The notes under the pieces were generated by a model. The model worked only from the letters and a program-made list of their open reading frames with translations, was not told the DNA's origin and searched no databases. Below, in pieces: positions 1 through 64,000 of a stretch of DNA of 64,000 nt. Each line of letters begins with the position of its first letter. The first letter of the stretch is position 1. Origin of the DNA: Burkholderiales bacterium Ga0077547 (GTDB lineage: Bacteria > Pseudomonadota > Gammaproteobacteria > Burkholderiales > Burkholderiaceae_C). Made by a program: the position numbers and the translations under genes. The stretch is taken from assembly GCA_001464195.1 (NCBI GenBank), contig LNEY01000022.1:1-64000 (forward strand), in the 5' to 3' direction.

Positions 1-3000
1 CTGATGAGTCGATGGAGGACTACGCGCTGCGCTACACGCCGCGCAGCTTTCGCAAGTGGTCAGAAATGCGGGTCGCGAACACCGCCTTCGGTGCGGTGTC
101 GTTTCTGGCGCTGGAGGCCATAGGCGGCGCGATCGCACTCAATTACGGCTTCACCAACGCGCTGTGGGCGATCCTGACGGTGGGGCTGATCACGTTCCTG
201 ACCGGCCTGCCGATCAGCTACTACGCCGCCCGCTACGGCGTCGACATGGACCTGCTGACGCGTGGCGCCGGCTTCGGCTACCTGGGCTCGACGATCACCT
301 CGCTGATCTACGCCAGCTTCACCTTCATCTTCTTCGCGCTCGAGGCAGCCATCATGGCGCTGGCGCTGCAGATGTTCTTCGACATCCCGATCGCCTGGTG
401 CTATGTCATCAGCTCGCTGGTGATCATCCCGATGGTGGTGCGCGGCATCACGCTGATCTCCAAGCTGCAGATGTGGACGCAGCCGGTGTGGGGGGTGCTG
501 CTCCTGCTGCCGTATCTCGCCATCTACTGGAAGAACCCGCAGGCGTACTCGGACTTCATGGGCTTGAGCGGCCGCACCTCGGGCAGCAGCGACTTCGATC
601 CGCTCATGTTTGGTGCAGCGGCGACGGTGGCATTCTCCTTGGTGGTGCAGATCGGCGAGCAGGTCGACTTTTTGCGCTTCCTGCCCGAAAAGACCGCGGC
701 CAACCGCACCCGCTGGTGGACCGCGGTGCTGATGGCCGGGCCGGGCTGGATCATCCCGGGCATGCTGAAGATGCTCGGCGGCGCATTTCTCGCCTTCCTG
801 GTGTTGCAGCTTGAGTTGCCGGCCGCCAAGGCCATCGAGCCGACGCAGATGTACCTGGCGGCCTACAGTTATGTGTTCACCGACCCGGCCTGGGTGCTGG
901 CCGCCACGGTGATCTTCGTCGTGGTGTCGCAGGTCAAGATCAACCTGACCAACGCCTACGCGGGCTCGCTGGCGTGGTCGAACTTCTTCGCGCGCCTGAC
1001 GCACAGCCATCCTGGGCGCGTGGTTTGGCTGGTGTTCAACGTGCTGATCGCGGTGCTGTTGATGACGCTGGGCGTGTTCCAGGCGCTTGAAAAGGTGCTC
1101 GGGCTGTACAGCAATGTGGCCATCGCGTGGGTGGGTGCGCTGGTGGCCGATCTGGTGATCAACAAGCCGCTGGGCTGGAGTCCGAAGGGCATCGAGTTCA
1201 AGCGCGCTCATCTGTACGACATCAACCCGGTCGGCATCCTCTCGATGCTGCTGGCGGCGGCACTCGCGGTGGTGGCGTATTCCGGCACGCTGGGACCGCA
1301 GGCCCAGGCCTTCGCACCCTTCATTGCCCTGATCACCGCCTTGGTGCTGTCGCCGCTGCTCGCGTGGTGGACCCAAGGCCGTTACTACATCGCGCGTCAA
1401 CCCCAGGTGCTGGGCCAGCCCGGGCAGGTGCTCAAGTGCAGCGTCTGCGAGAACCGCTTCGAAGCCGAGGACATGGCGCATTGCCCGGCCTACAGCGCAC
1501 CCATCTGCTCCTTGTGCTGCACGCTGGAATCGCGTTGCCACGACCGCTGCAAGAGCGGCTCCCGCGCGGCCGAGCAGGCCGAAGGAATGCTCACTTCGTT
1601 ACTGCCGGCCTCGCTGTCGAACCGGGTGAACTTTCGCGTCGGTCATTACCTCGTGGTCGCGCTCTCGCTGTGCACCTTGCTGGCGGTGGTGATGGGGATG
1701 GTCTACACGCAGGAGGTGAGTCCCGAGCTGTCAAGTGCCACGCAGTTGCTGCTGAAGTCAGCCTTCGTCAAGGTGTTCGCGATGCTGCTGCTGATCGTGG
1801 CCGTGTGCAGCTGGTGGGTGGTGCTGGGCAGCGAAAGCCGGCGCCTGGCGCAGGACGAATCGAACCGCCAGAACCAGCTGCTGCAGCGCGAGATCGAGGC
1901 TCACCAGCGTACCGACGCCGCCCTGCAGGCCGCGCGCGATGTGGCTGAATCGGCCAACCAGGCCAAGACCCGTTATGTGGCCGGCATGACGCACGAACTG
2001 CGCACACCGCTCAACAGCATCCTCGGCTATTCGCAGATCCTGTTGAAGGACGAGGCCCTGGCAACCACGCCGCGCGAGGCGGTGCAGACCATCCAGCGCA
2101 GCGGCGAGCATCTGCTGGCCCTGATCGACGGCCTGCTCGACCTGGCGCGCATCGAGGCCGGTCGCTTGCAACTGGAGCCCATGCCGCTGCACCTGCCGGA
2201 CTTTCTCGACGAGCTGGTGCGCATGGTCAGCCCGCAGGCCGAAGCCAAGGGCCTGGCCTTCGTCCACACGCGCGCCGGCCACCTGCCCACCTGGGTCCGG
2301 GCCGACGCGAAGCGCTTGCGGCAGATCCTGATCAACCTGCTGGCCAATGCGGTGCGATTCACCGACACCGGCACGGTCACGCTGCATGTCGACTCGCGCA
2401 AGCAGGTGGTGCGCTTCGACGTGATCGACACCGGCGTGGGTGTGCTGCCGCAGGACCGCGAGCGCATCTTCCTGCCGTTCGAGCGGGGCGCCGCCGGGCG
2501 TCGGCAGGGTGGCGAGCCCGGCACCGGCCTGGGGCTGACGATCACCGGCTTGCTGACCTCGTTGATGGGCGGCGAGCTCACCCTGGCCAGTACCTCGGGC
2601 CAGGGCAGCACCTTCAGTGTGCGGATCTACCTGACCGAAACCGCCGACCCCGGCCCGCTGCGCGAGATGCCACGGCAGATCGTGGGCTACTTCGGCGAGC
2701 GCCGCACCTTGCTGGTGGTCGATGACCAGCCAGTGCAGCGGCAGATGCTGGCGGGCATGCTGATCCCGCTTGGTTTCGAGGTGCGTGAAGCCGCCAGTGG
2801 CGCCGAGTGCCTGGCCAGCCTGCACGAGACGGTGCCCGATGCCATCCTGCTCGACATCACGATGGACGACATGGACGGCTGGCAGGCAGCGACCCGGCTG
2901 CGCACGGCGGGCTACACCGATGTGCCGATCGTCATGGTGTCGGCCAATGTGTTCGAGAACCAGGTGCAGCGGCTGCGCGCAGCGCAGTGCCAGGCGTTCG

Positions 3001-3329
3001 TGGCCAAGCCGGTGCTTGAGTCGGAGCTGATCGGCGCGCTGCACCGAACGCTGGGCCTGGAGTGGCGCGTGGCTGGTGTACTGAGCCTGCCGACCGACGA
3101 GATCGACCCCGCCTCGGCCGGGCGCCTGGAGTTGCCCGACCGGGTGCGCACCGACCTGTTGCGCCTGGCGCGCGTCGGCCATGTGCGAGGGCTGCAGACC
3201 GCGCTGGATGGCATCGCCGAAGCGGACCCGTCTCTCGCGGCGTCGTGTACCCGCCTGCGAGGCCTGGTCAGCCGCTTCGAGATGGATCGCCTGCAGACCC
3301 TGTTGATGGACGAAGCTGAACTGAACTGA
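1..3329 (+). CDS. NCS1-type permease fused to hybrid sensor histidine kinase/response regulator (5' end probably outside window)
   Basis: Probable membrane transporter-sensor. Numbering from the ATG at 12: residues 1-470 are a polytopic permease of the nucleobase-cation-symport-1 type (cytosine, purine, allantoin family). Residues 476-513 form a Cys-rich segment, CX2C-X11-C-X7-CX2CC-X5-C-X3-C, that probably binds metal. Two more membrane segments follow (about 540-615), then a short coiled coil, HisKA with phospho-acceptor H661 in THELRTPLNS, an ATPase with DTGVG and GTGLGLTI (about 837), and a receiver with D948 in DAILLDITMDD. The last 80 residues are unassigned. The frame is open upstream of the ATG (Asp-Glu-Ser codons precede it), so the true start is probably outside the window. 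It lies 2 bp before a LuxR-type regulator gene and just upstream of urease, which suggests sensing of a urea- or purine-related nitrogen compound. The ligand is inference. Confidence 0.88.
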   Translation, partial: DESMEDYALRYTPRSFRKWSEMRVANTAFGAVSFLALEAIGGAIALNYGFTNALWAILTVGLITFLTGLPISYYAARYGVDMDLLTRGAGFGYLGSTITSLIYASFTFIFFALEAAIMALALQMFFDIPIAWCYVISSLVIIPMVVRGITLISKLQMWTQPVWGVLLLLPYLAIYWKNPQAYSDFMGLSGRTSGSSDFDPLMFGAAATVAFSLVVQIGEQVDFLRFLPEKTAANRTRWWTAVLMAGPGWIIPGMLKMLGGAFLAFLVLQLELPAAKAIEPTQMYLAAYSYVFTDPAWVLAATVIFVVVSQVKINLTNAYAGSLAWSNFFARLTHSHPGRVVWLVFNVLIAVLLMTLGVFQALEKVLGLYSNVAIAWVGALVADLVINKPLGWSPKGIEFKRAHLYDINPVGILSMLLAAALAVVAYSGTLGPQAQAFAPFIALITALVLSPLLAWWTQGRYYIARQPQVLGQPGQVLKCSVCENRFEAEDMAHCPAYSAPICSLCCTLESRCHDRCKSGSRAAEQAEGMLTSLLPASLSNRVNFRVGHYLVVALSLCTLLAVVMGMVYTQEVSPELSSATQLLLKSAFVKVFAMLLLIVAVCSWWVVLGSESRRLAQDESNRQNQLLQREIEAHQRTDAALQAARDVAESANQAKTRYVAGMTHELRTPLNSILGYSQILLKDEALATTPREAVQTIQRSGEHLLALIDGLLDLARIEAGRLQLEPMPLHLPDFLDELVRMVSPQAEAKGLAFVHTRAGHLPTWVRADAKRLRQILINLLANAVRFTDTGTVTLHVDSRKQVVRFDVIDTGVGVLPQDRERIFLPFERGAAGRRQGGEPGTGLGLTITGLLTSLMGGELTLASTSGQGSTFSVRIYLTETADPGPLREMPRQIVGYFGERRTLLVVDDQPVQRQMLAGMLIPLGFEVREAASGAECLASLHETVPDAILLDITMDDMDGWQAATRLRTAGYTDVPIVMVSANVFENQVQRLRAAQCQAFVAKPVLESELIGALHRTLGLEWRVAGVLSLPTDEIDPASAGRLELPDRVRTDLLRLARVGHVRGLQTALDGIAEADPSLAASCTRLRGLVSRFEMDRLQTLLMDEAELN

Positions 3330-3331
3330 CC

Positions 3332-4264
3332 ATGTCACCAGACCTTGCCACACCCACCTTGTCATCGCAACCGTCCGCCGATCGCCCGGTGGTCCTGGTC
3401 GTCGACGATGCCCCCAGCAGCCTCGGCGTGCTGTGCGACACGCTGGAAAGCGCCGGCTACACCGTGCTGGTCGCAGGCGATGGCGAAACGGCCTTGCAGC
3501 GGCTGGAACTGGTGACCCCCGACGCGATCCTGCTCGATGGACTGATGCCCGGGCTGTCCGGCTTCGACACCTGTCGCCGCATCAAGGAGACGCCAGCCTG
3601 GGCGCACGTGCCAGTGATCTTCATGACCGGGCTGTCGGAAACCTCGAACGTGGTCGAGGGTTTTGCGTGTGGTGGTGTGGACTACGTCGTCAAGCCGCTG
3701 CGCGCACAGGAAGTACTGGCACGGCTGCACACCCATGCACGCAACGCCCGCATCACGCGGATGGCGCGCGACGCGGTCGACGTGGCTGGTCTGGGCGTGG
3801 TGTTCGTCGATGCCCTGGGGCGCATCGCCTGGCGCTCACCGCAAGCGGCAGTGTGGCTGCAGGCGCTGCAAGACGGCAGCGGCGACGGCAAGTTGCCGAT
3901 CGCATTGCGGGCGGCGCTCGATGTCGCCCTGGAGGCCGACAGCACGCAGGTCGTGCACACACGCACCACCCCACCGCTCTCGGTGCGCAACATGGGCACC
4001 GCCACCCTGGGCGAGACGATGCTGCTGCTGGAGCTGCAACGCGAAGGTACGCTCGCGGCATCGCGGCTCAGCCACGCCGCACTGACACCGCGCGAGACCG
4101 AGGTGCTGTCCTGGCTGGCCAAGGGCAAGACCAACCGCGACATCGCCGACATCCTCGGCATGAGCCCGCGCACCGTGAACAAGCACCTCGAGCATGTGTT
4201 CGAGAAGCTCGGCGTCGAGACCCGCGCTGCCGCGGCAGCCCTGGCCAGCGGCTGCCTGCCCTGA
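3332..4264 (+). CDS. LuxR/NarL-type two-component response regulator
   Basis: Cytoplasmic DNA-binding response regulator of 310 residues and the likely partner of the preceding hybrid kinase, whose stop codon is 2 bp upstream. The N-terminal receiver has the acidic pocket (VVDDAP), the phospho-acceptor D69 in DAILLDGLMPG and the conserved lysine in VKPL. A linker of about 100 residues resembles a degenerate PAS-like region. The C-terminal LuxR helix-turn-helix begins at about residue 247 (LTPRETEVLSWLAKGKTNRDI) and ends in the usual TVNKHLEHVFEKL helix. Urease genes start 65 bp downstream on the same strand, so control of urease is a reasonable inference, although no binding site could be recognised. 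Confidence 0.9.
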   Translation: MSPDLATPTLSSQPSADRPVVLVVDDAPSSLGVLCDTLESAGYTVLVAGDGETALQRLELVTPDAILLDGLMPGLSGFDTCRRIKETPAWAHVPVIFMTGLSETSNVVEGFACGGVDYVVKPLRAQEVLARLHTHARNARITRMARDAVDVAGLGVVFVDALGRIAWRSPQAAVWLQALQDGSGDGKLPIALRAALDVALEADSTQVVHTRTTPPLSVRNMGTATLGETMLLLELQREGTLAASRLSHAALTPRETEVLSWLAKGKTNRDIADILGMSPRTVNKHLEHVFEKLGVETRAAAAALASGCLP

Positions 4265-4328
4265 CCCGCTTCTCGCCCACGGCACTGACCGCTAGCATCC
4301 AACGATCCGCGATTCACCCGAGCGTCCT

Positions 4329-4631
4329 ATGGAACTGACCCCCCGCGAAAAGGACAAGCTGCTGATCTTCACCGCCGCGCTGCTGGCCGAACGCCGGCGC
4401 GCGCGGGGGCTCAAGTTGAACTACCCCGAAGCGGTGGCACTGATCAGCGCCGCCATCATGGAAGGCGCACGCGATGGCAAGACCGTCGCTGAGCTGATGA
4501 GTGACGGCAAGCTGGTGCTCACCCGGGCCGATGTGATGGACGGCGTGGCCGAACTGATCCCCGAGATCCAGATGGAAGCGACCTTTCCCGACGGCACCAA
4601 GCTGGTGACGGTGCACCAGCCGATCACTTGA
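4329..4631 (+). CDS. ureA: Urease subunit gamma
   Basis: Small structural subunit of the nickel enzyme urease, which hydrolyses urea to ammonia and carbamate in the cytoplasm. The 100-residue product has the family length and start ([20 protein letters not shown]) and keeps the [10 protein letters not shown] and LMSDGK segments typical of UreA. It is the first structural gene of the cluster. The next gene is not ureB directly but a 54-codon His-rich ORF. The weak ribosome-binding site does not argue for another start. Confidence 0.97.
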
Positions 4632-4654
4632 CCCCCACGACTCAAGGAGTCCCG

Positions 4655-4816
4655 ATGAAAAACTTCGCTCTGCTGCTCTTGACGCCCTCACTGGCGTGGG
4701 CACACACCGGTCATGGCCTGGGGGATGGCGGGCACTGGCACCCGTCTGACACCTGGGGTTATCTGGCCCTGGCGGCCATGGTGGCGATTGCCGTGTGGGG
4801 GAGGCGCAAGAAGTGA
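4655..4816 (+). CDS. Small His-rich secreted/membrane peptide between ureA and ureB
   Basis: A 53-residue ORF starting at ATG 4655, six bases after a good AAGGAG ribosome-binding site; the ORF-track start at 4628 is a TTG and is less likely. The product has a signal-peptide-like N-terminus ([16 protein letters not shown]), a His/Gly-rich stretch ([14 protein letters not shown]) that would face the periplasm, one membrane segment and a WGRRKK tail. Its TGA overlaps the GTG start of ureB, so the two are translationally coupled. The AHTGHG opening resembles the mature N-terminus of HupE/UreJ nickel permeases, but the rest of that fold is absent. A role in metal handling for urease is inference. 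Confidence 0.72.
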
Positions 4817-5118
4817 TCCCCGGCGAACTGCTCACCGATGGCCCGGACCACCCGATCAACGTCGGGCGCCGCACGATCACCACCGTGGTCGAAAACAGCG
4901 GCGACCGGCCGATCCAGGTCGGCTCGCATTACCACTTCGCCGAGACCAACGGCGCGCTGGTGTTCGATCGCGCAGCGGCACGCGGCATGCGGCTGAACAT
5001 CGCCTCGGGCACCGCCGTGCGCTTCGAGCCGGGCCAGCAACGCACCGTCGAGCTGGTCGATTTCGCCGGAGACCGTCAGGTCCACGGCTTCCGAGCGCAG
5101 GTTCAGGGCGCGCTCTGA
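4813..5118 (+). CDS. ureB: Urease subunit beta
   Basis: Second structural subunit of urease, 101 residues, as usual for separate UreB chains. I place the start at GTG 4813 because it gives the canonical MIPGEL N-terminus, follows a GGGGGAGG ribosome-binding site and overlaps the stop of the preceding small ORF (GTGA). The ORF-track start at 4795 would add six residues not found in the family. The [11 protein letters not shown] and [12 protein letters not shown] segments are diagnostic. Confidence 0.96.
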
Positions 5119-5152
5119 GCGCCCCGTCCACACACGATTTCGCAGGACCCCC

Positions 5153-6880
<1,728 letters not shown>

Positions 6881-6909
6881 ACCCATGTTCGTGTCGCAGC
6901 TCGGCGCGA

Positions 6910-7038
6910 GAGCGCTGCGGCGGGCCGCTGTGTTGCGTTCATGTCCCCCGGGCCGGTTCACCTTTTGTTCGCTTCGGGTTCAACAGCGTCGGCCCTCCTC
7001 CTTTACTTCACTCCACACAGCGACCCACCGCAGCGCTC
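6910..7038. repeat. Palindromic intergenic repeat, copy A1 (129 bp)
   Basis: Begins GAGCGCTGCGGCGGGCCGCTGTG and ends with its near-perfect reverse complement (two mismatches, both G-U pairs in minus-strand RNA). The interior is closely related to the reverse complement of copy B at 15064: TTGCGTTCATGTCCCCCGGGCCGG at one side and GGCCCTCCTCCTTTACTTCACTCCA at the other, with a variable middle. It is the first member of a pair after ureC. Confidence 0.85.
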
Positions 7039-7093
7039 CTGCCACCACCGAAGCGGGCGGGGTTTGATTCCTTTATCTGCCACTACGGTGCTG

Positions 7094-7226
7094 GCTGTCG
7101 AGGGCATGGGGTGACCGGCGCAGCGAAGTAAAGGGGGAGGGCCGGATCGGTCTTGCCCGAAGCGATTGGATGGTGAACCGGCCCGGAGGACATGAGCGGA
7201 GCCGGTCACCCCGCGCCCTCGACAGC
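7094..7226. repeat. Palindromic intergenic repeat, copy A2 (133 bp)
   Basis: Starts GCTGTCGAGGGCATGGGGTGACCGGC and ends with the reverse complement of that 26-mer except for two bases. The stem differs from A1, but the interior shares the family core in the opposite orientation to A1: GCGAAGTAAAGGGGGAGGGCCG and GGCCCGGAGGACATGAGCG. A 55-bp spacer separates it from A1. The whole A1-spacer-A2 arrangement recurs after lysS. Nothing else was recognised in the 389-bp ureC-fbpC interval. Confidence 0.82.
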
Positions 7227-7269
7227 ATCGCGCGCAAGCTTGCATGCGAGTCCTATTGATGCAAGTCGC

Positions 7270-8364
7270 TCAGCTCGCCGGAAACGCGATCAGGTGGTCC
7301 ATGTCGAGGCGGATGCCAATGGCTTCGCCGATGCGGTGGTTGTGGTGCGAGGGCACCATCGACAGCACGCGGGTACCGCTGGCGAGTTCGAGGGTGTACA
7401 GGATCTGCGCGCCTCTGAACGCCTTGTGCCGCACGATGCCCTGTGCGGGGCTGGTGTCGTCGTGCACCACGTCGTCGGGGCGCAGCAGCACATCGATCTG
7501 GCTGCCGATGGGGCACGGACTGCCGTCGGGCGCATAACGGATGGTCTCAGGTGCCGACACCGCGCCGATCTCGATGGCCAGTTGCCGCTCGGCCACGACC
7601 GTGCCACGCACAAAGACACCCTGACCAATGAAGTCGGCGACGAAACGGCTGGCCGGGCGGTGGTACAGGTTGTAGGCGGTGTCGATCTGCTGGATGCGGC
7701 CGTCGGCCATCACCGCCACCTCGTCGGCCATCGCGAAGGCCTCGTTCTGGTCGTGGGTGACAAACACCGCGGTGGTGTTCGTGGCCTTCAGGATCTCGCG
7801 CACTTCGGCGGCAAGCTGCTCGCGCAGATCCACGTCGAGGTTCGAAAACGGCTCATCCATCAGCAACAGACGCGGCTGCGGCGCCAGCGCGCGCGCCAGT
7901 GCTACGCGTTGCTGCTGCCCACCAGACAACTCGTGCGGGTAGCGCTGTGCGTGTGACTTCAAGCCGACCATGTCGAGCAGACGCTCCACGCGAGCTTTGT
8001 CGTCAGCGCTGCCGCGCGTCCCGAAAGCCACATTGCGCTCGATGGTCAGGTGCGGGAACAGCGCGTAGTCCTGAAACACCATGCCGATGCGGCGCTGCTC
8101 CGGCGGCAGATGCCGGCCCGGCCCGCTAACCACCTCGCCCGCGATGCGGATCTCGCCGCCGGCCAGGGGCTCGAAGCCGCCAATGCAGCGCAGCACCGTG
8201 GTCTTGCCGCAGCCCGAGGGGCCGAGCAGACAACAGATGCTCCCGGTGGCGAGCGTCAGATTCAGTCCATCGACCGTGGCACGCGCCCCATAGGCATGAC
8301 GCACGCCGTGGAGGCTCAGGACAGGGACAGGAGTCGGGGTGGTCATCGATGGGGCCGGTGGCAT
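7270..8364 (-). CDS. fbpC: Iron(III) ABC transporter ATP-binding protein
   Basis: ATPase of an FbpABC/PotA-like importer, 364 residues (358 if the internal ATG at MTTPTP is used). It shows Walker A GPSGCGKTT, signature LSGGQQQR, Walker B LLLMDEPFSNLD, the switch histidine in VFVTHDQNEAF, and a C-terminal regulatory TOBE-like extension of about 120 residues. It is divergent from the permease gene, with 82 bp between the start codons. The iron assignment rests on the neighbouring FbpA and permease; a sulfate or polyamine role would be less consistent. Confidence 0.88.
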   Translation of the reverse strand: MPPAPSMTTPTPVPVLSLHGVRHAYGARATVDGLNLTLATGSICCLLGPSGCGKTTVLRCIGGFEPLAGGEIRIAGEVVSGPGRHLPPEQRRIGMVFQDYALFPHLTIERNVAFGTRGSADDKARVERLLDMVGLKSHAQRYPHELSGGQQQRVALARALAPQPRLLLMDEPFSNLDVDLREQLAAEVREILKATNTTAVFVTHDQNEAFAMADEVAVMADGRIQQIDTAYNLYHRPASRFVADFIGQGVFVRGTVVAERQLAIEIGAVSAPETIRYAPDGSPCPIGSQIDVLLRPDDVVHDDTSPAQGIVRHKAFRGAQILYTLELASGTRVLSMVPSHHNHRIGEAIGIRLDMDHLIAFPAS

Positions 8365-8446
8365 GGAGGCGCGGCGCCTGCCTCATGGGTCGTACACTGC
8401 CTGCGAATCAATCGCGTTCAGGACGCGTCGCGATGATAGCCCCCGC

Positions 8447-10135
8447 ATGACCGCCGCCCTCGCCTCCCCCCCGCCTCCGCCTTCCGCCACCGTGAGCCTG
8501 CCAGCTCGCCGTCAGATCGGCTGGCTGAGCCTGGCGGCCGCGGTGGTGGCGCTGTTCATCGCGCTGCCGATCCTGTCGGTGGCGACGAACGTGTTTTCGC
8601 CAGGCACTGGCGACACCTGGGCGCACCTCGCGTCGACGGTGCTGCCGGAGTACATCACCACCACGCTGTGGCTGTGTGTCGGTGTCGGCAGTCTGGCCAC
8701 GCTCGTCGGTGTCGGCGCGGCCTGGCTCGTCACGCATTTCGATTTCCCGCTGCGCCGCAGCTTCGAATGGGCGCTCGTGCTGCCGCTGGCGATGCCGGCC
8801 TACGTGATGGCCTACGCCTACACCGATCTGCTGCAGTTCGCGGGCCCGCTGCAGAGCTGGCTGCGCGCGACGATGGGCTGGACGCGTGCCGATTACAGCT
8901 TCCCCGACGTGCGCACGCTGGGCGGCGCGGTGGTGATGTTCGCCTTCGTGCTGTACCCGTATGTGTTCATGCTGGCGCGCTCGGCCTTCATGGAGCGCGG
9001 TGTCGCGGTCATGGAGGCGGGCCGCTCGCTGGGGCTGTCGCCGTGGCAAAGCTTTGCGCGCGTGTCGCTGCCGATGGCCCGGCCCGCGGTGGCAGCCGGC
9101 GTGGCGCTGGTGTTGATGGAAACGCTGGCCGACTACGGCACGGTGTCCTACTTTGCGGTGCAGACCTTCACCACCGGCATCTACCGCGCCTGGTTCTCAC
9201 TGGGCGACCGGGTGGCCGCCGCACAGTTGGCGATGTGCCTGCTGGGCTTCGTCGTGCTGCTGCTGGCACTGGAGCGTCAGTCGCGCGGCACCGCCCGCTT
9301 CCACGGCAGCGGGCTGCGGCGCCAGCCGACCCGCGGCGCGCCGCTGACCGGCCTGCGCGCTGCGCTGGCGGTCGCCCTGTGTGCGCTGCCGATCGTCATC
9401 GGTTTCCTGCTGCCCGCGGGTGTGCTGCTGCAGATGGCCGTGACCGAGGGCGACGCGCAGTTCGGTGCCCGCTTCTGGACGCTGGCCGGCAACAGCATCA
9501 TGGTGTCCGGCCTGACCGCGCTGCTCGCGGTGGCGCTCGCGCTGCTGGTGGCCTACGCCAAAAGGCTGGACCCTCGGCCGTTGACCCGCTCAGCGCACTG
9601 GGCAGTCGGCCTCGGCTACGCGCTGCCGGGGTCGGTGATCGCCGTCGGCGTGCTGATCCCGATGGCGCGACTGGACAACGCGTTGGCGCAGTGGTTGCAG
9701 ACCAGCTTCGGGTGGCAGACGGGACTGCTGTTCACCGGCACGGTTGCCGCGCTGGTGTTCGCCTGTCTGGTTCGCTTCATGACCGCCGCCCTGCAGACGG
9801 TCGACTCGGCGCTGTACCGCGTCACCCCGCACATGGACGACGCCGCCCGCAGCCTGGGCCTGTCACCCGCCCGCACGCTGCAGCGCGTCCATCTGCCGCT
9901 GCTGCGGCGTGGGCTGCTGACCGCCGGGCTGCTGGTCTTCATCGACGTGATGAAGGAATTGCCCGCCACGCTGGTGATGCGCCCGTTCAACTTCGACACG
10001 CTGGCGACCCAGGCCTACACGCTGGCATCGGACGAGCGGCTGGCCGAGGCGTCGACAGCCACCATCGCCATCGTGGCCGTGGGCTTGTTGCCGCTGATCG
10101 TGCTGTGCCGCCAGATCGCGAACGAACGGCGATAG
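8447..10135 (+). CDS. fbpB: Iron(III) ABC transporter permease
   Basis: Inner-membrane permease of 562 residues built as a tandem duplication of two six-helix halves, as in FbpB/SfuB. Each half ends in an EAA-type coupling loop: EAGRSLGLSPWQSFARVSLP in the first and DDAARSLGLSPARTLQRVHLP in the second. I start at ATG 8447 rather than the track start at 8339, because the extra 36 residues run into the fbpC promoter side and lack hydrophobicity. It is convergent with fbpA, whose stop is 37 bp after the fbpB stop. Confidence 0.9.
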   Translation: MTAALASPPPPPSATVSLPARRQIGWLSLAAAVVALFIALPILSVATNVFSPGTGDTWAHLASTVLPEYITTTLWLCVGVGSLATLVGVGAAWLVTHFDFPLRRSFEWALVLPLAMPAYVMAYAYTDLLQFAGPLQSWLRATMGWTRADYSFPDVRTLGGAVVMFAFVLYPYVFMLARSAFMERGVAVMEAGRSLGLSPWQSFARVSLPMARPAVAAGVALVLMETLADYGTVSYFAVQTFTTGIYRAWFSLGDRVAAAQLAMCLLGFVVLLLALERQSRGTARFHGSGLRRQPTRGAPLTGLRAALAVALCALPIVIGFLLPAGVLLQMAVTEGDAQFGARFWTLAGNSIMVSGLTALLAVALALLVAYAKRLDPRPLTRSAHWAVGLGYALPGSVIAVGVLIPMARLDNALAQWLQTSFGWQTGLLFTGTVAALVFACLVRFMTAALQTVDSALYRVTPHMDDAARSLGLSPARTLQRVHLPLLRRGLLTAGLLVFIDVMKELPATLVMRPFNFDTLATQAYTLASDERLAEASTATIAIVAVGLLPLIVLCRQIANERR

Positions 10136-10174
10136 CCGCAACCGAGCGGACGCGCTCGGCGCGCCGAGCCTACA

Positions 10175-11212
10175 TCAGCGCCAGCCGGCGCGGTCGTAAA
10201 TGCGCTGAGCCTGCGCGGCGCTGGCGGCCAATTGGCCGATCGGCAGCGCGTCCGGCTTGAACGGGCCCAGTGCGTCGAGCGCAGGGTTCTTCACCGGCGC
10301 GCTCTTGACGACGGGCCATTCGTTGTTGCCATCGGCAAAGTAGACCTGCGCCGAGTCGCTGGCGAGGTATTCGAGAAACTGCCGCGCGGCGGCCGCGTTC
10401 GGTGCGTGCTTGGTGATGCCCGCACCCGAGACATTGATGTGCGCGCCCCAGGTCTTCTGGTTGGGCCAGACGATGCCCAGGGCCTGCACCACCTGCTGGT
10501 CTTCCGGCTTGGTCGAACGCATCAGGCGAGCGAGGTAATAACTGTTCGAAATCGCCACACCGCATTCGCCCGCGGCCACGGCCTTCAACTGGTCGGTGTC
10601 GCCACCCTTGGGCGTACGGGCGAAGTTCGCGACCAGGCCACGCGCCCAGGCCTCGGTCTTCGCCTCACCCTCGTGAGACAGCACGGCGGCACCCAGCGAC
10701 AGGTTGTAGGGGTGCGCGCCCGAGCGGACGCAGATCTGGTTTTTCAATCGCGGCAGCGCGAGGTCTTCATAGGTCTGTACCCACTCAGGGTTGACCGTGG
10801 CCTTGGCATAGACGATCACCCGTGCGCGCGTCGAGAACGCGGCCCAGTTCGGCGTGCGCAGTGCCGCAGGAATGCGCGCCTCGATCACCGACGACTTCAG
10901 CGGCTGGAACAGCCCTGCCTTGTCGGCGATCTCCAGCCGCGCGGCGTCGACAGTGATCAGCAGATCAGCCGGGCTGCTGGCGCCCTCGTTCTTGAGGCGC
11001 TCAAGCAGTTCCTCTTCCTTGCCATCGAGCCGGTTGATCTTGATGCCGGTCTGCTTGGTGAAGTTGGCATACAGCGCCTCATCGGTCTGATAGTGGCGCG
11101 CCGAGTAGATGTTGAGTTCGCCCTGCGCGTGCGCGAGCGAGGCACCCAACAAGGCAGACAGCGCACCAGCAGCGGCGATGCAGGCACCAAACATGGAGGG
11201 CAGACGGATCAT
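10175..11212 (-). CDS. fbpA: Iron(III)-binding periplasmic protein
   Basis: Periplasmic substrate-binding protein of 345 residues with a cleavable signal peptide (LLGASLAHA followed by QGELNIYSAR). The sequence fits class-C ferric-binding proteins: NIYSARHY at the start of the mature chain and the double tyrosine of NSYYLARL, which supplies phenolate iron ligands in this family. The gene is on the minus strand, divergent from ureE, with a Fur-box-like sequence 60-80 bp upstream of its start. Delivery to the FbpB/FbpC membrane complex is inferred from family and neighbourhood. Confidence 0.92.
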   Translation of the reverse strand: MIRLPSMFGACIAAAGALSALLGASLAHAQGELNIYSARHYQTDEALYANFTKQTGIKINRLDGKEEELLERLKNEGASSPADLLITVDAARLEIADKAGLFQPLKSSVIEARIPAALRTPNWAAFSTRARVIVYAKATVNPEWVQTYEDLALPRLKNQICVRSGAHPYNLSLGAAVLSHEGEAKTEAWARGLVANFARTPKGGDTDQLKAVAAGECGVAISNSYYLARLMRSTKPEDQQVVQALGIVWPNQKTWGAHINVSGAGITKHAPNAAAARQFLEYLASDSAQVYFADGNNEWPVVKSAPVKNPALDALGPFKPDALPIGQLAASAAQAQRIYDRAGWR

Positions 11213-11268
11213 GGACAGGCCTTGGTATGTCGGTCGTGGGTCGTGAGACTTGGAAAGTCAGGCAGAAC

Positions 11269-11293
11269 TGTATACGAAACCATTCTCATTAAC
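11269..11293 (-). promoter_or_regulatory. Fur-box-like operator with candidate -10 for fbpA
   Basis: On the minus strand the sequence reads GTTAATGAGAATGGTTTCGTATACA. AATGAGAATGGTTTC matches much of the Fur consensus AATGATAATCATTATC, and TATACA directly after it could be a -10 element, so Fur binding would block the fbpA promoter. The region is locally AT-rich in a GC-rich surrounding. It also lies in the shared upstream region of ureE. Confidence 0.55.
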
Positions 11294-11429
11294 ATTCCGT
11301 ATCTCCGCACAGCGGCCGGTGGCTTCGGCGCAGCGCCACTGGCCAAGATCCAGTGGCGTCGCTCTCGGCACTCGTGCCAGACTCGCGGCTGTATCAACTG
11401 CGACCGCTGCGCCGCTGGCGCCCACCGAC

Positions 11430-12107
11430 ATGTCCACCCTGCTGACCATCAACAAGCTCATCACCCAGGGGCGCGGACTGAGCCGCGTGCTGCTCGCCCG
11501 CGCCGCCACTGTCTCGCTCGACTGGGACGTGCGCCAGAAAAGCCGCTTCGATGCCACCGACTCGCAAGGCCGCGCGCTGGGCGTGTTCCTGCCGCGTGGT
11601 GCGGTGGTGCGCGGTGGCGATGTGCTGGTCGCCGAAGACGGCTCGCTGATCGCGGTTCAGGCCGCGGCGCAGCCGGTGCTGGTGGTCACGACCTGCAAAG
11701 AGCACGGATCGGCTTTCGACCTGGTGCGCGCGGCCTATCACCTGGGCAACCGCCACGTGCCGCTGGAGTTGAAGCCCGACCACCTGAAGCTCGAACCCGA
11801 CCATGTGCTGGCCGACCTGCTGCGCCAGATGCACCTGACCGTGACCGATGCACAGGCGCCGTTCGAGCCGGAAAGCGGCGCGTATGCGCCGGGCGCGACG
11901 GCCGGTGGGCACGACCATGGCCACAGCCAAACGCACGATCATGCGCATGACCACGGCCAAGCGCATGGGCATACGCACGGCCCGGGCTGCGGTCATGACC
12001 ACAGTCACGACCACGCGCCTGCGGCCCACGCCGCACCGAAGACCATCCCGATCCAGGGCGCTGCCGCGCCCCACGTCCACGGCCCGGGTTGCAAGCACGA
12101 CCACTGA
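11430..12107 (+). CDS. ureE: Urease accessory protein UreE (nickel chaperone)
   Basis: Nickel metallochaperone for urease assembly, 225 residues. The ATG at 11430 gives the family N-terminus ([11 protein letters not shown]); the track start at 11250 runs through the fbpA promoter. The peptide-binding and metal-binding domains occupy about residues 1-150 and include [18 protein letters not shown]. The last 75 residues are very His-rich (about twenty His), as expected for a nickel-storing tail. The stop overlaps the ureF start (TGATG). Confidence 0.96.
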
Positions 12108-12877
12108 TGAGCGCGCTGCGGGCGCGTCTCGGCGCGCGGTCACTTCAGCGCCGAACGCATCGGCGGCCGGTGGCCCAGGCGCCGAACCTGACGCCCGCCT
12201 CGCTGCTGCAGCTGATCTGGCTGGCTTCGCCCGCGTTGCCGGTGGGCGGGTTCAGCTACTCCGAGGTGCTGGAAGCCGCAGTGAACGCCGGACTGACCAC
12301 GACCGAGCCCGACACCAGCCGCTGGCTGCTGGATCAGTTGCACCTGGGTTTGGCGCGCAGCGACCTGGCGCTGGTGGCGCGTGCCCATGGCGCCTGGCAG
12401 CGCGGCGATGTGCCAGAGGCGGCGGCCCTCAACACCTGGGTGCTGACCACGCGCGAAAGCCACGAGCTGCGCCAGCAGACCGAGCAGATGGGCCGCTCGC
12501 TGGTCGAGTGGATGAAGAACCGGCCGCTCGACGCACGCCACGCCGAGCCGCTGCAGGCGCTGGCCGCGCTGCGCCCGGCGCCGACCTGGCCCGTGGCCTT
12601 CGCGCTCGCCGCGTGGCAGACCGGCGCGCCTTGCCGCGACACGCTGCTGTGCTTCGCGTTCGGCTGGGCCGAGAACATGGTGCAGGCGGCGCTGAAATCG
12701 GTGCCGCTGGGCCAGCTGGCCGGGCAGCGCCTGCTGAGCGCGCTGGCCGCCGAGATCCCCGACGCCGTCGAGGCCGCGATGCGGCTTGGCGACGCCGAAC
12801 GGCAGGTGTGCACACCGATGCTGGCCATCTTGTCGGCGCAGCACGAAACCCAGTACTCGCGGCTGTTCAGGTCCTGA
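12107..12877 (+). CDS. ureF: Urease accessory protein UreF
   Basis: Assembly factor of the UreDFG activation complex, 256 residues. The start at 12107 overlaps the ureE stop by one base. Characteristic segments are [19 protein letters not shown] near the N-terminus, [15 protein letters not shown] and [22 protein letters not shown]. The first 35 residues are Arg-rich and variable. It is followed 43 bp later by ureG. No ureD gene, which encodes the third member of the complex, is visible in the window. Confidence 0.95.
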
Positions 12878-12920
12878 ACTTGCAGCGCCCGGCCTACCTT
12901 TCCACACCCCGCACCCCACC

Positions 12921-13586
12921 ATGACCGCACTGCACACCATCCCCCACCGCACCAAGAAACTGCCCCCGTTGCGCGTGGGCGTGGGCGGCCCCGTGGGCTC
13001 GGGCAAGACCACGCTGGTCGAAATGCTCTGCAAGACCATGCGCGAGCAGTACGACCTGGTGGTGGTGACCAACGACATCTACACCAAGGAAGACCAGCGC
13101 CTGCTGACGGTCGCCGGCGCGCTGTCGGCCGACCGGATCATGGGCGTGGAAACCGGTGGCTGCCCGCACACCGCCATCCGCGAAGACGCGTCGATCAACC
13201 TCGAAGCGGTCGACCGCATGCTGGAGAAATTCCCCGACGCCGACATCGTGTTCATCGAGTCGGGCGGCGACAACCTGGCCGCCACCTTCAGCCCCGAGCT
13301 GAGCGACCTGACGATCTACGTGATCGACGTGGCCGCCGGCGAAAAGATTCCACGCAAAGGCGGGCCCGGCATCACGAAGAGCGACCTGTTCGTCATCAAC
13401 AAGATCGACCTGGCCCCCTACGTGGGCGCCAACCTCGACGTGATGCAAGCCGACACCACCCGCATGCGCACCACCCCCCAGGGCCTGCGCCCCTTCGTCA
13501 TGACCAACCTGAAAACCCATCACGGCCTGGACGACGTGATCCGCTTCATCGAGCGCAAGGGGATGTTGGTGGGGGCGGCGGGGTGA
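12921..13586 (+). CDS. ureG: Urease accessory GTPase UreG
   Basis: SIMIBI-class GTPase that powers nickel insertion into urease, 221 residues. It has the P-loop GPVGSGKTT, the metal-binding GGCPHT motif with the conserved Cys-Pro-His, the [15 protein letters not shown] segment and the NKIDL specificity motif. The start at 12921 gives the usual short N-terminus. It is the last gene of the urease accessory block. GC content and codon use drop immediately after its stop. Confidence 0.97.
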
Positions 13587-13826
13587 CAGCGGCTGGTGGC
13601 GTGCAGCTTTCAGATATGCAGCACAGCGCCGACCAGATGTAACAAAGTCCGAATTTGTCCGAAAAATCAGTACCGTTCCGCATCCGCCTCTTTCAGAGAA
13701 AACGACGATGCCACAAGCACTTGAGCGCGAATCGGTCGACGGTATGAGGGAGAGGGCGCCAATGTTAGGGCGCAGTTCCTGTCTCCCTACAACACGTTGG
13801 GCATCTTCAACAAACAATCGTCACAT

Positions 13827-14405
13827 ATGAATACAGCTACTGACACCCCTCCGACAAAGCTTGGAACTTTTCCGTACGTGATAGGAGGCATGTCATTCAT
13901 TCCGTTGATCGGCGTGGCCTTCGGTCTTGTCGCAGTTGTTTGGGGACTCCGCACAAAAAAAGCTGGAGGAAAGCGTCTGGCGGGTATTGGCGCAGGAGGC
14001 ATCGGATTCACTTTTGTGCTGTATGGATCGCTGTTCTACTTCGGCATGGAGCAGCGTGGTGGCGTGTATGAGGAGCTGCGCGTTAACCTCGCTCAAACAA
14101 CCATCAATTCGTTGGTGCCATCGATTGAGTTCTACAAGACACAGAACGGGCAGTACCCGGAATCACTCAAATCGCTCCAAGAATCTCTTCCGAAGGAAAG
14201 CTTTGTCTCGGTCTTCGATCCGACCGTTATAGGGATCCAAGAGCAACCGAAGTACTTCTATTACGAACGTGTTGGCGCTGACCACTACTACCTGCGAGGC
14301 GTCGGGCAAGATGGCAAACCATTCAGCGCCGACGATGTCATACCTCAGATCGCCGCTACACCTGCCAGCAAAATTGGCTTGCTCCTTGAACACGCGGACA
14401 AGTGA
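13827..14405 (+). CDS. Membrane-anchored pseudopilin-like hypothetical protein, possible integron cassette gene
   Basis: No confident family name. The 192-residue product has two membrane segments near the N-terminus (IGGMSFIPLIGVAFGLVAVVWGL and a second after AGIGAGGIG, like small DUF4190-type proteins). The soluble C-terminal half resembles GspG-type pseudopilin C-domains: SIEFYKTQNGQYPESLKSL and KYFYYERVGADHYYLRGVGQDGKPFSADD. I prefer ATG 13827 over the TTG at 13797. Base composition and codon use (many AT-ending codons) differ from all neighbours. An attC-like site starts 8 bp after the stop, as in integron gene cassettes. The 240 bp upstream hold no recognisable gene. Confidence 0.65.
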   Translation: MNTATDTPPTKLGTFPYVIGGMSFIPLIGVAFGLVAVVWGLRTKKAGGKRLAGIGAGGIGFTFVLYGSLFYFGMEQRGGVYEELRVNLAQTTINSLVPSIEFYKTQNGQYPESLKSLQESLPKESFVSVFDPTVIGIQEQPKYFYYERVGADHYYLRGVGQDGKPFSADDVIPQIAATPASKIGLLLEHADK

Positions 14406-14412
14406 ACCAGAC

Positions 14413-14484
14413 GCGTAACCCCTCCGTGGAGCCGACTCTCCAAGAGCTTCGCTCTCTCCGAGCGGCTCACGTCGAACGCTAAAC
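14413..14484 (+). other. attC-like integron recombination site (degenerate)
   Basis: The 72-bp site runs from GCGTAAC (inverse core, consensus RYYYAAC) to GCTAAAC (core, consensus GTTRRRY, one base off at the crossover triplet). Its arms read GTGGAGCCGACTC and GAGCGGCTCAC and pair perfectly if one G and one A of the left arm are looped out with six bases between them. That is the two extrahelical-base signature of attC sites such as the aadA type (GTTCAAGCCGA). The distance from the right arm to the core (15 bases) also matches. The hairpin tip is AGAGC-TTC-GCTCT. No integrase is seen nearby. Confidence 0.5.
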
Positions 14485-14503
14485 GGCACCGCCCTCCCGG
14501 CTC

Positions 14504-14758
14504 TCAGTAGTGATATCGCAGCTGCCCGATCTGCAGCGCGGCGCCTTCGACCCGGTAGACCATCCGGTGCTCGTCGGTGATCCTGCGAGACCAGAACCCG
14601 GCGAGCGCATGTTTCAACGGTTCTGGCTTCCCCACACCAGAGAAGGGATCACGCTTCACTTCCTGGATCAGCTTGTTGATGCGCTCAACCATCTTGCGAT
14701 CCTGCTTCTGCCAATACAGGTAGTCGTCCCAAGCCTCATCCGAGAAGACCAGCTTCAC
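14504..14758 (-). CDS. yoeB: YoeB-family mRNA interferase toxin
   Basis: Toxin of a type II toxin-antitoxin pair, 84 residues, the size of E. coli YoeB. It belongs to the RelE fold and cleaves mRNA at the ribosome. The family pattern is clear: WDDYLYWQ at the start, KPEPLKHALAGFWSRRITDEHRMVYR in the centre with the catalytic glutamate and arginine, and the C-terminal RYHY carrying the catalytic histidine and tyrosine. The start overlaps the antitoxin stop by four bases, so the two are translationally coupled. Confidence 0.93.
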   Translation of the reverse strand: MKLVFSDEAWDDYLYWQKQDRKMVERINKLIQEVKRDPFSGVGKPEPLKHALAGFWSRRITDEHRMVYRVEGAALQIGQLRYHY

Positions 14759-15006
14759 TCGGCCAACTCGCGAACCTCGCCCCTGCCTTCCACAAGCTGG
14801 GTGACCGCAGCAAGCAGCCGCTTGGCGTTCGCTGGGCTCCGAAGCAGGTAGGCTGTTTCTTCCAGGGCCTTGAAGTCATCGAGCGACACCATGACCACCG
14901 ACTGTTCGCCATTGCGGGTGATGATGATCGGCTCATGGTCCTCGCAGACCCTGTCCATGGTCTTGGCCAGGTTCGCTCGGGCAGCACTGTAGGTGATTGC
15001 GTCCAT
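14755..15006 (-). CDS. yefM: YefM-family antitoxin
   Basis: Antitoxin of 83 residues with a Phd/YefM DNA-binding N-terminal domain (MDAITYSAARANLAKTMDRV, then PIIITRNGEQSVVMVSLDDFKALEET) and a C-terminal tail that would wrap YoeB. I start at ATG 15006, seven bases after AAGGAGCC; the track start at 15051 reads through the operator. It is transcribed before yoeB and should repress its own promoter, where TGTACG repeats are present. Confidence 0.93.
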   Translation of the reverse strand: MDAITYSAARANLAKTMDRVCEDHEPIIITRNGEQSVVMVSLDDFKALEETAYLLRSPANAKRLLAAVTQLVEGRGEVRELAE

Positions 15007-15018
15007 GGGTGGCTCCTT

Positions 15019-15040
15019 TGTACGTTTTATTGTACGTACA
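15019..15040 (-). promoter_or_regulatory. Palindromic operator/promoter of yefM-yoeB
   Basis: The plus strand reads TGTACGTTTTATTGTACGTACA. It contains TGTACG twice, 12 bp apart, and the second copy lies in the perfect palindrome TGTACGTACA. The E. coli yefM-yoeB operator is built from palindromes with a TGTACA core, so this is a likely YefM binding site. On the minus strand TACAAT within it could be a -10 element. Confidence 0.6.
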
Positions 15041-15063
15041 TGACCATACAAATGCCGTGTCCT

Positions 15064-15192
15064 GAGCGCTGCGGCGGGCCGCTGTGTGGAGTGAAGTTAA
15101 GGAGGAGGGCCGGAGCAACTCAGGCCGAAGCGGATGACTGGCGAACCGGCCCGGGGGACATGAACGCAACACAGCGGCCCGCCGCAGCGCTC
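15064..15192. repeat. Palindromic intergenic repeat, copy B (129 bp)
   Basis: GAGCGCTGCGGCGGGCCGCTGTG at 15064-15086 is repeated as its exact reverse complement at 15170-15192: a perfect 23-bp terminal inverted repeat enclosing 83 bp. The interior is about 80% the same as the inverted copy A1, with the ends nearly identical (TGGAGTGAAGT near the left, GGGGGACATGAACGCAA at the right). It sits alone between psd and the toxin-antitoxin promoter, in opposite orientation to A1. Confidence 0.88.
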
Positions 15193-15215
15193 ACGAACCG
15201 CGAGAACGCAAAAAC

Positions 15216-16055
15216 TCAGGCAGCCATCACCTCACCCATGCGGATCGCCCCACCCGGCGCCCACCCAGCGTTGAACGACAACGGCCCCGGCGGAAACAGC
15301 ATCACCACGGTCGAGCCGAGCAGAAAGCGCCCCATCTCCTCGCCACGCGCCAGACTGACATCGCCCGGCGCGTAATTCCATTCGCGCAACTCACCTGACC
15401 GCGGCGGGTTGACCACGCCATGCCAGGTGGTGGCCATGCTGCCAACGATGGTGGCGCCCACCAGCACCATCACGAACGGCCCGGCATCGCCATCGAACAC
15501 GCACACCACCCGCTCGTTGCGCGCAAACAGCCCGGGCACGCCGCGCGCGGTGGTCGGGTTCACCGAAAACAGCTCACCAGGCACATGGATCATGCGCCGC
15601 AGCCTGCCGGCCGCAGGCATGTGGATGCGGTGGTAATCGCGCGGGCTCAGGTACAGCGTGGCGAAGTGGCCCCCGTGGAATTCACGAGCCAGCGCAGCGT
15701 CACCGCCCACCAGCGCGGTCGCGGTGTAGTGGTGTCCCTTGGCCTGCAACAGCCGCTCCCCATCCAGCGGGCCGACCTGGCTGATCGCGCCATCGACCGG
15801 ACACAGCCACCGCGCGTCGGCCAGCGGGCGGGCACCGGGCTTCAGCGCGCGGGTGAAGAACGCATTGAAGCTCGGGTACTGCGCGATGTCGGGCTCGGCC
15901 GCCTCGGCCATGTTCACGCCATAGCGGCCGACGAACCAGCGGATCAACCGCGTCGTCCACTCGCCGGCTTCGGCACTGGCAATGCGCCCAGCCAGCGCAG
16001 TGAGGGCCTGCTGGGGAAGCAGGTATTGCGGCAGCACCGCCAGGCGATCGGACAT
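15216..16055 (-). CDS. psd: Phosphatidylserine decarboxylase proenzyme
   Basis: Inner-membrane enzyme converting phosphatidylserine to phosphatidylethanolamine. The 279-residue proenzyme shows the catalytic aspartate region CPVDGAIS, the histidine motif SPRDYHRIHMP and the self-cleavage motif LGST near the C-terminus (FLLGSTVVMLFPPG), whose serine becomes the pyruvoyl group of the small alpha chain. It has the length of proteobacterial Psd. It ends 24 bp before repeat copy B and is followed upstream by sppA on the same strand. Confidence 0.97.
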   Translation of the reverse strand: MSDRLAVLPQYLLPQQALTALAGRIASAEAGEWTTRLIRWFVGRYGVNMAEAAEPDIAQYPSFNAFFTRALKPGARPLADARWLCPVDGAISQVGPLDGERLLQAKGHHYTATALVGGDAALAREFHGGHFATLYLSPRDYHRIHMPAAGRLRRMIHVPGELFSVNPTTARGVPGLFARNERVVCVFDGDAGPFVMVLVGATIVGSMATTWHGVVNPPRSGELREWNYAPGDVSLARGEEMGRFLLGSTVVMLFPPGPLSFNAGWAPGGAIRMGEVMAA

Positions 16056-16094
16056 CGATGAAGAAGAAAAAGGGGAAACGAGAGGCGCCGAAGC

Positions 16095-17075
16095 TCAGTG
16101 AATGTGGCCGAGGCTGCTCAAGGCTCGGATCGCGCCCGCACCGATCGACGCGCCGAAGCGCTTGGCCAGCCGCTCGGCCACGTTTTCCTTCGGTGTGTAG
16201 TCGATGATCTCTTCGGCGCGCACCACCTCGCGCGCCACATAGTCGAGGCTACCCAGGTGGTCGGCCAGGCCGAGCTTGATGGCTTCTTCGCCGTTCCAGA
16301 ACAGGCCGGAGAAGGTATCCGGCGTTTCTTTCAGCCGGGCGCCACGGCCTTCCTTCACCACCGCGATGAACTGCCGGTGGATCTGGTCCAGCGTGGCCTG
16401 CAGGTAAGCGCGCTGCGGGTCGGTGAGCGGCGAGAACGGGTCTCCGATGCCCTTGTTCGCGCCAGCCGTCAAAAGGCGCCGCTCGATGCCGTACTTCTCC
16501 ATCACCCCGTTGAAGCCGAAGCTGTCCATCAGCACGCCGATCGAGCCGACGACGCTGGCCTTGTCGGTGTAGATGTCGTCAGCCGCGGCAGCGATGTAGT
16601 AGGCCCCCGAAGCGCACACCTCCTCGACCACCGCGTAGACCTTCTTGTTGTGGAGGGCCTTCAGGCGCTTGATCTCGTCGTAGACGATGCCGGCCTGCAC
16701 CGGGCTGCCGCCGGGTGAATTGATGCGCAGCACCACCGCCTGTGCGCCGTCGTCCTCGAAGGCATTCTGCAGTGCGGACACCAGCAACTCTGCGCTGGCT
16801 TCGGTGTCGGCGGCGATCTCGCCGCGCACCTCCACCAGCGCGGTGTGCGGGCCGGCGGGCGGGCTCGCATGCAGGCGGTCGCTGAGGAATGTCCATGCCA
16901 GCCCGGCGAAGACCACCAGCCAGAGCATGCGGAAGATCATGCGCCAGCGGCGCTCGCTGCGCCGGTCCTGCAGATACAGGCGAACGAGCTGTTCCGCAGC
17001 GCTGTCCCAGCCGCTGCGTGAAGGCGGGCCCAAGGTGGGGGCACGCGAGGCAGACACGTCGTCGTCGGAACTCAT
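16095..17075 (-). CDS. sppA: S49-family signal peptide peptidase (SppA/SohB type)
   Basis: Membrane-anchored serine protease of 326 residues that degrades cleaved signal peptides and membrane fragments. It has one N-terminal membrane segment (MIFRMLWLVVFAGLAWTFL) and a single S49 domain. The nucleophile is the serine of VCASGAYYIA and the general base is probably the lysine of GANKGIGD, 52 residues later, the same spacing as Ser147/Lys199 of the short Bacillus SppA. I start at 17075 (MSSDDD), which overlaps the Rieske gene by 4 bp; the track start at 17336 is an extension into that gene. Confidence 0.92.
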   Translation of the reverse strand: MSSDDDVSASRAPTLGPPSRSGWDSAAEQLVRLYLQDRRSERRWRMIFRMLWLVVFAGLAWTFLSDRLHASPPAGPHTALVEVRGEIAADTEASAELLVSALQNAFEDDGAQAVVLRINSPGGSPVQAGIVYDEIKRLKALHNKKVYAVVEEVCASGAYYIAAAADDIYTDKASVVGSIGVLMDSFGFNGVMEKYGIERRLLTAGANKGIGDPFSPLTDPQRAYLQATLDQIHRQFIAVVKEGRGARLKETPDTFSGLFWNGEEAIKLGLADHLGSLDYVAREVVRAEEIIDYTPKENVAERLAKRFGASIGAGAIRALSSLGHIH

Positions 17076-17497
17076 GGGGGGCTTTCTTCGGTGCCGTCGT
17101 CGCGAGGCAACGCGACCGGCATGGGCTTGATGTCTGAAGAAGGATACCAATACACCTGCGCGTCGCGCTCCTCGACGCGCAGCGCGGTGAGGCGCGCGCC
17201 CACGCATGGCCCGCCCACACAACGCCCGTTGAGCGGGTCGTAGGTGGCACCGTGGATCGAGCAGATGATCGCCTCGCGGTCGCGGTCGAGGAACTTGCCT
17301 TCCTGCCAGTCCATCTCGGTGGGCACGTGGGCGCACTGATTCAGGTAGGCCACCACCCGGCCTTCAAAGCGCATCACGAAGGCACCCACCTTGCGGCGCC
17401 ATTGCTGCACCTCGAAGACCACCGCGTCGCCGCGCTCGATCAGCGCATCAGAGGCACACAGCAGCACGGGCTCGATGGCCGGATCGATCGCAGGCAT
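17072..17497 (-). CDS. Rieske [2Fe-2S] domain protein
   Basis: A 141-residue single-domain Rieske protein. The cluster ligands are CAH in LNQCAHVP and CSIHG in IICSIHGATYDP, followed by NGRCVGGPC. There is no membrane anchor or signal peptide, so it is a cytoplasmic ferredoxin-like electron carrier or assembly factor rather than a bc1 subunit. Its stop overlaps the sppA start by 4 bp, and this sppA-Rieske-HAD-rluC order is common in betaproteobacteria. The electron partner is unknown. Confidence 0.9.
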   Translation of the reverse strand: MPAIDPAIEPVLLCASDALIERGDAVVFEVQQWRRKVGAFVMRFEGRVVAYLNQCAHVPTEMDWQEGKFLDRDREAIICSIHGATYDPLNGRCVGGPCVGARLTALRVEERDAQVYWYPSSDIKPMPVALPRDDGTEESPP

Positions 17498-17517
17498 GGG
17501 GGCTGAAGCAGCGCGTG

Positions 17518-18180
17518 TCAGGCCGACTGCGCCAGCCAGTCGTCGAGTTCTGACACCGAGTGAACGATGTGCAGCGGCTCGAACGCCGCGAACGACGCCG
17601 GCTCGTGGGCCCCATAGCTGACGCCCACACTGGGTACGCCGGCGAGCTTGGCCATCTGCAGATCGTGCGTGGTGTCACCGATCATCAGCGTGCGCTCGGG
17701 CGAGATGCCCACCTCGGCCATCAGTTCCTGCAGCATTTGCGGATGCGGCTTCGAGCGGGTTTCATCGGCGGTGCGGGTGGCGTCGAAGAGCCCCTTCAGC
17801 TGCTCGGTGTGCAACACCTCGTCCAGGCCGCGCCGGGTCTTGCCGGTCGCGATGCCCAGACTGTGCTGCCGCTCCCTCAGCGCATGCAGCATCGGCAATG
17901 TGCCCTCGAACAGGCTCAAGTCGTTCTGCCGGGTCATGTAGTGGTGCTTGTAGCGGGCACTCAGCTCCGGGTAGCGCTCAGGCGCCAGGCCCGGCGCGGC
18001 GTGCTGCAAGGCTTCGGTGAGGCCCATGCCGATCACATAGCTCGCGTCCTGCACGCTGGGCACCGGCAGCGCCAGATCGGCGCACGAGGCTTGGATGCAG
18101 CGGGCGATGAAGGCGGTCGAGTCGTAAAGCGTGCCGTCCCAGTCGAAGACGATCAAATCAAAACGGCGCGGTCGGTTCAT
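17518..18180 (-). CDS. HAD-family phosphatase (Gph/phosphoglycolate phosphatase-like)
   Basis: Hydrolase of 220 residues in the HAD subfamily with an alpha-helical cap. Motif I is FDWDGTLYDS with the nucleophilic aspartate, motif II is the threonine of GIATGKTRRG, and motif IV is MIGDTTHDLQMA. The start at 18180 (MNRPRRFD) overlaps the rluC stop by 4 bp. The gene next to rluC in related bacteria is usually annotated as a phosphoglycolate phosphatase-like HAD; the true substrate cannot be read from sequence. Confidence 0.92.
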   Translation of the reverse strand: MNRPRRFDLIVFDWDGTLYDSTAFIARCIQASCADLALPVPSVQDASYVIGMGLTEALQHAAPGLAPERYPELSARYKHHYMTRQNDLSLFEGTLPMLHALRERQHSLGIATGKTRRGLDEVLHTEQLKGLFDATRTADETRSKPHPQMLQELMAEVGISPERTLMIGDTTHDLQMAKLAGVPSVGVSYGAHEPASFAAFEPLHIVHSVSELDDWLAQSA

Positions 18181-19241
18181 GGTGTCAGTGTCGTTTTCGA
18201 AGCAGCAGGCGTCGGCCGCGGCGCGAGCGCCTGCAGCAAGGCCGCGCATTCTGGGGGCAGCGGCGCCTGCAGTTCGATGACCTCGCCGCTGGCGGGGTGC
18301 TGGAAGCTCAATCGCCGCGCATGCAAAAACATTCGGGCAAAGCGCATCCCGGGAATGGCTGCGCCGCGGGCCAGTGCCCGGTTGGCATCGAAATCACCGT
18401 ACTTGTCGTCCCCGACGATGGCGTGGCCTTCGTGCAACAGATGAACCCGGATCTGGTGGGTGCGACCGGTCTTGATCGTCACATCGAGCAGCGTGTGCGT
18501 GGTGTAGGCCTTGACGACCTTGACCAGCGTGATCGATCGGCGGCCGTCGGCATCGTCGTCATCGACTGCGCGCACGCGCCGCTCGCCCTCGGCCGACAGG
18601 AACTTGTGCAGCGCCACATCGATGACCTTCTTCGATGCCGGCCACTGGCCCAGCACCAAAGCCGAGTAGGTCTTGCCAGTTTCACGCTGGCGAAACTGCT
18701 CCTGCAGGGCCAGCAGCGCCGAGCGCTTCTTCGCGATCAGCAGCAGGCCGGAGGTCTCCTTGTCGAGCCGATGCACCAGTTCCAGGAACCGGGCCTCGGG
18801 CCGTGCCCGTCGCAGCTGCTCGATCACGCCGAAGCTGACGCCACTGCCGCCATGGACGGCCACACCGGCCGGCTTGTCGACAGCGATCAGATGTTCATCC
18901 TCGAACACGATAGGGAATTCGCGCGCCGGTGCTGGCGCCTCGCCGCTGCGGTCGGCAGCGTGTTCCGAGGTGCGCACCGGCGGGACGCGCACCTCGTCTC
19001 CCAGCGCCAAGCGGGTGTCCGCCGCCGCACGGCCCTTGTTGACCCGCACTTCGCCGGAGCGGATCACCCGGTAGACATGGGTCTTGGGCACGCCCTTGAG
19101 CAGCTTGATCAGGAAATTGTCGAGTCGCTGACCCTCCGACCCCTCATCGACCCGCACGCGCGACACGACAGGGGCCGACGACGTCCCGGGCGCAGAAGCA
19201 GCCCCGCGCCCGTTTTTGGCCCCTATAATGATTTCGACCAC
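18177..19241 (-). CDS. rluC: 23S rRNA pseudouridine(955/2504/2580) synthase
   Basis: RNA-modifying enzyme of 354 residues. An N-terminal S4 RNA-binding domain (about residues 35-95, GQRLDNFLIKLLKGVPKTHVYRVI) precedes the RluA-type catalytic domain. The catalytic aspartate lies in HRLDKETSGLLL, and TGRTHQIRVH is the conserved C-terminal motif. RluC rather than RluD is supported by the S4 variant and by the divergent neighbour rne, an arrangement also seen in E. coli. The candidate rne promoter TATAAT lies within the first codons of this gene on the opposite strand. Confidence 0.95.
   Translation of the reverse strand: MVEIIIGAKNGRGAASAPGTSSAPVVSRVRVDEGSEGQRLDNFLIKLLKGVPKTHVYRVIRSGEVRVNKGRAAADTRLALGDEVRVPPVRTSEHAADRSGEAPAPAREFPIVFEDEHLIAVDKPAGVAVHGGSGVSFGVIEQLRRARPEARFLELVHRLDKETSGLLLIAKKRSALLALQEQFRQRETGKTYSALVLGQWPASKKVIDVALHKFLSAEGERRVRAVDDDDADGRRSITLVKVVKAYTTHTLLDVTIKTGRTHQIRVHLLHEGHAIVGDDKYGDFDANRALARGAAIPGMRFARMFLHARRLSFQHPASGEVIELQAPLPPECAALLQALAPRPTPAASKTTLTP
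19224..19229 (+). promoter_or_regulatory. Candidate -10 element (TATAAT) for rne
   Basis: A perfect TATAAT reading toward rne lies in CCCCTATAATGATTTCG, an AT-rich island in GC-rich DNA. No good -35 is visible at 17 bp. If used, transcription would start near 19236 and give an rne leader of about 650 nucleotides. It overlaps the 5' end of rluC on the other strand. Confidence 0.5.
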
Positions 19242-19888
19242 GTTCGCGCTGTAAGTGTTTGATTTTCCTGAGTTTACCCGCGCACTTGTTGCGTGAACTG
19301 GCGGTCGGGACAGGAGTCCCGATCAAGCAGTGATGCAACGCACTCCACGTGCGACGGGCCCCGTCCCCGAGTGACCGGGCAGTCCAGATGGGTTGCGGCA
19401 GAGAAAACGAAGAACGAGCCTCCGAAGCGATGCTTCGGAAGAAACCAAGGTTTTCAGGTTGCAGACCGGCGTACGCCGACCCCCGGGTTGGTCGAAATCG
19501 AGCTGTGACCCGCGTCCAGTGACCCTGCGGATGTCGCCCTCCCACAACCCTCCCTCGCGCAAGTTGCGCCTTTCCGAGATGGCCCCGGTACCGGGCTGCG
19601 GATCGGCTGCCCTGTGGCGAGTACGGGCCGTGGGCGTGCGACCGGCCCTGCTGACTCACGCGCTTGCGCCCTACGGCGCTCAGCCCGACGGTCAGACTCA
19701 GGCTCCGCAGTAAGCACTGACACGCAAGCGCCAACGCTGCCCCCACGACCCTTTCGGTCGTTGGCAGTCCAGGGCGATTCCTGCCGGGCTCTCTGAGGTT
19801 TCTCGTGCATCGATGAGTCGGCACCGCTGTCAGGTGTCGGCATGTTGATCGAAGCGCCGACCCACGGGTTGGCGGCACAGGAGCACCC
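19236..19888 (+). promoter_or_regulatory. Long structured 5' leader of rne
   Basis: The gene-free 647-bp stretch between rluC and rne contains several compact hairpins: TCCGAAGC-GAT-GCTTCGGA at 19422-19440, ACGACC-CTTTC-GGTCGT at 19745-19761 and GGGA-CAGGAG-TCCC near 19307. E. coli rne has a 361-nt leader whose hairpins let RNase E control its own mRNA, so an autoregulatory role is plausible but inferred. No ORF in it looks genuine. Confidence 0.5.
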
Positions 19889-22800
19889 ATGAAACGCATG
19901 TTGATCAATGCGACGCAGCCCGAAGAGCGTCGCCTCGCCATCGTCGATGGCCAGAAATTGCTGGACTTCGAAACCGAGATCGAAGGGCGCGAGCAGCGCA
20001 AGGGCAACATCTACAAGGCCGTCGTGACCCGCGTCGAGCCCTCGCTCGAAGCCTGTTTCGTCGACTACGGCGAAGACCGCCACGGCTTCCTGCCGTTCAA
20101 GGAAATCTCGCGCAACTACTTCCGTGAAGGCGTCGACGTGCGCACCGCGCGCATCCAGGACGTGATCCGCGAGGGCGATCCGCTGCTGGTGCAGGTCGAA
20201 AAGGAAGAACGCGGCAACAAGGGCGCGGCGCTGACCACGATGGTCAGCCTGGCCGGCCGTTACCTGGTGCTGATGCCGAACAACCCGCGTGGCGGCGGCG
20301 TGTCGCGCCGCATCGAGGGCGAAGACCGCGAGGAGCTCAAGGAAAACCTCGACCAGCTCGAGTACCCCAAGGGCATGAGCCTGATCGCCCGCACCGCCGG
20401 CATCGGCCGCAGCGCACCCGAGCTGCAGTGGGACCTGAACTACATGCTCAAGCTGTGGACCGCCATCGACGGCGCAGCCAAGGCGGGCAAGGGTGCGTTC
20501 CTGATCTATCAGGAGTCGTCGCTGGTCATCCGTGCCATCCGCGACTATTTCACCGCTGATGTCGGCGAGATCCTGATCGACACCGACGACATCTACGAAC
20601 AGGCGATGCAGTTCATGACCCACGTGATGCCGGAGACGGCATCGAAGGTCAAGCGCTACCGCGACGACGCGCCGCTGTTCTCGCGCTTCCAGATCGAGCA
20701 CCAGATCGAAACCGCGTTCTCGCGCACAGTCAACCTGCCTTCCGGCGGCGCGATCGTCATCGATCACACCGAGGCGCTGGTCTCGGTCGACGTGAACTCC
20801 GCTCGCTCCACCCGAGGCAGCGACATCGAGGAAACCGCGACCCGCACCAACCTCGAAGCGGCCGACGAGATCGCGCGCCAGATGCGCCTGCGTGACCTGG
20901 GCGGCCTGATCGTCGTCGACTTCATCGACATGGAAGAGTCGAAGAACCGCCGCGAAGTCGAAACCCGCTTGCGCGAAGCGCTGCGCCCCGACCGCGCTCG
21001 CGTGCAGTTCAGCAGCATCAGCAAGTTCGGCCTGCTCGAGCTGAGCCGCCAGCGCCTGCGCCCGGCGCTTTCCGAAGGCAGTCACATCACCTGCCCGCGC
21101 TGCAACGGAACCGGCCACATCCGCGACACCGAATCCAGCGCGTTGCAGATCCTGCGCATGGTGCAGGAAGAATCGATGAAGGAAAACACCGCCGCCGTGC
21201 ATGTGCAGGTGCCGGTGGAAGTGACCAGCTTCCTGCTCAACGAGAAGCGCACCGAAATCACCAAGATCGAGCTGAAGCAGCGCGTCACCGTGCTGCTGGT
21301 ACCCAACAAGAACCTCGACACGCCGAACTACCGGCTCGAGCGCCTGCGCCACGACGATCCGCGCCTGGAGAACCTGCAGGCCAGCTACACCATGATCGAA
21401 GAGGCCAGCGAGGAACCCGCCGTCACCCGGCGCGAGAAGACCTCCGCCAAACAGGAGCCGGTGATCAAGGGTGTGCTGCCCGAGACGCCTGCGCCGGTGG
21501 CGGTCCAGAAGCCCGCACCCGCGCCGGCCCCGGTCGCCTCCGCGTCGGTGCGAGTCTCAGAACCACGTGCTGCGGCGGCGCCCGCGGCGGCCGGCGGCGG
21601 ATTCTTTGGCTGGATATCGCGCCTGTTTGGCGGTGGTGCGCCGTCGCCGGTGCGCGCGCCGGCAGTGGCAGCCCCTGCACCTGCAGCACCAACCGCCACC
21701 CCAGAAGGCCGCGGCGAGCGTGGTGGCCGCGGCGGGCGTGGCGGCCGACGTGGTGAGCGCAGCGCCGAAGGGCGCTCGGAGGGACGCGGTGAGGGTCGCG
21801 AGGGTCGTGGCGGACGCAGCGGTCGGGGCGAGCGCCCAGATGACGCGGCAGTTGTCGACGCCAGCACCTCGCGCGAAGCCCGTGGCCCGCGCCCTGACGG
21901 TCGTGGCGAGCGAGCAGAGCGACATGAATCTCGCACTGAAGGGCGCGGCGAATCTTCCACCGAGGCACGCGAAGGTGGCCGCCGCGGTGGCCGAGGCGGT
22001 CGCGGGGAACGCCCAGACCGTGACGGCCGCGCCGCACCTGCTGGCACCGATATCGCCACCGATGAGTTGGCGTTGGCCGCACCGGCCTTCGTCGATTCGC
22101 AGCCCGGCGTGGTGGCCCCTGGTGCCGACGGGACAGAAGGTACGGAAGCCCGTGAAGGCGGTCGCCGTCGTCGCCGCGGACGCGGTGGACGTGATCGCGA
22201 CGCAGCGCGCGCAGAGCCCGTTGAAGGCGCCATGGGTACCGAAGTCGATGCGCCTGCAAATGCCGAGGCCCCGCTGGGCGATGGCGATGGCGACGAGTCG
22301 GCGCCAGGCATCGCGGGTGATGCACCCGACGGCGCACCGCGCGAAGGCCGCCGCCGCAGCCGCGGTGGACGCAACCGCCGTGACCGAGGCGATCGCGAAG
22401 AGGTTCGAGCCGACGATGCGCTTGGACAAAGCGGCGTCGCAGTTGCCGAAGCCGCGGCGCATGACCCCCTCGACGCATCGGTGAGCGAGCCCACAGTGGC
22501 CGCGGCCCCCGTGGCGGCGTTCTACGACGAAGTCCCGGTCGCCGCGGCGCCAGAGGCTGCACCAGCCGCTAGTTCCGTGGTCATCGAGCCGGTCGCAGCA
22601 ACCGCTCCAGCCCCCGCCGTGGTGGCCGCACCGGTGGCCGTCGCAGCATCTGCACCGATCGCCGCTGCCTTCGTGCTCGAAACCGATGCCTTGCAGGCCG
22701 TGGCCGAAGGCGCTGGCCTGCAATGGGTCAATTCCGACGCCGAGAAGATTCGTGCGGCACAGGAGGCCATGGCCCATGAGGCGAAGCCGGCGCATGTGCC

Positions 22801-22924
22801 GAGGGAACCGAAGCCCGTCACGGCCATCGACGAGGGACCGCTGGTGCTGGTCGAGACGCGCCGGGACCTGTCGCAGGTGAAACTGCCGTTCGAGTCTCAG
22901 GACGGCGCACCGCCGACCGCGTGA
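19889..22924 (+). CDS. rne: Ribonuclease E
   Basis: Endoribonuclease that initiates mRNA decay and processes rRNA and tRNA, 1011 residues. The catalytic half starts [21 protein letters not shown], includes the S1 domain (about 36-120), the DNase I-like domain with the metal-binding aspartates in [11 protein letters not shown] and VVDFIDME, and the Zn-link cysteines C402 and C405 (CPRCNGTG). The C-terminal half (about 530-1011) is low-complexity: a stretch with repeated RG, RGG and GERGGRGG, then Ala/Pro/Val-rich linkers, ending in [10 protein letters not shown]. It is expected to be a disordered RNA-binding and degradosome scaffold. Start supported by the GGAG at 19879. Confidence 0.97.
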
Positions 22925-22939
22925 TCGCGCGATCGATGT

Positions 22940-22970
22940 GAAAACGGCGCACCGTGAGGTGCGCCGTTTC
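22940..22970. terminator. Stem-loop terminator after rne
   Basis: AAACGGCGCACC-GTGA-GGTGCGCCGTTT is a perfect 12-bp stem with a GTGA tetraloop. It is followed by TCTCATT on plus and preceded by a run of A, so it could work in both directions between the convergent rne and nagZ genes. Confidence 0.8.
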
Positions 22971-22990
22971 TCATTCAGCGCTTCAAACGT

Positions 22991-24106
22991 TCAGGGCAGC
23001 CGCTCCAGCGCGCGCTGATAGACCGGGTCGTGCATCAGCTGGTCCCAGGTCCGCGGTGCGGTCTGGGGCAACAGCGCCAGCCGACGCTGTTCACTGTCTT
23101 CATCGGCCTGCCAGTGCCCCTGGCCTTGCGAGGCCAACAAGCCGTCCAGCAAGGCATCGACCGCCGTGCCGCCATCCACCGACTGATTGCACAGCAGCAC
23201 CAGATCGCAGCCGGCGTTCAAGGCCACCTCGGCCGCATCGGTGTAGCTCACCTCGACACCGGCGATGCGGCGCGCGCCGGCCATGCTCAGGTCGTCACTG
23301 AACACGGCGCCGGTGAAGCCGAGTTGCTGGCGCAGGATTTCCTTCAACCAGCGCGGCGAGAAGCCCGCCGGGTTCGCGTCCACCTTCGGGTAGACAACGT
23401 GCGCCGGCATCACGCTGGTGAGGCTGGTGCTCAACCATTCATAAGGCCGCACATCGTCGGTGAGGATGGCCTTGAGCGAGCGCTTGTCGATCGGGATCTC
23501 GGTGTGGCTGTCGGCCTTGACATGGCCGTGCCCCGGAAAGTGCTTGCCGCAATGGGCCATGCCCGCCTGCAACAGGCCTTGCATCAGGCTCTTGGCCAGC
23601 AGCGTCACCACGCGCGGATCGCGATGGAAAGCCCGATTGCCGATCACGCCGCTGGCGCCGAAATCGAGGTCAAGCACCGGTGTGAAACTGAGGTCGACGC
23701 CGCAGGCACGCAGCTCTGCGGCCAGGACGAAACCGCTGGCGGTAGCGGCATCGGTGGCGCCCAGCGGGTCGTGCATCCACTGCTCGCCAAGCACCCGCAT
23801 CGGCGGCAGGTGGGTGAACCCATCGGTGCGAAAGCGCTGGACGCGGCCGCCTTCGTGGTCCACGCAGACCAGCACATCCGGGCGGATGGACTTGATCTCG
23901 GCGGTCAGCTCAGTGAGCTGATGGCGGTCGTGCCAGTTGCGGCCAAACAGGATCAGGCCGCCGGTCAGCGGATGCTGCAGGCGTCGCCGATCGTCGGCGT
24001 TGAGCTGCAATCCTTCGATGTCGAGCACAACCGGCGCGTGGGCGCTCGGCAGTGCGGGTGCTGTGGTCGCGCGAGGGCTCGCTTTGAGTGAACGTTTCTT
24101 CTTCAT
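22991..24106 (-). CDS. nagZ: Beta-N-acetylhexosaminidase NagZ
   Basis: Cytoplasmic family-3 glycosidase that removes GlcNAc from peptidoglycan breakdown products during cell wall recycling, 371 residues. Visible motifs are [11 protein letters not shown], the KHFPGHG signature with the His acid-base loop ([14 protein letters not shown]) and the nucleophile aspartate in [11 protein letters not shown] short Lys/Arg-rich N-terminal extension precedes the domain. The start overlaps the acpS stop by 4 bp. It is the last gene of the long minus-strand cluster. Confidence 0.95.
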
Positions 24107-24498
24107 GTCTGTGTCTCGACGACCACGAAGCTGGTCGCGTAATCGGTTTCATCAGTGATGCTGACATGCGCCTTCAGCCCGCGCGCATCGAACCATACGG
24201 CGAGTTCGCCATGCAGCACGATGTGCGGCTGGCCGCTGGGCAGGTTCAGGATCTCGCAGGCGCGCCAGGTCATCGGCATGCGCAGGCCCAGGCCGATGGC
24301 CTTCGAAAAAGCTTCCTTGGCTGAGAAGCGGGTGCCCAGATAGCTGATGCCGCGGGCTTCGACGCGGGCGCGCCGGGCGCGAAACACCTGCAACTCCTGC
24401 GGGCCGAGCACCTTTTCGGCAAAGCGCTCACCGCGCCGCGCCAGCGTCGCGGCAACGCGGCGAAGGTCGCAGAGGTCGGTGCCGACGCCGTAGATCAT
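24103..24498 (-). CDS. acpS: Holo-[acyl-carrier-protein] synthase
   Basis: Transfers the 4'-phosphopantetheine arm from CoA to acyl carrier protein. The 131-residue product begins [15 protein letters not shown] with the metal-binding aspartate and contains the [15 protein letters not shown] motif of AcpS. It overlaps pdxJ by 4 bp upstream and nagZ by 4 bp downstream. Its substrate AcpP is encoded in the same window at 37.4 kb. Confidence 0.96.
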
Positions 24499-25298
24499 GA
24501 GGCTGCGTACGCCCGATGAATGCAGCGCAGGTAGTCGCGCACGGTTTCGGCCAGACCGAGCTCCAGCGCATCGGCGATCAGCGCATGGCCGATCGACACT
24601 TCCTGCACGCCGGGCACGGCGCGCAGGAAGTCGGTCAGGTTGTCACGGTTCAGGTCATGCCCGGCGTTCAATTGAAGCCCCTGTGTCAGCGCTGCATTCG
24701 CCGTGGCAGCGAAGCCAGCAAGCACGGCAGCTTGATCGGACATTCCATGCGCCCTGGCATAGCTTTCGGTGTAGAGCTCGACGCGCTCTGCGCCCAGTGC
24801 ACGCACCGCGGGCATCGCTTGTGGCACGGGGTCCATGAACAAGCTCACCCGCACACCCAGCGACTGCGCCTCAGCGATCAGCGGCGCCAGCACCGCAGCG
24901 TCCTGCGGCAACTGCCAGCCGTGGTCGGAGGTGGCCTGGTCCATCGAGTCGGGCACGAAGGTGCACTGGTGCAGCGGCAAGCCACGGCGCTTCACCTCGC
25001 GGAGCACGTCCATCAGGTTGTGCAGCGGGTTGCCTTCGATGTTGAATTCGGCTTGCGGCCAGTCCTGCATCAACGCCGCCAGATCGAAGACGTCGTGGGT
25101 GCGGATGTGACGCTGGTCGGGCCGCGGATGCACGGTGATGCCTTGGGCGCCCGCCTGCAACGCCAGCGTGGCCGCGCGGGTCACGCTCGGGATACCGAGC
25201 GCGCGCTGGTTGCGCAGCAAGGCCACCTTGTTCAGATTGGCCGACAGCGCCGTGTGCCCGCGATGCGCATCGAGGCCGGTGGTAAGCAAGGGGTTCAT
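24495..25298 (-). CDS. pdxJ: Pyridoxine 5'-phosphate synthase
   Basis: Condenses 1-deoxyxylulose 5-phosphate with aminoacetone phosphate in vitamin B6 synthesis. The 267-residue TIM barrel begins [16 protein letters not shown] and has the [13 protein letters not shown] active-site segment, NIEGNP and LNAGHDLN. The start at 25298 ([10 protein letters not shown]) overlaps recO by 4 bp; the track start at 25448 adds 50 unsupported residues from recO. Confidence 0.96.
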
Positions 25299-26197
25299 GA
25301 GGGGCGTGGATCCGAGCCAAGGTGCGCGACAGCTGCCGCCGCTGGCGTCAACGGCGCCAGGCTTTGCAGACCGAGCATCACCTGCCTCGTCCGCAACACC
25401 GATGAGCCGAGATGATAGTGAAGCAAACCGCGCAGCAGGCCGCGCCACTCCGGCAATGCAGAGGCGCAGGCTTGCTGAAGCGCCGGCACGCTGCCGTGCA
25501 GCAACGCGGCCTGCATGCCGACGAGCATGGCGCCGGACACCGAGGCTTCATCGGCTTGCGCACGCACGACACCCGCTTCGGGTCGCAGGACATAGCGACC
25601 CTCCAGATCGACAGCCTCCAGCGTCAGCGTGACGAGGCTCAGATCAGGGAGCACGCCGATCTGTTGCAGCAGCGTGATCTCGAACGCGCGCAGGGCCGAC
25701 TGCACCTGGACGTCGTCGCCTCCGCCGAGGGCCGGCAAGGTGTGCGCATAGGCGTCGAACAGCAGCGGATGAGCATCCTGCCGGGCCAGCAGCTTCATCA
25801 GCAACTCGTTCAAGTAGAAGCCGCTGAACAGCGCCGCGCCGGTCAGCATCGCCGCGCCACCGGCCCAGTCGGCGCCGCGCAAGTTCTGCACCTCGCGTGT
25901 CGGGGCATCGGCATGCTGCGCGTCTGCTTTCTCGGCTTTGGGTGGGCGACCGAGCGACAGATGCAGGCGCTGGAACGGCAGCAGCACCGATCGCAACTGC
26001 GAATAGGGTCGCTTGGCCCCCTTGGCCACCACGACGAGCCGGCCCTGCTCGCGCGTGAAGACATCCAGGATCAGGCTGGACTCGCTCCAGTCGTAGCGGT
26101 GAAGCACGTAAGCCGTCAGCAGCGATGGCGCTTTGGCCAATCGACGCGTCACCACCCGGTCACTCGTATCCGTAGCTGCGCAAATGCTCTTCGTCAT
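25295..26197 (-). CDS. recO: DNA repair protein RecO
   Basis: RecF-pathway mediator that anneals DNA and loads RecA. The N-terminal OB domain starts at [27 protein letters not shown], which is highly characteristic, and the helical C-terminal half carries VLRPEAGV. The ATG at 26197 gives 300 residues but overlaps era by 38 bp and has no ribosome-binding site. A GTG at 26155 or 26152, just after the era stop, is an equally good or better start. An Ala/Asp-rich insertion between the domains is lineage-specific. Confidence 0.9.
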
Positions 26198-27089
26198 CAG
26201 CCCAGCCGGAGCGCACCTTGACCCACAGTTCGAGGAACACCGTGGCGCCCATCAGCTTTTCGAGCTCCTGTCGCGCTTCGCTGCCGATGCGCTTGAGCCG
26301 CTCGCCACCGCCACCGATGACCATGCCCTTGTGCGCATCGCGCTCGACCACGATGCTCGCGGCGATGCGGCGCAGGTTGCCTTCTTCCTCGAACTTGTCG
26401 ATCACCACGGTCGAGGTGTACGGCAGCTCATCACCCATGAGCCGGAACAGCTTCTCGCGGATGATCTCGCTGGCCAGGAACTTGTCGGTTCGATCGGTCA
26501 GCGCGTCTTCTTCATAGAACCACGGCTGCTTCGGCAGGTAGGGCTCGACGATGGCCAGCAGGCGCTGCACGTCGGCGTCCTTCTTGGCCGACAAGGGCAC
26601 GAACTCGGCAAAGGCATGGCGATCCTGCATGCCCTTGAGCCAGGGCACGAGATCGGCGCGGCGATGTACCGCATCGAGCTTGTTGGCAATCAGGAACACC
26701 GGCTTCGCGAACTCGCCGGCCGGCATCAGCGACAGCACCTTGGCATCGTCCAGGCCGAAGCGTCCCGCCTCGACCACGAACAGCACCACATCGACATCGG
26801 CCAGCACGCTGTGCACCGTCTTGTTCAAGGTGCGGTTCATCGCTGCGGCGTAGCGCGTTTGAAACCCGGGCGTGTCCACGAACACGAACTGCGATCGGCT
26901 GACGGTGCGAATGCCGGTGATGCGGTGGCGTGTGGTCTGCGCCTTGGCCGAGGTGATGCTGACCTTCTGCCCGACCAGTGCATTGAGCAGCGTGCTCTTG
27001 CCCACATTCGGCCGGCCGACGATGGCCACCAGGCCACAACGCTGGCTCTCTGCGTCGACAGCAGCGGACGGGTCTACGGGTTCGGTCAT
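26160..27089 (-). CDS. era: GTPase Era
   Basis: Essential GTPase that binds 16S rRNA during 30S assembly, 309 residues. G1 is [10 protein letters not shown]3 is DTPGF, G4 is NKLD. The effector region [19 protein letters not shown] and the C-terminal KH domain ([32 protein letters not shown]) are standard. It follows rnc by 51 bp, as in many proteobacteria where both act in rRNA maturation. Confidence 0.97.
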
Positions 27090-27140
27090 GGACAGGCAGT
27101 CATGGAAGATCTCGGCGTCACGCGGCAGACGCCGGGCAGC

Positions 27141-27845
27141 TCAGGAACGCAGCGGGCTGCCCGGCTGATCGGTCGCCTTCAAGGCGTCGAGCATACGGCG
27201 CGCGGCTTCTTGCTCAGCGTGGCGCCGCGAACGGCCCTCGCCGGTGTGCTTCATATTGAGCGTTGGCACTTCGCATTCGACCTCGAAGGTCTGCGCGTGG
27301 GCCTGGCCGCGGGTCGCGCTGATGCGGTAGCCGGGAACGGGCAAACGCCGCGCCTGCAACCACTCCTGCAGCTCGGTCTTCGCGTCCTTCGCCCAGCCGC
27401 CGATGTCGGTGGTGTTGATGACGTCGCCGAACAGACGCTGCACCAGCGCACGGGCCGAGGCGAAGCCTCCATCGACGAAGGTGGCACCGATGATCGCCTC
27501 GAGCGCGTCGGCCAGGATGGATGCGCGCTGCGCACCGCCACCGCGTGCCTCGCCATCACTCAGCCGCAGCACCTCAGGCAGGCCTTGCAGCACCGCCACC
27601 TTGTGCAGGCTGTCTTCGCGCACCAGGTGCGCACGCACGCGGGTCAGGTCGCCCTCGTCGGAGCCGGCAAAACGCTCGTACAGCAGGCTGGAGATGGCCA
27701 GGCTCAGCACAGCGTCGCCGAGGAATTCGAGCCGCTCGTTGTGATCGGCGCTGAAGCTGCGATGGGTGAGCGCCAGGGCCAGCAGGCCTGGATCGGAGAA
27801 TCGATAGCCAAGGCGGCGCTGCAGCAGGTCGAGACGAGGGTCCAT
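27141..27845 (-). CDS. rnc: Ribonuclease III
   Basis: Double-strand-specific endonuclease for rRNA and mRNA processing, 234 residues. The N-terminal catalytic domain has the signature ERLEFLGDAVLSLAI and the second metal-site glutamate region ADALEAIIGATFVDGG. A double-stranded RNA-binding domain follows (about 155-225, ELQEWLQARRLPVPGY to SRRHAEQEAARRML). Confidence 0.97.
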   Translation of the reverse strand: MDPRLDLLQRRLGYRFSDPGLLALALTHRSFSADHNERLEFLGDAVLSLAISSLLYERFAGSDEGDLTRVRAHLVREDSLHKVAVLQGLPEVLRLSDGEARGGGAQRASILADALEAIIGATFVDGGFASARALVQRLFGDVINTTDIGGWAKDAKTELQEWLQARRLPVPGYRISATRGQAHAQTFEVECEVPTLNMKHTGEGRSRRHAEQEAARRMLDALKATDQPGSPLRS

Positions 27846-27886
27846 CGAGACGGGCAGATCGATGCGTCAGATGGGGCCGGGATGAC

Positions 27887-28258
27887 CTAGCGGGATTGGC
27901 CCTCGTACTTGATCAACAAGTACACCGGCGCGAACAGCTCAATCTCTTTGTCGTAGGCGAAGCGGATCACGATCCGGTCGTTCTCTTTGGTGATGTCGAG
28001 GTCTTTGGCAGTGATGGCCTGAATCGAATACTCGATGTCTCTCTGCTTCTCGAATGCCGCGCGAATTTCAGGCACCGTGGTGCCTCCCTCCAGCGCCACC
28101 TTGTTGACCGCCTTCTGGATGGTGAAGAACTCATTGAGCGTCGGCAGCACGCGTACCGCCAGCAGCGCGACGAACCCGACGACGATGGCCCAAAACAGCA
28201 GGCCCAGCAGTGTGATGCCGCGCTGTGGCCGCCCTACCCGATGCTGCTTGCTCATCAT
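27887..28258 (-). CDS. DUF4845-type single-pass membrane protein
   Basis: A 123-residue protein, short basic N-terminus (MMSKQHRVGRPQRG), one membrane segment (ITLLGLLFWAIVVGFVALLAVRV) and a periplasmic domain of about 85 residues. The position between lepB and rnc and the pattern match DUF4845 proteins found at this locus in gamma- and betaproteobacteria, whose function is unknown. I use 28258, where a GGAG lies 8-11 bases upstream; the track start at 28333 would lie against the lepB stop. Confidence 0.82.
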   Translation of the reverse strand: MMSKQHRVGRPQRGITLLGLLFWAIVVGFVALLAVRVLPTLNEFFTIQKAVNKVALEGGTTVPEIRAAFEKQRDIEYSIQAITAKDLDITKENDRIVIRFAYDKEIELFAPVYLLIKYEGQSR

Positions 28259-28329
28259 GCGCTCATGCTCCAAGTGAATCAGGTGCTGAGAGCACCCCTC
28301 ATCGCCGGTTATTTTCGGCGAAGTCCCGC

Positions 28330-29307
28330 TCAATGAAAGAACCCAATTCGGCTCACCTTACCGAAATTCATCCAGACCAGGAAGGCCCGGCCGACGATGT
28401 TCTCGTTGGGGACAAACCCCCAGTAGCGTGAATCTTCGGAGTGGTCACGGTTGTCGCCCAGCATGAAGTAGTGACCCGCAGGCACTTTGCAGGTCACGCC
28501 CTCGACGGTGTATGTGCAGTTTTCTCGGAAAGCAAAGTCGTCGATGGCGCGCGCATAGCTCGGCAGAGATCGATCGACGACGATGCGGTGGGGCTGGCTG
28601 CCCAGGCTCTCGGTGTACTGCTTGTCATAGCGCAGCGAGTCTTCGTTGTAGAAGTCCGGCAGGGGCTGCGACGGCACTGGCTGCCCATTGAGGTAGAGCT
28701 GCTGGTTGCGGTACGAAATCTCGTCGCCCGGCACGCCAACGACGCGCTTGATGTAATCGACACTCGGGTTGCGTGGATAGCGGAACACCATCACGTCGCC
28801 GCGCTCGGGATCGTGATTGGGGATGATCTTCTTGTTGATCACTGGCAAGCGGATGCCGTAGTGGAATTTGTTGACCAGGATCAGGTCGCCGACAAGCAGC
28901 GTCGGGATCATCGAACCCGAGGGGATCTTGAAGGGTTCGAAGAGGAACGAGCGCAACAGGAACACGACCAGAATGACCGGGAACAGCCCTGCGGTCCAGT
29001 CCAGCCACCAGGGTTGGGCCAGCAGCGACTGGCGGGCCTGGCTGACGTTGCCGTCGCCGTCGCCGTCAATCTTGGTGATGCCTTGCGCGGCGAGTTGCGT
29101 GCGGCGCGTTTCCACCTCGGCTTCGAGCGCATTGGCCGCGGCCAGCCTGCGCGGCGCGAAGTAGAAGCGTTCGACCAACCAGTACGCCATCGTGACCACC
29201 GTCAGCACCAGCAGCAGCAACGAGAAATTGCCGCTCCACTTGCCGACGTACCAGCCGCCCAGAAAAACAATCAGGCAGCCGTAGAGCAGACCGGTCAACG
29301 TACTCAT
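28330..29307 (-). CDS. lepB: Signal peptidase I
   Basis: Membrane serine protease that removes signal peptides, 325 residues. Two N-terminal membrane regions flank a cytoplasmic loop. The nucleophile is in FKIPSGSMIPTL, the general base is the lysine of VDYIKRVVGVPGD and the box E motif is LGDNRDHSEDSR. The start at 29307 overlaps the lepA stop (TGATG). The loop between membrane segments includes an Asp/Gly run (IDGDGDGN). Confidence 0.97.
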   Translation of the reverse strand: MSTLTGLLYGCLIVFLGGWYVGKWSGNFSLLLLVLTVVTMAYWLVERFYFAPRRLAAANALEAEVETRRTQLAAQGITKIDGDGDGNVSQARQSLLAQPWWLDWTAGLFPVILVVFLLRSFLFEPFKIPSGSMIPTLLVGDLILVNKFHYGIRLPVINKKIIPNHDPERGDVMVFRYPRNPSVDYIKRVVGVPGDEISYRNQQLYLNGQPVPSQPLPDFYNEDSLRYDKQYTESLGSQPHRIVVDRSLPSYARAIDDFAFRENCTYTVEGVTCKVPAGHYFMLGDNRDHSEDSRYWGFVPNENIVGRAFLVWMNFGKVSRIGFFH

Positions 29308-31115
29308 CAATCTTCCACTTGGAGAATGGCCAGAAATGCCTCTTGGGGCACCTCCACCGAGCCGATCTGCTTCATGCGCTTCTTGCCCGCTTTCTGCTTG
29401 TCGAGCAGCTTGCGTTTGCGCGACACGTCACCGCCGTAGCACTTGGCAATCACGTTCTTTCGAAGCGCTTTGATTGTCTCACGCGCGATGATGTTGGCCC
29501 CGATCGCCGCCTGGATCGCGACGTCGTATTGCTGGCGTGAAATCAGCTCGCGCATCTTGGCAACCACCGCACGGCTGCGGTACTGGCTCTGGCTGCGGTG
29601 CACGATGATCGACAGCGCATCGACCTTGTCGCCGTTGAGCAGGATGTCGACCTTGACGACGTCGGCTGCACGGTATTCCTTGAACTCGTAGTCCATCGAC
29701 GCATAGCCGCGCGACACGCTTTTCAGCTTGTCGAAGAAGTCCAGCACGATCTCGGCCAGTGGCATTTCGTAGGTCAGCATGACCTGGCGACCGTGATACG
29801 CCATGTTCATCTGCTGGCCACGCTTCTGGTTGGCCAAGGTCATCACCGGTCCGACGTAGTCCTGCGGCATGTAGAGGTGCACGGTGACGATGGGCTCGCG
29901 GATCTCGTTGATGCGGCCGAGATCCGGCATCTTGGAAGGGTTGTCGACCTGAATCACGTCGCCGTTGCCGAGCTGCACCTCGTAGACCACGCTGGGCGCG
30001 GTGGTGATCAGGTCCTGATCGAACTCGCGCTCCAGGCGCTCCTGCACGATCTCCATGTGCAGCAGACCGAGGAATCCGCAGCGGAAGCCGAAACCCAGCG
30101 CCTGGCTCACTTCAGGCTCGTAGCGCAGCGATGAGTCGTTAAGCTTCAACTTTTCCAGCGCATCGCGCAGCTGGTCGTATTCGCTGGCTTCGGTCGGGTA
30201 CAGCCCGGCGAACACCTGTGGTTGGATTTCCTTGAAGCCAGGCAGTGCCTCGCTGGCGGGCCCGAGGTTGTTGGGCAGCTTCTTTTCCAGCGTGATGGTG
30301 TCGCCCACTTTCGCCGCCTGCAGCTCCTTGATGCCGGCCACGATGAACCCGACCTCGCCCGCGTTGAGGCGATCGCGCGGCACCGACTTGGGTGTGAAGA
30401 CCCCCAGGTTGTCGGCGCCATAGACCGCGTCGCTGGCCATCATCCGGATGCGTTCGCCCTTGATCAGCGTGCCATCGACCACCCGCACCAGCATCACCAC
30501 GCCGACGTAGTTGTCGAACCACGAATCGACGATCATCGCGCGCAGCGGTGCCTCGGGGTTGCCACGCGGCGGCGGCATGCGGTTGATCACCGCCTCCAGG
30601 ATGTCGTCGATGCCCATGCCGGTCTTCGCGCTGCAGGGGATCGCCTGGTCGGCGTCGATGCCGATCACGTCCTCGATCTCCGACTTCGCGTTCTCCGGGT
30701 CGGCATTCGGCAGGTCCATCTTGTTGAGGACCGGAATGACCTCAACGCCGAGGTCGAGCGCGGTGTAGCAGTTGGCCACGGTCTGCGCCTCGACGCCCTG
30801 GCTCGCATCGACCACGAGCAGTGCGCCTTCGCAGGCCGACAGCGAGCGGCTCACTTCGTATGAGAAGTCGACGTGACCCGGTGTGTCGATCAGGTTCAGG
30901 TTGTAGACCTGGCCATCGCGCGCCTTGTATTCGAGTGCCGCCGTCTGCGCCTTGATGGTGATGCCGCGCTCACGCTCGATGTCCATCGAGTCGAGCACCT
31001 GCGCCTCCATCTCTCGATCACTCAAGCCGCCACAACGTTGAATCAAGCGATCGGCGAGCGTGGACTTGCCGTGGTCGATGTGGGCAATGATCGAAAAGTT
31101 TCGGATGTGATTCAT
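29307..31115 (-). CDS. lepA: Elongation factor 4 (LepA) GTPase
   Basis: Ribosome-associated translational GTPase, 602 residues. G1 [10 protein letters not shown]3 DTPGHVDF and G4 NKMD are present. The LepA-specific C-terminal domain is recognised by [19 protein letters not shown] and RKKLL-type basic tail ([18 protein letters not shown]). It is first in the lepA-lepB pair; a terminator and three small hairpins lie upstream. Confidence 0.98.
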
Positions 31116-31157
31116 GCTTGCTGCGATGCGACTGACGTACGCCTCAACTTGAAGTCA

Positions 31158-31219
31158 CAACGACGTAGTCGTTGCAGGGGAGGCTCATATCGCGAAGCGA
31201 TGTGAAGGCCCGAAGGGCC
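31158..31219 (-). promoter_or_regulatory. Three tandem hairpins in the lepA leader
   Basis: Three short perfect or near-perfect stems follow one another 40-105 bases upstream of the lepA start: CAACGAC-GTA-GTCGTTG (31158-31174), CATATCGC-GAA-GCGATGTG (31186-31204, one G-U) and GGCCC-GAA-GGGCC (31207-31219). Each has a three-base loop. They would fold in the lepA mRNA. The role is unknown. Confidence 0.5.
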
Positions 31220-31229
31220 GGCCGGACAC

Positions 31230-31263
31230 AAAAAAAAGGCACGTCGAACGATTGACGCGCCTT
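31230..31263 (-). terminator. Rho-independent terminator between mucD and lepA
   Basis: On the minus strand AAGGCGCGTC-AATCGTTC-GACGTGCCTT forms a 10-bp stem with one G-U pair, followed by a run giving eight T. It either ends the rpoE-rseA-rseB-mucD transcript or acts as an attenuator for lepA. The remaining 284 bp up to mucD are AT-rich and hold no recognisable gene; TGTGCATAATATGTGCATATG there may be part of a promoter. Confidence 0.75.
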
Positions 31264-31519
31264 CCAACAAAAATGTTTGGCAACTGCTTGTTGGGATTTC
31301 ATTGTAGCCAAAAGCATGACCGTAGAACCGCGCCAGTGCTTGTTTGGCGAGCGTTGCGCATCGCCAACATAAAACATATGCACATATTATGCACAGGCTC
31401 TTTGGGCACTTTTCGTGCCTCTGGGTCCCAGTGGCAGGCTCGGCGCTTCAAGCCTCCGAGCCCAGGAGTTTGATGCCTGCAACGGGGTTTGAAATGGCGG
31501 TCAAGTTAAAGAATGTGAG

Positions 31520-31542
31520 TGCCCACAAACATGCGGTGGGCA
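31520..31542 (-). terminator. Stem-loop just after mucD
   Basis: On the minus strand TGCCCAC-CGCATGTTT-GTGGGCA forms a 7-bp stem 5 bases after the mucD stop. The following sequence (CTCACATTCTTTAAC) lacks a strong T run, so it may be a weak terminator or an mRNA 3'-end stabiliser. Confidence 0.4.
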
Positions 31543-31546
31543 ACCA

Positions 31547-33049
31547 TCACCGACCAGGACGGATCACGATGTAGTTGACCCATTCACCGCGCTTGACCAG
31601 CAGCGTCACCGATTTCGGCTTGTCCAGCTTGCCGATGGCCGCCTCGAACTGCTTGACACTGGTGATTTCAGTCTTGTCGAGCGACAAGATGATGTCACCC
31701 TCCCGGATACCGGCCCGGGCTGCCGCGCCCTCGATGGCTTCGACGCGCACGCCGTTCTTGACCTTGAGCTCGGTTTTCTGCCCTTCGCTCAGGTCAGACA
31801 CCGCCAGCCCGAGCAATCCGATCACGGAGGGAAGCTTGGGCGCATTCCGCTCGACCGGCGCACTGCGGGGCCGCTCGGCTTCCAGTTCGACCACCGTCAC
31901 GCTCAATTCCTTGGAGGCACCTCGGCGGAACACCTCAAGGGTCGCCTTGGTGCCCGGTTTGGCGCTGCCGACGATGCGAGGCAAGTCTCCCGCCGTCTCG
32001 ATCGGGCGGCCATCGAACTTGGTGATGATGTCGCCCGCCTCGACGCCCGCCTTGTCGGCTGGCCCACCGGCTTCCACGCTGCGAACCATGGCGCCACTGG
32101 GTTTGCCCAGCCCGATCGATTCGGCGACTTCCTTGGTCACCTGATCGATCTGTACGCCGATGCGCCCACGGATCACCCGCCCGCTGGCGCGCAACTGATC
32201 AGCCACCCGCATCGCTTCGTCGATGGGAATGGCAAACGAGATGCCGATGAAGCTGCCTGATCGGCTGTAGATCTGCGAGTTGATGCCCACGACCTCACCG
32301 CGCATGTTGATCAGCGGGCCGCCAGAGTTGCCTGGATTGATCGCCACATCGGTCTGGATGAAGGGCAGGAAGTCGCCGGTGTCTCGCGCCTTGGCGCTGA
32401 CGATGCCCGCGGTGACGGTGTTCTCGAGTCCGAACGGCGAACCGATGGCGATGACCCATTCGCCGACCTTGAGGCGACCAACATCGCCAATACGAACCGC
32501 CTGCAGGCCCGAGGCCTCGATCTTCACGACCGCCACGTCGGTCCGCTTGTCAGTACCGATGACGCGAGCCTTGAACTCGCGCTTGTCGGTCAGCGTGACG
32601 AACACCTCTTCAGCGCCCTCGACCACATGCGCGTTGGTCATCACGTAGCCGTCGGCATTCAGGATGAATCCAGATCCCACACCGCGCTGCTGCGGTTCGC
32701 CCTCCTGCGCTCCGGGTTGCTGCGGGGCGCGCCGCGGAGCCTGTTGTTGACCAGGAACAGGGATGCCAAAGCGCTTGAAGAACTCAAGCATGTCCTCGTC
32801 CATCTCGGGCGCACCACTGCCTCGCCCGGCTCGCTGGCGTTCCGTCGTGCGGATGTTGACCACCGAGCCGCCCACGTTCTCGACCAGCACCGTGAAGTCG
32901 GGCAGCGTCTGGGCCTGCGCGGCGGTGTGCACGCCACCGAGGGTCAGCGCGAACAGCGTCGCCAGCACAACAGCAAGGTGACGCCACAACCCCAGCGCAG
33001 GGACAACAAGTGGACGGCCAGCACGGCTCCAGGAAGATGGCATCTGCAT
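31547..33049 (-). CDS. mucD: DegP/MucD-type periplasmic serine protease
   Basis: S1C protease and chaperone for misfolded envelope proteins, 500 residues. The signal peptide ends at TAAQA before QTLPDF. The triad lies in TNAHVVEGA (His), DKRTDVAVVKIE (Asp) and NPGNSGGPLIN (Ser). Two PDZ domains follow (from about 290 and 400). A Pro/Gln-rich insertion (PGQQQAPRRAPQQPG) near residue 95 is the regulatory LA loop. I use ATG 33049; the track start 33109 extends to the rseB stop. It ends the sigma-E operon, typical of MucD. Confidence 0.95.
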   Translation of the reverse strand: MQMPSSWSRAGRPLVVPALGLWRHLAVVLATLFALTLGGVHTAAQAQTLPDFTVLVENVGGSVVNIRTTERQRAGRGSGAPEMDEDMLEFFKRFGIPVPGQQQAPRRAPQQPGAQEGEPQQRGVGSGFILNADGYVMTNAHVVEGAEEVFVTLTDKREFKARVIGTDKRTDVAVVKIEASGLQAVRIGDVGRLKVGEWVIAIGSPFGLENTVTAGIVSAKARDTGDFLPFIQTDVAINPGNSGGPLINMRGEVVGINSQIYSRSGSFIGISFAIPIDEAMRVADQLRASGRVIRGRIGVQIDQVTKEVAESIGLGKPSGAMVRSVEAGGPADKAGVEAGDIITKFDGRPIETAGDLPRIVGSAKPGTKATLEVFRRGASKELSVTVVELEAERPRSAPVERNAPKLPSVIGLLGLAVSDLSEGQKTELKVKNGVRVEAIEGAAARAGIREGDIILSLDKTEITSVKQFEAAIGKLDKPKSVTLLVKRGEWVNYIVIRPGR

Positions 33050-33115
33050 GTTCAGTTCTCTTGTCTCAAAAAGGGAATTGACCAACCGCTTCAGGTTGGT
33101 CGGACACAAAAAAGC

Positions 33116-34195
33116 CTACTTAGTCCGATCCACTGCGTCATAGAAGGCCCTCAGCGTCGCCTTGGGCACATCACCGACCACTGTGATCCAGAAATCTCCC
33201 TGACGACTCATCAGTGCCTGCGTCGCTCCGACGACCGTGATGGCTGGCCGCGGATGCCGCTCGGCGTTGTAGGGTTCAATGAACAGCGAAACGTTCGTGA
33301 TGCCGTCGGAAAACACCGCCTGGATCAATTGCCCGGAACTCGCTGTCCTGTCAGCCGACGCCAACATGTCGAGCGGCCTGCGGATGCAGCTCAGTTGTCG
33401 AAACCCTGTCACCGTCTTGCGCAACTTCCAGCCCTCGGCTTCGAGCCGAGTTGGCGTCAACTGCGGCTTCACGACACGGTACCCTGTCAGCTTTCGCATC
33501 GGCAGCAACACCATGTTTGGCTGCGCACGCACGCCGATGTCCACATCAGAAAACGCCGATGTCTCGAGCGTCTCACCCAACGCATTGAGGATTTCAGCGC
33601 GCAGCAGCAAGCCGCTTTGCTTGTCGGTCCAGAGTCGATAGCCGTATCGGAATTCGTCGCGCGGCTTGAGCATCAGGACGTTGGCGTCGCGACCCGCGAC
33701 GCGCTCTGGTGGCTGCAGACTCACATCGTAGAAATCAGCGACCTGGTCGTCGGCGTCCTGCAGCAGGGACGGAAACGACTTCACGACATCGCGCTGCTCG
33801 ATCAGGGCCACCTTGTCGAAGGGCCACACGGTATGCACCACGCCGTTGTGGCGCAGTACCTGACGAGCTTCCCCGTCCAGCGGTTCGATCCGCTCGAATT
33901 GATCCGTTCCGTCGTAGAAATGCGAGATCCGCGCGCTGGTCATGGCGCCTGGAGAGCTGACGACGAACGTGCCCTGGAAATTACGCTGATTGGCTGCGTT
34001 GTGGATGCGCGTCAGCCACGCCTTGACCTCATGCGGCTCGACGGCCACGCCGGGTGCAGCAGACACTTGGCCACCGATGGTCAGAAGCATCACAGACGCG
34101 ACCCATCCCAACCCGGCGGAAGCGAGCCTCGACCGACGCCCAGCCACGGCGTTCGAGTTCAATGGATCACCGCTCGGGAACTTCGACAACCGCAT
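33116..34195 (-). CDS. rseB: Sigma-E regulatory protein MucB/RseB
   Basis: Periplasmic protein that binds the anti-sigma factor RseA and shields it from DegS cleavage until mislocalised lipoproteins or LPS accumulate. The 359-residue product has a signal sequence (LGWVASVMLLTIGGQVSAAPG) after an N-terminal extension. The MucB domain is recognised by NFQGTFVVSSPGAMTSARISHFYDG and LLRAEILNALGETLETSAFSDV. ATG 34195 overlaps the rseA 3' end by 29 bp; a TTG inside the extension is an alternative start. Confidence 0.92.
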   Translation of the reverse strand: MRLSKFPSGDPLNSNAVAGRRSRLASAGLGWVASVMLLTIGGQVSAAPGVAVEPHEVKAWLTRIHNAANQRNFQGTFVVSSPGAMTSARISHFYDGTDQFERIEPLDGEARQVLRHNGVVHTVWPFDKVALIEQRDVVKSFPSLLQDADDQVADFYDVSLQPPERVAGRDANVLMLKPRDEFRYGYRLWTDKQSGLLLRAEILNALGETLETSAFSDVDIGVRAQPNMVLLPMRKLTGYRVVKPQLTPTRLEAEGWKLRKTVTGFRQLSCIRRPLDMLASADRTASSGQLIQAVFSDGITNVSLFIEPYNAERHPRPAITVVGATQALMSRQGDFWITVVGDVPKATLRAFYDAVDRTK

Positions 34196-34853
34196 TGCGC
34201 AACAGGCCCGAAGTCGGACCCAGCACTGACGTACCTGCGAACTGCTTGTGCGCGAGCAGATACCGATCCAGCCGCGGATCACGAATGACCTGCCCGTCGA
34301 AGACCAGTTCCATCCCCGCCGGATAGACATCGGACGGCGGCGCGATGTCCTCCGTTTGACTCACTTTCATCAGCGCTTCGGACGCGTTGCTTGCGGGTGC
34401 CGCAGCCACCAGTGGTTCGACACCCGTGCTCACCGCGGGGTTTTGAACGCCGATGACGGCACCGACGACCACCACGAAGCCGGCCGCCAATGCCACAGGC
34501 CACGCCCAGGCGCGCGCAGGTCGTTCACGGGTCATCTGCTGAGGAACTCCCGCATCTGCAGCGGGATGGTCGGCAAGTCGCGGCGCCAGGACGACCGGCT
34601 CCGCTGCCATACGCTGTCGGAAATCGCGCAGGAACTGCTCGTCGCTCGCACAGGTGCGAGACAGATCTTCACAACGCAAGACATCACCGATCAGGTTGTA
34701 GGCGTGCCAGGTGTCGCGGCTGTGCGCATCGGTTCGCCATTCCGAACAGATGCGCTCGACCGCGACGCTTTGCAACTCGCCGTCGAGCAATGCCGACAGT
34801 TCCTCGCTTCGTGCGCGCGCCGGGTCGGACCCCGAACCCGAATGATCTGCCAT
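34167..34853 (-). CDS. rseA: Anti-sigma-E factor RseA/MucA
   Basis: Inner-membrane anti-sigma factor, 228 residues. The N-terminal cytoplasmic domain (ELSALLDGELQ, then WHAYNLIGDVLR) binds sigma-E. One membrane segment (WPVALAAGFVVVVGAVIGV, about 125-143) leads to a periplasmic domain that would bind RseB. The ATG at 34853 follows a clear AGGAG, so the track start at 34883 is rejected. It is encoded directly after rpoE. Confidence 0.94.
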   Translation of the reverse strand: MADHSGSGSDPARARSEELSALLDGELQSVAVERICSEWRTDAHSRDTWHAYNLIGDVLRCEDLSRTCASDEQFLRDFRQRMAAEPVVLAPRLADHPAADAGVPQQMTRERPARAWAWPVALAAGFVVVVGAVIGVQNPAVSTGVEPLVAAAPASNASEALMKVSQTEDIAPPSDVYPAGMELVFDGQVIRDPRLDRYLLAHKQFAGTSVLGPTSGLLRNAVVEVPER

Positions 34854-34922
34854 GACAATCTCCTGTCCCACCCCGACACACATCCCAAAGGGGCACCTAC
34901 CGAAGTCAGTGCCCGCCGATGA

Positions 34923-35531
34923 TCACCAACGTTCGCCGACCCGAGTGTCCAATAAAGGTCGTAAACGCAGTGCAATCGCCTCCCGCGCGCGAAAAATCCG
35001 CGACCGAACGGTGCCGATCGGGCAATTCATCAATTCTGCAATTTCTTCATAACTCAACCCTTCAATCTCGCGCAGCGTGATGGCTTGGCGCAGATCTTCG
35101 GACAGCGCGTCGATGGCCGCGTTCACCGTCATGGCCACCTCCTTGCTCGCGAGCAACGATTCCGGCGTCTCGCCGTCGGTTAGTTCGTTCTCGGCGCGGG
35201 AAGTTTCATCGTCGTCGTCCAGGGATGCCCTGGCGGACTCCGTCACCAGCGGATCGCGCTTGAGTTCGCCCAATGCCTTCTTCGCCGTATTGACCGCAAT
35301 CCGGTACAGCCAAGTGTAGAAAGCGCTCTCGCCACGAAACTGCGGAATGGCACGGTAAGCGCGGATGAAAGTTTCCTGCGCGATGTCAGGCACCAGATCG
35401 ACATCCCTGACCATGCGCCCGATCAGTCGCTCAATGCGGCGCTGGTACTTGACCACCAGCATTTCGAACGCCTTGACGTCGCCCTGCTTGACCCGATCGA
35501 TCAGCGGCGCGTCGGCGTCGGGCGCGTTCAT
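34923..35531 (-). CDS. rpoE: ECF sigma factor RpoE/AlgU (sigma-E)
   Basis: Extracytoplasmic-function sigma factor for envelope stress, 202 residues. Region 2 includes YQRRIERLIGRMVRDVDLVPDIAQETFIRAYRAI and region 4 LREIEGLSYEEIAELMNCPIGTVRSRIFRAREA. An acidic linker (DDDDETSRAENE) separates the regions. The start at 35531 gives the family N-terminus (DAPLIDRVKQGD). Only 4 bp separate it from the upstream membrane-protein gene, so it is probably cotranscribed with genes further upstream as well as from any local promoter. Confidence 0.97.
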   Translation of the reverse strand: MNAPDADAPLIDRVKQGDVKAFEMLVVKYQRRIERLIGRMVRDVDLVPDIAQETFIRAYRAIPQFRGESAFYTWLYRIAVNTAKKALGELKRDPLVTESARASLDDDDETSRAENELTDGETPESLLASKEVAMTVNAAIDALSEDLRQAITLREIEGLSYEEIAELMNCPIGTVRSRIFRAREAIALRLRPLLDTRVGERW

Positions 35532-35535
35532 GCGT

Positions 35536-36030
35536 TCAACCACTCTGGATCTGCCGATCCAGCGCGGCTGGCGCCACCGCTTCGGTACGACGGGAATGAA
35601 CCGCGACGCGCAGCGACTGCCAGCGGTCCTCGATGCCACGCCGCTGCACAGGTATCCAACCGCCTTGCCAGCGACGGGGCAACGCGGCATCGGCTTGGTA
35701 CATCAGCAGCATCCAGCCACCAAGATCCAGCATGACCCGCATCTCAGAGACGCCGCAGTCGCGCAAGCCGCCATGGGGATCGGTCACATACCAGCGCAGG
35801 CCGTCCCAGCGCAGCGCGATCGGCTGTCGCCGCGCCAGACCGATGACGCCGCACAGGATGACCAACGCGAGAGCAAGCAGCGCCGCACGGCTCCAGGCAG
35901 CAGACTCCTCATGCCAGGCCAGCAACCAGCCAGCGACGACAGACATCGCGGTCGCAACCAGCAGTCCGAGCGCCGCATTCCAGACGCCGAAGCGCCGGAT
36001 CGTCACCTGCACGGTCGACGCCGACTGCAT
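35536..36030 (-). CDS. Two-helix membrane protein of unknown function upstream of rpoE
   Basis: A 164-residue product with two membrane helices (AALGLLVATAMSVVAGWLLAWH and AALLALALVILCGVIGLA) and a C-terminal soluble part (IALRWDGLRWYVTDPHGG, then GGWMLLMYQAD and RRWQGGWIPVQRRG). It recalls small proteins encoded near rpoE in Burkholderiales, but I cannot name a family. It lies 17 bp after fabF and 4 bp before rpoE. Confidence 0.8.
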   Translation of the reverse strand: MQSASTVQVTIRRFGVWNAALGLLVATAMSVVAGWLLAWHEESAAWSRAALLALALVILCGVIGLARRQPIALRWDGLRWYVTDPHGGLRDCGVSEMRVMLDLGGWMLLMYQADAALPRRWQGGWIPVQRRGIEDRWQSLRVAVHSRRTEAVAPAALDRQIQSG

Positions 36031-36047
36031 GACGCCGCCGCGGACCC

Positions 36048-37292
36048 TCAGGCACGCTTGAAAACAAGCGTACCGTTGGTTCCCCCAAACCCAAAGTTGT
36101 TCTTTACGGCCATCTCGATGCGCATCTCGCGCGCGGCGTTTGCACAGTAGTCAAGATCGCAGTCGGGATCCTGATTGACGAGATTGATGGTCGGTGGCGC
36201 CACCTGGTCGCGCACGGCCAGCACCGTGAACAGCGATTCGATGCCGCCCGCCCCGCCCAGCAAGTGCCCAGTCATCGATTTGGTTGAGCTGACCGCCAGC
36301 TTGTAGGCATGGTCGCCGAAGGCCAGCTTGATCGCGTTGGTCTCGTTCACATCGCCCAGCGGCGTCGAGGTGCCATGCGCGTTCAGGTACTGGACCTGGT
36401 CGGCGGACACGCCTGCGTTGCGCAAGGCCGCACGCATCGAGCGCTTGGGGCCATCAACGCTGGGCGCAGTCATGTGATACGCGTCCGCACCCATGCCATA
36501 GCCAGCCAACTCAGCATAGATCTTGGCGCCGCGCCGCTTTGCGTGCTCGTACTCTTCGAGCACCATCGCACCAGCGCCTTCACCCAAAACAAACCCGTCC
36601 CGGTCGCGGTCCCAGGGGCGCGATGCGGTAGCAGGATCGTCGTTGCGGGTGGATAACGCCCTCGCAGCCGCAAACCCGCCGACACCGAGCGGCGACACGG
36701 TGGCCTCAGCACCACCGGCGACCATGACATCGGCATCGCCATATTCGATCATGCGGCCGGCCTCACCGATGCAGTGCAGGCCCGTGGTGCAGGCCGTCAC
36801 GATGGCCAGGTTGGGTCCTTGGAACCCGAACTTGATCGACAGGTGACCCGAGATCATGTTGATGATCGAGGCCGGCACGAAGAAGGGGGAAATCCGGCGG
36901 GGACCACGGCTCGACAGCTCCGCATGGGTTTCCTCGATCAGCGGCAAGCCGCCGATGCCCGAGCCGACCAGACAGCCGATGCGCTCGGCCTGCTCCTCCG
37001 TCAGCTCGTCGTTGGTTTTCAATCCGGAATCGCGCACCGCCTGGATGGAGGCGGCCATGCCGAACTGCATGAAGACATCCATGTGCCGGGCTTCCTTCGC
37101 GGGGAAGTAGTCCTCGACATTGAAATTCTTCACCTCGCCCGCGAAACGGCACGAGAAGCTGGACGCGTCGAATCGGGTGATGTTGGCGATGCCGGAACGG
37201 CCCGCCAGGATGTTGGCCCAGCCTTCGGTGACCGAGTTGCCGACCGGACTGATCAGGCCCAGTCCGGTGACCACAACGCGGCGCCGGCTCAT
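36048..37292 (-). CDS. fabF: 3-oxoacyl-ACP synthase II
   Basis: Elongating beta-ketoacyl-ACP synthase of fatty acid synthesis, 414 residues. The Cys-His-His catalytic set is visible: the cysteine of VTACTTG, the histidine of [11 protein letters not shown] and the histidine of [10 protein letters not shown]. The N-terminus [16 protein letters not shown] is standard. It follows acpP by 94 bp, the common acpP-fabF order. Confidence 0.97.
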
Positions 37293-37386
37293 CTAAATCC
37301 CCAAAGTGGAACAAGCCCGCTGGTCGTCGAGCAGGCTGGATCAGGCGAACATGGTGGGCGGAAATGCATGCAATGAAGGCTCGGTC

Positions 37387-37626
37387 TCAGGCCTTTTGGT
37401 GCTTCAACGCGTAATCGATCGCGAGTTGAACCGTGGTGATCTTTTCCGCCTCTTCGTCGGGAATCTCGATACCGAACTCGTCTTCGAGGGCCATCACCAG
37501 CTCGACCGTATCGAGTGAATCCGCACCCAGATCGGCGACGAATGCCTTCTCGTTGGAGACATCGGATTCGGGTACGCCCAATTGCTCGGCGATGATTTTC
37601 TTGACACGGGATTCGATATCGCTCAT
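37387..37626 (-). CDS. acpP: Acyl carrier protein
   Basis: Small acidic carrier of growing acyl chains, 79 residues. The serine that receives phosphopantetheine is in [14 protein letters not shown]. The start at 37626 ([12 protein letters not shown]) follows AGGAG and gives the family length; the track start at 37722 is an extension. The product should be modified by AcpS encoded at 24.1 kb. Confidence 0.98.
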
Positions 37627-37755
37627 GACTCCTCCAGGAGTGTTGTCTGAAACAGCCCGGGATTCTAAAGGTTGCACCGTGTCGCCTCGCGGAGATGGTG
37701 CGCCCTTCGACCGGCCGGGCACAACCGGGTCGATGGATTCAGTGGCGGGCGGCCG

Positions 37756-38505
37756 TCAGTTCATGAACATGCCGCCGTTGACATGCAGCTCGGCGCCGGT
37801 GATGTAGCCAGCGGCTTCGGAGGCGAGGAAGGCGACCGCGTGGGCCACATCGTCGACGCTGCCGAGACGGCCGAGCGGAATCTGCGTCAGCAAGGCTTCC
37901 TTTTGTGCCGCGGGCAGCGCATCGGTCATGTCGGTCGCGATGAAGCCCGGGGCCACGCAGTTCACGGTGATGCTGCGGCTCCCCAATTCGCGCGCCAGCG
38001 AGCGTGTCATGCCAGCCACACCGGCCTTGGCGGCCGCGTAGTTGGCCTGACCGGCGTTGCCGCTGGCTCCCACCACCGAGGTGATGTTGATGATGCGGCC
38101 ATGCCGCTGCTTGACCATGGGCCGAATCACCGCGCGACTGAGACGGAACACGGAACTGAGGTTGGTATCGATCACCGCGTCCCAGTCGGCATCTTTCATG
38201 CGCATCGACAGGTTGTCGCGGGTGATGCCGGCGTTGTTGACGAGCACATGCAGCGCGCCATGGGTCTTCAGCACCGACTCGACCGTGCGATCGACAGCGG
38301 CAGCGTCGTTCACATCCAGACAGGCGCCCGTGCTGCCTGGAAAGGAGGCCAGTGCCTCGCCGATCGCCTGTGCGCCGGCCTCGGTCGTCGCGGTACCGAT
38401 GACGGTCAGGCCGCCTCGCGCGAGTTCGAGCGCGATCGCTCGCCCGATTCCACGCGACGCACCGGTCACCAGCGCAATACGGGTCGTTGTTGGTTCTGTT
38501 GTCAT
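37756..38505 (-). CDS. fabG: 3-oxoacyl-ACP reductase
   Basis: NADPH-dependent short-chain reductase of the fatty acid cycle, 249 residues. It has TGASRGIGRAIA for cofactor binding, the NNAGITRDNL segment, the catalytic serine in ITSVVGASGN and YAAAKAG with the Tyr and Lys. It overlaps fabD by 4 bp; a 129-bp gap to acpP probably contains the acpP promoter. Confidence 0.97.
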   Translation of the reverse strand: MTTEPTTTRIALVTGASRGIGRAIALELARGGLTVIGTATTEAGAQAIGEALASFPGSTGACLDVNDAAAVDRTVESVLKTHGALHVLVNNAGITRDNLSMRMKDADWDAVIDTNLSSVFRLSRAVIRPMVKQRHGRIINITSVVGASGNAGQANYAAAKAGVAGMTRSLARELGSRSITVNCVAPGFIATDMTDALPAAQKEALLTQIPLGRLGSVDDVAHAVAFLASEAAGYITGAELHVNGGMFMN

Positions 38506-39446
38506 GCCAGCACTCCACGCACATCGGTCATCGAAGCAGGATCGAACAGCGCCCCCGAATTCGCCTCGGCGTCGATGCGCTTGACCATGCCGGCGAGCAC
38601 CTTGCCCGGGCCGCATTCGATCAGGTGAAACACGCCCCTGGCACGGATGGCTTGGACGGTTTCGAACCAGCGCACCGGCCCGAAAGCCTGTCGGTAGAGC
38701 GCATCGCGAATGCGCATCGGGTCAGACTCGGCCATCACGTCGATGTTGTTGATCACCGGCACGGCCGGGGCCTGGATTGCCACGGACGCCAGCCGCTCCT
38801 TCAGGCGTTCCGCCGCGGGCCGCATCAGGCTGCAATGAAATGGCGCCGACACCGGCAACGGCAGGGTGCGCTTGGCACCCGCAGCCTTCAGCAACTCGCA
38901 GGCCTTGGCCACGCCGGCTTGCGAGCCGGAGATCACCGTCTGCTTCGGATCATTGAAATTGGCCGCCTCCACGACTTCGCCGCTGGCCGCTGACGCCTCC
39001 ACGCAGCCCGCGCGCACTGCGTCTGCATCGAGCCCGAGGATCGCTGCCATGGCACCGGCGCCCACAGGCACGGCTTCCTGCATGGCCTGCGCACGAAAGC
39101 GCACCAGCGGCAACGCGTCTGCCAGGCTCAAGGCGCCCGCAGCCACCAGGGCGCTGTATTCGCCCAGCGAATGCCCGGCCACCACGGCAGGCGCCCGCCC
39201 GCCTTCCGACATCCAGGCGCGGTAGCAGGCGATACCCGCGGTCAGCATCACCGGCTGGGTATTGGTCGTCAGGTCGAGCTGCTCCTTCGGCCCCTCTCGG
39301 ACCAGCCGGGCGATGTCCGCGCCCAAGGCCTCGGAGGCCTCAGCCAGCGTCTGAGCCACCGCGGGGTGATCACCCCAGGCGTCGAGCATGCCCACGGCCT
39401 GCGAACCCTGGCCAGGGAAGATGAAAGCGAACGGAGTCATCGACAT
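38502..39446 (-). CDS. fabD: Malonyl-CoA-ACP transacylase
   Basis: Loads malonyl groups on ACP, 314 residues. It opens with FAFIFPGQGSQAVGM and has the nucleophile serine in GHSLGEYSAL and the catalytic histidine in SAPFHCSLM. Start 39446 (MSMTP) or 39440 (MTP) cannot be separated. It is followed by fabG with 4-bp overlap. Confidence 0.97.
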   Translation of the reverse strand: MSMTPFAFIFPGQGSQAVGMLDAWGDHPAVAQTLAEASEALGADIARLVREGPKEQLDLTTNTQPVMLTAGIACYRAWMSEGGRAPAVVAGHSLGEYSALVAAGALSLADALPLVRFRAQAMQEAVPVGAGAMAAILGLDADAVRAGCVEASAASGEVVEAANFNDPKQTVISGSQAGVAKACELLKAAGAKRTLPLPVSAPFHCSLMRPAAERLKERLASVAIQAPAVPVINNIDVMAESDPMRIRDALYRQAFGPVRWFETVQAIRARGVFHLIECGPGKVLAGMVKRIDAEANSGALFDPASMTDVRGVLA

Positions 39447-39491
39447 GAAGAAAAGAAAGGGAAAGAACCAGCAGGGCGACGTGGTCGGCGC

Positions 39492-40502
39492 CTAGAAATC
39501 CAACAACACGGCACCCCAAGTGAACCCGCCACCCACACCTTCGAGCATGACCGTGTCGCCACGCGTGATGCGCCGATCGCGCACAGCGACATCCAGCGCC
39601 AGCGGAATCGACGCCGCTGACGTGTTGCCGTGGTCGGCCACGGTGACGATCACCTTGTCCATCGACAGCTTCAGCTTGCGTGCGGTGCTCTGCATGATGC
39701 GGATGTTGGCCTGATGCGGAATCAGCCAGTCAATGTCGGCTTCGCTGCGACCGGCCTTTACCAACACCGAGCGGGCCACGTCCTCGAGCACACCAACTGC
39801 CAGTTTGAACACCGCCTGCCCGTCCATTTTGAGCATGGGCTCACCGCGCACTTTCCCACCGGCAACGCCGCCCGGGGTGCACAGGATGCCTACATGCTGG
39901 CCATCGGCGTGCAGTTCGCTGGCGATCAGGCCAGGGGTATCGCTGGCCTGCAGCAACACGGCGCCGGCGCCGTCACCGAACAGCACGCAGGTTCCACGGT
40001 CATCGAAATCCAGCAGACGCGAAAACACCTCTGCGCCAATCACCAGGGCTTTGCTGGCTGCACCGGTTCGAATCATGGCATCGGCCACCGTCAGCGCATA
40101 CACGAAGCCGGAGCACACCGCCTGGACATCGAAGGCCGGGCAACCTGCGATGCCCAGCTTATGTTGCACGATGCACGCCGTCGAAGGAAACACCATGTCC
40201 GGCGTTGACGTGGCCACAATGATCAGGTCGACCGATGCGGCGTCGCAATCGGCCGCTTCGAGCGCGCGCCGCGCCGCGGCCACCGCGAGATCACTGGCCT
40301 GCTCAGTCTCAGCCGCGAAATGCCGCGCACGAATGCCGGTGCGCTCAACGATCCATTCGTCAGATGTCTCGACACCACGCAGCGCCAGTTGAGCGGCCAA
40401 CTCGGCGTTGGTCAGCCGTTGTGCGGGAAGGTAGGCGCCGGTTCCCGCGATGCGGGAAAAGCGCAGCGCGGGTGCGGCTGCAGTGACAACAGTGCCATTC
40501 AT
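39492..40502 (-). CDS. fabH: 3-oxoacyl-ACP synthase III
   Basis: Initiates fatty acid synthesis by condensing acetyl-CoA with malonyl-ACP, 336 residues. Catalytic cysteine in [12 protein letters not shown], histidine in [13 protein letters not shown] and asparagine in [13 protein letters not shown]. It overlaps plsX by 4 bp. The N-terminal extension of about 12 residues ([12 protein letters not shown]) is variable. Confidence 0.97.
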
Positions 40503-41608
40503 GCGGTGAGGCGATCTGCAAGCATCTTGGGGGAATCGTTGTCACCGGAGAGCGAACTGGCCGGCATGGCCTGGAGCGTGTCGCGGATGCGGTCATGCAC
40601 GGCGTCGAGCAACCCGTTGCGGGCGGCATCATAAGCCCGGTTCAGCGCCTGCTCGAAAGCGAACGCATCGGCTGAGCCGTGGCTCTTGAACACCAGTCCT
40701 CGCAAGCCGAGCAATGCGGCACCGTTGTAGCGGCGGTGATCCACCCGGGCCTTGAATCGATTCAGCACCGGCATCGCGGCCAAGGCGGCGAGCTTGGTGA
40801 ACAGGTTGCGCCTGAACTCCTGCTTGATGAAGTCAGAGAGCATCGCCACCAGCCCTTCGGCCGTCTTCAGGGCGACGTTGCCGACAAAGCCGTCGCACAC
40901 CACGATGTCGGCGGTGCCCTTGAAGATATCGTTGCCCTCGACATTGCCATGGAAGTTCAAGTGCCCGCTGGCCGCGGCGGCACGGAGCAGCTCTCCGGCT
41001 TGCTTGATGGTGTCGCTGCCCTTGATCGCCTCCTCGCCGATGTTGAGCAGACCGACCGTCGGCTGCTCCTTGCCCTCGACCGCCGAGACCAATGCGCTGC
41101 CCATGACCGCGAACTGCAGCAGGTGCTCGGCGGTGCAATCCACGTTGGCCCCCAGATCAAGCACCGTGGTGTAGCCGTCGCGCTGGTTGGGCATCACGGT
41201 CGCGATGGCAGGCCGATCAATGCCCTCGAGGGTTTTCAGCACATAGCGCGACACCGCCATCAGCGCGCCGGTATTGCCAGCAGAGACACAGGCATCCGCT
41301 GCTGACGTGCCTGCGCCGTCGGGCTTCACCAGATCCACAGCCAGGCGCATGGACGATCGCTTCTTGCGCCGCAGCGCGACTTCGATTGCGTCGTCCATCT
41401 CGACGACCTCTGGCGCGCTCACCAGCTGGCATCGCGCCCACTGGGCTGCAGGGGCCAGCGCTTCAGGTCGCCCGACCAGGATCAGCTCAGCTTGCGGGTG
41501 CTGGGCAAGAAACGCCTGACAGGCCGGCAGCGTGACCGACGGACCGTGGTCACCGCCCATGCAATCGACGGCCAGGCGCACCTGGCGGCGCGAAACACCC
41601 GGGTTCAT
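40499..41608 (-). CDS. plsX: Phosphate acyltransferase PlsX
   Basis: Converts acyl-ACP to acyl-phosphate for phospholipid synthesis, 369 residues. Characteristic segments are [25 protein letters not shown] and [17 protein letters not shown] start at 41608 (MNPGVSRRQ). The classic rpmF-plsX-fabH linkage is present. Confidence 0.96.
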
Positions 41609-41686
41609 GTTGTCGAAACAGCGATCACGGTGACGCTTACCGGTTGAAGGGCCGCAGGGACCGAAGGGGCCAGTCACAAATGCGAA

Positions 41687-41719
41687 GGCCCGGCATTGCA
41701 AGTGTGCAGCGGCCGGGCC
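41687..41719 (-). terminator. Stem-loop between rpmF and plsX
   Basis: GGCCCGGC and GCCGGGCC form a perfect 8-bp stem with a 17-base loop. On the minus strand it is followed by TTCGCATTTGTG, only a weak T run, so it may be a partial terminator between rpmF and plsX. Confidence 0.35.
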
Positions 41720-41791
41720 ATCGGTGACAGCGGGTCATCGATCTCGACGCTGCGGCGGCGCAACGCTTTCGATCGATCGCGCGTCAGACGC

Positions 41792-41974
41792 TCACGCGTC
41801 GGCTTTGGTCTTGAAGATCTTGCGGCCGCGGTAGAAACCGTTGGGGCTGATGTGGTGACGCAGATGCTGCTCGCCCGTGGTCGACTCGATCGCAGTTCCG
41901 GGCGTGTTCAGCGCGTAATGGGACCGATGCATGCCGCGCTTGGAAGGCGACTTCTTGTTTTGCTGGACAGCCAT
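41792..41974 (-). CDS. rpmF: 50S ribosomal protein L32
   Basis: A 60-residue ribosomal protein. [20 protein letters not shown] is the usual L32 start. The ORF track extends it to 42085, but the family start is ATG 41974. The zinc cysteines found in some L32 proteins are absent, as in other betaproteobacteria with the C-minus form. Confidence 0.97.
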
Positions 41975-42121
41975 GTGAATCTCCGCATACGTTGGTGGTG
42001 GCGCCCGGTGGCGAACCACTGCGGGACGGGCTCCTGTTGGAAGCCTGCGGGCGGTGCGCCGCAGAATGAACCGCGGGAAGAACACCTGCCGAAAAGCCGA
42101 CCAGTATAACAGCAGGGCAAT

Positions 42122-42673
42122 TCAGTTGGGGAGAGGTTTTCGCTTCAGGTCACCCAAGACCGCGAACGGGTTGACGCGTTCCTCGAAGGGTTCGGCGTCG
42201 GCTGGCGCGCTGAGCGGTTGCGGGCAGGCGGCATGGCGGGGCACCAACGGCAGTCCGAGCAGCAGCTCATCCTCGATCAGCTCGATCAGATTCAGCGTCC
42301 GACTCAGGGCCAGGACATCCTCATCACTGTCGGCATCGATTTCGGCAGCCAGGGCCTCGCTGGAGACAAACTGAAAGCTGCGATCCACCCGCACATCGAC
42401 TTCCACGGCCTGCAGGCAACGCTGGCACACCAGACCCACCTTCGCATCGCAGACCAGATGCAGCCTGATCTCTGGCTCGCCGCCACGGCGGGGGCGGGCC
42501 TCACCGGTCACTTGCCAGTTAAGTTGCTCGCTGGTCGCCGGTTTCGCGTCCGCGTGCGCTTCTCCGCAAAGCCGATCCAGCGTCGCCAAAGGCCAGGCGC
42601 CCGAGAGCGCACCACCTTGCTTTGCGAACGCGGCCACGTCCAGGCTCAAGGGGTCGAAGTCGCGTGCTGTCAT
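42122..42673 (-). CDS. yceD: YceD/DUF177 family protein
   Basis: A 183-residue protein encoded directly upstream of rpmF, a very conserved linkage; the homologue is implicated in 23S rRNA accumulation in plants and bacteria. A CXXC pair (LVCQRCLQAVEVDVR) is typical, as are the acidic region EIDADSDEDVLAL and the C-terminal NPFAVLGDLKRK. I start at 42673 (MTARDFDPL); the extension to 42751 overlaps maf. Confidence 0.92.
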   Translation of the reverse strand: MTARDFDPLSLDVAAFAKQGGALSGAWPLATLDRLCGEAHADAKPATSEQLNWQVTGEARPRRGGEPEIRLHLVCDAKVGLVCQRCLQAVEVDVRVDRSFQFVSSEALAAEIDADSDEDVLALSRTLNLIELIEDELLLGLPLVPRHAACPQPLSAPADAEPFEERVNPFAVLGDLKRKPLPN

Positions 42674-42739
42674 GGCCTCCAGTTTACGGCGCAGCGCTGT
42701 GACCCATACGGGGCCAGACGCAGTGTGACAATTCCGCCG

Positions 42740-43342
42740 ATGCGCACGCAAACACGGCTGATCCTGGCATCGACCTCGCCTTACCGCCAGGAATTGCTGA
42801 GCCGGCTGCGGCTACCGTTCGACGTGATCGCGCCGGATGTCGATGAGTCGGCGCACGCCGCAGAGCCACCGGCAGCGCTCGCGGCGCGCTTGGCACATGC
42901 CAAGGCCCAGGCAGTAGCAGCCATGCATCCGAATGCCGTGGTGATCGGCTCGGATCAGGTTGCCGAACTCGACGGCGTCGCTCTGGGCAAGCCAGGCCAC
43001 CACGAGGCAGCGGTGCAGCAACTGCGCGCGATGAGCGGCAGGCAAGTGATCTTTCATACGGCCGTGACGGTGGTGAGGGCCGATCACCACTTCGAAGCAA
43101 GCGGCCTGGCCCGTGTAGGCGTGACCTTCCGCGCATTGTCAGACGCCGAGATCGAGCACTACCTGCACGCCGATCGCCCCTACGACTGTGCGGGCAGTGC
43201 GAAAGTCGAGTCACTGGGCATCGCGTTGCTGCAATCGGTCGAGTCCGACGATCCGACGGCATTGATCGGGCTGCCACTGATCCGCACCTGTGCGTTGCTG
43301 CGGCAGGCGGGAATCGAACCGCTGCTGAAGACTGCGTCATGA
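42740..43342 (+). CDS. Maf-family nucleoside triphosphate pyrophosphatase
   Basis: Hydrolyses modified or non-canonical NTPs to the monophosphate, 200 residues. LILASTSPYRQELLSRL is the signature start and VIGSDQVAEL carries the catalytic aspartate. The pattern is of the YceF type (7-methyl-GTP), which is also found next to yceD and rpmF in E. coli. It begins 66 bp from the divergent yceD start and overlaps the next gene by 4 bp. Confidence 0.94.
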   Translation: MRTQTRLILASTSPYRQELLSRLRLPFDVIAPDVDESAHAAEPPAALAARLAHAKAQAVAAMHPNAVVIGSDQVAELDGVALGKPGHHEAAVQQLRAMSGRQVIFHTAVTVVRADHHFEASGLARVGVTFRALSDAEIEHYLHADRPYDCAGSAKVESLGIALLQSVESDDPTALIGLPLIRTCALLRQAGIEPLLKTAS

Positions 43343-44106
43343 CGGGCGTGCTCTATCTGATGCCCAACACGCTGGACTTCGGCGTGACACTCTCCGAGTC
43401 CGGGGGCCCACCGGATCTGCAGGAGGTGCTGCCACTGGGCGCAATCCGCATGGCTGCTCGCCTGCCCTGCTGGGTGGCCGAGAACGCCAAGACCACGCGT
43501 GCCTTCCTGAAGCGGGTGAATGAGGTCGTTCCGCTGACTCAACCTCTGCAGGCGATCGTGATCACTGAGCTGCCGCGGGCCAACAAGGGGGCGCCCGCCC
43601 TTTCGCCTGGATCGCTACAGACGTTGCTGGCGCCCGCGCTTGCGGGCCAGGACGTCGGCCTGATCTCCGAAGCGGGCATGCCGGCCGTGGCCGATCCGGG
43701 GGCCGCGCTGGTGCAGGCAGCGCATGCCTTGAAGCTGCGCGTGGTGCCGCTGTCGGGCCCCAGTTCGATGATGCTGGCGCTCGCGGCCAGTGGGTTGAAT
43801 GGCCAAAGCTTTGCCTTCGTCGGGTACCTGCCCGTCGATGCCGCCGCGCGCACGGCGCGCATTCGAGAGCTCGAAACGCTGTCGCGTCGTGCACAGCAGA
43901 CACAGCTGATGATCGAGACGCCCTATCGCAACGCCGCCCTGCTGAACGCGTTGCTGAACGCGTTGAACGGGAGCACCCGGCTGGCGGTCAGTTGCGGACT
44001 GACACTGGCCACCGGCTGGAATCGCAGTGACACCGTCGCAGCCTGGAAATCCAGCCCCTCATCGATCCCGAACGACACACCGGCTGTATTCAGCCTTCTC
44101 GCCTGA
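43339..44106 (+). CDS. RsmI-like SAM-dependent methyltransferase (tetrapyrrole methylase fold)
   Basis: A 255-residue protein related to the 16S rRNA methyltransferase RsmI but shorter and lacking its usual N-terminus (it opens MTGVLYLMPNTLDF). The SAM-binding features are GQDVGLISEAGMPAVADPG and PLSGPSSMMLALAASG, and FVGYLP is retained. A small LLNALLNALN repeat occurs near residue 197. It probably is the paralogue commonly found after maf; the substrate is unknown. Confidence 0.88.
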   Translation: MTGVLYLMPNTLDFGVTLSESGGPPDLQEVLPLGAIRMAARLPCWVAENAKTTRAFLKRVNEVVPLTQPLQAIVITELPRANKGAPALSPGSLQTLLAPALAGQDVGLISEAGMPAVADPGAALVQAAHALKLRVVPLSGPSSMMLALAASGLNGQSFAFVGYLPVDAAARTARIRELETLSRRAQQTQLMIETPYRNAALLNALLNALNGSTRLAVSCGLTLATGWNRSDTVAAWKSSPSSIPNDTPAVFSLLA

Positions 44107-44124
44107 GGACGCCTCAGCTGAGCG

Positions 44125-45654
44125 TCACTCGCCCTGCGTCTCTGTGGCTTTTTCGCCAAACAAAGCAGCCACCCGCCGCTTCGGCTTGATGTTGGGCGAC
44201 AGCCCGCGCGCCACGCCCGCCACTGCGGTCGGGGTCGGCGCAGATTCCCAGGTCGGCGGCGCGGTCGAACTGGGTTCATACGGACGATCAAAAAACGGAT
44301 CGGCAGACGCCTTGCGTGCGCCGTCACCGGCACCGCGATACGGTGCGCGCGCAGGTCGGCTGATGCTCGCAGGCTCGTCGTCACCCGCGAGGGCCGGCTG
44401 CTCTGCGGATTCGCGGCGGGCCCGTTCCGGCCGGGGTTCGCGCCGCGCTGGAGCCTCGTCGAGCTCGATCGGCTCCAGCTCGATCTTTTTCTTGATCAGC
44501 TTTTCAATGTCGGCCACCAACCGGGCGTCGTCGCGAGACACCAGTGTCACGGCCAGCCCCGAGGCGCCCGCCCGACCGGTTCGGCCAATGCGGTGCACAT
44601 AGTCCTCGGCGTTGAACGGCACATCGAAATTAAAAACCGCCGGCAAGTCGGCGATGTCGAGTCCGCGCGCGGCCACGTCGGTGCACACCAGCACATCGAC
44701 CTCGGCACGTTTGAAGGCCTCGAGTGCCTTCAGACGCTCGTCCTGTGATTTGTCGCCGTGCAGCGCGTTGGTGCGCAGGCCGTCGCGCTCGAAGGAGCGG
44801 GCCAAGCGCGCGCAACCGAGCTTTGAATTGACGAACACGATGGCCTGCGTCAACGCCCGCTCGCGGATGATCTTGAGCACCGCGGCCCGCTTGTCATCGG
44901 TCGCGACGCTGAAGAAGCGCTGCTCGACGTTGGTCGCGGTGGCATTCGGGCGCGCCACCTCGACCAGGATCGGGTTCTGCAGATAGCTCTCGGCCAGCCG
45001 CTTGATTTCCGGGGAGAAGGTCGCCGAGAACAGCAACGTCTGCCGTTGCTTGGGCAAATAGCTCAGGATGCGCTGCAGGTCAGGCAGGAAACCGATGTCC
45101 AGCATGCGGTCGGCCTCATCGAGGACGACGTATTCGACTTGCCCCAAATTGCAATTCTTGGCCTCGATGTGGTCGAGTAGGCGGCCTGGCGTGGCAATCA
45201 GCACTTCGACGCCAGTCTTCAACTCCGCCGTTTGCGGCTTCATGTCGATGCCACCGAACACCACCATCGAGCGCAGCTTGGTGTGCTTGGCGTAGGTCTT
45301 GACGTTGTTGGCGACCTGGTCGGCCAGCTCGCGGGTCGGCGCCAGCACCAGCGCGCGTACCGGGTGGCGTGCAGGCGACGCGCTGCTGTTTTCATGCTTG
45401 AGCATTTTCTGCAGCAGCGGCAAGGTGAAGGCGGCCGTCTTGCCGGTGCCGGTCTGCGCAGCACCCATCACATCACGGCCATCGAGCACGATCGGGATGG
45501 CCTTGGCTTGGATCGGCGTCATCTGGGTGTACCCGGAATCGACCACCGCACGCAGCAGCTTGTCGTCCAGTGCGAGTGTGTCGAAGCGCACCGGAGCCGC
45601 AACCGGCTCAGCGGCCGGGGTACCGGAATCAGCTTCTGGGGGTGTTTCAGTCAT
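44125..45654 (-). CDS. rhlE: DEAD-box RNA helicase (RhlE-like)
   Basis: ATP-dependent RNA helicase, 509 residues. Q motif MTPIQAKAIP, motif I AQTGTGKTA, Ia PTRELA, II DEAD, III SAT, V ARGLDI and VI HRIGRTGRAG are all present in order within about 40-400. The C-terminal 110 residues are charged and low-complexity (Arg, Glu, Pro), ending in a basic KPKRRVAALFGE motif. The start at 45654 (MTETPPEAD) is preferred over 45717. RhlE is the most likely subfamily; cold-shock or ribosome roles are inference. Confidence 0.93.
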   Translation of the reverse strand: MTETPPEADSGTPAAEPVAAPVRFDTLALDDKLLRAVVDSGYTQMTPIQAKAIPIVLDGRDVMGAAQTGTGKTAAFTLPLLQKMLKHENSSASPARHPVRALVLAPTRELADQVANNVKTYAKHTKLRSMVVFGGIDMKPQTAELKTGVEVLIATPGRLLDHIEAKNCNLGQVEYVVLDEADRMLDIGFLPDLQRILSYLPKQRQTLLFSATFSPEIKRLAESYLQNPILVEVARPNATATNVEQRFFSVATDDKRAAVLKIIRERALTQAIVFVNSKLGCARLARSFERDGLRTNALHGDKSQDERLKALEAFKRAEVDVLVCTDVAARGLDIADLPAVFNFDVPFNAEDYVHRIGRTGRAGASGLAVTLVSRDDARLVADIEKLIKKKIELEPIELDEAPARREPRPERARRESAEQPALAGDDEPASISRPARAPYRGAGDGARKASADPFFDRPYEPSSTAPPTWESAPTPTAVAGVARGLSPNIKPKRRVAALFGEKATETQGE

Positions 45655-45771
45655 CTTTTGATTATCGCCGCTGACGTCTCTCGGTGGAAATCGATCAAAA
45701 GCCGCACCTAGAATCATCCGACCTGCCGGTCTTTCTCACCAGCGCGGCATCCTCACTCGACACCCGCATCC

Positions 45772-46851
45772 ATGATCCTCGTGACAGGCGGCGCCGGTTT
45801 CATCGGCTCGAATTTCGTCCTCGACTGGCTGGCCCAATCCAGCGAGCCGGTGCTCAACCTTGATGCGCTGACTTACGCCGGCAATCGGGAAAACCTGCGC
45901 TCGCTGGACGGCGATCCTCGCCATGTGTTTGTCCAAGGCGACATCACGGACCGCTCGCTGCTCGACCCACTGTTCACTGCCCACCGCCCGCGTGCGGTGG
46001 TGCATTTCGCAGCCGAGAGCCACGTCGATCGCAGCATCCACGGGCCGGGCGCCTTCATCCACACCAATGTGCAAGGCACGTTCACGCTGCTGGAAGCAGC
46101 GCGGGCTTTTTGGCTGACGCTGCCTGAGGCCGAAAAAGCTTCGTTCCGCTTCCACCATGTGTCCACCGACGAGGTCTACGGCTCGCTCGGCCCGAGCGAC
46201 CCGCCGTTCACCGAAACGAACCTCTACGAGCCGAACAGCCCCTACTCCGCCAGCAAGGCCGCCAGCGACCACCTGGTGCGCGCCTGGCACCACACCTACG
46301 GCCTGCCGGTGTTGACCACCAACTGCAGCAACAACTACGGGCCTTTCCATTTCCCCGAGAAGTTGATCCCGCTGCTGATCGTCAACGCGCTGGCGGGCAA
46401 GCCGCTGCCGGTCTACGGCGACGGCCAGCAGGTGCGTGACTGGCTGTATGTAAAAGACCACTGCGCCGCGATACGCGTTGTGCTGGCGCGCGGCCGGGTG
46501 GGCCAGACCTACAACATCGGCGGCTGGAACGAAAAGCCCAACATCGACATCGTGCACACGGTGTGTGCCTTGCTCGACGAGATGCGTCCGGATACGGCGG
46601 GCCCGTATCGGCGACTGATCACGCATGTGACCGACCGCCCCGGCCATGACCGCCGCTACGCCATCGACGCCCGCAAGCTCGAGCGCGAGCTGGGCTGGAA
46701 GCCGGCCGAGACCTTCGAGACTGGTATTCGGCAGACGGTGCGGTGGTACCTCGATCACGCCGACTGGGTGGCCCGGGTGCAAAGCGGTGCCTATCGCGAC
46801 TGGGTCGACGCCAACTACTCAGCGCGCACGGCCAGCGCAGCCGCACCATGA
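45772..46851 (+). CDS. rmlB: dTDP-glucose 4,6-dehydratase
   Basis: Second step of dTDP-L-rhamnose synthesis, 359 residues. N-terminal NAD-binding [26 protein letters not shown] and the YSASKA catalytic Tyr and Lys are visible. It opens the polysaccharide locus; its stop overlaps the rmlD start (ATGA). Confidence 0.97.
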
Positions 46852-47738
46852 AGATCCTGTTGTTCGGCAAGGGCGGTCAGGTCGGCTGGGAACTGCAGCG
46901 CGCGCTGGCGCCGCTGGGCGAACTGATCGCACTCGACGCCGACAGCACCGATTGGCACGCCAACTTTGCCGACCCCGAGGCACTGTCGACCACCCTGCGC
47001 GCCATCGCGCCGCAGTGGATCGTCAATGCCGCCGCGCACACTGCCGTCGACAAGGCCGAAAGCGAACCCGAACTGGCGCGGGTGATCAATGCCACAGCGC
47101 CCGGCGTGCTGGCGCGCGAAGCCGCAGCGCTCGGCGCCACGCTGCTGCACTACAGCACCGACTATGTGTTCGACGGCAGTGGCAGCACGCCCTGGGCCGA
47201 AGACGCAGCCACCGGCCCGCTCAGCGTTTACGGCGCCACCAAGTTGGCCGGTGAAGAGGCCATCCGCCGCAGCGGCTGCGCGCATCTGATCCTGAGAACC
47301 AGCTGGGTCTACGGGGCGCGTGGCGGCAATTTCGCGAAGACGATGCTGAAGCTGGCCGCCGAGCGCGACGCGTTGAAAGTCATCGATGACCAGATCGGGG
47401 CGCCCACCGGCGCCGACTTGCTCGCCGACATCTCGGCACACGCGCTGCGCCAGCTCGCGCGGCAGCCTGAGCTCAGCGGCACCTACCACGCCGTCGCCGG
47501 CGGCCAGACCAGCTGGCACGGCTACGCACGGCATGTGATCGAGCACGCGCGCGCTGCGGGTCGTCCGGTGCGTGTGGCGCCCGAAGCGATCGAGGCCGTG
47601 CCCACCAGCGCGTTCCCGACACCCGCCCAGCGGCCCCGCAATTCACGGCTGGACACCCGCAAGCTACAACACAGCTTTGGTCTGCGCCTGCCAGCGTGGC
47701 AAACGGGTGTCGATCGCCTGCTGGCGGAAATCCTTTGA
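46848..47738 (+). CDS. rmlD: dTDP-4-dehydrorhamnose reductase
   Basis: Last step of dTDP-L-rhamnose synthesis, 296 residues. It starts [17 protein letters not shown] and has STDYVFDG and YGATKLAGE. The track start at 46743 lies inside rmlB and is rejected. Confidence 0.96.
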
Positions 47739-47763
47739 CCCCTTCTGCGGACCTCCTCTGCGC

Positions 47764-48654
47764 ATGAACTCCCCCAGTCGAAAAGGCATCCTGCTGGCGG
47801 GCGGCTCCGGCACCCGGCTCCATCCGGCCACGCTGGCGATCAGTAAGCAGCTGCTGCCGGTCTACGACAAGCCGATGGTGTACTACCCACTCAGCACCCT
47901 GATGCTGGCCGGCATCCGCGACATCTTGCTGATCAGCACGCCGCAAGACACACCTCGCTTCGAAGGTTTGCTGGGTGATGGCAGCCGCTGGGGCATCCAG
48001 ATCCGTTATTGCGTTCAGCCCAGTCCCGACGGTCTGGCGCAGGCCTTCATCCTCGGCAAGCACTTCGTCGCCGGTGCGCCGAGCGCGCTGGTGCTCGGCG
48101 ACAACATTTACCACGGTCATGATCTGCAGGGGCTGCTGTCGGCCGCCGATGCGCGCACCAGCGGCGCCTCGGTGTTTGCCTATCACGTGCAGGACCCGGA
48201 GCGCTACGGCGTGGTTGCCTTCGACGCTCACAAGCGCGCGCTGAGCATCGAAGAAAAACCGAAGGTACCGAAGAGCAACTATGCCGTCACCGGCCTGTAT
48301 TTCTACGACCACCAGGTCTGCGACATCGCGGCCAACATCCAACCTTCCGCGCGCGGCGAACTGGAGATCACCGACGTCAATGCCCGGTATCTGGCACAGG
48401 GGCAGCTGAGCGTGGAGATCATGGGGCGTGGCTATGCCTGGCTCGACACCGGCACGCACGACAGCCTGCTCGAAGCCGGTCAGTTCATCGCCACGCTGGA
48501 AAAGCGTCAGGGCCTGAAGGTCGCTTGCCCCGAGGAGATCGCCTTCCGCTCTGGCTGGATCGACGCGGCCCAGCTGGAAGCGCTGGCGCGCCCGATGCTG
48601 AAGAACGGCTACGGCCAGTACCTGATGCAGATCGTCAACAACCAGGTGTTCTGA
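47764..48654 (+). CDS. rmlA: Glucose-1-phosphate thymidylyltransferase
   Basis: First step of dTDP-L-rhamnose synthesis, 296 residues. It has [15 protein letters not shown] for nucleotide binding, [16 protein letters not shown] and LGDNIYHG. The stop overlaps the rmlC start (TGATG). Gene order here is B-D-A-C. Confidence 0.97.
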
Positions 48655-49190
48655 TGAAGGTGACCCCAACCGCCATCGACGGCGTGCTGATCCTGGAGCC
48701 CAAGGTGTTCGGCGACGAACGCGGCTTCTTCCTCGAAAGCTTCAACCAGCAGGCTTTCAATGCCGCCGCCGGCCAGGACATCAACTTCGTCCAGGACAAC
48801 CACTCGCGATCCGCCCGCGGCGTGCTGCGCGGTCTGCACGGACAGCGCGCGCCGCATGCGCAAGGCAAGCTCGTGCGCGTCACGCAAGGCAGCGTGTTCG
48901 ACGTGGCGGTGGACGTGCGCGCCGACAGCCCCACCTACGGTCAATGGGTGGGCGTTGAACTGAGCGGAACCAATCACCGGCAGCTGTGGATCCCGCCGGG
49001 TCTGGCGCATGGGTTTCTGGTGACCAGCGACAGCGCCGACTTTCTCTACAAGACCACAGCCTTTTATCGCCCCGAGGCCGAGTTCTCGCTCCGCTGGGAC
49101 GACCCCACGCTGGCCATCGCCTGGCCCTTGAACGGCATCACGCCGGCGTTGTCGGCCAAGGATGCCGCCGCGTTGCCGTTCGGTCGCTGA
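48654..49190 (+). CDS. rmlC: dTDP-4-dehydrorhamnose 3,5-epimerase
   Basis: Third step of rhamnose synthesis, 178 residues. FGDERGFFLESFN, the catalytic histidine region VLRGLHGQ, and WIPPGLAHGF are characteristic of the RmlC cupin. Complete rmlBDAC implies that L-rhamnose is part of the surface glycan. Confidence 0.96.
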   Translation: MKVTPTAIDGVLILEPKVFGDERGFFLESFNQQAFNAAAGQDINFVQDNHSRSARGVLRGLHGQRAPHAQGKLVRVTQGSVFDVAVDVRADSPTYGQWVGVELSGTNHRQLWIPPGLAHGFLVTSDSADFLYKTTAFYRPEAEFSLRWDDPTLAIAWPLNGITPALSAKDAAALPFGR

Positions 49191-49241
49191 GCCAGCGATG
49201 TCGCCAATCACCCCCACGAGGCTCCGCGCTCGTCGCTCCGC

Positions 49242-50333
49242 ATGAGTTTTTTGCTGCTGAGTTTCGCGGTGTCGCTGCTGAGTACCCTGGTGGTGCTGCG
49301 ATCTGCCGATCACCACAGGAGCTTGTCGGCAGACACCGAGTTCTCCGGCCCGCAAAAGTTTCACAGCCACCCTGTCCCACGCATCGGTGGCGTCGGTGTA
49401 CTGCTGGCCTTGCTGGCTGGCGCGCTGCTGGCGCACTTCACCCGGCCGGCGCTCAGCGAGTCGCTGTGGCTGATCCTGGCTTGCGCGATGCCGGCATTCA
49501 TGGCGGGATTGGCCGAAGACCTGACGAAAAGGGTGTCTGCCACGCGGCGGCTGATCGCTGCGGTGGTCTCGGCGGCGCTCGCGGTCTGGCTGCTGGAGGC
49601 GGTGGTGCGCCACACCACCATCCCCGGGGTGGATGCGCTGATCCAGCTCGAGCCATTCGCAATTGCGCTAACCCTGCTCGTGGTGACCGGGGTCTCGAAT
49701 TCGATCAACATCATCGACGGCTTCAACGGCCTGGCCTCGATGTGCGTGCTGATCATGCTGATGGCATTGGCCTACGTGGGATTGCAGGTACAGGACCGCC
49801 TGGTGCTGACCGCGGCTTTGATCTCGGCGGGCGCCGTGCTGGGCTTCTTCGTCTGGAACTTCCCTGGCGGGCTGATCTTCCTGGGCGATGGCGGTGCGTA
49901 TCTGCTCGGCTTCATGGTCGCCGAACTGGGGGTGCTGCTGATCGTGCGCAACGCCGATGTCTCGCCGCTGTTCCCGTTGCTGCTGTGCGCTTACCCCATC
50001 TTCGAAACGCTGTTCTCGATGTACCGGCGCAAGGTGCTCAAGGGCGTGGCCTCGTCGCAGCCTGACGGCATTCACATGCACACGCTAATCCACCGCCGCC
50101 TGGTGCGCCAGACGATCGGCGAGGCGGCGTCGAACCGGCTCACGGTCCGCAATTCAATGACCTCGCCTTACCTCTGGCTGCTGTGCAGCCTGTCGGTGAT
50201 TCCTGCCGTGCTCTGGTGGCGTGACACCGCAGTGCTGACCGGCTTCCTCGCACTGTTCATGGTGTCGTATGTGGTGCTGTACTGGCGCATCGTGCGCTTC
50301 AAGGTGCCCAAGTGGCTGTTGCCTCGTCGCTGA
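49242..50333 (+). CDS. WecA/MraY-family undecaprenyl-phosphate sugar-1-phosphate transferase
   Basis: Polytopic membrane enzyme of 363 residues that starts lipid-linked glycan assembly. PRIGGVGVLLA, the catalytic-aspartate motif NSINIIDGFNGLA and FLGDGGAYLLG are the family motifs. About eleven membrane segments are predicted by eye. WecA-like is favoured over MraY because it lies beside rml and capD genes. It ends 18 bp before the convergent capD-like gene. Confidence 0.92.
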   Translation: MSFLLLSFAVSLLSTLVVLRSADHHRSLSADTEFSGPQKFHSHPVPRIGGVGVLLALLAGALLAHFTRPALSESLWLILACAMPAFMAGLAEDLTKRVSATRRLIAAVVSAALAVWLLEAVVRHTTIPGVDALIQLEPFAIALTLLVVTGVSNSINIIDGFNGLASMCVLIMLMALAYVGLQVQDRLVLTAALISAGAVLGFFVWNFPGGLIFLGDGGAYLLGFMVAELGVLLIVRNADVSPLFPLLLCAYPIFETLFSMYRRKVLKGVASSQPDGIHMHTLIHRRLVRQTIGEAASNRLTVRNSMTSPYLWLLCSLSVIPAVLWWRDTAVLTGFLALFMVSYVVLYWRIVRFKVPKWLLPRR

Positions 50334-50351
50334 GCCGGCAGCAGCGATTGT

Positions 50352-52229
50352 TCAGCGCGGCTGGTACTCGGGGATGAAGCGCGCCAGCGCCGCCCGCTGA
50401 TCAGCGGGCGTGTGCCCCTGCTGCGGCTGCGCCAGCCATTGCAACAACGCGTCGGTCCACGCCTCGGTGGCATCGTCGTTCAGCCTGGCAATGCGCAGCC
50501 GCGGGTGGGCTGAGGGCTGCGTCAGGTCATCGTCGGCCAGCAGTTCTTCATAGAGCTTCTCGCCCGGCCGCAGGCCGCTGAACACGATGCCGATCTCGCG
50601 CTCGCGGTGGCCGGCCAGTCGAATCAGGTCGCGTGCGAGTTCCACGATCTTCACCGGCTCGCCCATGTCCAGCACATAGACCTGCCCGCTGCGCGCCAGC
50701 ACCGCCGACTGCAGCACCAGGCGCACCGCCTCGGGAATGGTCATGAAGTAGCGCGTGATGTCGGGGTGCGTCACCGTCACCGGGCCACCGCGGGCGATCT
50801 GCTCCTTGAACTTCGGAATCACACTGCCGCTGGAGCCCAGCACATTGCCGAAGCGCACCGCCGAAAAGACCGTGGATGAGCCCCGCGTGGCCAGGTGCGA
50901 CAGCACCCGCTCGGCGGCGCGCTTGCTCGCACCCATCACGTTGGTCGGGTTGACGGCCTTGTCGGTGCTGATCATCACGAAGCGCTCGGCGCCGCTTTCC
51001 ATGGCGGCGAGCGCCGCATGGTGCGTGCCCAACGTGTTGTTCTGCAACGCGGCCCAGGCGTTGTCGTCTTCCATCAGCGGGACGTGTTTGAACGCCGCCG
51101 CGTGGAACACCAACTGCGGGCGGTGCGCCAAGAAAGTGGCTCGCAGATGGGCCAGATCCTTCACGTCACCCATCAGCCGCACCAGCGGCAGGCTGGGGTG
51201 CGATTCGTTGAGCTGCTGCTCGATCTGGTACAGCGCGAACTCGCTGAGCTCATACAGCACCAGCCGCGCCGGGCCGTAGCGGGCAATCTGCCGGCACAGC
51301 TCGCTGCCGATCGAGCCGCCAGCGCCGGTGACCAGTACCGTCTTTCCCGACACCAGCTCGGCGATGCCCGCCTCGTCGAGCACGACGGGTTCGCGACCCA
51401 GCAGGTCATCGGGCTCGATCGCTCGGATGCGCTCGACGCGCGCGCTGCCCGATTGCAGCTCGCTGACCGAGGGCACCGTCAGCACCGGCAGGGCCGTGGC
51501 CGCGGCCAGCTCGATCGCCCGACGCCGTTGAGCAGCCGTGGCGCTCGGCAACGCGGTGATGATGTGCGTGGCCCCGGCGATCACGCGCGGGTCGCTCAGT
51601 TCGTCGAGGCGACCCAGCACCGGCGCACCGGAGATGCGTGCGCCCCGCTTGGCCGGGTCATCGTCGAGCAGACCGAGCACCGTCCAGCCCTGTTGCGGCA
51701 GGCCGGAAACCAGCAGCCGGGCCGCTTCGCCCGCGCCCATGATGATGGCGCGGCGCACATCACCGCTGCGCTTGCCGTTCACGCCACTGATCTGCGCGCG
51801 GGCGTGCTCGTACAGCATGCGGTACGCAATGCGTGTCATGCACAGACCCATCAGGGTGACGATCGGGTGCAAAGCCAGCACGGCTCGCGGCACCTGGTAG
51901 AGCTGCAGCATCAGCACACCCGTGGCGCACAGCGCACCAGCGATGCCACAGCTCCAGGTCAGTCGCTTGACCTCACCAAATCCCGAGAAGCGCCACATGC
52001 CACGCGGCACGCCGGCGAGCGAGAACACCACCAGATAGGTCACGATCACGCCCAGCAGCACCCAGCCGTCATAGCCGGGTCGGTGACTCCAGTAGCGCTC
52101 GAAGCCGAGCCGGAACAGGTAGGTGAAGTTCCAGCAGACGGCAATCACGGCTGCGTCGATCAGCAGCGTGAGCGGCTGGCGGTGCGGGCGCCAACGGGCC
52201 AGAAATCGATCGATGCGATGCCAGAGCAT
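50352..52229 (-). CDS. CapD/WbpM/PglF-type UDP-sugar 4,6-dehydratase
   Basis: Membrane-anchored dehydratase of 625 residues. Four N-terminal membrane segments lead to a first Rossmann region (AIIMGAGEAARLLVSG) and the catalytic domain with VTGAGGSIGSELCRQI and STDKAVNPTNVMGASKR. WbpM-type enzymes have Met in place of the usual catalytic Tyr, matching the NVMGASKR motif here. It makes UDP-4-keto-6-deoxy sugars from UDP-HexNAc. Confidence 0.93.
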   Translation of the reverse strand: MLWHRIDRFLARWRPHRQPLTLLIDAAVIAVCWNFTYLFRLGFERYWSHRPGYDGWVLLGVIVTYLVVFSLAGVPRGMWRFSGFGEVKRLTWSCGIAGALCATGVLMLQLYQVPRAVLALHPIVTLMGLCMTRIAYRMLYEHARAQISGVNGKRSGDVRRAIIMGAGEAARLLVSGLPQQGWTVLGLLDDDPAKRGARISGAPVLGRLDELSDPRVIAGATHIITALPSATAAQRRRAIELAAATALPVLTVPSVSELQSGSARVERIRAIEPDDLLGREPVVLDEAGIAELVSGKTVLVTGAGGSIGSELCRQIARYGPARLVLYELSEFALYQIEQQLNESHPSLPLVRLMGDVKDLAHLRATFLAHRPQLVFHAAAFKHVPLMEDDNAWAALQNNTLGTHHAALAAMESGAERFVMISTDKAVNPTNVMGASKRAAERVLSHLATRGSSTVFSAVRFGNVLGSSGSVIPKFKEQIARGGPVTVTHPDITRYFMTIPEAVRLVLQSAVLARSGQVYVLDMGEPVKIVELARDLIRLAGHREREIGIVFSGLRPGEKLYEELLADDDLTQPSAHPRLRIARLNDDATEAWTDALLQWLAQPQQGHTPADQRAALARFIPEYQPR

Positions 52230-52238
52230 GGGAGGCGA

Positions 52239-52853
52239 TTATGTTGGCGTGCTGTTCCACAAGGTGCGCAGCGTGGCGACGATCAGCTGCCAATCGCCTG
52301 CGAAGCTGGCCTCGTCGACATAGCGCGCCGACAACTGCAACTTGGCAGGCAACACCACCTCGACATACTCGCGCTCGGGGTCGGCCGCGCGCGCCAGCAG
52401 CGCCGATTCGTCGCGGAAGGCCAACGATGCAGGGTCGGTGATGCCCGGCCGAACGCTGAGCACCTTGTCGCGCAAGGGCTTTGGATACAGCGCGACATAA
52501 CGCGGTACTTCCGGGCGCGGGCCGACCAGGCTCATGCGCCCCACGAACACATCGATCAGCTGCGCCAGTTCATCGAGCTTGGTGCGGCGCAACAGTGCAC
52601 CGACGCGGGTGATTCGGGGATCAGCGCCGACCGTGAGTAGGGCCGTCGTTGTCTCGCTGGCAATCTCCCGATGCACCATCGTGCGGAATTTGTGGATGCG
52701 GAACGTCACCCCGTGGCGCCCGACGCGCACCTGCCGAAAAAACACCGGCCCAGGCGAGTCCAGCTTGATCGCGATGGCGATGGCCAGCAGACATGGCGCC
52801 AGCAACAGCAGGCCCAGGCCCGAGGCCAGCACATCGAACAGCCGCTTCACCAT
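52239..52853 (-). CDS. Monotopic sugar-1-phosphate transferase (PglC/WcaJ type)
   Basis: A 204-residue initiating transferase. An N-terminal reentrant membrane helix with conserved proline-containing motif (FDVLASGLGLLLLAPCLLAIAIAIKL) precedes PGPVFFRQVRVGRHG, HKFRTMV and the PE-containing VGPRPEVPRYV catalytic region. It lies 10 bp before capD. Confidence 0.93.
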   Translation of the reverse strand: MVKRLFDVLASGLGLLLLAPCLLAIAIAIKLDSPGPVFFRQVRVGRHGVTFRIHKFRTMVHREIASETTTALLTVGADPRITRVGALLRRTKLDELAQLIDVFVGRMSLVGPRPEVPRYVALYPKPLRDKVLSVRPGITDPASLAFRDESALLARAADPEREYVEVVLPAKLQLSARYVDEASFAGDWQLIVATLRTLWNSTPT

Positions 52854-52870
52854 CGACGGAATTGGCGCGT

Positions 52871-54040
52871 TCAGTCCAGCAGCGAGCGCACCGCGTCGAT
52901 CACGCGCTGCACCTCGGCCGGGCCCATGCGGGTGTACAGCGGCAGGCTCAGCATCTGCTCGTAGGCGCGCTGGCTGTGTGGGAACTGCTGCGGTTGCAAC
53001 TGATACCGGTCGCGCCAGTACGGCTGCAGGTGCAGCGGGATGTAGTGCACGCTGCAGCCGATGCCGGCGGCATACAGGCCTTCGATCAATTCATCGCGAG
53101 TCAGCTTGGCATCGTCGGCCAGACGCAGCACATACAGGTGCCAGGCGTGGGTGTCGCCAGGCAGTGGCTGCGGTGGTGTGATCACCGGCAGATTGGCGAA
53201 GGCCGCGTCGTAGCGCGCGGCCATGTCAGCGCGCGCCTGCTGAAAGGCGCGCGCCCGCTTGAGTTGGTGGATGCCCATCGCCGAGGCGATGTCGGTCAAG
53301 TTGTACTTGAAGCCCGGCGCGGTGACCTCGTAATACCAGCTCGGCACCTTGGCAGTGAAACGGTCGAAGGCATCTCGGTTGATGCCGTGCAGCCGCATCA
53401 CCTGGATGCGCTTGGCGATCTCGGCATCGCGTGTCACCACCATGCCGCCCTCACCGGTGGTCATCGTCTTGTTGGCGTAGAAGCTGAACACCGAGGCGTC
53501 GCTCGCCAGCGTGCCGACGAGTTGACCACCGCAGGTGGTCGGCAGCGCGTGCGCCGCGTCTTCCACCACCTTCAGGCCGTGGCGGCGCGCCAGGGCCAGC
53601 AGCGCCGTCATGTCGGCGGCCAGCCCGGCATAGTGCACCGGCATCACCGCCTTCGTGCGCGGCGTGATCGCAGCTTCGACCGCCGCAACATCGATGCACA
53701 AGGTGGCCGGGTCTATGTCGACCAGCACCACGTCGGCGCCCAGGTAGCGCACCACCTCGGCGGTGGCCGTGAAGGTGTGCGTGGTGGTGATGACCTCGTC
53801 GCCCGGGCCGATGCCCAGCGCTTCGAGCGCGAGGTGCAGTCCGGCCGTGGCCGAGTTGACAGCCATCGCGTGCAAGCCCGCATCACCGAGGAAGGCGCTG
53901 AAATCCTCCTCGAAACGCCGAGTCTTCGGCCCGGTCGTGATCCAGCCCGACTTCAGCGTGTCGACCACTTCGGCGATCTCGTCGTCGCCGATGTCCGGCA
54001 ACGCGAAGGGGATGAAGGGATTGGCAGGCGTGGTCGTCAT
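52871..54040 (-). CDS. DegT/DnrJ/EryC1-type sugar aminotransferase
   Basis: PLP-dependent aminotransferase of 389 residues. The PLP lysine is in [28 protein letters not shown] carries the cofactor-binding residues. It resembles the 4-aminotransferases (PglE, ArnB group) that act on 4-keto sugars. With the CapD-like dehydratase next door it could make a 4-amino-6-deoxy sugar. Track start at 54298 is rejected; 54040 overlaps the next gene by 4 bp. Confidence 0.93.
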
Positions 54041-54756
54041 CGCGGTTTGCCTATCCAGCAGAGAAGGTGAGTGCGCAACAGTGGCAGCGTGTTCAACGCG
54101 CTGCAGAGCTTCGGATGAATTCGAGCTGCGCGACGGCTGAGCGGCGGGGCCAGCGTGACACGCCGCGCATCGATGCGGGCACTCGCAAACAGCGTGCGCA
54201 CCCGCGCCAGCGGCACCCCGCGCACATCGGGGTTGCGCGGGTTGTTGTAAGTGAAGTCGTACCAGAGCACGGCGCCGCCAGGGCGAACCCAGCGCCACAT
54301 CGCCTCGGCCAGGCGCTTCTGGAAGGCGTCGTCGAGCAGCGAGCTGAACACCGTCGACTGGTAGACCAGATCGAAGCTGCTGGCCTCAAAGGGCAGCTGC
54401 AAAGCGTCACCTTCATGCAGCACGGTGGCAGCCGGCAGCTGGCGGCGTGCTGCCGCCGCACGCTCAGGCAAGAGTTCGTTGCCGACCAGCCGGCTCGCGT
54501 CGAACCCGAGGCTGGCCAACTCGAGCAAGTTGCTGCCGCTGCCACAGCCGATTTCCAGCACGCGCAATTGGTCCAGAGGTTGCGCCGCGTGACGTGACAG
54601 CAGATCCAGCATGACCCGCTGCCGCTGCTGCCGCGCCAGCGTCACCTCCGGACGCAGCGGGCTGTAAAGATCGGCGCCGGTACCGCTCGCAGCGCGGAGC
54701 GCATAGCGCTCCGCCACCGCCAACGGTTCGTCATTGTGCTGAGGGGTTGTGGTCAC
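54037..54756 (-). CDS. Class I SAM-dependent methyltransferase
   Basis: A 239-residue soluble methyltransferase with SAM motif [16 protein letters not shown] and a following acidic [18 protein letters not shown]. It overlaps the aminotransferase gene by 4 bp. It probably methylates the glycan or lipid-linked intermediate; the target is not readable. Confidence 0.88.
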
Positions 54757-54766
54757 GGAAGGATTG

Positions 54767-55801
54767 TCAGCGCGTCAGGCGCGTGGCGACTGCGCCAGGC
54801 GTTCGCCGCAGGAGCAGCACTTCAACCAGCGCATGACCGAAGCCAATGCCATAACCCAGGTGCATGCAGGTGATGGCCGTTGCGATGCCTACCGCATCGC
54901 GCAGCCGATGCGGTGCACAGGCAAGCGCTGCGCCACTGAAGAGCCCTGTCAGCGCATAAACACCAAGCACAGTGGCCAGCGCGGCACGTGCCAGCATCGA
55001 CCACGGCGTCAACGCTGTCAGACAGGCAAGTCCCGCCACGAAGACGAACGGCGCCAGATGTCGAAGCGACGCCGGCAGACGGTGCTTACGTATCACGGGA
55101 ACCTTCCAGTAACCGTATTGGTAGAACTGACGAAAAAGCGCTACGAACGAGGCGCGTGGCGTGTAGGTCGATCGGATGGCCGCGCTCTGCCACACGACAC
55201 CGCCCGATCGCACGATGCGCAGGTTCAGCTCGTCGTCCTGGTTGCGGACCAGCGACTCATCGAAACCACCGAGTCGAATCAAGTCCTCGCGGCGCCAAGC
55301 GCCGAGATAGACGGTATCGACAGGGCCGCTGTAATCCAGACGCCGTGATGCCGCACCGCCCGAGCCGAACCGGCTTTGAAACGCCAGCGCAATCGCCGCC
55401 TGCGGCCAGCCGTCGCCCACCGGTCGCCACGGCCCGCCGACACAAGTGGCACCCGTCGCTTTCAATGCGGCCAGGCACTCGGCGATGTAGTTGGTGGCAT
55501 AGGCGGTGTGCACATCCATGCGCACGATCACCTCGCCGCGCGCTGCATCGATCGCGCGGTTCAAACCGCTGGAGACGATGCGCTGCGGGTTGTCGATCAA
55601 CTGCAAGCGCGGGTCGCCTGCACACAGCGACTGCAGCAGCTCACGCGTGCCATCGTCACTGCGGCCATCGGCGATCAGCACCTGCAGCGCCCAGCCAGTG
55701 GGCAGCGTCTGGCGTGCCAGATCCGCGCAGAACGAGGCGATGTGCACACGCTCGTTGCGGCAGGGCACGATGACGCTGACGGTCTGCAGCGCGTCAGTCA
55801 T
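54767..55801 (-). CDS. Family 2 glycosyltransferase with C-terminal membrane helices
   Basis: A 344-residue glycosyltransferase. It starts VSVIVPCRNERVHIASF and has IADGRSDDGTRELL and an acidic NQDDELNLRIV region. Three to four membrane helices at the C-terminus (VFVAGLACLTAL, ALATVLGVYALTGLF) resemble ExoA-like succinoglycan transferases. It overlaps the next upstream gene by 4 bp. Confidence 0.9.
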   Translation of the reverse strand: MTDALQTVSVIVPCRNERVHIASFCADLARQTLPTGWALQVLIADGRSDDGTRELLQSLCAGDPRLQLIDNPQRIVSSGLNRAIDAARGEVIVRMDVHTAYATNYIAECLAALKATGATCVGGPWRPVGDGWPQAAIALAFQSRFGSGGAASRRLDYSGPVDTVYLGAWRREDLIRLGGFDESLVRNQDDELNLRIVRSGGVVWQSAAIRSTYTPRASFVALFRQFYQYGYWKVPVIRKHRLPASLRHLAPFVFVAGLACLTALTPWSMLARAALATVLGVYALTGLFSGAALACAPHRLRDAVGIATAITCMHLGYGIGFGHALVEVLLLRRTPGAVATRLTR

Positions 55802-56922
55802 CGCACGGGATCTGGAGAGGCAACGGGCTGCTGCGCGTGTCGCGCAATGACGCCGTCAAAACAACGCAGCATCACGTCAACGCTGTGCGGCCAGTCGTAG
55901 CGCGCCAGCACCCGCTCTCGTCCGGCCGCACCGAAACGGCGACGCAGCTCGGGTGCGGCGATCAGCCGCTGAATCGCCTGCGCCAACGCCGCCACGTCTT
56001 CGCGTGGAACAACCCAACCGGTCTCGCCCTGCACCACCACCTCGGGCAGGCCACCGACATCACTGACCACCACAGGCAAACCACAGGCCGAGGCTTCGAG
56101 TACCGCGACGCCGAAGCTCTCGCTGTCGAGCCGGCTCGCGGCCACGTACAGGTCGAAGCGGTTCAACCACTGCGGCACCTCGGCATGCGGCACGGAACCG
56201 ACAAAACGCACGTGGGCCGCGATGCCCAGCGTTCGACTCAAGGCCTCGAGTTCGGCGCGCTGCGGGCCGTCCCCGACGATGACCAGTGACAGCGCAGCGC
56301 TCGGCTCCGCGGCCTGCCGCAGCTGCGCAAACGCCCGCAGCAGCAGATCGATGCCGTACTTCGGCGCCAGCGTCTTCACGGTGCCAATCACGATGCCGTC
56401 GCGCGGCTGAGGCTGCGGCGCGAAGCGCTCGGTGTCGATGCCAAACGGGGTCACTGCGACATGGCCGATGTCGGGGACCAGGCGGCGCACGTGCCGCGCC
56501 ATCGCCTGGCTGGTCGATGCCACCGCATCAGCCTGTCGCAGGTTACGGCGCAGCAGCCAGCCTTTGAGCCGGCCCTTGGATCCACCTTCATACGGAAAGT
56601 CATAGACGTCGCTGCCCCAGACCGACAGCAGCCAGGGCCGAAAACCAGCGAGCGCGGCGGTGGTGCCGTAGCCGCTGGCGTAGTGCGCATTCAGCAGGTC
56701 AGGCCGTTCGTCGCGCAGCAGCCGCTTGAGCGCAGGCACATTGCAAAAGTAGCCCACCGTTCCGCAGTGCGGCAGGCGAACCAGCTTCACACCGACCGGC
56801 GCTTGCCACGACGCAGGATCGTGCTGCGTGGCCAGTACCAGTTGGATGCCCCGCCCGTGCAGCGCCTCGACCCAGCGCTGGGTATGGATCACGCTGGCCG
56901 GCGCGAGCAGCAGCAACTTCAT
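55798..56922 (-). CDS. Family 4 glycosyltransferase (GT-B fold)
   Basis: A 374-residue retaining glycosyltransferase. The donor-binding motif SRLDSESFGVAVLEASACGLPVV with the paired glutamates is in the C-terminal Rossmann domain, and LVIVGDGPQRAELEAL is typical. It adds a sugar to the lipid-linked glycan on the cytoplasmic face. Confidence 0.93.
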   Translation of the reverse strand: MKLLLLAPASVIHTQRWVEALHGRGIQLVLATQHDPASWQAPVGVKLVRLPHCGTVGYFCNVPALKRLLRDERPDLLNAHYASGYGTTAALAGFRPWLLSVWGSDVYDFPYEGGSKGRLKGWLLRRNLRQADAVASTSQAMARHVRRLVPDIGHVAVTPFGIDTERFAPQPQPRDGIVIGTVKTLAPKYGIDLLLRAFAQLRQAAEPSAALSLVIVGDGPQRAELEALSRTLGIAAHVRFVGSVPHAEVPQWLNRFDLYVAASRLDSESFGVAVLEASACGLPVVVSDVGGLPEVVVQGETGWVVPREDVAALAQAIQRLIAAPELRRRFGAAGRERVLARYDWPHSVDVMLRCFDGVIARHAQQPVASPDPVR

Positions 56923-56968
56923 CGGACAACGGCCGTCGACAAGGATCGAGAGGTGCGCATCGATGGGC

Positions 56969-57955
56969 TCATTCGACGCGCTGCAGTTCGACCGCGATCT
57001 GGTCGCCCTGGTGCTCGCGGTTCAATTGTTCGGCGCGATGCGCCATGTGGCGCAACTGCGCTGCCGTTAACACACCAGGCGCCGGTGTGATGTCATGACA
57101 GCCGCTGCGCATCAGCGGGATGCCGCGGCGGTATTGCTCGCTTCCCCAGAACTGGAACGCATCGGCGTCGTCGGTGATGCGGCACACGCTGAACCCGCAG
57201 CGCTCGGCCAGCAACGCGATGCTCTGCCGCGAATGCAGCACCAGGTGCCGGGGCGCATCGAGCGCACACCAGTCGACGCCGTAGTGGCGCCAGGCGTGCG
57301 AACTCACCGTCGGAATACGCACCAGACAGCGGCCACCGTGCGCCAGCAGGCGGTGCGCCGCGCGCAAGGCCGCCGGCTCGTCGAGGATGTGTTCGAGCGA
57401 GTGGTGGAACATCACCAGATCGAACGACGCCGTAGGCAAGGCGTCCAGTTCGGCCTTCTGCACGCGCAGGCCACCGCCCAGGTCGAGGTCATGCGCAATG
57501 AACGGGTCGACACCCTGCAGCCGGGTGTAGCCCGCCGACTGCAAGGCCAGCAGCAACTCGCCGCTACCGCAGCCCACATCAACGATGCGCGCGTCAGGCC
57601 GCAAGCTCAATGACTGCAAAGATGCCAACGCGCGGAAGGGTCGCCTCTGGGCCAGCACCCATCCCAAAGGGTTGAACTGCCCCGTGAGATGCCGGTTGCG
57701 CGCGCGCACCAGAAACCTGCCTAGGCGGCCCGGCGCCCTGCGCTCGCCGAACGAGTAATAGCCCTCGCCGTAATGACGCGACAAGTCCGCTGGGATGGCG
57801 GCAATCTGCAAGCAGCCGCAGGCTGCGCACAGCCGGTAGTCGAAGTGATCGCCAGGGCCGAACATCATGTCGCGCACCCGGTGGAGCTGGAACGGGCCGG
57901 CGCTGTCGCAGATGCGACAGTGCGGTTCTGTGTCGATGCTCTCGACAGCGCTCAC
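56969..57955 (-). CDS. Class I SAM methyltransferase with N-terminal zinc-binding motif
   Basis: A 328-residue methyltransferase. Four N-terminal cysteines in two CXXC pairs (CRIC, then CAAC) form a likely zinc site, as in sugar C-methyltransferase relatives. SAM motif I is IVDVGCGSGELLLAL. The following MFHHSLEHILD is typical of Methyltransf_23. It overlaps the GT2 gene upstream by 4 bp. Confidence 0.9.
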   Translation of the reverse strand: MSAVESIDTEPHCRICDSAGPFQLHRVRDMMFGPGDHFDYRLCAACGCLQIAAIPADLSRHYGEGYYSFGERRAPGRLGRFLVRARNRHLTGQFNPLGWVLAQRRPFRALASLQSLSLRPDARIVDVGCGSGELLLALQSAGYTRLQGVDPFIAHDLDLGGGLRVQKAELDALPTASFDLVMFHHSLEHILDEPAALRAAHRLLAHGGRCLVRIPTVSSHAWRHYGVDWCALDAPRHLVLHSRQSIALLAERCGFSVCRITDDADAFQFWGSEQYRRGIPLMRSGCHDITPAPGVLTAAQLRHMAHRAEQLNREHQGDQIAVELQRVE

Positions 57956-58941
57956 AGCCGGCCCGCCATCACCGCCTCGAATTCATCGCGCGTCACGCGA
58001 TCCATCGTCCGCGCCCGTTGCACCAGCCGCCACAGAAAGGCACGCAGTTCGCCTGGAGACCAATTGCCGCTGCGCCACAGCAGCGCGGCAACATACGGGA
58101 GGTAGACCACCAACCAGCACCACCAGCGCAGCGGACCAAAACGCAGGCGCATGTGGATGAACCGGTTGAGGTAGTAGAGAAACACCTTGGCATTCTGGCG
58201 CGGGCCTGCCGCCGCGTTGAACGCTGAGCTGACCTTGTGCTGCACCACCGCCGCCGTCAGGCACACCGCCGACAGACCTCGGTCTCGCATCCACAGCGCG
58301 AGTTCGAAGTCTTCCTCGCCGAAGAAGAATCGCTCGGAGAACCCGCCCCGCGCCGCGAAATCGGCGGTGCGCACCGCGAAGCAGCAGCCGGTGAAAAAAC
58401 TGCAAGCAATCTCGCCGCGCTGCGCGCCCTCGGCGCGAGGCCGGCCCGCGAGGTGATAGCGGCGTACGCCAACCGAGTGGATCACGCCACCGCAATTCCA
58501 GATGCGGTCACTGCCGTGCACCGTCAGCATCGGCAAGCAGGCGTAGCAGGCGGCATCGCCGACGAGGCGCACTGCGATGCGATCGAGCGCGTCGGCTTCA
58601 ACCACGGTGTCGTTGTTCAGGAACACGGTGACGCCGCAACCCATCGCCACGGCTGCACGCAGCCCGAGGTTGCACCCGGCCGCAAAGCCGAGGTTCTCGC
58701 CGGCCTCGATCAGCACCGCCCGGGCACCGGTTCGCCGGGTTGGCAGCGCGACAGCTGTGGTGCTCAGCAGTTCGATGTCACGCTGTGCCAGCGCGTTCGT
58801 GATGTGCTGAACCGAGTCGTCTGTCGACCCGTTGTCGACGATGATGACCAGAGCCTGGTCGGACCCGGCATACAGCGAGGCCAGGCAGGCCAGCGTGTCG
58901 GCTGCGCCGTTCCAGTTGATGATGACCACGGCGAATGTCAT
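57952..58941 (-). CDS. Family 2 glycosyltransferase (rhamnosyltransferase-like)
   Basis: A 329-residue GT-A glycosyltransferase. FAVVIINWNGAADTLACL and IIVDNGSTDDSVQ are the donor-binding motifs. FLNNDTVVEADAL carries the metal-binding DXD-type site, and GEEDFELALWM is typical of rhamnosyltransferase-like GT2. A dTDP-rhamnose donor would fit the rml genes. The track start at 59259 extends into the flippase gene and is rejected. Confidence 0.92.
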   Translation of the reverse strand: MTFAVVIINWNGAADTLACLASLYAGSDQALVIIVDNGSTDDSVQHITNALAQRDIELLSTTAVALPTRRTGARAVLIEAGENLGFAAGCNLGLRAAVAMGCGVTVFLNNDTVVEADALDRIAVRLVGDAACYACLPMLTVHGSDRIWNCGGVIHSVGVRRYHLAGRPRAEGAQRGEIACSFFTGCCFAVRTADFAARGGFSERFFFGEEDFELALWMRDRGLSAVCLTAAVVQHKVSSAFNAAAGPRQNAKVFLYYLNRFIHMRLRFGPLRWWCWLVVYLPYVAALLWRSGNWSPGELRAFLWRLVQRARTMDRVTRDEFEAVMAGRL

Positions 58942-60134
58942 CGGTGGATTCGGCACAGCCGCCAGACCATGCCGGTGTAGGTCAACCCTGCGATCAGCTT
59001 GGCCAGCGCGACCCCGGGCGGGCCGTACCGTTCTGCCAAGTTCGGCGCGATCAGCAGGAAGAGCACCATGGCCAGCGCGACGCCGGCGAACAGCCAGTGG
59101 GTTCGGCCACGCAGTTCGACCGGCTTCTGCACGAAGCCGGCAGAGGTCCACAGCGCGCCCGCTGCGACCAGCACCAGGGCAGTCGACACATCGTCGGTCA
59201 ACGCTGCCGAAATTCGCCCCAGGCCCGACACCGACAACGCAATTCCCATCAGCACACACAAGGCGCCAATCGCCAGCACCCCGAGCAGCGCAAGCCGGCG
59301 CAAGCGACGCAGCGCGGCCGCATCAGGATCGGCTGCTTGCGCCAGGTAGGTCGGCATCATCGCCTGCGCCAACGCGCCACCCAAGGCGGCGAACACCGCA
59401 TTGATCACATCGGCCTGGGCCGCATACCGACCGCTCGCAACGAGCCCCGAGGCAGTAGCCACCACCGATCGCTCGGCCAGCGAAAGCGCAACGATCACCG
59501 CCATCCATCCTGCCAGGCCGACACCGTAGCCCACGTACTGGGCATCGATCACTCGGCTGCCCGCAGGTACCAACGCCGCGCGCCGGGTGCCCACCAACAG
59601 CAGGCAAGCCAGCACCGACAACCCCTGCGCCAGCAACGGCGATTCCGCGAGCGCGCCCCACCCATGAAACAGCACGAACGTCAGCACCAGAGCGAGGCCA
59701 GCGCGCCAGGCGTCGAGCGCAAACACGGCGTCAGCTCTCGCACTGGCAACAAACAAGCTGCGCCGGGTGTCCATGACCGCGAGCGCGGGGATCGACGCGA
59801 TCGCGATCAGCGCCGCGCCCGACCATTCGCCACGCCACGTCATATAGGCCGCGACCAGCGGGCAGGCCAGCGCCGCCGCGCACAAGGGCAAGCCGAGCAG
59901 ACCCCAGCGCATGGCCGAAGGCGACAGTTCCCGGGCATACCGCAGCATCGCCTGGGCACTGATCCCACCCACGAAACCGGCTGCGACACCCGCAGCCAGC
60001 AGAGCCAGGCTGTAGCGCGCGTAATCCTCGGGGCTCAGCGTGCCGATGCACAGCAGCGTCAGCCCCATCGACGCGATGGCGGGAACAACACGCGCCGCAG
60101 CGTACGTGGGCAAAGCTCGTAATGACTGCCTCAT
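58938..60134 (-). CDS. Oligosaccharide flippase (Wzx/MATE-like)
   Basis: A 398-residue polytopic membrane protein with about twelve membrane segments. It begins MRQSLRALPTYAAARVVPAIASMGLTLLCIG. It matches the polysaccharide-flippase pattern and would move the lipid-linked unit to the periplasm. It overlaps both neighbours by 4 bp. The track start at 60518 is rejected. Confidence 0.86.
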   Translation of the reverse strand: MRQSLRALPTYAAARVVPAIASMGLTLLCIGTLSPEDYARYSLALLAAGVAAGFVGGISAQAMLRYARELSPSAMRWGLLGLPLCAAALACPLVAAYMTWRGEWSGAALIAIASIPALAVMDTRRSLFVASARADAVFALDAWRAGLALVLTFVLFHGWGALAESPLLAQGLSVLACLLLVGTRRAALVPAGSRVIDAQYVGYGVGLAGWMAVIVALSLAERSVVATASGLVASGRYAAQADVINAVFAALGGALAQAMMPTYLAQAADPDAAALRRLRRLALLGVLAIGALCVLMGIALSVSGLGRISAALTDDVSTALVLVAAGALWTSAGFVQKPVELRGRTHWLFAGVALAMVLFLLIAPNLAERYGPPGVALAKLIAGLTYTGMVWRLCRIHR

Positions 60135-60895
60135 CCCAACGCCGCGCCAACCCTGACGGGGCGATGCGCCACCATGAAGTAGCCCAGCGGAAACCGGGAG
60201 CCTGTCCGCGCCGCGATGCGCTGCCCCAGGCGACAGCGATCCAGCAGCGCGACAAGGCCCTGAACCGTGGAGGACAGCCCATGGCCGAGGGCGGGCACGT
60301 GCGTGAGGTGCTTGGCCAGCAGATCCGCAAGCACATGGAGGCTGCCTCCGATGGGCAGCAGCAACGTCACATCCAAGCCCGCCTGAACAGCGAAGCGCCG
60401 CAACGCGTATTCGGTGTAGCGGGCGTAGTCGTGCGGTGCTTCGTGCACACCATACAAAAACGGCGTGTTCAGCAGCACATAGCCACCCGGGGACAGCAGG
60501 CGTGCCATCTCGCGCCACAGGGTCTCGGGTATGGCCACGTGCTCCAGCACATCGGACAGGATGATCGTGTCGAACCTCGCATCCGCATACGGCAGCACCT
60601 GCGACAGATCGGCTTCCAGATCCAGGTATCCGCCAGCGTGCACCGACTGCGGCCAGTCCACGCAGGTCACCTCGTCAACCAGGCGGCGATAGGCGCCGTA
60701 CAACGGCACCTTGCCACAACCCAGATCGATCAGCCGGCCACGCGCATAGCGAGGCAACTGCTGGTCGTAGAGGGCAGCGACGCAGTCTGTGATCAGCCGC
60801 GAGCCAACGCCAAGCTCAGCCGTGTCGCGCGAGGCTTGCCATCGACCCTGGCGCCGCACGTACTTGCTTTCGATCCAGCGGTCTTCATGGCGCAT
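60131..60895 (-). CDS. Class I SAM-dependent methyltransferase
   Basis: A 254-residue methyltransferase with SAM motif I LIDLGCGKVPLYGAY and IILSDVLEHVAIPETLW. It is the third methyltransferase in the locus, followed with 4-bp overlap by the flippase gene. A terminal methyl modification of the glycan could regulate chain length, but this is inference. Confidence 0.88.
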   Translation of the reverse strand: MRHEDRWIESKYVRRQGRWQASRDTAELGVGSRLITDCVAALYDQQLPRYARGRLIDLGCGKVPLYGAYRRLVDEVTCVDWPQSVHAGGYLDLEADLSQVLPYADARFDTIILSDVLEHVAIPETLWREMARLLSPGGYVLLNTPFLYGVHEAPHDYARYTEYALRRFAVQAGLDVTLLLPIGGSLHVLADLLAKHLTHVPALGHGLSSTVQGLVALLDRCRLGQRIAARTGSRFPLGYFMVAHRPVRVGAALG

Positions 60896-60924
60896 GAGGG
60901 CGAGTGAGACAGATCAGCGCTTGC

Positions 60925-61512
60925 TCACGCCAGCACTTCTGCCGCCAGACAACACACCCCTTCGCGCAGCACATACCGCTCGCCAGTGGCCGGGCAGGAG
61001 GCGATGCCGTCGCCCTTGAGTGGCAAGCTCAGCGGCTCGCCGTGGCGACTCATCCAGCCAATCTGGCGCGCTGGCACGCCGACCACCAGTGCGTAATCCG
61101 GCACGTTGCGGCTCACGACCGCACCGGCTCCAATGAAGGCGTAGCGGCCGATGGTGGTGCCGCAGACCACGGTGCAATTGGCGCCGAGCGTCGCGCCTTG
61201 GCGGACCAGGGTCTTGCACAACTCGGCGCCACGCAACACGCCAGCGCGGGGGTTGAACACATTGGTGAAGACCACGCTCGGGCCGCAGAACACGGCGTCT
61301 TCGAGCGTCACTGCGTCATAGACCGATACGTTGTTCTGGATGTTGACGTTGTGCCCGATGCTGACTTCGTTGCCGATGTACACACCTTGACCCAGCGCGC
61401 AGTTCGTGCCGATGCGGGCCCCTGCACACACATGCGCGAAGTGCGCCACGCGCGTCCCGTCCCCAAGTTGCGCACCTGGGTCGACCACAGCGGTCGGGTG
61501 AATCAGCCCCAT
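60925..61512 (-). CDS. Hexapeptide-repeat N-acetyltransferase (WbpD/WlbB type)
   Basis: A 195-residue left-handed beta-helix acetyltransferase. It begins [19 protein letters not shown] and has [26 protein letters not shown] and [13 protein letters not shown], the pattern of WbpD/WlbB, which acetylates UDP-3-amino-sugar acids. It is probably the first gene of the minus-strand polysaccharide operon and lies divergent from lysS. The other WbpA/B/E enzymes of that pathway are not in the window, apart from the DegT gene. Confidence 0.9.
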
Positions 61513-61687
61513 CAGCAGCCGGGCCGATCACGGCGGCAGGGCAAACCCACAGCGCCAGCGCGAGCTCTCATCGCACAGTGTCAGCAGAGACGTGTTTGAG
61601 CATGCGCCGGATTTTAGGCGCGGTAGCGGGCCTCTAGCGCGCAAAGCCCCCAACCTAAAATCAACGACCGTTCCCATCCTCGCCCCC

Positions 61688-63250
61688 ATGACTGCAGACC
61701 ACGCCCCCTCCGCGCCGCACTCGCCCGCCACCGCCAGCCCTGCGCCGGACGAGAACCAGCTCATCACGGAGCGTCGAGAGAAGCTGTCCGCGATCCGTGT
61801 CGCCGCGCAAGCCAGTGGAGGCGTCGCCTTCCCGAACGACTTCAAGCCTGCAAACCGCGCCGCTGAGCTGGTCTCGCACCACAGCGAGCGCAGCAACGAG
61901 GAACTCGAAGCGCTGAACCTCAACGTCAGCGTGGCAGGGCGCATGCTGCTGAAGCGGGTGATGGGCAAGGCCAGCTTCTGCACGCTGCAAGATGGCTCGC
62001 TCGGCACCACCGGCGGGCGCATCCAGCTGTTCGTCACCAAGGACGCACTGGGCGAGGCGGCCTACGAATCGTTCAAGCACCTGGACCTGGGCGACATCCT
62101 CGGCGCCGAGGGGCTGCTGTTCAAGACCAAGACCGGCGAGCTGTCGGTGCGCGTGACCACGCTGCGCCTGCTGACCAAGAGCCTGCGCCCGCTGCCCGAC
62201 AAGTTCCACGGCATGAGCGATCAGGAACAGAAGTACCGCCAGCGCTATGTCGACTTGATCACCGACGACACCGCCCGCATGCGTTTCACCGCCCGCAGCA
62301 AGGCACTGAGCTCGATCCGCCAGTTCATGGTCGACCACGGCTTCATGGAAGTGGAAACACCCATGCTGCACCCGATCCCTGGCGGCGCCAACGCCAAGCC
62401 CTTCGTCACCCACCACAACGCGCTCGACCAGCAGATGTTCCTGCGCATCGCGCCCGAGCTGTACCTGAAGCGGCTGATCGTGGGTGGCTTCGAGCGGGTG
62501 TTCGAGATCAACCGCAGCTTCCGCAACGAAGGCATCAGCGTTCGGCACAACCCCGAATTCACGATGATGGAGTTTTACGCCGCGTACTGGAACCACCACG
62601 ACCTGATGGACTACACCGAGCAGGTGCTGCGCCACGCCGCGCGCGGTGCCACCGGCTCGGCCACACTCACTTATGGCGGCAAGACGGTCGATCTGGACGC
62701 CCCTTTTGCACGGCTGACGGTGCGCGATTCACTGGTCGCCTACGCCGGCCTGAGCGCCGCCGAAGCAGGCGATGTGAAAGTACTGCACGCAAAGCTGAAG
62801 TCGCTGGGCGAGGAACCGCCGGCGCACTGGAAGCTGCCCGAGCTGCAGTTCGGCCTGTTCGAGGCCGTGGTCGAGGAACAGCTGTGGAACCCGACCTTCA
62901 TCATCGATTACCCGGTCGAAGTCAGCCCGCTGGCACGTGCTTCGGACACCGACCCCTCGATCACCGAGCGCTTCGAGCTGTTCATCACCGGCCGCGAATA
63001 CGCCAACGGCTTTTCCGAGCTGAACGACGCCGAAGACCAGGCTGAACGCTTTAAAAAGCAAATGGCCAACAAGGACGCTGGCGACGAAGAGGCGATGTAC
63101 TACGACGCCGATTTCATCCGCGCACTGGAAATCGGCATGCCGCCCACCGGCGGTTGCGGCATCGGCATCGATCGGCTGATGATGTTGATCACCGACAGCC
63201 CGAGCATCCGCGACGTGATCCTGTTCCCGTCACTGCGCAAGGAAGGTTAA
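61688..63250 (+). CDS. lysS: Lysyl-tRNA synthetase (class II)
   Basis: Charges tRNA-Lys, 520 residues. An OB-fold anticodon domain (about 60-170) is followed by the class II core: motif 1 [20 protein letters not shown], motif 2 [20 protein letters not shown] and motif 3 [12 protein letters not shown] start at 61688 (MTADHAPS), which gives a 20-residue Ala/Pro-rich extension; the track start at 61592 reads into the promoter region. Confidence 0.97.
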
Positions 63251-63263
63251 GGCGTCTGCGCGC

Positions 63264-63367
63264 GAGCGCCGTGGTGGGCCGCTATGTTCCGTTCATGTCC
63301 TCCGAGTCGGGCTGCGCCCAACTCTCCCCCTTTACTTCACTCCACACAGCGACCCACCGCGGCGCTC
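63264..63367. repeat. Palindromic intergenic repeat, copy C1 (104 bp)
   Basis: GAGCGCCGTGGTGGGCCGCTATG at the left pairs with CACAGCGACCCACCGCGGCGCTC at the right. Compared with copy B, two stem positions changed on both arms (T-A to C-G and C-G to T-A), preserving pairing. The interior keeps GTTCCGTTCATGTCC and CTTTACTTCACTCCA in the same orientation as copy A1. It starts 13 bp after the lysS stop. Confidence 0.85.
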
Positions 63368-63423
63368 CTCTAAGCAACGGAGAAGTCGAAGGTTTCGAGT
63401 CTTCGCAAACAACGACGGTGCCT

Positions 63424-63533
63424 GCTGCCGAGGGTGTGGGGTGACCGGCGCAGCGAAGTAAAGGAGGAGCTATCGGCCGCAGGCCGATAGTGGGGGACAT
63501 GAGCGGAGCCGGTTACCCCATGCCCTCGGCAGC
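63424..63533. repeat. Palindromic intergenic repeat, copy C2 (110 bp)
   Basis: Left arm GCTGCCGAGGGTGTGGGGTGACCGGC pairs with right arm GCCGGTTACCCCATGCCCTCGGCAGC. It is the counterpart of A2: same stem ends with a compensatory T-A to C-G change, and the same interior CAGCGAAGTAAAGGAGGAG and GGGGGACATGAGCGGAGCCGG. A 56-bp spacer separates it from C1; it ends 10 bp before the stop codon of the convergent hydratase gene. Confidence 0.85.
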
Positions 63534-63543
63534 ACCCTGGCAT

Positions 63544-64000
63544 TCATCTGTGTTTGAACACCGGCTTGCGCTTGTTCACGAAGGCATCCATGCCTTCCTT
63601 CTGGTCTTCGGTGGCGAACAGCGAGTGGAACATTCGGCGCTCGTAGCCGATGCCGTCGGAAAGCGAGCCTTCGAAGGCGCGGTTGACGCACTCCTTGGCC
63701 ATCATCACGCTCGGGCCGCTGAATTCGCAGACGCTTTTTGCAGCCTCCAGCGCCACGGTCATCAGTTCGGCAGCCGGCACCACGCGAGACACCAGGCCGG
63801 CCCGCTCGGCCTCGGCGGCATCCATCATCCGGCCCGTCAGCACCAGGTCCATCGCCTTGGCCTTGCCGATGGCTCGCGGCAGGCGCTGAGTGCCGCCCGC
63901 GCCGGGGATGATGCCGAGCTTGATCTCGGGCTGGCCGAACTTCGCGGTGTCGGCCGCGATGATGAAGTCGCACATCATCGCCAGCTCGCAGCCGCCCCCC
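63544..64000 (-). CDS. Enoyl-CoA hydratase/isomerase (5' end beyond window)
   Basis: C-terminal 152 residues of a crotonase-fold protein; the start is outside the window. Present are the second half of the oxyanion loop ([16 protein letters not shown]), [24 protein letters not shown] and the C-terminal [17 protein letters not shown]. The internal ATG used in the ORF track (63978) is not the true start. The catalytic glutamate pair typical of hydratases cannot be checked fully, but GAGGTQRL contains the region with the second acidic/active residue. A role in fatty acid or amino acid breakdown is likely. Confidence 0.9.

Follow-up and report, generated by a model that had tools for sequence, protein, structure and literature searches.

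The window, which covers contig C22 from its first base through 64 kb, begins with a gene in which a transporter-fold domain is covalently joined to a complete HisKA/HATPase kinase, an architecture of the transceptor class. The features of this region are collected in Table 1. A preliminary description, made from the sequence alone, had proposed that a permease and a hybrid histidine kinase form one protein, and this fusion is real: the permease fold, HisKA, HATPase_c and a receiver were all found, with H661 and D948 at the positions given there. The two extra membrane segments of that description fit helices 541-567 and 575-639, which follow the Cys module in the AF2 model. An Hpt domain was not found by Pfam in the kinase protein. 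The regulator ORF begins 2 bp past the kinase stop and combines a receiver with a GerE helix-turn-helix, as is typical of NarL/FixJ-type regulators; coordinates and Pfam matches (Response_reg and GerE; UreA) agree with the LuxR regulator and subsequent ureA reported earlier. The single ORF was confirmed as one continuous frame (3-3329, + strand; 1105 aa if counted from the ATG at 12), but the gene is incomplete. The frame is open through contig base 1, and relatives carry about 20 extra conserved N-terminal residues, e.g. 'ATQKIFRIRRDYNAWVADESMEDYALRYTP' in the locus L032 or 'ATQKIFRIRRDYNAWVADES' preceding 'MEDYALRYTP'; the kinase gene is therefore 5'-truncated by the contig start.

Table 1. 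Genes and domains at the start of the window (residue numbers of the fusion protein count from the ATG at 12).
Feature	Position	Strand	Basis or remark
Permease-kinase fusion gene (putative transceptor)	3..3329	+	5' end cut by contig; ATG at 12 internal compared with homologues
NCS1-like permease domain, residues 1-455, LeuT fold	12..1376	+	AF2 model, Foldseek, profile-profile comparison
Eight-Cys module, residues 476-513	1437..1550	+	Alignment, Foldseek; RING/treble-clef-like, with two probable Zn sites
Two additional membrane helices, about residues 541-600, into signalling coiled coil	1632..1811	+	AF2 models
HisKA dimerisation/phosphoacceptor domain, residues 651-717, H661	1962..2162	+	Pfam
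HATPase_c catalytic domain, residues 765-874	2304..2633	+	Pfam
C-terminal receiver (Response_reg), residues 901-1010, D948	2712..3041	+	Pfam
Cognate response regulator: receiver, residues 21-132; NarL/LuxR-type GerE HTH, residues 250-305	3332..4264	+	Pfam
ureA, urease gamma	4329..4631	+	Pfam
ureB, urease beta	4795..5118	+	Pfam
ureC, urease alpha	5153..6880	+	Pfam
ureE, coordinates of the listed ORF; the actual start is probably more internal	11250..12107	+	

By sequence search alone the permease domain is inconspicuous. Residues 1-470 gave no Pfam NCS1 match and were not recognised by NCBIfam either, and searches of PDB sequences with the window permease or a 38-sequence profile returned no meaningful match. 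PF02133 above its gathering score is absent from the window protein and all 38 relatives, and no PF02133 protein was found in the window's own genome. Such a missing match had been named in the preliminary description as an argument against an NCS1-type permease; it is indeed missing in Pfam, but profile and fold evidence overturns the argument. With the AF2 model (pLDDT 76, pTM 0.75) as query, the best five Foldseek matches in the PDB are CodB and Mhp1 (E 3e-9 to 1.4e-7), followed by other LeuT-fold families. Profile-profile comparison with seven PF02133 proteins gave 98.7% probability across 399 columns, a result that needs a set of NCS1 proteins, CodB as a lone sequence reaching a weak 20% in hhalign. 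Moreover, a kinase-free homologue from a Klebsiella urease operon, 44% identical to the window protein across 518 aa including the first Cys motif (CxxC...CSLC), passes PF02133 with 37.7 bits at a cut-off of 23.5. From fold, profile match and this PF02133-positive homologue it follows that the permease domain belongs to an outlying NCS1 clade; the NCS1 assignment stands, although the window protein itself fails PF02133. An identity as SSS/SLC5 transporter was rejected, with 3.9% probability (E 0.011) in hhalign for five SSS/SSF proteins.

A genome scan yielded 80 kinase loci, 51 of clade A, in which the tree places the window protein, and 29 of clade B. The gene urtA is divergent from the kinase in 47/47 clade-A loci with enough flank, and fmdA is present in all 40 with longer flank, often followed by fmdB and amiE; the identities of UrtA, UrtB and the formamidase FmdA were confirmed by profiles. 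Among 201 genomes of the window's family, 41 carry a clade-A kinase and 39 a clade-A FmdA, and each of these 39 also has the kinase, usually 6-8 kb apart. The clade-A kinase occurs without clade-A FmdA in the window's genome, where the contig ends, and in one other. In six further family genomes a more distant FmdA and a more distant kinase lie 4-5 kb apart. A Fisher value for the co-occurrence takes no account of kinship among the genomes and is not to be taken as a probability. What is conserved beside this kinase is thus the divergent urtABCDE-fmdA(-fmdB-amiE) cluster, which the contig end removes here. The survey of homologues proposed earlier revealed a very strong association with urea/amide nitrogen genes, and not the missing association with urease or nitrogen genes that would have refuted the original idea.

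Urease itself, the neighbour noted in the preliminary description, largely characterises the window's genus: it adjoins the clade-A kinase only there, in near relatives and in L080. In the same-genus relative L048 other genes intervene between regulator and urease. In the window, ureA starts 64 bp past the regulator, and the gap holds no terminator-like site on the + strand, so that the urease genes may be read through from the kinase-regulator transcript. In several genomes (L104, L110, L141-L146) a clade-B paralogue and the urease genes are transcribed divergently, while in L082, L083, L087 and L096 canonical urt genes adjoin the clade-B kinase; on pSymA of S. meliloti three small genes separate the kinase from the divergent urtABCDE. 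The window's genome has a clade-B paralogue as well, on contig 23 and with a regulator; no urease was found near it. Regulators were assigned in 69 loci by clustering, the marker search having missed those of 16 clade-A loci, probably through alignments below the length cut-off. Beyond these loci, homologues occur in 342 Klebsiella plasmid records and in 6 of 5,426 E. coli genomes; viral contigs contained no relative.

The intergenic DNA between urtA and the kinase provided a candidate operator. Word counting found ATACGTCA in 24 of 28 clade-A regions (largest shuffled count 7), and the element TACGTCA-NN-YRACGTA, a 16 bp palindrome of 7-2-7 geometry and NarL/FixJ type, is present in all 28, with single substitutions in two loci. 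The simpler pattern TACGTCAN4ACGTA occurs in 42/201 family genomes, namely in 36/41 with a clade-A kinase vs 6/160 others, and all 6 of the latter lack the YR centre. In 34 of the 39 tabulated clade-A genomes the operator lies 137-783 bp, mostly 137-311 bp, ahead of kinase codon 1; in the near-identical locus L032 it is found 195 bp upstream of the M1 codon. Second sites were observed ahead of fmdA in Pseudomonas and, in L049 and L099, around amiE. On a Klebsiella plasmid urtA and the kinase likewise have a site between them (L124, 12813), and pSymA has a variant ahead of urtA (L123, 10230). Five clade-A genomes have no exact site, the window's among them: neither the window nor the rest of its genome contains the operator, because the contig ends before it. 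None was seen near the window's urease either, so that control of this adjacent urease by the regulator is no more than a possibility. In clade-B urease-facing and Rhodocyclales loci neither the operator nor another shared word clearly above shuffles was found. A sigma-54 promoter pattern is essentially absent from the urtA-kinase intergenic DNA. Since it is encoded with the kinase and has a GerE domain, the regulator is the natural candidate for the protein binding TACGTCA-NN-YRACGTA, a pairing predicted by association only, with TACGTCANNYRACGTA as the candidate site. A regulatory role of the kinase-regulator pair is well supported.

Homologues of the permease without a kinase share the TM motifs TFIFFALE, QIGEQxD and QxKINxTN with the fusions. 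In Klebsiella such a permease belongs to the urease operon (ureDABCEFG-permease) on a chromosomal-type segment with rpsU-dnaG-rpoD, and in Acinetobacter ursingii the order is permease-ureEFGJ-ureDABC. The kinase-free permeases of Moraxella and Tsukamurella adjoin fmdA, that of A. baumannii is head-to-head with a kinase, and in Methylovirgula one follows the kinase-regulator pair near fmdA. Homologues in Arthrobacter and Streptomyces have no urease or fmdA neighbour. In most cases, then, the surroundings suggest that proteins of this clade act on urea and short-chain amides. The Klebsiella protein, annotated as 'cytosine/allantoin permease', shares the above-mentioned identity and the TM motifs with the window protein, from which it differs by the missing kinase and by four instead of eight cysteines; a characterised substrate was not found for it. 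We suggest that 'cytosine' or 'allantoin' permeases annotated in urease operons are urea/amide permeases.

The eight cysteines (476, 479, 491, 499, 502, 503, 509 and 513) are invariant among the 38 aligned relatives, and their spacing C-x2-C-x11-C-x7-C-x2-CC-x5-C-x3-C is kept in 79/79 full-length relatives. The cluster is thus not due to chance, in line with the metal-site-like character ascribed to it before. Among the kinase-free permeases, those from Klebsiella, Acinetobacter and Moraxella retain only C476, C479, C499 and C502, having lost C491, C503, C509 and C513 together. All eight are found in the intact-aligned kinase fusions and in one kinase-free permease, that of Methylovirgula; the Arthrobacter and Tsukamurella permeases have a remnant of the domain without the Cys set. 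Such retention and loss by sets would fit a pair of distinct metal sites with four Cys each, the second of them tied mainly to the kinase form. A hairpin-plus-helix arrangement is predicted for residues 456-640. RING domains lead the Foldseek matches of this model (E 0.23, prob 0.97, not significant), and Prok-RING_1 matches the module only below threshold; zinc binding is plausible. If the module were the real sensor, for metal or redox state, the permease would be a passive membrane anchor. Urease requires nickel, which makes metal control of urease conceivable, and the invariance of the cysteines as well as the hints at a zinc/RING-like fold would fit. However, the module also occurs on kinase-free permeases and so is not specific to kinases, the main partners FmdA and Urt are not Ni genes, and the polar TM motifs of the permease match the cysteines in degree of conservation across the 79 full-length homologues. 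We therefore regard a sensor confined to the Cys module as quite improbable.

Among these motifs QxKINxTN is kept in 79/79 homologues. For the binding pocket the site residues of CodB were taken from PMC9379551. In the alignments of the window protein the aromatic clamp of NCS1 transporters (TM3 Trp, TM6 Phe/Trp) is absent: F107 stands for the TM3 Trp (CodB W108) and L210 for the TM6 aromatic residue (CodB F204). The Thr/Ser pair of the Na2 site on TM8 is not kept, an invariant K309 occupying one position, with a TM8 register uncertain by one residue as hhalign and MAFFT differ. In CbrA, too, the Na2 site contains a Lys (PMC13022988). The pocket would accordingly fit a small non-aromatic ligand and lack the usual Na+ site.

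From a permease of purine/allantoin type beside urease, the preliminary description had proposed a transceptor for a urea-yielding compound. Its transceptor idea and nitrogen context hold, whereas its ligand is the less likely one. An NCS1 domain sensing purine, cytosine, allantoin or hydantoin as a source of urea could pre-induce urea handling, and such a classical substrate would agree with the kinship to CodB and Mhp1 in fold and profile and with the public annotation of kinase-free homologues as allantoin or cytosine permeases. No purine, pyrimidine or allantoin genes were recognised among the recurrent neighbours of the 80 loci, though; the conserved partners handle urea and short-chain amides, and the aromatic residues that stack nucleobases are missing. 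While a classical substrate appears unlikely, urea or a short-chain amide itself is the more likely ligand, because conserved purine/allantoin genes and stacking aromatics are both lacking. The neighbourhood as such cannot separate urea from formamide or acetamide, nor binding from transport, so that both ligand and transport are put forward here from sequence evidence.

Starting from architecture, fold kinship, conservation and the associations with genes and operator, all established by computation, we infer the ligand, the binding of metal, the direction of the signal, the ability to transport and the pairing of regulator and operator as follows. The protein would be a transceptor that responds to urea or short-chain amides and activates the urt-fmd-ami genes via kinase, regulator and palindrome; we give this reading a probability of about two in three. 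The NCS1-fold domain would bind a small compound akin to urea (urea itself, formamide or some other short-chain amide), and the resulting conformational change, with or without transport, may alter autophosphorylation of H661. The signal would pass from the permease through the cytoplasmic Cys-rich, probably Zn-binding module, the TM hairpin and a coiled coil to H661, from which phosphate may reach the regulator directly or via D948; as Pfam shows no Hpt domain, D948 could be either a relay or a phosphate sink. The regulator would then bind the palindrome and activate its own operon and the divergent urtABCDE-fmdA-fmdB(-amiE) genes for amide/urea uptake and hydrolysis; in the window's genus the urease genes after the kinase-regulator pair may be read through on the same transcript.

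Instead of binding the inducer, the permease domain could report the activity of a partner, UrtABCDE or a kinase-free permease, like trigger-type sensors. The head-to-head arrangement in Acinetobacter, the permease gene downstream in Methylovirgula and the divergent urt genes of clade A are compatible with this. Still, no clade-A locus was seen to have a kinase-free paralogue next to it, no urt adjoins the kinase in Methylovirgula, and the motifs of the pocket region are invariant. Partner reporting is hence assigned a low probability, and direct sensing of urea or amides by the permease domain is preferred. In a broader proposal, for which we see somewhat less than even chances, the fusions form a widespread and apparently undescribed family built of an NCS1-derived urea/amide permease, a binuclear zinc module and a hybrid kinase, with the kinase-free sisters as an unrecognised urea/amide uptake family in Klebsiella and Acinetobacter urease operons.

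A search of freely accessible literature revealed neither an NCS1-kinase fusion nor a description of an NCS1 urea/amide permease. A review of formamide (PMC10781810) reports that both formamide and urea induce the Methylophilus amide/urea cluster (fmdCABDEF), and names no regulator apart from a putative positive one encoded within it. FmdB has been published as the putative regulator of this system. Import of formamide was proposed for Pseudomonas urtABCDE-fmdA-fmdB-amiE (PMC13209695). In Klebsiella CG307 the 'UTS' locus comprises UrtABC/AmiF; its urea transport was proposed to matter in urinary infection, and no kinase is mentioned (PMC13060141). Judged from that description, the Klebsiella plasmid locus L124, with urtABCDE and a formamidase beside the kinase, looks like the CG307 locus. 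The kinase-regulator pair is a candidate for the control of urtABCDE-fmdA clusters, where FmdB is the only published candidate found, and also of the CG307 urea-transport locus (PMC13060141). With its predicted cognate operator and regulon, the pair would allow the coupling of transporter to kinase and the sensing of urea/amides to be studied in common soil bacteria.

Compared with the NCS1 transporters CodB and Mhp1, the window protein has a like fold and a similar profile across the 399 columns. Unlike them, it has no PF02133 match, a changed aromatic clamp, the invariant Lys K309 at one TM8 Thr/Ser position of the Na2 site, and a C-terminal Cys module with kinase. Few transporter-kinase fusions have been characterised. 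Their description as mainly SSS or CbrA-like is correct for the SLC5 cases CbrA (PMC13022988, PMC7096432) and CrbS (PMC5436829), and an Amt fusion is also known (PMC5764959); the window fusion uses another transporter family. In the anammox protein Ks-Amt5 a nitrogen-source transporter fold likewise serves as kinase input domain (PMC5764959), although the Amt fold is unrelated to LeuT/NCS1. Pseudomonas CbrA differs by an SLC5 transporter in place of the NCS1-like one, by a four-helix STAC linker in place of the eight-Cys module and extra TM pair, and by CbrB as partner, whereas the window protein is a hybrid kinase with receiver and NarL/LuxR-type regulator. Both place a LeuT-fold transporter N-terminal to a cytoplasmic linker and a histidine kinase; nitrogen/carbon nutrient sensing, with transport and signalling in one polypeptide (PMC13022988, PMC7096432), would likewise be shared.

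The urease operon of the window is split by the genes of an iron-type ABC transporter, which follow ureC and precede ureE. The linkage of kinase, regulator and urease is variable even within the genus of the window, since in a same-genus relative (L048) the regulator gene is separated from the urease genes by unrelated positions of other genes. Two small genes of the window have, by eye, the appearance of a YoeB/YefM-type toxin-antitoxin module.

In genome G050 (L147) the kinase gene is broken after permease residue ~384 by a transposase-like ORF, which parts the permease from the kinase, and the adjoining urt-fmdA-amiE cluster is intact. In L115 a more classical PF02133 permease has a nitrilase-family amidase on either side, one amiE-like and one amiF-like; this ties NCS1 to short-chain amides a second time, independently of the kinase clade.

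Coordinates of the features discussed
Locus	Positions	Feature
Window	7270-11212	ABC transporter: ATPase, permease, periplasmic binding protein
Window	14504-15051	Toxin-antitoxin-like genes
L048	13261-17436	Regulator-urease interval
L115	206-3870	Permease with amidases
L147	8655-9800	Broken kinase gene
L150	6989-8596	Klebsiella permease

The last gene of the Klebsiella urease operon (L150), annotated as cytosine permease, belongs to the permease clade of the window kinase and is likely a misannotated urea/amide permease. In Mycobacterium smegmatis, the genes listed as nitrogen starvation-induced include both the "cytosine permease" msmeg_3402 and the adjacent formamidase msmeg_3403 (PMC4222082); these two probably correspond to the permease-fmdA pair of Tsukamurella (L153).
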